In this document: positions 1 to 21,032 of the stretch, piece by piece
Layout: every line of letters begins with the position of its first letter
Position numbering within the stretch: position 1 is the first letter of the stretch
IMG/VR virus record: IMGVR_UViG_3300007559_000029
Location: 1 to 21,032 of that record
Reading direction: 5' to 3' (one strand)
Length of the DNA stretch: 21,032 nucleotides
Source: a virus
Made by a program: the position numbers and the translations under genes
The notes under the pieces: model-generated
What the model was told of the DNA's origin: nothing
Databases searched by the model: none
The model's input: the letters and a program-made list of their open reading frames with translations, nothing else

Positions 1-287
1 CATCCAATTTCAAATAAAGGATTATAGCTTGGAGATACCATTGGTAAATCTAAAGGTACAACCATTCCGTTATAGTCCCCATGAGTTCCAATGTCTGTGT
101 TTCTAATTAGATCTTCATCTTCTTCGTTTAATTCTACTTCTCCATTCTCATAAGCTTCTCTAGCTTCTGTAAATAAGTTAACAAATGCTTCAGAAGAATA
201 ACGGTATATGTTTTCATGTAGAGTTAAACCGTTATCGATGTGGTACTGTAAGCTTGGTAATCCTACTATTTCTCGTAGTTTAATCAT
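1..287 (-). CDS. Conserved phage protein of unknown function (N-terminal part, runs off window)
   Basis: An open frame on the minus strand begins with ATG at 287-285 and stays open to the window edge, giving about 95 residues (start MIKLREIVGLPSLQYHIDNG). It is acidic, with a run of Glu/Asp around residues 50-60, then a DIGTHGDYNGMVVPLDLPM stretch. The start overlaps the stop of the GIY-YIG gene by 8 nt, as expected for translationally coupled late genes, and codon use matches the neighbours. The pattern of a helical acidic segment followed by a 'DIG...VPLD.P' stretch resembles conserved hypothetical proteins that I recall from T4-like marine phages, but I cannot name a function. The C-terminus is missing because the window ends. 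Confidence 0.8.
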   Translation of the reverse strand, partial: MIKLREIVGLPSLQYHIDNGLTLHENIYRYSSEAFVNLFTEAREAYENGEVELNEEDEDLIRNTDIGTHGDYNGMVVPLDLPMVSPSYNPLFEIG

Positions 288-726
288 CTGTATCAGGTGT
301 TATAAAGTCTTTTCTATAAAATTTTCCGAGGACGTTATCGTTAATATAATTGTTTCTATATTCAAGTACCTCTTTAATAAATAGGTATTTAGTCTCATAA
401 TATGTAAGAAGTTTCTTTGATCTAACAAAACATAAGATTTGTTTAGTAAATTCTTCTTGCTTACCTTCTTTTATAAGGCCAACTATCTCTGCATGAGACC
501 CGAAATAGGTTTTCCAATCTGATTCTTTGACTATCTTTCGCTTTCTTTTCTGATCGGTTAGCGGAGGTAAAGTCCTGTTAAAATATAGTACTTTTTTTCC
601 TATATATTTTCTCCCTGTTGGAGTATGTGTTACTTCGTAAATAAAGCCAAAAGTGCCCTCAGGCATATCACTCATTTCAGTGATAATTCGGCCATCGTAA
701 ATCCATGACGGCATAGTAATTCCCAT
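280..726 (-). CDS. GIY-YIG family endonuclease-like protein
   Basis: 148 residues. The GIY-YIG signature is visible near the N-terminus as GFIY (27-30) and KYIG (40-43), with the usual spacing. It is followed by basic residues K44/K45 and R51, a basic loop (KRKRK, 60-64), the DWKTYFGS block (70-77) and a candidate catalytic Glu in YYETKY (E111). In known GIY-YIG nucleases these elements form a small alpha/beta core that cuts DNA with a divalent metal. Standalone phage members include Seg-like homing enzymes and uncharacterised nucleases; the 'W..Y.GS' and 'NDN.LGKF.RKDF' features fit a conserved standalone phage subfamily. No separate DNA-binding domain is visible, so it may not be a homing enzyme. 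An internal Met5 (MPSWIYDG) is an alternative start. It is the second-last gene of the late block, overlapping the next gene by 8 nt. Confidence 0.8.
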   Translation of the reverse strand: MGITMPSWIYDGRIITEMSDMPEGTFGFIYEVTHTPTGRKYIGKKVLYFNRTLPPLTDQKRKRKIVKESDWKTYFGSHAEIVGLIKEGKQEEFTKQILCFVRSKKLLTYYETKYLFIKEVLEYRNNYINDNVLGKFYRKDFITPDTDD

Positions 727-751
727 TTAGTTAAAGATTAAGTTACGAAAT

Positions 752-1369
752 TTAAGTACGAATAACAACTGATCCGGAAAAGCTTCCGGCAAATGTTATT
801 TTTAGAGTATCAACTCCTGTACTTTGAATACCGGCTGGTATTACTGTATCGTAGATTCCTGGTGCTGTATATTGATAAGCTTGTACAGTTGGGAATCTAT
901 TATTAAGACTATGTGTTACTTCTAGTAGTGTTGTAGCTCCTCCTATTGCATGAGCATAAAATGATCCAGAGAATCCAGATAATTGTACAGAGCTTGAAAT
1001 AGTACCGTTAGGTAAAGCAGCGATTACACCGTTTATAAATTGGCTATCTCCTACATTTAAAGTAATTGTTCTTGAGGTAGTTAAGTCCCCGCCTCCTAGT
1101 ACTCCTCCTATACCAGAAAAAGTTACTGCGCTATGGTCAATATGCCTATTACTGGTATAATTTGTAGTAGCGTTATGATCTATCTGAATTGATCCAGATA
1201 TTATTACTGGTTTATTTTTTACGTTTGTAAACTCTACATACGAAGCTGTAGTAATACCTGTTAGTCCTGATCCGTTTCCATAAAAAGATCCTGAGAATCC
1301 TCTTGATGCGGAGATAGAGCCGTCAGGTAAATATACTGAACCTGTAAGTAAAGAATATAATTGAGGCAT
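752..1369 (-). CDS. Putative tail fibre / receptor-facing structural protein
   Basis: 205 residues, rich in Ser, Gly and Thr. Typical fibre motifs are present: SGSFYGNGSGLTGI near residue 30, LGGGDLTTSRTITLN near residue 95, and a C-terminal part (from about 150) with VTHSLNNRFPTVQAYQY and VIPAGIQS, ending in a beta-strand-like ITFAGSFSGSVVI. The last part resembles the C-terminal tip found at the end of many phage fibres. It lacks the MAIT...ALT.(E).D.N. N-terminus of the two genes upstream. It starts one base after the stop of the preceding fibre gene, so the two are probably translated together. Location at the distal end of the fibre cluster suggests a tip or accessory fibre; the receptor is unknown. 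No enzymatic motif is seen. Confidence 0.65.
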   Translation of the reverse strand: MPQLYSLLTGSVYLPDGSISASRGFSGSFYGNGSGLTGITTASYVEFTNVKNKPVIISGSIQIDHNATTNYTSNRHIDHSAVTFSGIGGVLGGGDLTTSRTITLNVGDSQFINGVIAALPNGTISSSVQLSGFSGSFYAHAIGGATTLLEVTHSLNNRFPTVQAYQYTAPGIYDTVIPAGIQSTGVDTLKITFAGSFSGSVVIRT

Positions 1370-1370
1370 A

Positions 1371-1988
1371 TTAGCTAATTCTTATCTGAATAAAGTTGCC
1401 ATTTCTATATAACCCTCCTAACGGTACACCGTTTGATGCTGCTGCATTATCGTTTGCAAAGTTAAGGCTTTGAGAAACTTCTGATAGTACTACATATCCG
1501 TTTACAACATTTATAGCGGTTCCGTTGTGGTAGCATCCAAATGTAGATGAACCTGAAACTTGTAAATTTCCTACTACAGTATGTGTATCGTCAAAACTAT
1601 TACCCCATTTAGTAGACCCGCTTTGAAAGATTACTGAAGATGAAGTAAAAGAAGTGTGTATTTGTTCTGCTTGTAATGTACCTTTAATGACTAAAGATCC
1701 GGTTATTTCGGTATTAGCACTTATTATAAACTTATCTGCTCTATAATCGTACTTCAAATCATTAGATCCTATATTTACAGACCCGCTTCTATATATAATT
1801 TGTGTATCACTAGCAACACCTCCTACTGGAGCTATATTGATAGACTGTACATTATTACTACTAGCAGAGGTAAATAACGATATAACTTGCCCGCTAAAAG
1901 AGGATGAGTAAATAAAGCTCCTGAAGTTGTTATCTACTTCTGTATGGGTTAAAGCACCACCCTTTACGCTTCTTAATGTTATTGCCAT
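1371..1988 (-). CDS. Putative tail fibre protein, paralogue of the S74 fibre without chaperone domain
   Basis: 205 residues. The N-terminus (MAITLRSVKGGALTHTEVDN) closely matches that of the next-upstream gene (MAITFRANKGEALTYKEMDT). The middle ITGSL...Q..HT.F...SV...SGSTKWG....D.H.V.G block is also shared, so the two genes look like tandem duplicates. The 'ALT..E.D.N' N-terminal motif is common in fibre proteins of T4-like environmental phages and is likely an attachment region. This copy ends after about 60 further residues (ending FIQIRIS) and has no S74 self-cleaving chaperone. It sits 2 nt after the stop of the S74 fibre gene. Role as a shorter fibre or fibre adaptor is inferred from motifs and position only. 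Confidence 0.65.
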   Translation of the reverse strand: MAITLRSVKGGALTHTEVDNNFRSFIYSSSFSGQVISLFTSASSNNVQSINIAPVGGVASDTQIIYRSGSVNIGSNDLKYDYRADKFIISANTEITGSLVIKGTLQAEQIHTSFTSSSVIFQSGSTKWGNSFDDTHTVVGNLQVSGSSTFGCYHNGTAINVVNGYVVLSEVSQSLNFANDNAAASNGVPLGGLYRNGNFIQIRIS

Positions 1989-1990
1989 TT

Positions 1991-3052
1991 CTATTTATTT
2001 TCTAATTGTGCTACTCTCTCTTGTAAATTTTGTATCAATATATTCTGGGCTTTTACAGCTTCGAGTAGAACAGCTGTTATTGCATTATAATCAACACTTA
2101 AGTAACCTTCCTCATCACTATGAACAGCGTCCGGAAGGACTGCTTTTACTTCTTGAGCAATAGTTCCTACACCGGGTATATCGTTCCAGTCATTACGTGT
2201 ATAAGTGTATCCTCCTATCGCATCAATGATATCTAGACTACCTTGTATAGGTTGTATATTATCCTTTAATCGTGCGTCAGAGAAGGCTAAAATGTTTCTT
2301 GAAGCTTGTATTTGCCCTATAACATGTAAATCGTATTGAGGATTCTTTGTATTAATACCAAAGCTTCCGGAACTAATGTAATGCTGTCTAACGCAGCTAG
2401 AATTTACTCGTAAGCTTCCAGTCATTTCGTGGTTACTATTACAGTCAACTCCGAATCTAGTATTACCTTTTACTGTGAATGGTCCTTGTAATGTTAAACT
2501 TCCTGTGATATTTAAACTACCTGTTACATCGTGGAAGTCATTTGTAGTATCTCCCCACTTCGTAGATCCACTTTCATAAACTACTGAAGCATTAACAAAT
2601 TCAGTATGAAATTCTTGTGCTGTTATTCTTCCAAATATTACAGCATCTCCTGTTACAGTTAAGGAACCGGTTATGATTGCATTACCGTTAATATCTAAAG
2701 GTGCATTAATTCTAGATGTTGCTGACTTCTTAATACCTACATACCCGTTTACTGGGTTAAATAAGAAATCTGGAGCACCTGCTTGTAAGCTTTGACTTGC
2801 GTATTGAACTGATCCGTTAATAGATCTACTTCCGGTTGCATGTAAAGGTATTTGATGCGCAGCTAGGTTCCAAGGTATTAAGGTACTGCCTGTATAAAAT
2901 AGAGTAGCAAAGTTTACAGTTGTTCTTGTGGCAGAATTTGCTACCCAAGATTCTTTTGTTAAAGAGCTAGAATAGAAATAGGAACCTAAGTTGGTGTCCA
3001 TTTCTTTATAGGTTAATGCTTCTCCTTTATTTGCTCTAAATGTTATAGCCAT
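1991..3052 (-). CDS. Tail fibre protein with C-terminal S74 intramolecular chaperone/peptidase
   Basis: 353 residues. Residues 1-30 carry the MAIT..ALT.KEMDTN attachment-like motif; residues about 100-250 contain repeated ITGSL and SGSTKWG segments typical of a beta-rich shaft. Residues 258-353 form a Peptidase_S74 domain: SDARLKDNI (258-266), then GVGTIAQEV, VLPDAV, LSVDYNAITAVLLEAVKAQ, and a terminal coiled coil. In the K1F endosialidase family a Ser-Lys dyad spaced five residues apart (S911, K916) releases the chaperone after trimer folding; Ser258 and Lys263 have that spacing here. So the fibre probably trimerises using this domain and then cleaves itself just before Ser258. The leader is A-rich (nine As directly before ATG) with no Shine-Dalgarno sequence. 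Confidence 0.85.
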   Translation of the reverse strand: MAITFRANKGEALTYKEMDTNLGSYFYSSSLTKESWVANSATRTTVNFATLFYTGSTLIPWNLAAHQIPLHATGSRSINGSVQYASQSLQAGAPDFLFNPVNGYVGIKKSATSRINAPLDINGNAIITGSLTVTGDAVIFGRITAQEFHTEFVNASVVYESGSTKWGDTTNDFHDVTGSLNITGSLTLQGPFTVKGNTRFGVDCNSNHEMTGSLRVNSSCVRQHYISSGSFGINTKNPQYDLHVIGQIQASRNILAFSDARLKDNIQPIQGSLDIIDAIGGYTYTRNDWNDIPGVGTIAQEVKAVLPDAVHSDEEGYLSVDYNAITAVLLEAVKAQNILIQNLQERVAQLENK

Positions 3053-3065
3053 TTTTTTTTATTAT

Positions 3066-4145
3066 TTACATGTCAATTTTTACAACGAAAGTCATATCGT
3101 TATATAGTGACTTTCTAGTTGGTTGTGCTAGCTTTCCTACTGCTATTAACTCGTCTGCATCATTGTAGAGTCCTACACTTGTTAGGTATGGACTAAATGT
3201 ACTTCCTGTTACGTTAGGTAGTATATCTCCAAATGAGCCGGTTAATGCACTCGGGTTATGGGTAAAGTTCATTTCTGAATCTCTAACCTTGCAGTACATA
3301 TTATATGTATAAATAGGGTGGTTAGATTTCCAGTGAAGGTTTGGATTGAGATAAAAACTATTATATATTTCTACAATTTCTGGATCAGTTAAAATAACTT
3401 GGCCGTGGCTATAAACGATATCTCCTATAATTCTAACTGGAGCACAAGGTTCTGAACCTGAACCTGACATTATTAATCTACCTTCTCCATCGTCTACAAT
3501 TTCAACTCTATGTTGTCCATCAGGTGAATCAATATATTCGCCACCTGCTGTAGAAGTTTCTAGTACATAAGTACCTTCGTCAAGTATATAATCACAAGCA
3601 ATTTTTCTTACAGATCCAAATAAAGTTTCGAAAGTCTGTATATAGTCGTTTTGACCTATCTCATCTGTTACATAACCATCATTAACGTAGTTATCTTTAG
3701 CTCCGTTTGGTTTTAATATAAAAGAAAAGGGTACAATATTAGTTCCAAAAACTTCTTGTGGTACTGAAAATACGCTTATCTCTTGAACGTTATGTAGGTC
3801 TCTAGATTCACTTAAATGTAGAGTAGTCTCTAGGTAGTTATCAAATGATCCACTAAATGTAGAGTCTTGAACCTTACCGCTATAGTATAAATTATGTATA
3901 CTTTTATAAACTATCTGCTTATGTCTTTCTTGAACTTGCTGGGAAGGTATTGTTGCATATTGATATAAGTCTTCATCGTTCAAAAAGTATTCTGTTGAAC
4001 CTGAAAGTCCTATAAATTTATCTATAGAGTACTCATTTGTTGACTTAAAACCACGAAGCAAGCTCCCGCTTGTATGCCAATGCTTACGAGCGTCGTGTAC
4101 TGTTACGTAGACATCTTGCCTGTTTAGTTTTTTGTATGTACTCAT
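3066..4145 (-). CDS. Phage structural protein, paralogue of the following upstream gene at its C-terminus
   Basis: 359 residues, beta-rich composition with many SGS and TGS motifs. The last 75 residues (MNFTHNPSALTGSFGDILPN, then YLTSVGLYNDADELIAVGKL and a terminal VVKIDM) match the end of the neighbouring protein encoded at 4149-5168, showing a shared C-terminal domain. The N-terminal parts differ: this one has a MSTYKKLNRQDVYVTVHDAR start and a long acidic middle. The arrangement suggests two related baseplate or tail-sheath-proximal structural proteins with a common docking domain. I recall similar 'GLYND...LLAVAKLS.P' ends in structural proteins of T4-like marine phages, but no specific function is known to me. 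It begins 3 nt after the preceding gene. Confidence 0.65.
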   Translation of the reverse strand: MSTYKKLNRQDVYVTVHDARKHWHTSGSLLRGFKSTNEYSIDKFIGLSGSTEYFLNDEDLYQYATIPSQQVQERHKQIVYKSIHNLYYSGKVQDSTFSGSFDNYLETTLHLSESRDLHNVQEISVFSVPQEVFGTNIVPFSFILKPNGAKDNYVNDGYVTDEIGQNDYIQTFETLFGSVRKIACDYILDEGTYVLETSTAGGEYIDSPDGQHRVEIVDDGEGRLIMSGSGSEPCAPVRIIGDIVYSHGQVILTDPEIVEIYNSFYLNPNLHWKSNHPIYTYNMYCKVRDSEMNFTHNPSALTGSFGDILPNVTGSTFSPYLTSVGLYNDADELIAVGKLAQPTRKSLYNDMTFVVKIDM

Positions 4146-4148
4146 TCA

Positions 4149-5168
4149 TTAATAGTCAAGCTTGATTCTAACTAGAGCCTCTTTTGTAAAGTCTTTTAAT
4201 AATGGTCTAGATAATTTAGCTACTGCTAAAAGATCGTTATTATCATTATACAAACCTACACCTGTAATATAAGACTGTGGAGTATTGATCATAACATTGT
4301 GTCTGATTTCTCCTGATCCTGATAGTAAAGATGGGTTAGTAGAGTAGTTAAATTCTGCGTTTCTTGCTCGTACGAATATAAAGTTAGATGAAATAGTTTC
4401 TTCAGAGTTTAATCTAAAGTGCTTACCTTTTGATAAAGCTAAGAATAACTTTTTAAGATTTAATGCTGAGTTGTTAGCAGTTCTTGTTGTACCTAATGCT
4501 ATTCCTCCTCCTGTTACGAAGGGAAGGTCTAATGCTTTACCGTTAAGTATTACTATACCTACATCAGGTAAGAACTTACCGTAAGAGCCTGATACTGAGT
4601 ATCCGTTAGCGTTAGCTGTTGTATCTACAGTACCTCCTGAGCCTGCTACAAGTTCAAATACTCGACCTGAATCAGTAAATGTAGTTGTTGCGACAGCTCT
4701 ACTATTATCTGTTAATGTAATTTTGTTAGCTCCACTTCCGCTTAATATTAATGTTAGAGTTCCTGGGAGTAGTTTTTCTTTGTATCTTGCTCTATCTACT
4801 GCTATAACATAGAAGTGGTCAGCTGTTTCTCCTCCAAATGTAAATTCAGACTCTTCATCACCTAGTACTAAGTTTCTATACTGTCCGTAGATAGTAGAAG
4901 ATGGGGACTTTCCAGTCACACTAGCATTATATTGTAGTGTTCCGCCTCCTTGTTTGTCAGCATAAGCAATTGAAAATTGACTTGCTGCTGTTGAATCTGT
5001 TGATGCAGTATTAAATACGTTATAATAATAGTCCCCAGAAGTACTTGATACTTGTGTTGAACTAGTGTAGAAAGCAGTTAAGTTTATTACGTTGTTAGTC
5101 CATAATGGAGCTGTTACCGATTCAGCACTTACTACTATATCTTCTTGGTCAAATCTTTTAAATGACAT
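4149..5168 (-). CDS. Phage structural protein with shared 'GLYND' C-terminal domain
   Basis: 339 residues. The start MSFKRFDQEDIVVSAESVTA parallels the N-terminus of the next gene in form (basic/Arg-Gln-Asp then beta strands). Residues about 265-339 (AEFNYSTNPSLLSGSGEIRH, then YITGVGLYNDNNDLLAVAKL and VRIKLDY) are clearly homologous to the C-terminus of the 3066-4145 product. The centre is Ser/Thr/Gly-rich and beta-like (GSGANKITLTDNSRAVATTT). No enzyme motif is visible. It lies between a conserved baseplate-associated protein (5171-5827) and its paralogue, with gaps of 2-3 nt, so co-translation is likely. Structural role is inferred from context and composition. Confidence 0.65.
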   Translation of the reverse strand: MSFKRFDQEDIVVSAESVTAPLWTNNVINLTAFYTSSTQVSSTSGDYYYNVFNTASTDSTAASQFSIAYADKQGGGTLQYNASVTGKSPSSTIYGQYRNLVLGDEESEFTFGGETADHFYVIAVDRARYKEKLLPGTLTLILSGSGANKITLTDNSRAVATTTFTDSGRVFELVAGSGGTVDTTANANGYSVSGSYGKFLPDVGIVILNGKALDLPFVTGGGIALGTTRTANNSALNLKKLFLALSKGKHFRLNSEETISSNFIFVRARNAEFNYSTNPSLLSGSGEIRHNVMINTPQSYITGVGLYNDNNDLLAVAKLSRPLLKDFTKEALVRIKLDY

Positions 5169-5170
5169 AA

Positions 5171-5827
5171 TTAGTTAGTTTTTGTAATGGTTACTGGAAT
5201 TGTTAATCTCGCTCCTGAATCACGACCAATAATTGTTATAGTGGTCTGAAGTGTTAATCTTGTTCCGAATAAAGTGTTTATTGTTGTTGAAGTCAAGTTA
5301 ATTGAAGTACCGATAACTGTCTTAGAAACATTTGTTCCTATAGTAGTACCTGTATTTAATCTAATTGCTTCTTCTGAGTTGATACCTACTCCGTTAAATG
5401 TATTAAGTACTCTAACATCTGCAATTGTAGCTGTATACCCTCCTGCTTCGTATGTTGTAGTTGCACCTAAGTAGTTCAATGTCTGTGGAGTAATCGCAAG
5501 AGAAGCTCCTTGTTTTAAACGAATAGATGAGAATCCTAAATCTAGTACTGGAAGTTTTGAAGTACCTCTTGGTAGAGTTGTTAACTTATACTTCATAATC
5601 TGATTTTCATCAGGGAAAGCTTCTAATAAAGGCATATTTTCTATAGCTTCTCCATAATATACAGAACCGGAAGGATGTTGAGGATTGTACAAAGTGTAAT
5701 CAATCTCATCGTCAGCAAGAGCAAATTGTGTAATTTTGAAAGAACCGTCTCCTCTTGCTAAGAGCTCTCTTCCCTTTTTAGTTAGTATCGCATCTACTGT
5801 TACGATTGAATTGTCTAAATATCCCAT
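5171..5827 (-). CDS. Conserved T4-like phage structural protein (unknown role)
   Basis: 218 residues. The N-terminal half is well conserved in pattern with a family I recognise from T4-like marine phages: MGYLDNSIVTVDAILTKKGR, then ITQFALADDEIDY, YNPQHPSGSVYYG and ENMPLLEAFPDENQIMKYKL. The second half is Thr/Ile-rich and repetitive (TGTTIGTNVSKTVIGTSINL), like a beta-structured extension. The start is preceded by an AAACAAAA leader without Shine-Dalgarno sequence. The position between the large tail protein group and the paralogous structural pair suggests a virion component of the baseplate or tail, but the exact role is unknown. Confidence 0.7.
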   Translation of the reverse strand: MGYLDNSIVTVDAILTKKGRELLARGDGSFKITQFALADDEIDYTLYNPQHPSGSVYYGEAIENMPLLEAFPDENQIMKYKLTTLPRGTSKLPVLDLGFSSIRLKQGASLAITPQTLNYLGATTTYEAGGYTATIADVRVLNTFNGVGINSEEAIRLNTGTTIGTNVSKTVIGTSINLTSTTINTLFGTRLTLQTTITIIGRDSGARLTIPVTITKTN

Positions 5828-5871
5828 TTTTGTTTAAATTATATAATATAAATATCAGCTGTTATAATATT

Positions 5872-6897
5872 CTAGGTTTGGGTTCTAATAATAGTTCCTA
5901 AGTTATTAGTTGAATGCATTTTATCTTCATCTATAGAGTAAATATCTCTATTTGAAATCCTTACAAATCTATTTCCCTCTTCTAAGTATAGTAAGTTAGG
6001 TGCTGCAGGGAATGACTTATTTCCCCCATATACTCTAGTCTTTCCTCCGGCTATAGTATTTGTAACTTGTGGTGTAAAGTAAACCTGCTGTATTTGTCTA
6101 TCTGATAGGTTAACTCCTTTTATTTTTGTAAAGTTAGATCCTGAAGGGTGTAAGCTAGCTCTAATTGAAACTAAACCTAAAGCCGGGTCATTACCTGGTA
6201 CGCTTCCTGAGTTTAGTTTTGAACCAACATATCTAGCATTAATAATTCCTGCTGTTGTATAGTTACTATCTTGAATTTCAGCCGGTGTTGCTTGGTTTAA
6301 TAATATCTGTGGTAAATTAGTAGGCTCTATCGGATCTTCATTTCTGTCTACCTGTTGTATATAATTAGCTTTTCGTAGTACCGTTGCATTACTTAATATT
6401 GGGTTATCTGAACTATTATTAAATACTGTGGATATGTAGGGGTTAAATATAATTTCAGAAGGTATCTGTACGTATTGAATGTAGTGGAATTGTGGATCGA
6501 CAGTACTGTCAAATGCAGTCCAATTAATACCATCACCTAATGGTATGTTATTAGCGCCAAATTGACTCTTTTCTAGAAAGACTGGTTGTAGTCTTATAAA
6601 GAAATAATTTGATCTCCTTACTCTTTCTATAATATTAGCTGTTATATTCTTTTTACCATTTATATCTCCTGCATTAGAATATTTAAAAGTAATATTTTCG
6701 GCCTGTAATATAGTCTGCTGTAAATCAATATTTTGAGCAATATACCTAAAAGGTATTGTCATGCCTGTAAAGGCTACTCTACCTAAAGTTAAATCAGCAT
6801 AAGATCTACCTGTTACCACACTGCTACTATAGAAAACGTTTATGTTGTCTGAAAATGTAGCGCTTGGGTCAATATTGATAAAGTCTAATTCTGTCAC
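5872..6897 (-). CDS. Putative baseplate/tail structural protein, GTG start
   Basis: 341 residues, no recognised enzyme motif. The frame opens with GTG at 6897-6895 (product begins TELDFINIDPSATFSDNINV after the start residue); no in-frame ATG lies nearby and the next Met is about 45 residues in, so GTG is the best start. The leader is A/T-rich (AATTATAATAAAAA). Composition is beta-rich with many Asn and aromatic residues. Size and order (after a ~1000-residue protein that follows gp6) recall T4 gene 8 (334 residues), but I see no sequence similarity to gp8 and do not assign it. It is separated by 44-47 nt AT-rich gaps from both neighbours, the widest gaps inside the structural block. Confidence 0.6.
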   Translation of the reverse strand: MTELDFINIDPSATFSDNINVFYSSSVVTGRSYADLTLGRVAFTGMTIPFRYIAQNIDLQQTILQAENITFKYSNAGDINGKKNITANIIERVRRSNYFFIRLQPVFLEKSQFGANNIPLGDGINWTAFDSTVDPQFHYIQYVQIPSEIIFNPYISTVFNNSSDNPILSNATVLRKANYIQQVDRNEDPIEPTNLPQILLNQATPAEIQDSNYTTAGIINARYVGSKLNSGSVPGNDPALGLVSIRASLHPSGSNFTKIKGVNLSDRQIQQVYFTPQVTNTIAGGKTRVYGGNKSFPAAPNLLYLEEGNRFVRISNRDIYSIDEDKMHSTNNLGTIIRTQT

Positions 6898-6944
6898 TTT
6901 TTATTATAATTAGTTAAGTATAGTAGTATTTAATGCTTTTAGTG

Positions 6945-9900
6945 CTATGCCATACAAGCAAGTGCACATGTATTGAAAGAGCCGAATTGTGTTCCTAGTT
7001 CTAGAGCGACTCCTGAACTAAATGTTGCAGAATTTACTCTATATGCATATCCATCTGGACCAGTTGATGTTACGTAGAATTTATTTGGTATTGGTGGTGG
7101 GTTATTTACGTTAACCATAACATAGATTGTATCTATAGATTCGGTACAACTATTTACCCCGTTACAGGCGAATACATCTGCAAAGAAATAGTCATACTGA
7201 GGAGAGCTAGTCGGGCTAGGTGTAGTTGGTGCTGGAGTAACTGGTGCAGCGGTAGGACTAGGTGTTATTGGTGCTGGAGTAACTGGTGCTGGTGTTACTG
7301 GTGCTGGAGTAGTTGGTGCTGGAGTAACTGGTGCAGCGGTAGGACTAGGTGTCACGGGAGCAGGTGTCACGGGAGCAGGTGTTACTGGTGCCGGTGTCAC
7401 AGGGGCGGCTGTAGGACTAGGTGTCACGGGAGCAGCGGTAGGACTAGGAGTAGGGGCTGCGGTTGGTGCAGCGGTAGGACTAGGTGTTGGTGCGGCAGTT
7501 GGAGCAGCTGTAGGTGCAGGTGTTATTTGAGTTACTGTGAATGTGATAGTACAATCTCTAGGAATAGTGTTAGATTGGTTTATGAATGTTATCCTAAATG
7601 CTAACTCTGGTTGTGATCCTTTTTTAATTCTGTTTCCTCTATTTAATTCACCGTCCGTAATTTTAATTCTACTTCCACTTAACTCTCCATTAAATTTAGG
7701 TTCTTCGTAATTATGTCTAAAGGTCATAGCAGATCCAGAAGGAACTACAATTCTTTCCGAGTATGCTGTACTTCTCTCTACTAACTGTGTATAAGATCCT
7801 CCGTGAGTTCCTACCGTAAAAGCAGTATCTATTGACCCAGAATAGTCTTGGAATATAGTACTAACACTTACGTGCTTTGCTTTATTTCTTTCTAACTTAT
7901 GAGGTTTAATTATAATACCGGTAATAGCTGTTGATCTACCTGGTATAAAATCTTTAATGATTCTAAATAAAGCATTATCAAAAAAACGTATTAACCTAAT
8001 ATAATCCATTAGGTCATATCTATCTAGATTTCCTAGTATTACTTTACGATGTTTCTCTAATGCAGTGTATTCAGATTTATAAGAGTCTCTAGGGTCACCA
8101 ATATAGTCGTCTATGTTAAAGTTTGAAAAACCTAATACAGCACTTTGAGAAACTATATAATTATCTATATTCTTAGAAGGAGCTAATCCTACTTCAACAA
8201 AATTTAAGTCATCAGAGTACTCATATTCTCTTCTAACAATAGAAGTGTAATTTGATAATGCATCACCAGTAATAACTGTACCGTCATTATCTGTTCTTAA
8301 TTTTAAAGAAGAACTATGGTGTAGTTGTGTTGGTCCATAAAAACCTGGTCCTATTTTTTGACCGCCTGCAATACCTATTTCTAAAATCTGAGAAGGTATG
8401 CCGAATGAGTTTATTAAAGCTCTTAAACCTCTTTCAGTTCCTTTTGCTTTAGTTAATAAAGGTAAGTTGTGGTATATTCGCTTGTATACTTCTTTCTGGT
8501 AATTATCAAATGGCATTGGTTGTAAATACGCATTTGTAGAACCTGAGGTAATTATTTTATATTCGTTTATTTGTTCACTTCCGGATATATAAGACTCACC
8601 TATAAATGCTCCAAATATAGATTCTAAGTTAAAGTTACTATTATATAACTTAACTCCAAAATTTTCTAGAGTAGTTCTTACTAAGTCTTTAGATATGCCG
8701 AAGTTAATTCTATTATCAGCATCATACTTATCACTTACAGCTTTTTGATATATCCATATATTATCAAAATGTTGTGCGAGCATATTAATAAAAAGGAGAG
8801 CAGGATTGTTACCTTGATCTTCTCTTAAAAATACTGGTAATGTATTCGTTAATGCATTTAAGTTACTTACATCAAAATTAGAAGCAATTTCTAATTGACC
8901 ACTATACCAGTTTGATGCTTGTGCTGTGGAACTTGCCTGGTTTTTAAATGGTCTTGTAGTGTTAGATTTAGGCCAGCTATTAGATCCACTTTCAAAATAT
9001 AAAAATCTATCGTAATGGTCAAAGTTATTTACAATACCTTCAATTAAAGATTCATAATAATCTCTACTACCCGTAATACCGAATCTTATGTACCCTGTAT
9101 TACTTAGAGTTTGCAAAGAAGTTTCGTATGATTTTATTAAATCTACTTTATATTTAAAATTTCTTAATCTCTCTTCTGCTGAAGAAAAGTTTATAAAGTC
9201 TGAATAGTTGCTATGGTCTATGCTAATTTGAGCGCTGCTCTCTTCAAATAAAGAGTATAACTCGTAATAAGAACTAGTAACCGGGTAGCTAAATAGTTCA
9301 TTATAATTAAAAAAACCTGTAGGGTTATTATTATCCTCTACTAATTCTATATCAAAATTAGGTCCTTTTAAATGAGGAAATACTATTTCATCCGGTATTA
9401 CTTCTGTATCGATTTCAAACACTACAGAGTCTGATACTAACTCAACTACTCTAAACGTATCTTTAAATTCAAAATCTACCGGTAAAGGTTCATATAGCTT
9501 TATAGCTAAAGCTTTTCCTCCTCTATAATCTATAAGATCAATATTAATACCTATCAATAACCTGTTATCTCCAAAATTTAATCTGAAATCTTGAAAATAA
9601 GAAAGACTTTCTAGTTTTCTTTTAATTTCAGAAGTAAATTTAATTAGATCTTGTAAAGATACTTCATTACTTAACGCTAAAATTTCTGTTCTATCAGACG
9701 ATAATTCTTCTATGAAAAAGTTACCTTCAAAAATAAAATTATCGTTGCTATATAGATTATTTAAGAAGTTATAGAGTAAACTAACTTGTCCATAACTGTA
9801 TCCTAATTGGCTAGCGTCTGCTTCTGGGGATATATTTAGCTCAGATATTTTACCTGATTCGTATTGTGTAAATGTAATATGATTAAACTCGGGAAAGTAG

Positions 9901-10091
9901 GAATCAACAGAAAATAACCGCTGATCATCTACTCCATATACGTGTAACTCTACTGTATGTTTTTCAGGTTTAAAATTACTATTCAGGTAAAAGTTATCTA
10001 CTAAATTCCTATCTTTTTCATTTAGGTTTTTAGTCACTATACCTAATTGACTAGGAACTCCTGTGGATACTATGTAATTAGTTTTTGACAT
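6945..10091 (-). CDS. Large baseplate/tail protein (gp7-sized) with Pro/Thr/Ala repeat and Cys-containing tip
   Basis: 1048 residues, the largest gene here. Residues 1-850 are non-repetitive; around 425-500 is LLFINMLAQHFDNIWIYQKA and a long conserved-looking stretch, and around 545-567 a LPLLTKAKGTERGLRALINS segment followed by FGIP. A 'LP.L.KAKGT...L..L...FGIP' motif recurs in large baseplate-associated proteins of T4-like environmental phages. Residues about 855-963 are a PTAAP/PSPTAAP/VTPAP repeat. The last 85 residues form a separate domain with paired cysteines (CNGVNSC and, at the very end, CALACMA). Position after gp6 and size (T4 gp7 is 1032 residues) suggest a wedge protein equivalent to gp7, carrying an extra surface-exposed stalk and tip. 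That equivalence is inferred, not shown by similarity. Confidence 0.65.
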   Translation of the reverse strand: MSKTNYIVSTGVPSQLGIVTKNLNEKDRNLVDNFYLNSNFKPEKHTVELHVYGVDDQRLFSVDSYFPEFNHITFTQYESGKISELNISPEADASQLGYSYGQVSLLYNFLNNLYSNDNFIFEGNFFIEELSSDRTEILALSNEVSLQDLIKFTSEIKRKLESLSYFQDFRLNFGDNRLLIGINIDLIDYRGGKALAIKLYEPLPVDFEFKDTFRVVELVSDSVVFEIDTEVIPDEIVFPHLKGPNFDIELVEDNNNPTGFFNYNELFSYPVTSSYYELYSLFEESSAQISIDHSNYSDFINFSSAEERLRNFKYKVDLIKSYETSLQTLSNTGYIRFGITGSRDYYESLIEGIVNNFDHYDRFLYFESGSNSWPKSNTTRPFKNQASSTAQASNWYSGQLEIASNFDVSNLNALTNTLPVFLREDQGNNPALLFINMLAQHFDNIWIYQKAVSDKYDADNRINFGISKDLVRTTLENFGVKLYNSNFNLESIFGAFIGESYISGSEQINEYKIITSGSTNAYLQPMPFDNYQKEVYKRIYHNLPLLTKAKGTERGLRALINSFGIPSQILEIGIAGGQKIGPGFYGPTQLHHSSSLKLRTDNDGTVITGDALSNYTSIVRREYEYSDDLNFVEVGLAPSKNIDNYIVSQSAVLGFSNFNIDDYIGDPRDSYKSEYTALEKHRKVILGNLDRYDLMDYIRLIRFFDNALFRIIKDFIPGRSTAITGIIIKPHKLERNKAKHVSVSTIFQDYSGSIDTAFTVGTHGGSYTQLVERSTAYSERIVVPSGSAMTFRHNYEEPKFNGELSGSRIKITDGELNRGNRIKKGSQPELAFRITFINQSNTIPRDCTITFTVTQITPAPTAAPTAAPTPSPTAAPTAAPTPSPTAAPVTPSPTAAPVTPAPVTPAPVTPAPVTPSPTAAPVTPAPTTPAPVTPAPVTPAPITPSPTAAPVTPAPTTPSPTSSPQYDYFFADVFACNGVNSCTESIDTIYVMVNVNNPPPIPNKFYVTSTGPDGYAYRVNSATFSSGVALELGTQFGSFNTCALACMA
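7203..7528 (-). repeat. Pro/Thr/Ala-rich coding tandem repeat (PTAAP / VTPAP units)
   Basis: About 325 nt inside the 1048-residue protein encode roughly 108 residues made of PTAAPT, PSPTAAP and VTPAP units. At DNA level the block GGTGCAGCGGTAGGACTAGG recurs (near 7249, 7331 and 7466, with variants near 7405 and 7432), interleaved with GTCACGGGAGCAGGT and GGTGCTGGAGTAACT units. Both synonymous and amino-acid variation between units shows repeated expansion and drift. The repeat keeps the reading frame. Such Pro-rich stretches usually make an extended, flexible or glycosylatable stalk. Confidence 0.85.
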
Positions 10092-10437
10092 TCTGATTAG
10101 CTACTTGTTCTTGTAATGCAATAATCTCGCTTTCGTTATCTATAATCTGTGCTCTTAGATTTGTTATTTCATCTAAGAGAGGTTGTATATCGGCAGTAGA
10201 ATCATCTAACCTGTATAATTCTGAGCTTCTTTTTATTAAATATTCATGGGTTCCAGCTTCTCCGTTAATTGGAATTTCATAAAAAAGTTCTTCGTATAAT
10301 GCAAAGAAGTCTTCAATAGTTAACTGAGTATTTTCAGGTACAGGCTGTTTAAAGGTTGTAAATTCTCTTTTTACAACTTTATTAATATGTTCTTTATTAT
10401 ATACCGTCTTCCGAACTGGTACCGGGTTATTAGCCAT
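10078..10437 (-). CDS. Small phage protein with C-terminal coiled coil
   Basis: 119 residues. A basic N-terminus (MANNPVPVRKTVYNKEHINK) leads into an acidic region (IEDFFALYEELFYEIPINGE) and then a C-terminal heptad-like helix from about residue 82 to 116 (IQPLLDEITNLRAQIIDNES and on). The start overlaps the previous stop by 8 nt and the stop overlaps the start of the 1048-residue gene by 14 nt, so it is tightly coupled between two virion genes. A coiled-coil linker, chaperone or small baseplate component is possible. I do not recognise the family. Confidence 0.65.
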   Translation of the reverse strand: MANNPVPVRKTVYNKEHINKVVKREFTTFKQPVPENTQLTIEDFFALYEELFYEIPINGEAGTHEYLIKRSSELYRLDDSTADIQPLLDEITNLRAQIIDNESEIIALQEQVANQNVKN

Positions 10438-11545
10438 TACGTACTATTTTAAAAACATTACCATTATCTACCACTGTTGTACTCCCATCAAGAGTTGATT
10501 TTACTAATATACGATAATATCTCTCTGGTTGCAACCCTTCCATGTAAACATCAAAGTAACTTCCGTTATTATCAGCACTTATTTTTGTAAAAACTGTATT
10601 AAAATCTACTACCATCTCTTCTGTATGTTCATCTCTTAATCCCCAATACGAAGCAGCAGGTAGTTTATAGTTAGTTAGGTATACAGATCCTGTTGTAAAA
10701 GTTCTTGTAGGATATTTAGGTCTTGCATGTACTCTAAATCTTTGCTTTCCGGCATCTACATACTCCCCTTTATTATTTTTAATATTAATAGTTGCGTCAC
10801 TTGTACTTAATTCCGTCAATGTACTACTATAAACAGTATCATTCCATCCGAATTCTAAGTACGGAGGGTATATTGTATTAGTGTTTCCACTAAAGTATTT
10901 TAAACGTATAGAGGATGTAGTATTAAATTCAAGATCATTTGTCAGTTTCAGTATAAACCCGTTATTAACGATTGTAGAGGCGTTATGAGCCTTTACTCCA
11001 TTAGTTACGTTTATATGAATATCATTATTTGAATTTAGTTCCTGTAATTGAGTACTTTCGTAATTTACTCCTGCAGATCCTGTATACCAGCTACCACCTC
11101 CGATATATGTAGCATTGTATGAACTTTCTACTCCTGCTGGCATTGTAATGGTGTTAGAGGGTAATGTCCAGTTTCCGGTTCCATTACCTAATCTATATAC
11201 CCAACTTGCACCGGATTGATCGGTTGGTGAATCCCCATACTTTCCTATTCCCTGAGTCCATGTATTGTATAGCGGGTAAGCTTTTAATGAGTACTCTGTA
11301 GGTATTTCGTAAGCAGATGCTAAACTTAAGTGGATACTCGCACTGTAGTTATTACTACCTATAATGTTTGTTACAACATTTGCAATATCTGTACTATTAA
11401 ATTTTAACAATGCTCTTGCTGTTTGACCTACTTCTGAGATAGGGTAGCCACCGATTTCGATTATCTCATCTAAACCTGCATTACCGGTTACTGCTTCAGT
11501 AAAAATAAATGTATCCTTTTCTGGGAAGATTCTATATATTGCCAT
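10430..11545 (-). CDS. Putative structural protein with DNRLRE-like beta-sandwich
   Basis: 371 residues. The first ~230 residues have the order of a DNRLRE/CBM96-type jelly roll: a 'DTFIF' strand, an 'IEIGG' strand, 'ARALLKFNSTDI', then 'SASIHLSLASAYEIP', 'SLKAYPLYNTWTQG' and a late 'LEFGWND' strand. In that family 'ALL.FD...I' followed by 'V..V...W.EG' is diagnostic, and members are often surface-exposed. The C-terminal part (from about 260) looks like an Ig-type or fibronectin-like domain (RFRVHARPKYPTRTFTTGSV, ending TVVDNGNVFKIVRNG). It lies directly after gp6 (1-nt gap) in the operon, so a baseplate-decorating or adhesive structural role is likely. The domain call is from pattern only. 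Confidence 0.55.
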   Translation of the reverse strand: MAIYRIFPEKDTFIFTEAVTGNAGLDEIIEIGGYPISEVGQTARALLKFNSTDIANVVTNIIGSNNYSASIHLSLASAYEIPTEYSLKAYPLYNTWTQGIGKYGDSPTDQSGASWVYRLGNGTGNWTLPSNTITMPAGVESSYNATYIGGGSWYTGSAGVNYESTQLQELNSNNDIHINVTNGVKAHNASTIVNNGFILKLTNDLEFNTTSSIRLKYFSGNTNTIYPPYLEFGWNDTVYSSTLTELSTSDATINIKNNKGEYVDAGKQRFRVHARPKYPTRTFTTGSVYLTNYKLPAASYWGLRDEHTEEMVVDFNTVFTKISADNNGSYFDVYMEGLQPERYYRILVKSTLDGSTTVVDNGNVFKIVRNG

Positions 11546-11546
11546 T

Positions 11547-13370
11547 TTATAATGTTGTTACTCGTCCTTGAATATCTATTTCAGGAAATTTAATTTCAAA
11601 AATACAAGGATCATAAGAAGGGTAAACCATATTACCCCTTGTTGCTCCTTTTATATCGTATGCCTTTTTTGAGTAGTTGCCGACTACTTTATTTTCAAAA
11701 TAAATCTTTTCTACGCTCTGTACTCCTTTAACTCTATCTAGTAGTGTATAGATACTTGATATATTAATAGGTTGATTTATAGACCATTTACTGATATTAA
11801 AATAATCTATAAGTACTGTATTACATGCTAATAATACATCTCTAGATACGTAATTAGGTAATGTTATAATTTCATATTTTAACCCTACGTTAACTATAAA
11901 AGCATCTTTTATATTTACAGCATCTGTTAATAACATGTACTGAGAAAGATAAGTTTTTAAATTTTGTTTTAAATTTGTAGTAGCTATTGTAACTTGTTTT
12001 TCTGAATTATAAGCTAAAACATATAAAGATAATGCTAATGGATTTGAATCATAAGCTCCACCTAGTAGGTTAGCATTTGTAGATTGATCCTGTGTAACAT
12101 AAACTTTAGATACAGAACCGTATAGTGGGGGTAGTGATAAGCTTCTGATTGCGTAATCTTGTAAAGTTACCGCTCGATTTTGTTCTGAATAAGCTCTTAA
12201 ACTATTCTGTCTCAGTTCATCTACTGAATCTCCGTCTCGTCCACCGGTTGCTGGTAAAGGGTTATTAAAGGTTAGTGTATTTGCTTTACTCTGATCTGGT
12301 GCGGCTACTGTTACTAACTCTACCTGGTTTATACTATTAGCAGGAACGTTTGATTCTACTCCTCCTCCTACTATGTACCTTACAGTTAGGGTTGTATTAG
12401 ACGGTGCTATGCCGTATGATTTTGAAAATAAAAAGTTAGAAGGATCAAAAGCATAATCTAGTCTACTAATACCTTGATTTGTTCCTATTCCTACATTAGT
12501 AGGGTCTGGTAAAAAAACTTCATCGTCAGAAGCACTTATGTTTATACCTGCTCCAAATTGGATCTGTAAATTCCCTTGAGAGGTTAGCCTAGTTACAAAA
12601 CGTCTAGGTACTTTTTTCAACCTTAGAAGACTGGGTACTTGGTTTTTATCAGAAGATGTATTGCTTTGCTCTTCGTATATTGTATCTTGACCTAAAAAAG
12701 GAACTTCATACCAGTTGTTTCCATCACTATCGGTAATATCTAAAACGCCTACTATGTTAGTATCTTCTATAGTTAACGTAAGAAACTTTTCAGATGCACC
12801 TATTATTTTTGTACTTTGTTTTAACTCTCCTGAGATTGCATTTACTTTTTTTGTAAGTTTATATTCTGCAGGATACCCATTAGCAATACTTTCTATTCTA
12901 ACTTCTGTAGGGTTTAAAGAGCTTGAGAAAGCAAAATCGATTTTATCGTTTATAATAAATTTAGGGTCACCAAATGTAGTTGCTCGTAATCTTGTATTAG
13001 GTTGTACTACTAGTGCTTGATTCCAGTTAGGTAAGTAGTTAGGTGCTACTGCGTTAACTCTTTGAGATACTTCTATTTCTACTTCTGATACATTTGTGGA
13101 TTTAGGACGGTACCCCATCATGTATGCTAAGTTGTACAGGTTAGCAGGATCTTTAGCGTGTTGTAAAAATGTCTCTTGTAGCTGTGTATCTTGGTAAAAA
13201 GAGAGTACATCACCCACATAAGATGCCATCTCAATAAACATCATACCCGGGGAGGTAGGTGAAAAATCGTTATACGTATCTGGGAAATAATTCTTAGCAA
13301 ATTCTACGAGTTGTTCTCTAAAATTACTGAAATCCCTGTTTATATATTTTATGTCTCTTTCTTGGGCCAT
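11547..13370 (-). CDS. gp6: Baseplate wedge protein, gp6 / Baseplate_J-like
   Basis: 607 residues (T4 gp6 is 660). The N-terminus has IKYINRDFSNFREQLVEFAK, then DTYNDFSPTSPGMMFIEMAS and YVGDVLSFYQDTQLQETFL, the hallmark start of gp6-type wedge proteins in T4-like phages. Later stretches typical of Baseplate_J are GGRDGDSVDELRQNSLRAYS followed by EQNRAVTLQDYAIRSL (about residues 380-410) and a C-terminal region with VNIKDAFIVNVGLKYEI. In T4, gp6 dimers join neighbouring wedges and form the inner ring around the hub. The gene follows gp25 with a TAATG 1-nt overlap, and gp25-gp6 neighbourhood is common in contractile injection systems. The T4 gp6 equivalence is secure at family level. Confidence 0.9.
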   Translation of the reverse strand: MAQERDIKYINRDFSNFREQLVEFAKNYFPDTYNDFSPTSPGMMFIEMASYVGDVLSFYQDTQLQETFLQHAKDPANLYNLAYMMGYRPKSTNVSEVEIEVSQRVNAVAPNYLPNWNQALVVQPNTRLRATTFGDPKFIINDKIDFAFSSSLNPTEVRIESIANGYPAEYKLTKKVNAISGELKQSTKIIGASEKFLTLTIEDTNIVGVLDITDSDGNNWYEVPFLGQDTIYEEQSNTSSDKNQVPSLLRLKKVPRRFVTRLTSQGNLQIQFGAGINISASDDEVFLPDPTNVGIGTNQGISRLDYAFDPSNFLFSKSYGIAPSNTTLTVRYIVGGGVESNVPANSINQVELVTVAAPDQSKANTLTFNNPLPATGGRDGDSVDELRQNSLRAYSEQNRAVTLQDYAIRSLSLPPLYGSVSKVYVTQDQSTNANLLGGAYDSNPLALSLYVLAYNSEKQVTIATTNLKQNLKTYLSQYMLLTDAVNIKDAFIVNVGLKYEIITLPNYVSRDVLLACNTVLIDYFNISKWSINQPINISSIYTLLDRVKGVQSVEKIYFENKVVGNYSKKAYDIKGATRGNMVYPSYDPCIFEIKFPEIDIQGRVTTL

Positions 13371-13780
13371 TATTGCTGAATATTAATAATTACTTCATCT
13401 TCAATATTACTATCTAAGATATTATATTTTAAATAGAATTCAATTGAGTTTTTATCTGGATCTGCTATTAAAGATATATCATTAGTAATAACTTTTGGAA
13501 AATAGTCCATTAACTCTTGTCTTATTTTAATCTTTAAGAAGTTAAGTTTATCTTCTGTTATTTGTTCGAATAGTTCTGAAGGTAGTCCACTACCAAAAGA
13601 TGGGTTCATATATCTCTCACCTCTCCCTGTAAGAAAATAATTAATTAGGTTATTTCTAACTGCATCTTTAGTAAAGTAGTTAGAATTAAAAACAGCTTGT
13701 CCAGAAAAAGGTAGATTTACACCTACAGCTTTTCTTGGCTGTCTATCTAACGGATTTATTTTCTTTACATCAAATGCCAT
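13370..13780 (-). CDS. gp25: Baseplate wedge protein gp25 (GPW_gp25 / TssE-like)
   Basis: 136 residues (T4 gp25 is 132). The key region TGRGERYMNPSFGSGLPSEL (51-70) followed by FEQ is the GPW/gp25 signature, the same region as the conserved Glu-Arg motif in TssE. An N-terminal FSGQAVFNSNYFTKDAVRNN helix precedes it and a beta-rich C-terminus (IDPDKNSIEFYL-like, VIINIQQ end) follows. In T4-like phages gp25 binds gp6 and gp53 in the wedge core and helps nucleate the sheath. Both ends overlap neighbours by one base (TAATG), showing translational coupling to the preceding helical protein and to gp6. Confidence 0.9.
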   Translation of the reverse strand: MAFDVKKINPLDRQPRKAVGVNLPFSGQAVFNSNYFTKDAVRNNLINYFLTGRGERYMNPSFGSGLPSELFEQITEDKLNFLKIKIRQELMDYFPKVITNDISLIADPDKNSIEFYLKYNILDSNIEDEVIINIQQ

Positions 13781-14220
13781 TATTCTATTCCTTTACGTTG
13801 TTTATCTTTCTGATTAGCAGCTTCTAATATCTGTTTTGCTTTACCTATAAAAGGCAATTGGCTTAAATCTATTCCTGGTTGACTACCGCCTTCTAAGTTC
13901 ATCTGATGTGCTACTGTGCTAGCCATGCTTGGCATATGAGCTCCTTCGCCCATAATAGCTGCTGCATCGGCTGATGTCATACTTGCTCTTGTCATTTGTA
14001 ACATATCTTCGATCGGGTTACCGGTTGGAACATACTTTTTAGGCTGCGGAGCAGGTGCTTTAAAATTAGTAACCTGCTTAGCTTCTGTTTTTTGTTCAGT
14101 TTGCAAAGAAGTAGGGTTACTGGCAATCTTAACAGCTTCGATTAATACCTCTCTAAGCTGGTCTTTAAATGCTTTTTCTACTTCTTCTCGTATAACTTTC
14201 CTAAGTTCTTCTAGTTTCAT
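13780..14220 (-). CDS. Unknown phage protein, helical N-terminus, low-complexity middle
   Basis: 146 residues. Residues 1-35 are a strongly charged amphipathic helix (MKLEELRKVIREEVEKAFKD). A Gln/Thr/Pro/Ala-rich linker follows (about 38-70), then a Met-rich segment (MLQMTRASMTSADAAAIMGE) and a short C-terminus ending KDKQRKGIE. The helix start is of a kind often seen in small phage virion or assembly proteins. It sits just upstream of gp25 with a TAATG overlap. T4 has tail and baseplate chaperones near this region of the genome, but I see no motif to connect it to one. Start is the only ATG that leaves the helix intact. Confidence 0.6.
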   Translation of the reverse strand: MKLEELRKVIREEVEKAFKDQLREVLIEAVKIASNPTSLQTEQKTEAKQVTNFKAPAPQPKKYVPTGNPIEDMLQMTRASMTSADAAAIMGEGAHMPSMASTVAHQMNLEGGSQPGIDLSQLPFIGKAKQILEAANQKDKQRKGIE

Positions 14221-14250
14221 ATTTATAAATAGTTAGTATATTAAAGTTTA

Positions 14251-15447
14251 TTATTGTAATTGGTCTAATCTGAATCTAATCTCCCGTACCAGTACGTTTG
14301 CATCACTAGCAAAAGAAGGCTGTCCTTTCATTACGATTATTCCTTGAGAGTTTCTAGCTACTGCAAAGCGTCTTTTAGCTATAGAAGGTGAGGTTGTATC
14401 ATCTATAACTTCAATTAAAAATTCAACTCCGTTTCTAGCTTTATATAGCCCAGTCTGGGCTGGTTGTAGTTGTATTTTGTAACTTCCTAAATTAACTTTA
14501 ATACTATCTAGTAATCCTCTATTTACTAGACTAGTATTCGAGAGTCTATTTAAAAGGTCCTCTAGAAGTTTCTGAGTATTAATTTCATATAGTAACCAAT
14601 CTAAACCTGTTAAAGGATTTAACCAGGTATCAAGTCCGTTTTTTGCTCTATTATTTACTATATATTTGTTTCCATCTAATCCTTCTACGATATCTCTTCT
14701 CTCATCTGTATGAATATATATTATTCCGGATTTATAAGGACCTCTAAAACAGTTTCTTCCATAGTTACTTCCATCTTCTACACTGTCTGCATACTTAATT
14801 GGATCAATTAAAGTTTCTTGTACTAGTCTTGGGACTAATCTTGAAATAATAAAATTCCCACCTATATCTACTAACCCTAACTTAGATAATTCTTCCGGTG
14901 TTAGGCTATCTTTGAGTTCATTTTCTATACTACAGAATGCAATCGGACTATCAAGTAAGGATAACTTAGAATTAATATCATTTAAAAGATTATCAAAAAA
15001 AGTTGTATCTACAAGAGCTTCAATTCCATCTATAGTTTCTTTTGTTTGTTTAACTAATTCTCTTAACTTGTTAATTAAGTCTGAATATTTGTTTGATATA
15101 GATATAGGTAGACCAATACCTGGAGGAACAGCTTGAGGAATAGGTAATACAAGTAGAACTTTTATTAACTTATCTAGAGTATCTATAGGTGGTTTTAGCT
15201 TTTTTGGTAAAGCCTTATATGTATCTATAATTTTTCTAGAACGTTCTGTAAGATCAGATAAAGTTTGTTTTGATTTAACTAATTTATCTAAAGTTTGTTG
15301 TTTAGGACATGCATTTGCTTGTACAAAAGTTGATATTGTAGATTGGATTTTCTGTTGCACCTTATCTTGTAGTTGGGCTTGCAATCCTCCTATCTTACTT
15401 CCTATAAAAGCAGTTACCTTTGATTCCGGTATAGTTATAAATGGCAT
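14251..15447 (-). CDS. Unknown baseplate-region structural protein
   Basis: 398 residues. The first ~200 residues are mainly helical with coiled-coil features (LQAQLQDKVQQKIQSTISTF; KLVKSKQTLSDLTERSRKII; KYSDLINKLRELVKQTKETI), interrupted by a hydrophobic Pro/Leu/Ile segment (LIKVLLVLPIPQAVPPGIGL) that could be a membrane-active or core-packing helix. The rest is beta-rich, with a VRIDL/IEVIDDTTSP type of strand and an ending IRFRLDQLQ. It lies immediately after the spike candidate (1-nt gap) and before gp25. Co-location suggests a hub or spike-associated component, or possibly a tape-measure-like or cap protein, but length is short for a tape measure. I do not recognise the family. Confidence 0.6.
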   Translation of the reverse strand: MPFITIPESKVTAFIGSKIGGLQAQLQDKVQQKIQSTISTFVQANACPKQQTLDKLVKSKQTLSDLTERSRKIIDTYKALPKKLKPPIDTLDKLIKVLLVLPIPQAVPPGIGLPISISNKYSDLINKLRELVKQTKETIDGIEALVDTTFFDNLLNDINSKLSLLDSPIAFCSIENELKDSLTPEELSKLGLVDIGGNFIISRLVPRLVQETLIDPIKYADSVEDGSNYGRNCFRGPYKSGIIYIHTDERRDIVEGLDGNKYIVNNRAKNGLDTWLNPLTGLDWLLYEINTQKLLEDLLNRLSNTSLVNRGLLDSIKVNLGSYKIQLQPAQTGLYKARNGVEFLIEVIDDTTSPSIAKRRFAVARNSQGIIVMKGQPSFASDANVLVREIRFRLDQLQ

Positions 15448-15448
15448 A

Positions 15449-16618
15449 CTATTCTGTAAATACTTTTTTAGATTTTAATTCTTTCAACCGAGCTCTTAAT
15501 GGTTTTATTCTAGCAAATAAGATACCGCCTTCTTTCTTTAGCTGTGCTACTGCTATTGCAGGGGCTGCTTGTAATCCTGAAGGGGTTACTAAAAAGCTAG
15601 CAAAGTTTTCTACTGCTTTTATAAAATCTTCTAAAAGATCAACAGTATTTTTACCTAATAGTACCGGTTGTGCACTATATTCTACTGCTGTTCTTGCTTT
15701 TTCTCCTAAGAATATTTTCTTAGAATCAATACAAACATACTCATCTGCATCTATATTAACAGATTTACTATTTATTCCTACTGATATTGCTGCTGAAAGT
15801 AGTATAGATTCTTCTTTTGCATTTAAAAATAAACGTCCGCTGTTTAAAATTACCTGCGGTTTGTTGTAAGCATTAGATGTTTCCGGTATTTTATTATAAG
15901 AAAGCCTTCTAGTATTGGCTTGTTGTAGCGGTATTTGGTGAAATCCTGTAAAATAAAGAGATCCGAAGTTCTTATTTACATCTTCTATAATACCGGCGAA
16001 GCCACTTGGTGCTGTAATCTGTCCGTTAGCAATTAATATTAAAGGCTGTCCGTTATTTTTTGAAGTAGTAAGTGGGTTGTTTATATGCTGAGATCCTGTA
16101 AACCTAATAGATTGACCTTGACGTCCTTGAATCATAAAATCTCCAGGGTAATTTATAAGAGGATTTATTTTTCCACTCTCTTTAAACCCTTTACCAAATA
16201 GAGTTTTACTGAAGTTTGGGTTTCTAGTATTTGGTGAAGCATTATGTTCCGGAGCATTCCATACGTTAACGATACGAGTCCAAGCTTTTCTATTTCCTTT
16301 ACCTGTTTCTTCTGTGGCAGAAGGGCTAGATTCGATAGCTATTATTTCTCCTACTAATGGAATATCTTTATACCTAATATTCCCTTGAAAAGCAAAAGGT
16401 ACTTCTGGGGTTTCATCAGGGTCTCTATCAGCACCACTGCTAATACTAGCATAAAAGCATCCATTAATAGCTAGAGCGCTTCCCATTTCTTTGTACCTAG
16501 GGTGTTTACTGTCTAGTATAATATCCTGTACTCGACCATAGGTTGTACCGCTATTTGATCCGCCTCTGGATCCTCCGCTACTTGCTCCAACTCCTGTACC
16601 TGATCTACTGGTCGCCAT
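15449..16618 (-). CDS. Putative baseplate central spike protein with OB fold (gp5-like N-terminal part)
   Basis: 389 residues. A Gly/Ser-rich tail (about 5-26) is followed by an OB-fold-like segment: YGRVQDIILDSKHPRYKEMG, AINGCFYASIS, AFQGNIRYKDIPLVGEIIAI. That order of strands is the one seen in spike OB folds of contractile tails (gp5/gpV type). Residues about 255-330 (VILNSGRLFLNAKEESILLS, AAISVGINSKSVNIDADEYV, then IFLGEKA) have a short-strand alternating pattern compatible with a spike beta-helix. No lysozyme domain as in T4 gp5 is visible, so it would be a lysozyme-less spike, as in many environmental relatives. The start overlaps the previous stop by 14 nt. Confidence 0.6.
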   Translation of the reverse strand: MATSRSGTGVGASSGGSRGGSNSGTTYGRVQDIILDSKHPRYKEMGSALAINGCFYASISSGADRDPDETPEVPFAFQGNIRYKDIPLVGEIIAIESSPSATEETGKGNRKAWTRIVNVWNAPEHNASPNTRNPNFSKTLFGKGFKESGKINPLINYPGDFMIQGRQGQSIRFTGSQHINNPLTTSKNNGQPLILIANGQITAPSGFAGIIEDVNKNFGSLYFTGFHQIPLQQANTRRLSYNKIPETSNAYNKPQVILNSGRLFLNAKEESILLSAAISVGINSKSVNIDADEYVCIDSKKIFLGEKARTAVEYSAQPVLLGKNTVDLLEDFIKAVENFASFLVTPSGLQAAPAIAVAQLKKEGGILFARIKPLRARLKELKSKKVFTE

Positions 16619-16955
16619 TGTCCGTTTCTTTTACTTCTTTGTTAATCGTTTCAGCTTCTTGTAATAATTCAGCTAATTCTGATAAGTCGAATTCTTCTCC
16701 TTTTGATTGTCCTGTTTCGATTCGCTGAATGATAGTAGCTAGCTTAATCAGAGCTTCATCATTCTTAACACCAATCTCCATATATTCTTTTATCATAGGT
16801 ACTACTAATGTAGCATCTCCTATGCTTTCAATCAAGGGTTTTAATTCTGCAATCAAAGCAGTAACTTGCGAACGGGTGGATTTAGAATTAGTATGTATCT
16901 CTTGAAATAAATCAGCAAGAGAGGTTTCTCCAAAAATTTTCTTATCTAAACTCAT
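16605..16955 (-). CDS. Small helical phage protein of unknown function
   Basis: 116 residues, almost entirely helical by composition, acidic at its end (EFDLSELAELLQEAETINKE, end VKETDNGDQ). It has a heptad-like stretch between residues 20 and 50 (STRSQVTALIAELKPLIESI). It starts 21 nt after the sigma-factor gene stops and its end overlaps the spike gene by 14 nt. The leader AAAAAAGT lacks a Shine-Dalgarno sequence. A chaperone or adaptor for the spike protein it is coupled to is possible, but this rests on position only; no family is recognised. Confidence 0.6.
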   Translation of the reverse strand: MSLDKKIFGETSLADLFQEIHTNSKSTRSQVTALIAELKPLIESIGDATLVVPMIKEYMEIGVKNDEALIKLATIIQRIETGQSKGEEFDLSELAELLQEAETINKEVKETDNGDQ

Positions 16956-16976
16956 ACTTTTTTAATAATAAATAGG

Positions 16977-17681
16977 TTAGTCGAGAATATTGACTACTAA
17001 CCCGTTTTCACTATACTCAAAATACTTGTTATAGAATTCTGATTTTAGTTTAGATATTACTCTAGTTAGGTGAGGTGTTTCGCAGTCAGTCATCTCTCTA
17101 ATATAAATATAGAGCGCTTTTTTCTTAAAGATTTCTAAATCATGTCTAGTCTTAAAGATAGTCAATACTGCATCTGCTATCTTAGCTTCTTGTTCTTTTG
17201 GAAAAAATTCATCTACCCTTTCGTACATTTCTGTTATCCACATATCTAGGAATGCTGATAAAGACATCTTAAATTGTCCGTCAACTTCTAAATCCGGTTC
17301 ATAACACTCTTCTACATCCGAGAAGGATCCTATCTGCTTTAATTTTTTATAGTTCTTATTGTTGTAGTTTATTAACCACCTCTTTACAATTGTACCGAAG
17401 TATGAGTAAGCCTTTGCTCCATTAGTAGCATCAAACTTCATAATCTTCTCTTCTAATAAAACAGAAACGATCTCATGTTTGAGATCTTCAATATGTTCTA
17501 CGTCGGTATAGTAAAATTTAAAGGTATGTATTATATTCTCTGCCAGTTTATAAAACGGCATATAGATATGATCTGTGAATATTTTAGCTCTATAAACGTG
17601 ATCTGAGGAAGTATTATAGAGGATTATGTAGTCTTCTGTCTCTTTTGTAAAGTAGTTACTTTTCGCTTTGGTTCTGGCCAT
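16977..17681 (-). CDS. gp55: Late-transcription sigma factor, gp55-like
   Basis: 234 residues (T4 gp55 is 185). Residues about 46-118 show a sigma-70 region-2-like pattern: LAENIIHTFKF, IEDLKHEIVSVLLEEKIMKF, DATNGAKAYSYFGTIVKRWL, then INYNNKNYKK. This lines up with gp55 features I recall (LAEGLSKRFNF, then the 'HNFD...AYI' segment and a basic tail), sharing 'LAE', the F-x-F pair, the 'FD' and the 'AY' positions. gp55 replaces host sigma at late promoters of TATAAATA type. The extra ~45 C-terminal residues (from about 190) are unlike T4. It heads the morphogenetic block, so it likely activates the genes downstream. Its start lies inside the end of the preceding membrane-protein gene (26-nt overlap). 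Confidence 0.75.
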   Translation of the reverse strand: MARTKAKSNYFTKETEDYIILYNTSSDHVYRAKIFTDHIYMPFYKLAENIIHTFKFYYTDVEHIEDLKHEIVSVLLEEKIMKFDATNGAKAYSYFGTIVKRWLINYNNKNYKKLKQIGSFSDVEECYEPDLEVDGQFKMSLSAFLDMWITEMYERVDEFFPKEQEAKIADAVLTIFKTRHDLEIFKKKALYIYIREMTDCETPHLTRVISKLKSEFYNKYFEYSENGLVVNILD

Positions 17682-17955
17682 AATTAGTCGGGAGCATGTA
17701 TCGGTTTAGCTCTTCTTGTACGTTTTGTAGTTGTTTAAAGAAATAACCGACCTCATCGTCCGACTGAAAAGTTCCTTCTCCGTCTAACTTCTGTAGGTGC
17801 ATTTTTGCTTCAGCAATAGATGCTGAAATATTGTTTAAGTATTTAACTTGATCTTGTATAACATCTTCATATTTCTCTACTTTAGTAAGTAGGTTGTATA
17901 TTGCAAACACTGATACAATTAGAAGTAGCCCTAAAATTGATATAATCCAAATCAT
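17656..17955 (-). CDS. Single-span membrane protein with coiled coil
   Basis: 99 residues. A hydrophobic segment at residues 2-22 (WIISILGLLLIVSVFAIYNL) is a clear membrane span or uncleaved signal anchor. Residues 25-60 are helical (KVEKYEDVIQDQVKYLNNIS) and the C-terminus is soluble and Gln-rich (FFKQLQNVQEELNRYMLPTN). Type II topology with a periplasmic coiled coil would fit inner-membrane spanin or Rz-like proteins in general shape, but no partner with a lipobox is seen next to it, and the late-regulation context is unlike a lysis cassette. It lies between the HD hydrolase (1-nt gap) and the sigma factor (26-nt overlap). Confidence 0.6.
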   Translation of the reverse strand: MIWIISILGLLLIVSVFAIYNLLTKVEKYEDVIQDQVKYLNNISASIAEAKMHLQKLDGEGTFQSDDEVGYFFKQLQNVQEELNRYMLPTNYGQNQSEK

Positions 17956-17956
17956 A

Positions 17957-18691
17957 TTATAAATTTTTAATTAAGTTTGATAAACCTTCTGATGAATTAA
18001 CAGGGCGTCCTGTAGAGGCTTTAGCTTTTTGTACTTTAGGTTCTGTAACTCCTCCTTTATTCTTCCATAAATCATATTCTACCTTAGAAGCCATAAAGTC
18101 TGCTGAGTGTAAAATATTTACAATGTTAGTTTTCATTCGAGAGTCTGGGTTGTGACTAAAGAAATAAGCTTCGTTAGCTTTATCAAACACGCCATCGTGT
18201 AGTCTAATACCTAAATACTCATTATGAGATAATTTAATACCGAATCTCTGTAAGATATAAAGAGAACGGTCCGGAATAAGCATAAACGAGATTTCAGGAT
18301 TAGGAGTATACATTTCATGTAACTTATCTTGTCTCCATTTATCTGTTTGAGGAATATAACAATCCCTATCTCCGTCACCAATTTTACCTAGATCATGGAA
18401 GATAGCTGCCATTACCAACTCTTCATCGGTAAAGTCAATAGAAGCTCCCATAGACTGCCATAATTCTTTTTGTTTTACGGCACATTGTACAACTCTATTA
18501 ACATGGTCAATGTATCCACCCGGAAAAGCATTATGGTACCATGATTTACTACTAGCAGGAGCCATTACCATATGTTCGGCTAACGTTTCTACTAGAGCTA
18601 ATACGCTATTTTTACGATCACCACCAATGTAATGGTTAATAATCTTAATATGTTTATCCCAATTTGATTGGATTTGTTCGGCACTTAACAT
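17957..18691 (-). CDS. HD-domain metal-dependent phosphohydrolase
   Basis: 244 residues. HD-superfamily residues are visible in order: H63 in GGYIDHV, H99-D100 in IFHDLGK, a later His (H156 or H165 in LSHNEYLGIRLHDG) and D198 in LHSADFMASK. The 'YHNAFPGGYIDHV' segment resembles the HD region of YhaM-type 3'-5' exoribonucleases, but no OB/nucleic-acid domain is present. Family members hydrolyse phosphate esters of nucleotides or nucleic acids with Mn or other divalent metals; the substrate here cannot be told. The C-terminal ~35 residues are basic (KVQKAKASTGRPVNSSEGLS). It heads a short group with the membrane protein and sigma factor, just after a repeat-bearing AT-rich leader. Confidence 0.8.
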   Translation of the reverse strand: MLSAEQIQSNWDKHIKIINHYIGGDRKNSVLALVETLAEHMVMAPASSKSWYHNAFPGGYIDHVNRVVQCAVKQKELWQSMGASIDFTDEELVMAAIFHDLGKIGDGDRDCYIPQTDKWRQDKLHEMYTPNPEISFMLIPDRSLYILQRFGIKLSHNEYLGIRLHDGVFDKANEAYFFSHNPDSRMKTNIVNILHSADFMASKVEYDLWKNKGGVTEPKVQKAKASTGRPVNSSEGLSNLIKNL

Positions 18692-18725
18692 AACTTAGTT
18701 TTTTTTATAGGATTCCCCTGCTTTA

Positions 18726-18733
18726 TATTTATA
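18726..18733 (-). promoter_or_regulatory. T4-type late promoter candidate (TATAAATA) upstream of the HD gene
   Basis: The minus strand reads TATAAATA at 18733-18726, an exact match to the T4 late consensus recognised by gp55-type sigma factors. Initiation about 6-8 bases downstream would give a leader of roughly 25-30 nt before the HD start codon at 18691. The genome is so AT-rich that a few chance copies are expected, and several misplaced ones occur elsewhere, so the support comes from position and from the gp55-like gene nearby. Confidence 0.35.
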
Positions 18734-18740
18734 TCTATAT

Positions 18741-18800
18741 ATTTAATATCTTATATATTTATTTAATATCTTTATATTATATCTAATATCTTATATATTA
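18741..18800 (-). repeat. Three 20-bp AT-rich tandem direct repeats
   Basis: Three units begin at 18741, 18761 and 18781 with exact 20-base periodicity. The consensus is ATTTAATATCTTATATATTT; all three share TAATATC in the same phase, and units differ at a few positions. A partial inverted copy (GAAGATATATA) follows at 18803. They fill the 153-nt spacer between two minus-strand genes. A 20-bp period is near two helical turns, so the sites would sit on one face of the DNA, as for cooperatively bound operators or iterons. Confidence 0.75.
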
Positions 18801-18844
18801 TTGAAGATATATAAAAAAACGCAGAATAGCCACTCTTTTGTAAA

Positions 18845-19216
18845 TTATTTTTCCGGATCCATTAAATTACTTTTCTTTGCACCTGGAAAGCTAGCTTTTT
18901 TTACTGGTTTTTCTTCTGTCGGTTCTGGAAGGTGAGCAGTAACAGCAATTAAAAAGTCTGCAACCTCTGAACCTGTATCGGTAATAGGGGTAATCACTTT
19001 AGTAGAAGTGGTTTTTTCTTGTACTTTTTCGGTAGAAGTGATTTGAGTAGCCTTTCTTAGACTTTCACCCTCCTTAATCACCCTATCAAGCTCATTTCTT
19101 ACCTTATCTCCAGCAGAAAAGTTTGTTTCTTTATCTACAAACATTCCCTTGTACTCAGCTACACCTAAAGCATAGATGATTTCATTTAATTCTCGAATAG
19201 TTAAATTCATATACAT
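18845..19216 (-). CDS. Unknown phage protein, helical N-terminus and disordered linker
   Basis: 123 residues. The first ~55 residues are helical and charged (MYMNLTIRELNEIIYALGVA; RNELDRVIKEGESLRK). The rest is Thr/Glu/Lys-rich and probably disordered (STEKVQEKTTSTKVITPITD), apart from a short hydrophobic helix (VADFLIAVTAHLPEP, about 85-99), and it ends in a basic KKASFPGAKKSNLMDPEK tail. Met3 is an alternative start. It stands between the GC-rich island and the repeat-bearing spacer, so it may be a separately transcribed unit. No function is recognised. Confidence 0.6.
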   Translation of the reverse strand: MYMNLTIRELNEIIYALGVAEYKGMFVDKETNFSAGDKVRNELDRVIKEGESLRKATQITSTEKVQEKTTSTKVITPITDTGSEVADFLIAVTAHLPEPTEEKPVKKASFPGAKKSNLMDPEK

Positions 19217-19300
19217 GTTTTTAAATTAGTTTATACCTTAAGATACGGACTATTCCGCAGAAAAACAACTTTAAGCCAGTGAATAACAAAGATTTTTATT

Positions 19301-19385
19301 GAGAATGAAGGAGTTAGGGAGCGTGCCTGCGAAATACCTTAAGAAGGCCGAAGGCCCCACGCGCATCGCGCGCATTTTGACCCGA
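19301..19385. other. GC-rich, palindrome-rich intergenic island (candidate structured RNA or foreign insert)
   Basis: Within an AT-rich 181-nt spacer, 19321-19380 is about 60% GC by count (36 of 60). It carries GGCC-GAA-GGCC (19346-19356) and CGCGC-ATC-GCGCG (19360-19372), each a small hairpin, plus a longer-range pairing of GCGTG (19321-19325) with CACGC (19358-19362) that excludes the last hairpin. An 11-bp direct repeat ATACCTTAAGA occurs at 19233 and 19334. On the minus strand the island begins about 20 nt after the 19398-19877 stop codon, so a terminator or RNA processing element is one reading; no U-tract follows, so a classical intrinsic terminator is weak. Confidence 0.5.
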
Positions 19386-19412
19386 AAATTTTATATTCTA
19401 ATCAACTCTTAG
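19305..19412 (+). CDS. Possible small ORF (35 aa) over the GC-rich island
   Basis: A plus-strand ATG at 19305 opens a 35-residue frame to TAG at 19410-19412 (starting MKELGSVPAKYLKKAEGPTR, then IARILTRKFYILINS), overlapping the end of the 19398 gene by 15 nt. It is basic and uses GC-rich codons (GCG, CGC, GCC, CCC) unlike its neighbours. A minus-strand frame of 34 residues (19375-19271, starting MRAMRVGPSAFLRYFAGTL) covers the same DNA. GC-rich DNA lacks stop codons by chance, no ribosome site is visible, and neither frame is recognised, so both may be artefacts. Confidence 0.15.
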   Translation: MKELGSVPAKYLKKAEGPTRIARILTRKFYILINS

Positions 19413-19877
19413 CTTTAATTCTTGCAATAAACTATCAACATTGTAGTCGTAGATAGGAGGAGTCATTGTATTCCTCAATAAATCATCAAAAGATTTTATT
19501 ACAGCACACCTCTCATAGTATTCTTTCTCTTGATAATAATAGAGTAGGTGGTCGAGGGCGTGGAATACTCCCATCTTATCATATTCTTCGGTAATGACAT
19601 AGATGTTTTCAAACTTTTTAAGGTTAATCCTAAGGAGATAGGCGTAGAGGCGGTTATAAAATTGTTCCTTAACAGTCTCTCTTACAGATTCATACTGCTC
19701 CTTATATCTCATCATGTACATTCCATCGATGATAGAGTAATTCTCTAACCCTCTCACCACCATACCCATTAATACATACGGGTTTTCGAACAAATGTTGT
19801 ATGTTATGCTCTTCATATATAGTCTCATCAGAGGCATTGAAGATGTTAAAAAGTTTATTCGGGTCTAATTTGTTCAT
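19398..19877 (-). CDS. Unknown phage protein, Tyr-rich and helical
   Basis: 159 residues, unusually rich in Tyr, Met and acidic residues with helical periodicity (RYKEQYESVRETVKEQFYNR; HALDHLLYYYQEKEYYERCA). The start MNKLDPNKLFNIFNASDETI is preceded by AT-rich DNA. No membrane span, signal peptide or catalytic motif is visible. It is the first minus-strand gene after the strand switch and is followed by the GC-rich spacer, so it may be transcribed from the divergent region and end before the late block. Such small helical proteins are common in T4-like genomes and mostly uncharacterised; I make no functional call. Confidence 0.65.
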   Translation of the reverse strand: MNKLDPNKLFNIFNASDETIYEEHNIQHLFENPYVLMGMVVRGLENYSIIDGMYMMRYKEQYESVRETVKEQFYNRLYAYLLRINLKKFENIYVITEEYDKMGVFHALDHLLYYYQEKEYYERCAVIKSFDDLLRNTMTPPIYDYNVDSLLQELKLRVD

Positions 19878-19894
19878 TTACTCGCATATAATAG

Positions 19895-19923
19895 TTGCTT
19901 CTTTGATAAATATATCGTATATT
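19895..19923 (+). promoter_or_regulatory. Candidate sigma-70-like promoter in the divergent region
   Basis: In the 97-nt divergent gap, TTGCTT (19895-19900), a 17-base spacer and TATATT (19918-19923) give a plausible sigma-70-type arrangement for the plus-strand genes starting at 19975. A one-mismatch late element, GATAAATA, lies between them (19905-19912). The region is so AT-rich that both may be chance, so this is a weak call based mainly on the need for a promoter where the strands diverge. Confidence 0.2.
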
Positions 19924-19974
19924 ATATAGAAGTATAAGTATTAATATGCTGAAAGGCAACTAAATTAAAGTATT

Positions 19975-20241
19975 ATGGTAGAAGTGTTATTTTTATTACT
20001 AGGAGCTACTCTAGCTTTTGTTTATCTACAACATGAGCAGAAGAAAGATCTGGAAAAGAGGGTTAAGTCTTTAGAGTCAGATTACCTAAGTTTATGTGAT
20101 GGTCTAAGAGATGTAGAAAGAAATGTATTTGAATCCTTAACCTCTCAGGTTCATTCTCTAAAGGCAGATATGTGGCAACACCTACATGCTCATGATTGTG
20201 AGGTACGTGATAAGAAAATTAAAGATATATTAAAAGATTAG
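19975..20241 (+). CDS. Small single-span membrane protein with coiled coil
   Basis: 88 residues. Residues 3-19 (EVLFLLLGATLAFVYLQ) form an N-terminal membrane span, followed by charged heptad-like helix (HEQKKDLEKRVKSLESDYLS; DGLRDVERNVFESLTSQVHS), consistent with a membrane-anchored coiled coil. The last part contains two His clusters (HLHAHD). The start ATG at 19975 lies downstream of the divergent region; the leader is A/T-rich (TAAATTAAAGTATT). It resembles in form the minus-strand protein at 17656 and the plus-strand protein at 20757. A spanin-like or envelope role is possible but not shown. Confidence 0.65.
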   Translation: MVEVLFLLLGATLAFVYLQHEQKKDLEKRVKSLESDYLSLCDGLRDVERNVFESLTSQVHSLKADMWQHLHAHDCEVRDKKIKDILKD

Positions 20242-20281
20242 TCGATAACTCCCGGGTCACCGCTCTTCAAATCCATGTTAT

Positions 20282-20734
20282 ATGATCTACGATGATCTCT
20301 CTAACCTTCATTACTACTTTAAAGGAAGGTCTAATTTCTCTTCGATACAAGACTATCTCTCTAGTCTATCAAGCGATTCTGAAGACGGTACTCGGGACCT
20401 CGGCTATTGTACGGTTATTATCTCTTCTTATGTGACGGGTCACTCCTCTCTGTGTGAGTCTCACGAAATCTATGACGATCTCCATATGGTCTTAGAAGGT
20501 CAAGAAGCGGTAGAGTACTACAACCCCAAGTTAAACAAGGTAAAGTTTAACTATGATGAAGAAAAAGACGTTACTCTCTACTATAAAGAAGCAATGCCTA
20601 CTGTTATTCTTCCTCTTTATAATCGAAAATTCTGTTATCTTCCGGCAGGAGAAGTACATTCACCCGGTCTACCGCATAGAAAAGGCCCTTCATTAGTGAA
20701 GAAAGTGGTAGTCAAGATTAAGGCCACTGATTAA
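20282..20734 (+). CDS. YhcH/YjgK/YiaL family (DUF386) sugar-anomerase-like cupin protein
   Basis: 150 residues, close to the usual ~150 for this family. The ligand and metal region is clear: CESHEIYDDLHMVLEGQEAV (58-77), which aligns with the 'LHEQYIDIQ..L.GEE' motif of E. coli YhcH/NanQ and EbgC-type proteins, giving His61, Tyr64 and Asp66 as the shared positions. The end CYLPAGEVHSPGL (118-130) followed by KKVVVKIKA matches the 'F.PGE.H.PG' and terminal 'KKVVVK' of the family, with Glu124 and His126 as likely metal ligands. NanQ catalyses sialic-acid anomerisation; others act on sugar or sugar-phosphate anomers. A phage copy could act on host or capsule sugars, a role that is inferred. Confidence 0.85.
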   Translation: MIYDDLSNLHYYFKGRSNFSSIQDYLSSLSSDSEDGTRDLGYCTVIISSYVTGHSSLCESHEIYDDLHMVLEGQEAVEYYNPKLNKVKFNYDEEKDVTLYYKEAMPTVILPLYNRKFCYLPAGEVHSPGLPHRKGPSLVKKVVVKIKATD

Positions 20735-20756
20735 ATTAAATAAAAAACAAAATCAA

Positions 20757-21008
20757 ATGTTCACACTAGTATTAGTAACTGTCGTAGCCATTGTCGCTAT
20801 CATAGGCAGTATAAAGATGTATAACCAGATAAAGAATATCCAGATAGATATATCAGCGATAAAGAAAGACAATGAAAGACGAATTGAATTCAATAAGCAA
20901 AGAAACGAAAAACGAAAAGAATTTAGAACCAATAGAACAGACATCGATAAGACCCTTGAAAGAGCCGATGCTATGTCGAATGTGTCTAAGGCCAATAAAA
21001 GAGGATAA
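20757..21008 (+). CDS. Small single-span membrane protein with basic coiled coil
   Basis: 83 residues. A membrane span at residues 3-20 (TLVLVTVVAIVAIIGSIK) is followed by a strongly basic, charged helix (NIQIDISAIKKDNERRIEFN; RNEKRKEFRTNRTDIDKTLE) and a short end (SNVSKANKRG). The leader ATAAAAAACAAAATCAA is A-rich with no Shine-Dalgarno sequence. It lies 22 nt after the YhcH-like gene, so the two are probably one transcript. A second frame overlaps its last third and runs off the window. Type II topology is likely; function unknown. Confidence 0.65.
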   Translation: MFTLVLVTVVAIVAIIGSIKMYNQIKNIQIDISAIKKDNERRIEFNKQRNEKRKEFRTNRTDIDKTLERADAMSNVSKANKRG

Positions 21009-21032
21009 CTTCTGCTATCAATGTGCATGGGA
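20872..21032 (+). CDS. Out-of-frame overlapping ORF with two CxxC pairs (partial)
   Basis: A frame opens at ATG 20872, ten bases after an in-frame stop (20860-20862), and stays open to the window edge for about 53 codons. It overlaps the 20757-21008 gene out of frame over 137 nt. The product begins MKDELNSISKETKNEKNLEP and continues with a segment ending CRMCLRPIKEDNFCYQC, i.e. CxxC, eleven residues, CxxC, the spacing of a short zinc-ribbon or zinc-finger module. The Lys/Glu-rich first 30 residues resemble a linker. It may be a real overlapping gene whose metal-binding part continues past the window, or a chance frame in A-rich DNA. The regular Cys pairs favour the former. Confidence 0.45.
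   Translation, partial: MKDELNSISKETKNEKNLEPIEQTSIRPLKEPMLCRMCLRPIKEDNFCYQCAW

What the first reader, a model, noticed from the sequence alone, without database searches (positions are those of the whole stretch)
20282..20734. Phage-encoded YhcH/NanQ-like (DUF386) sugar-anomerase-type protein
The sequence shows both signature blocks of the YhcH/YjgK/YiaL family, including the conserved His/Tyr/Asp and Glu-x-His positions and the terminal KKVVVK. In bacteria these proteins handle sialic-acid or other sugar anomers. I do not know of this family as a usual T4-like phage gene. It sits with small membrane proteins next to a strand switch, an accessory setting. It could modify surface sugars, feed nucleotide-sugar pathways, or counter a glycan-based defence.
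Basis: partly seen in the sequence, partly recalled or inferred. Interest (0 to 1): 0.65.

Follow-up and report, generated by a model that had tools for sequence, protein, structure and literature searches.

The report
Phage gene for YhcH-like sugar anomerase
A lineage of T4-like viruses, whose known relatives infect marine flavobacteria, carries a conserved gene for a YhcH/DUF386 protein, a small metal-binding bacterial family whose best-studied member opens sugar rings; I found this family in no other viral lineage, but its substrate and benefit to the virus are unknown.

Summary
The 150-residue ORF at 20282-20734 (+) matches Pfam DUF386 end to end (79.8 bits, E 2.7e-22), passes the TIGR00022 cut-off, and its predicted structure (pLDDT 92) matches YjgK and copper-bound YhcH (TM 0.84). 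The family's conserved residues are kept, with His68 where E. coli NanQ has Gln; other bacterial members also have His there. It scores far below the N-acetylneuraminate-anomerase model (46 versus 160 bits), so it belongs to the family but is not shown to be NanQ.

It is a resident phage gene, not a chimera: twelve IMG/VR contigs from eleven metagenomes carry it in the same place, between two small membrane-protein genes beside a strand switch, with a conserved divergent intergenic region and purifying selection (median dN/dS 0.18). Thirty-eight related phage records without it include Flavobacterium phage immuto. Pattern scans of 2.9 million viral contigs, a viral fold library and 50,697 phage records gave no other convincing viral occurrence. 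A sister contig carries a glycosyltransferase, sulfation, methylation and halogenation genes downstream.

Most likely it is a cytosolic metal-dependent sugar ring-opening enzyme serving phage or host glycan chemistry. Activity is inferred from the family; substrate and pathway are open. New member of a known kind.

The parts
20282..20734 (+). DUF386 (YhcH/YjgK/YiaL) protein, 150 aa; conserved E59, H61, Y64, D66, H68, E124, H126, K141, K145; predicted metal-binding cupin-fold sugar anomerase
   Evidence: Pfam 79.8 bits; TIGR00022 48.6 bits; alignments; model pLDDT 92; Foldseek TM 0.84 to 9jrr and 1s4c; median dN/dS 0.18
19975..20241 (+). 88-aa protein with a hydrophobic N-terminus followed by a charged, coiled-coil-like tail; always directly upstream of the DUF386 gene
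   Evidence: ORF; synteny in all 12 contigs, 62-100% identity; no family above threshold
20757..21008 (+). 83-aa protein with a hydrophobic N-terminus and charged tail; always directly downstream where the contig extends that far
   Evidence: ORF; synteny; only weak hits, e.g. Rz-like spanin phrog_739 E 0.009
19878..19974 (.). divergent intergenic region with a strongly conserved stretch around 19912-19961 (TATATTATATAGAAGTATAAG ... CTGAAAGGCAACT), a probable promoter region for the plus-strand island
   Evidence: alignment of 10 contigs; single copy in window and in sister contig; promoter role inferred
19398..19877 (-). conserved phage gene (159 aa, unknown function) that begins the minus-strand structural block; left neighbour of the island
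   Evidence: homologues 30-51% in relatives lacking DUF386
17957..18691 (-). HD-domain phosphohydrolase, conserved phage gene used as a synteny anchor
   Evidence: PF01966 22.7 bits; 63% identity to Flavobacterium phage immuto
11547..13370 (-). baseplate wedge protein; shows the host record is a T4-like myovirus related to Immutovirus
   Evidence: phrog_219 E 2.8e-20; 61% identity to immuto baseplate wedge protein

Best explanation
This is a genuine, functionally maintained phage gene for a DUF386 protein. SHOWN computationally: full-length family membership, cupin-type fold matching YhcH and YjgK, retention of the family's conserved residues, fixed position in one phage lineage, purifying selection. 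INFERRED from E. coli YhcH (PMC8141875): the protein binds a transition metal such as Zn, and the metal acts as a Lewis acid that opens the ring of a sugar or sugar acid, so the open chain or the other anomer becomes available to a downstream enzyme. SPECULATIVE: in infected cells it works on a free sugar used to build or remodel glycans, either the host's or those made by the phage's own glycosyltransferase, sulfation and methylation genes. I put family membership at about 0.97, an active metal-dependent sugar ring-opening or anomerase enzyme at about 0.55, and a glycan-building role at about 0.3.
For: PF04074 full-length match; TIGR00022 above cut-off; model with mean pLDDT 92, pTM 0.85; Foldseek top hits are all the DUF386 entries (YjgK 9jrr TM 0.84, YhcH-copper 1s4c TM 0.84, HP1029 4tsd TM 0.85); conserved positions kept; the profile of phage plus bacterial homologues finds 1jop/1s4c at E 5.8e-28; 12 contigs, same gene order, 75-100% identity; median dN/dS 0.18. 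E. coli and H. influenzae YhcH contain Zn and E. coli YhcH has Neu5Ac anomerase activity (PMC8141875). A sister contig of the same lineage encodes a GT2 glycosyltransferase, TylF methyltransferase, APS kinase, a sulfotransferase-like protein, Trp halogenase and 2OG oxygenase-like proteins roughly 10-27 kb downstream of DUF386.
Against: Only 20-31% identity to characterised or annotated bacterial members and a very long stem branch (3.0 changes per site), so the substrate cannot be transferred. Far below the NanQ equivalog cut-off. Nearest neighbours are small membrane proteins, not sugar enzymes. Phages lacking DUF386 also have GT2 glycosyltransferases, so the sugar context does not require it. 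Only one contig is long enough to show the downstream region. One of twelve contigs (L004) has an internal stop at codon 127, and L007 has His for Tyr64.
Confidence: 0.55

Rival explanations
1. The protein is not an enzyme on its own but a binding or regulatory subunit that activates or modulates a host or phage sugar enzyme, in the manner annotated for EbgC, the beta subunit of evolved beta-galactosidase.
For: EbgC is a DUF386 protein annotated as an enzyme subunit, and the phage protein shares its His in place of the NanQ Gln. No substrate-producing partner lies next to it.
Against: The phage protein keeps the E-x-H and downstream H motif that EbgC has partly lost (EbgC has TGH and EAY).
Confidence: 0.18
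2. A counter-defence protein or host-signalling modifier: the cupin acts on a small signalling sugar or nucleotide-sugar, or alters surface glycans so that the cell resists superinfection or its defence is muted.
For: Accessory strand-switch island with its own conserved upstream region, found in one lineage only, flanked by small membrane-anchored proteins.
Against: No PADLOC hit for the three island genes; the family has no known defence link in the papers searched; nothing else supports it.
Confidence: 0.1
3. Catabolic helper: the enzyme speeds use of a host or environmental sugar (a sialic, keto-deoxy or uronic acid) by host enzymes during infection, a classic auxiliary metabolic gene.
For: E. 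coli YhcH improves growth on Neu5Ac (PMC8141875); E. coli nanQ lies in the nan operon and yiaL in an operon with 2,3-diketo-L-gulonate genes.
Against: NanQ equivalog cut-off not met; no aldolase, kinase or transporter for a sugar recognised nearby.
Confidence: 0.15
4. Assembly chimera or recent contamination with bacterial DNA.
For: GC3 of the gene (0.39) exceeds most structural genes in the window (0.16-0.25).
Against: Twelve contigs from eleven metagenomes share the junctions; two neighbouring genes have GC3 as high (19398-19877 at 0.43, 20757-21008 at 0.37); sequences have diverged to 84% identity within the lineage.
Confidence: 0.01

Closest known systems
YhcH/NanQ of Escherichia coli and Haemophilus influenzae (N-acetylneuraminate anomerase)
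   Same: Full-length DUF386 match, fold (TM 0.84 to 1s4c), E-x-H, Y, D, second-motif H and the terminal lysines
   Different: About 22% identity to E. coli NanQ; 46 bits against the 160-bit NF040884 cut-off; His68 instead of Gln; no sialic-acid genes recognised nearby; in a phage
YjgK/TabA (9jrr, Salmonella)
   Same: Best Foldseek hit; TM 0.84 over the full length
   Different: About 21% identity to E. coli TabA; E. coli TabA is a bacterial chromosomal gene annotated as a toxin-antitoxin biofilm protein
HP1029 of Helicobacter pylori (4tsd)
   Same: DUF386 fold, TM 0.85
   Different: Longer protein (about 180-195 residues), 20% identity, function unknown
Flavobacterium phage vB_FspM_immuto (Immutovirus)
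   Same: Baseplate wedge 61% identical, HD hydrolase 63%, shared gene order in the structural block
   Different: Lacks DUF386 anywhere in its 160 kb genome

Membership tests
DUF386 / YhcH-YjgK-YiaL (PF04074, TIGR00022) | Full-length profile match above curated cut-off | tested here: met
   79.8 bits vs 26.5; 48.6 vs 45.5
DUF386 / YhcH-YjgK-YiaL (PF04074, TIGR00022) | Conserved E-x-H-x-x-Y-x-D block and later H with terminal lysines | tested here: met
   E59, H61, Y64, D66, H126, K141, K145 aligned with E. coli paralogues; Y64 is H in the L007 variant
DUF386 / YhcH-YjgK-YiaL (PF04074, TIGR00022) | YhcH-type cupin fold | tested here: met
   Model pLDDT 92; TM 0.84-0.85 to 9jrr, 1s4c, 4tsd
DUF386 / YhcH-YjgK-YiaL (PF04074, TIGR00022) | Bound transition metal (shown for YhcH) | not testable with these tools
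   Residue conservation only; PMC8141875 reports Zn in E. coli and H. influenzae YhcH
NanQ N-acetylneuraminate anomerase (NF040884) | Equivalog score of at least 160 bits | tested here: not met
   46.1 bits
NanQ N-acetylneuraminate anomerase (NF040884) | Association with sialic-acid catabolism genes | tested here: not met
   None recognised in the window or in 33 kb downstream on G003; the rest of the genome is not available
NanQ N-acetylneuraminate anomerase (NF040884) | Anomerase activity on Neu5Ac | not testable with these tools
   Needs an assay
T4-like Immutovirus relatives (for the host record) | Homologous baseplate and structural block in the same order | tested here: met

The most novel reading that the evidence does not exclude
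A phage lineage has repurposed a YhcH-type ring-opening enzyme into its own glycan-tailoring pathway (with phage glycosyltransferase, sulfotransferase and methyltransferase genes), making or masking surface sugars during infection; this would be a new kind of phage function for the family.
Probability: 0.15. Interest if true: 0.65.

Novelty: new member of a known kind. Interest (0 to 1): 0.4.

Why it matters
DUF386 is described as a bacterial family, absent from archaea and eukaryotes (PMC8141875), and in what I read only YhcH has a demonstrated activity. A single phage lineage that keeps one under purifying selection is, in the collections searched, the only convincing viral occurrence. It points to a sugar-chemistry step that matters during infection of (probably) flavobacteria, hosts known for elaborate surface glycans (general knowledge, not tested here), and gives a compact protein for testing what the wider family does.

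Tried and rejected
Chimera or contamination: rejected by synteny in 12 contigs. NanQ orthology: rejected by the equivalog cut-off. Prophage or other-phage occurrence: tblastn of TabA, NanQ and two bacterial homologues against 50,697 phage records hit only 500-690 kb Salmonella scaffolds filed as phage, 1.5-4.8 kb Escherichia and Salmonella fragments, and short faecal 'Bacteriophage sp.' scaffolds of 4-8 kb (two opened are marked UNVERIFIED), none convincing. A TabA-based scan of viral contigs found nothing. A first, very broad alignment (A2) could not be used for pattern scans. Bacterial neighbourhoods of the fetched homologues (Campylobacterota, Scalindua, Gastranaerophilales) gave no consistent pathway; in the four Gastranaerophilales-type loci looked at the gene lies near a protein that I read by eye as a transketolase subunit. 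These homologues were fetched largely through a C-terminal KKVVVKIK pattern, so they are not an unbiased set of nearest relatives. No tRNA and no Rfam family. RNA folding of the intergenic region is not above shuffles. The literature searches found no viral YhcH/DUF386. Flavobacterial genomes could not be reached, so the donor is unresolved.

Full report
Observation. The ORF at 20282-20734 on the + strand is real and matches DUF386 along its whole length with 79.8 bits and TIGR00022 with 48.6 bits against a cut-off of 45.5. It has no PHROG match. Aligned with the four E. coli paralogues and five plasmid-borne members, E59, H61, Y64, D66, G73, E75, D96, H126, P128, K141, V143 and K145 are invariant or nearly so. 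E. coli NanQ has Gln where the phage has His68; His also occurs there in EbgC, in a Ligilactobacillus protein and in an Enterococcus casseliflavus protein whose gene lies between a sodium:solute symporter and an exo-alpha-sialidase gene.

Structure. AlphaFold2 with 39 phage and bacterial sequences gives a model with mean pLDDT 92.2 and pTM 0.85, made of two N-terminal helices and a set of beta strands. Foldseek against the PDB places the DUF386 entries on top: YjgK 9jrr, YhcH with copper 1s4c, HP1029 4tsd, with query TM-scores of about 0.80-0.85, followed at a distance by other cupin-fold proteins. Against the library of viral protein models the best matches reach only about TM 0.5 and are generic cupin or JmjC proteins. 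So the fold is that of the family, and no described viral protein in that library is a close structural relative.

The carrier is a phage. The window holds baseplate wedge, tail and fibre-like genes; the 607-aa wedge protein is 61% identical to that of Flavobacterium phage immuto and 37-42% to two large phages. An HD hydrolase at 17957-18691 is 63% identical to immuto. IMG/VR holds twelve further contigs, from eleven metagenomes by their identifiers, that encode the protein at 75-100% identity. In all of them the order is the same: minus-strand structural block, divergent intergenic region, 88-aa gene, DUF386, and an 83-aa gene where the contig reaches that far. The intergenic region is strongly conserved. 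Pairwise dN/dS has a median of 0.18, range 0.08-0.29. One contig, L004, has an internal stop at codon 127.

Distribution. The gene is absent from immuto (complete, 160 kb), from a 162 kb relative and from 36 other related records searched with the Pfam model, several of which cover the homologous neighbourhood. Three profile or motif scans of 2.9 million viral contigs, including the loose motif E[SA]Hx[KIN]YxD[IL][QH], returned only this lineage. tblastn of the window protein against 50,697 phage records found nothing; bacterial family members hit only records that look bacterial or are short unverified scaffolds. These scans are pattern-limited, so rare divergent viral members could be missed.

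Origin. On a tree with 31 bacterial proteins the phage proteins form one clade (100/100) on a stem of 3.0 changes per site, with no supported sister. The set is biased by how homologues were found, and flavobacterial genomes could not be searched. GC3 of 0.39 is above most structural genes, but neighbouring accessory genes are similar. Acquisition is therefore old or followed by fast divergence, and the donor is unknown.

Context for function. On the longest sister contig (G003, 38 kb), whose genes shared with the window are 93-100% identical, the DUF386 gene is followed by about 33 kb of mostly minus-strand genes. These include a GT2 glycosyltransferase, two DUF6734 proteins, a TylF-type methyltransferase, a calcineurin-like phosphoesterase, an APS kinase, a sulfotransferase-like protein, a Trp halogenase, 2OG-Fe(II) oxygenase-like proteins and an NlpC/P60 protein. 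APS kinase and TylF were seen only in this record among nine tested, but GT2 enzymes also occur in DUF386-negative relatives. This makes glycan chemistry plausible without proving a link.

Mechanism. E. coli YhcH is a Zn protein that speeds conversion between the ring forms and the open form of Neu5Ac, and free divalent metals do the same; the authors propose Lewis-acid ring opening (PMC8141875). The phage protein keeps the conserved positions, so metal-assisted ring opening of some sugar is the best-supported inference. Which sugar, and for which enzyme, is not established. The NanQ-specific model is not met and I recognised no sialic-acid gene nearby.

Verdict. A real, conserved, phage-resident member of a known bacterial family; rare and apparently confined to one viral lineage; function inferred at the level of chemistry only.

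Noticed in passing
window 7222-7519 (within ORF 6945-10091, -): The 1048-aa tail-region protein contains a Pro/Thr/Ala-rich repeat (TPAPTAAPTPSP-like) encoded by overlapping 15-, 27-, 30-, 36- and 87-base tandem arrays; probably a flexible linker that varies in length.
   Followed up: no
window 280-726 (-): SegE-like GIY-YIG endonuclease (PF19835, 102.8 bits) next to the tail genes; its best PHROG family is labelled 'NAD synthetase', which looks like a misannotation of that family.
   Followed up: partly
window 19878-19974: Divergent intergenic region conserved in ten contigs (GTATATTATATAGAAGTATAAG ... CTGAAAGGCAACT) and single-copy in the window and sister contig; AGTTGC and GCAACT at its ends form an inverted repeat, possibly an operator or promoter.
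   Followed up: partly
window 18722-18801: AT-rich imperfect tandem repeats (7, 14 and 20 base units) between the HD hydrolase and the 18845-19216 gene.
   Followed up: no
sister contig G003 (loci L107, L108): Phage cluster with Trp halogenase (357 bits), SET-domain protein, sulfotransferase-like, APS kinase, TylF methyltransferase, 2OG oxygenase-like proteins and NlpC/P60 protein; possibly a tailoring pathway in a probable flavobacterial phage.
   Followed up: partly
L001, L103, L104, about 4 kb downstream of DUF386 (-): A shared reading-frame segment (RSP-RRSGGALSSPTKSTRANLTSVM) precedes different genes in different contigs (one an apparent methyltransferase); not a tRNA by ARAGORN, perhaps a noncoding or recombination element.
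   Followed up: partly
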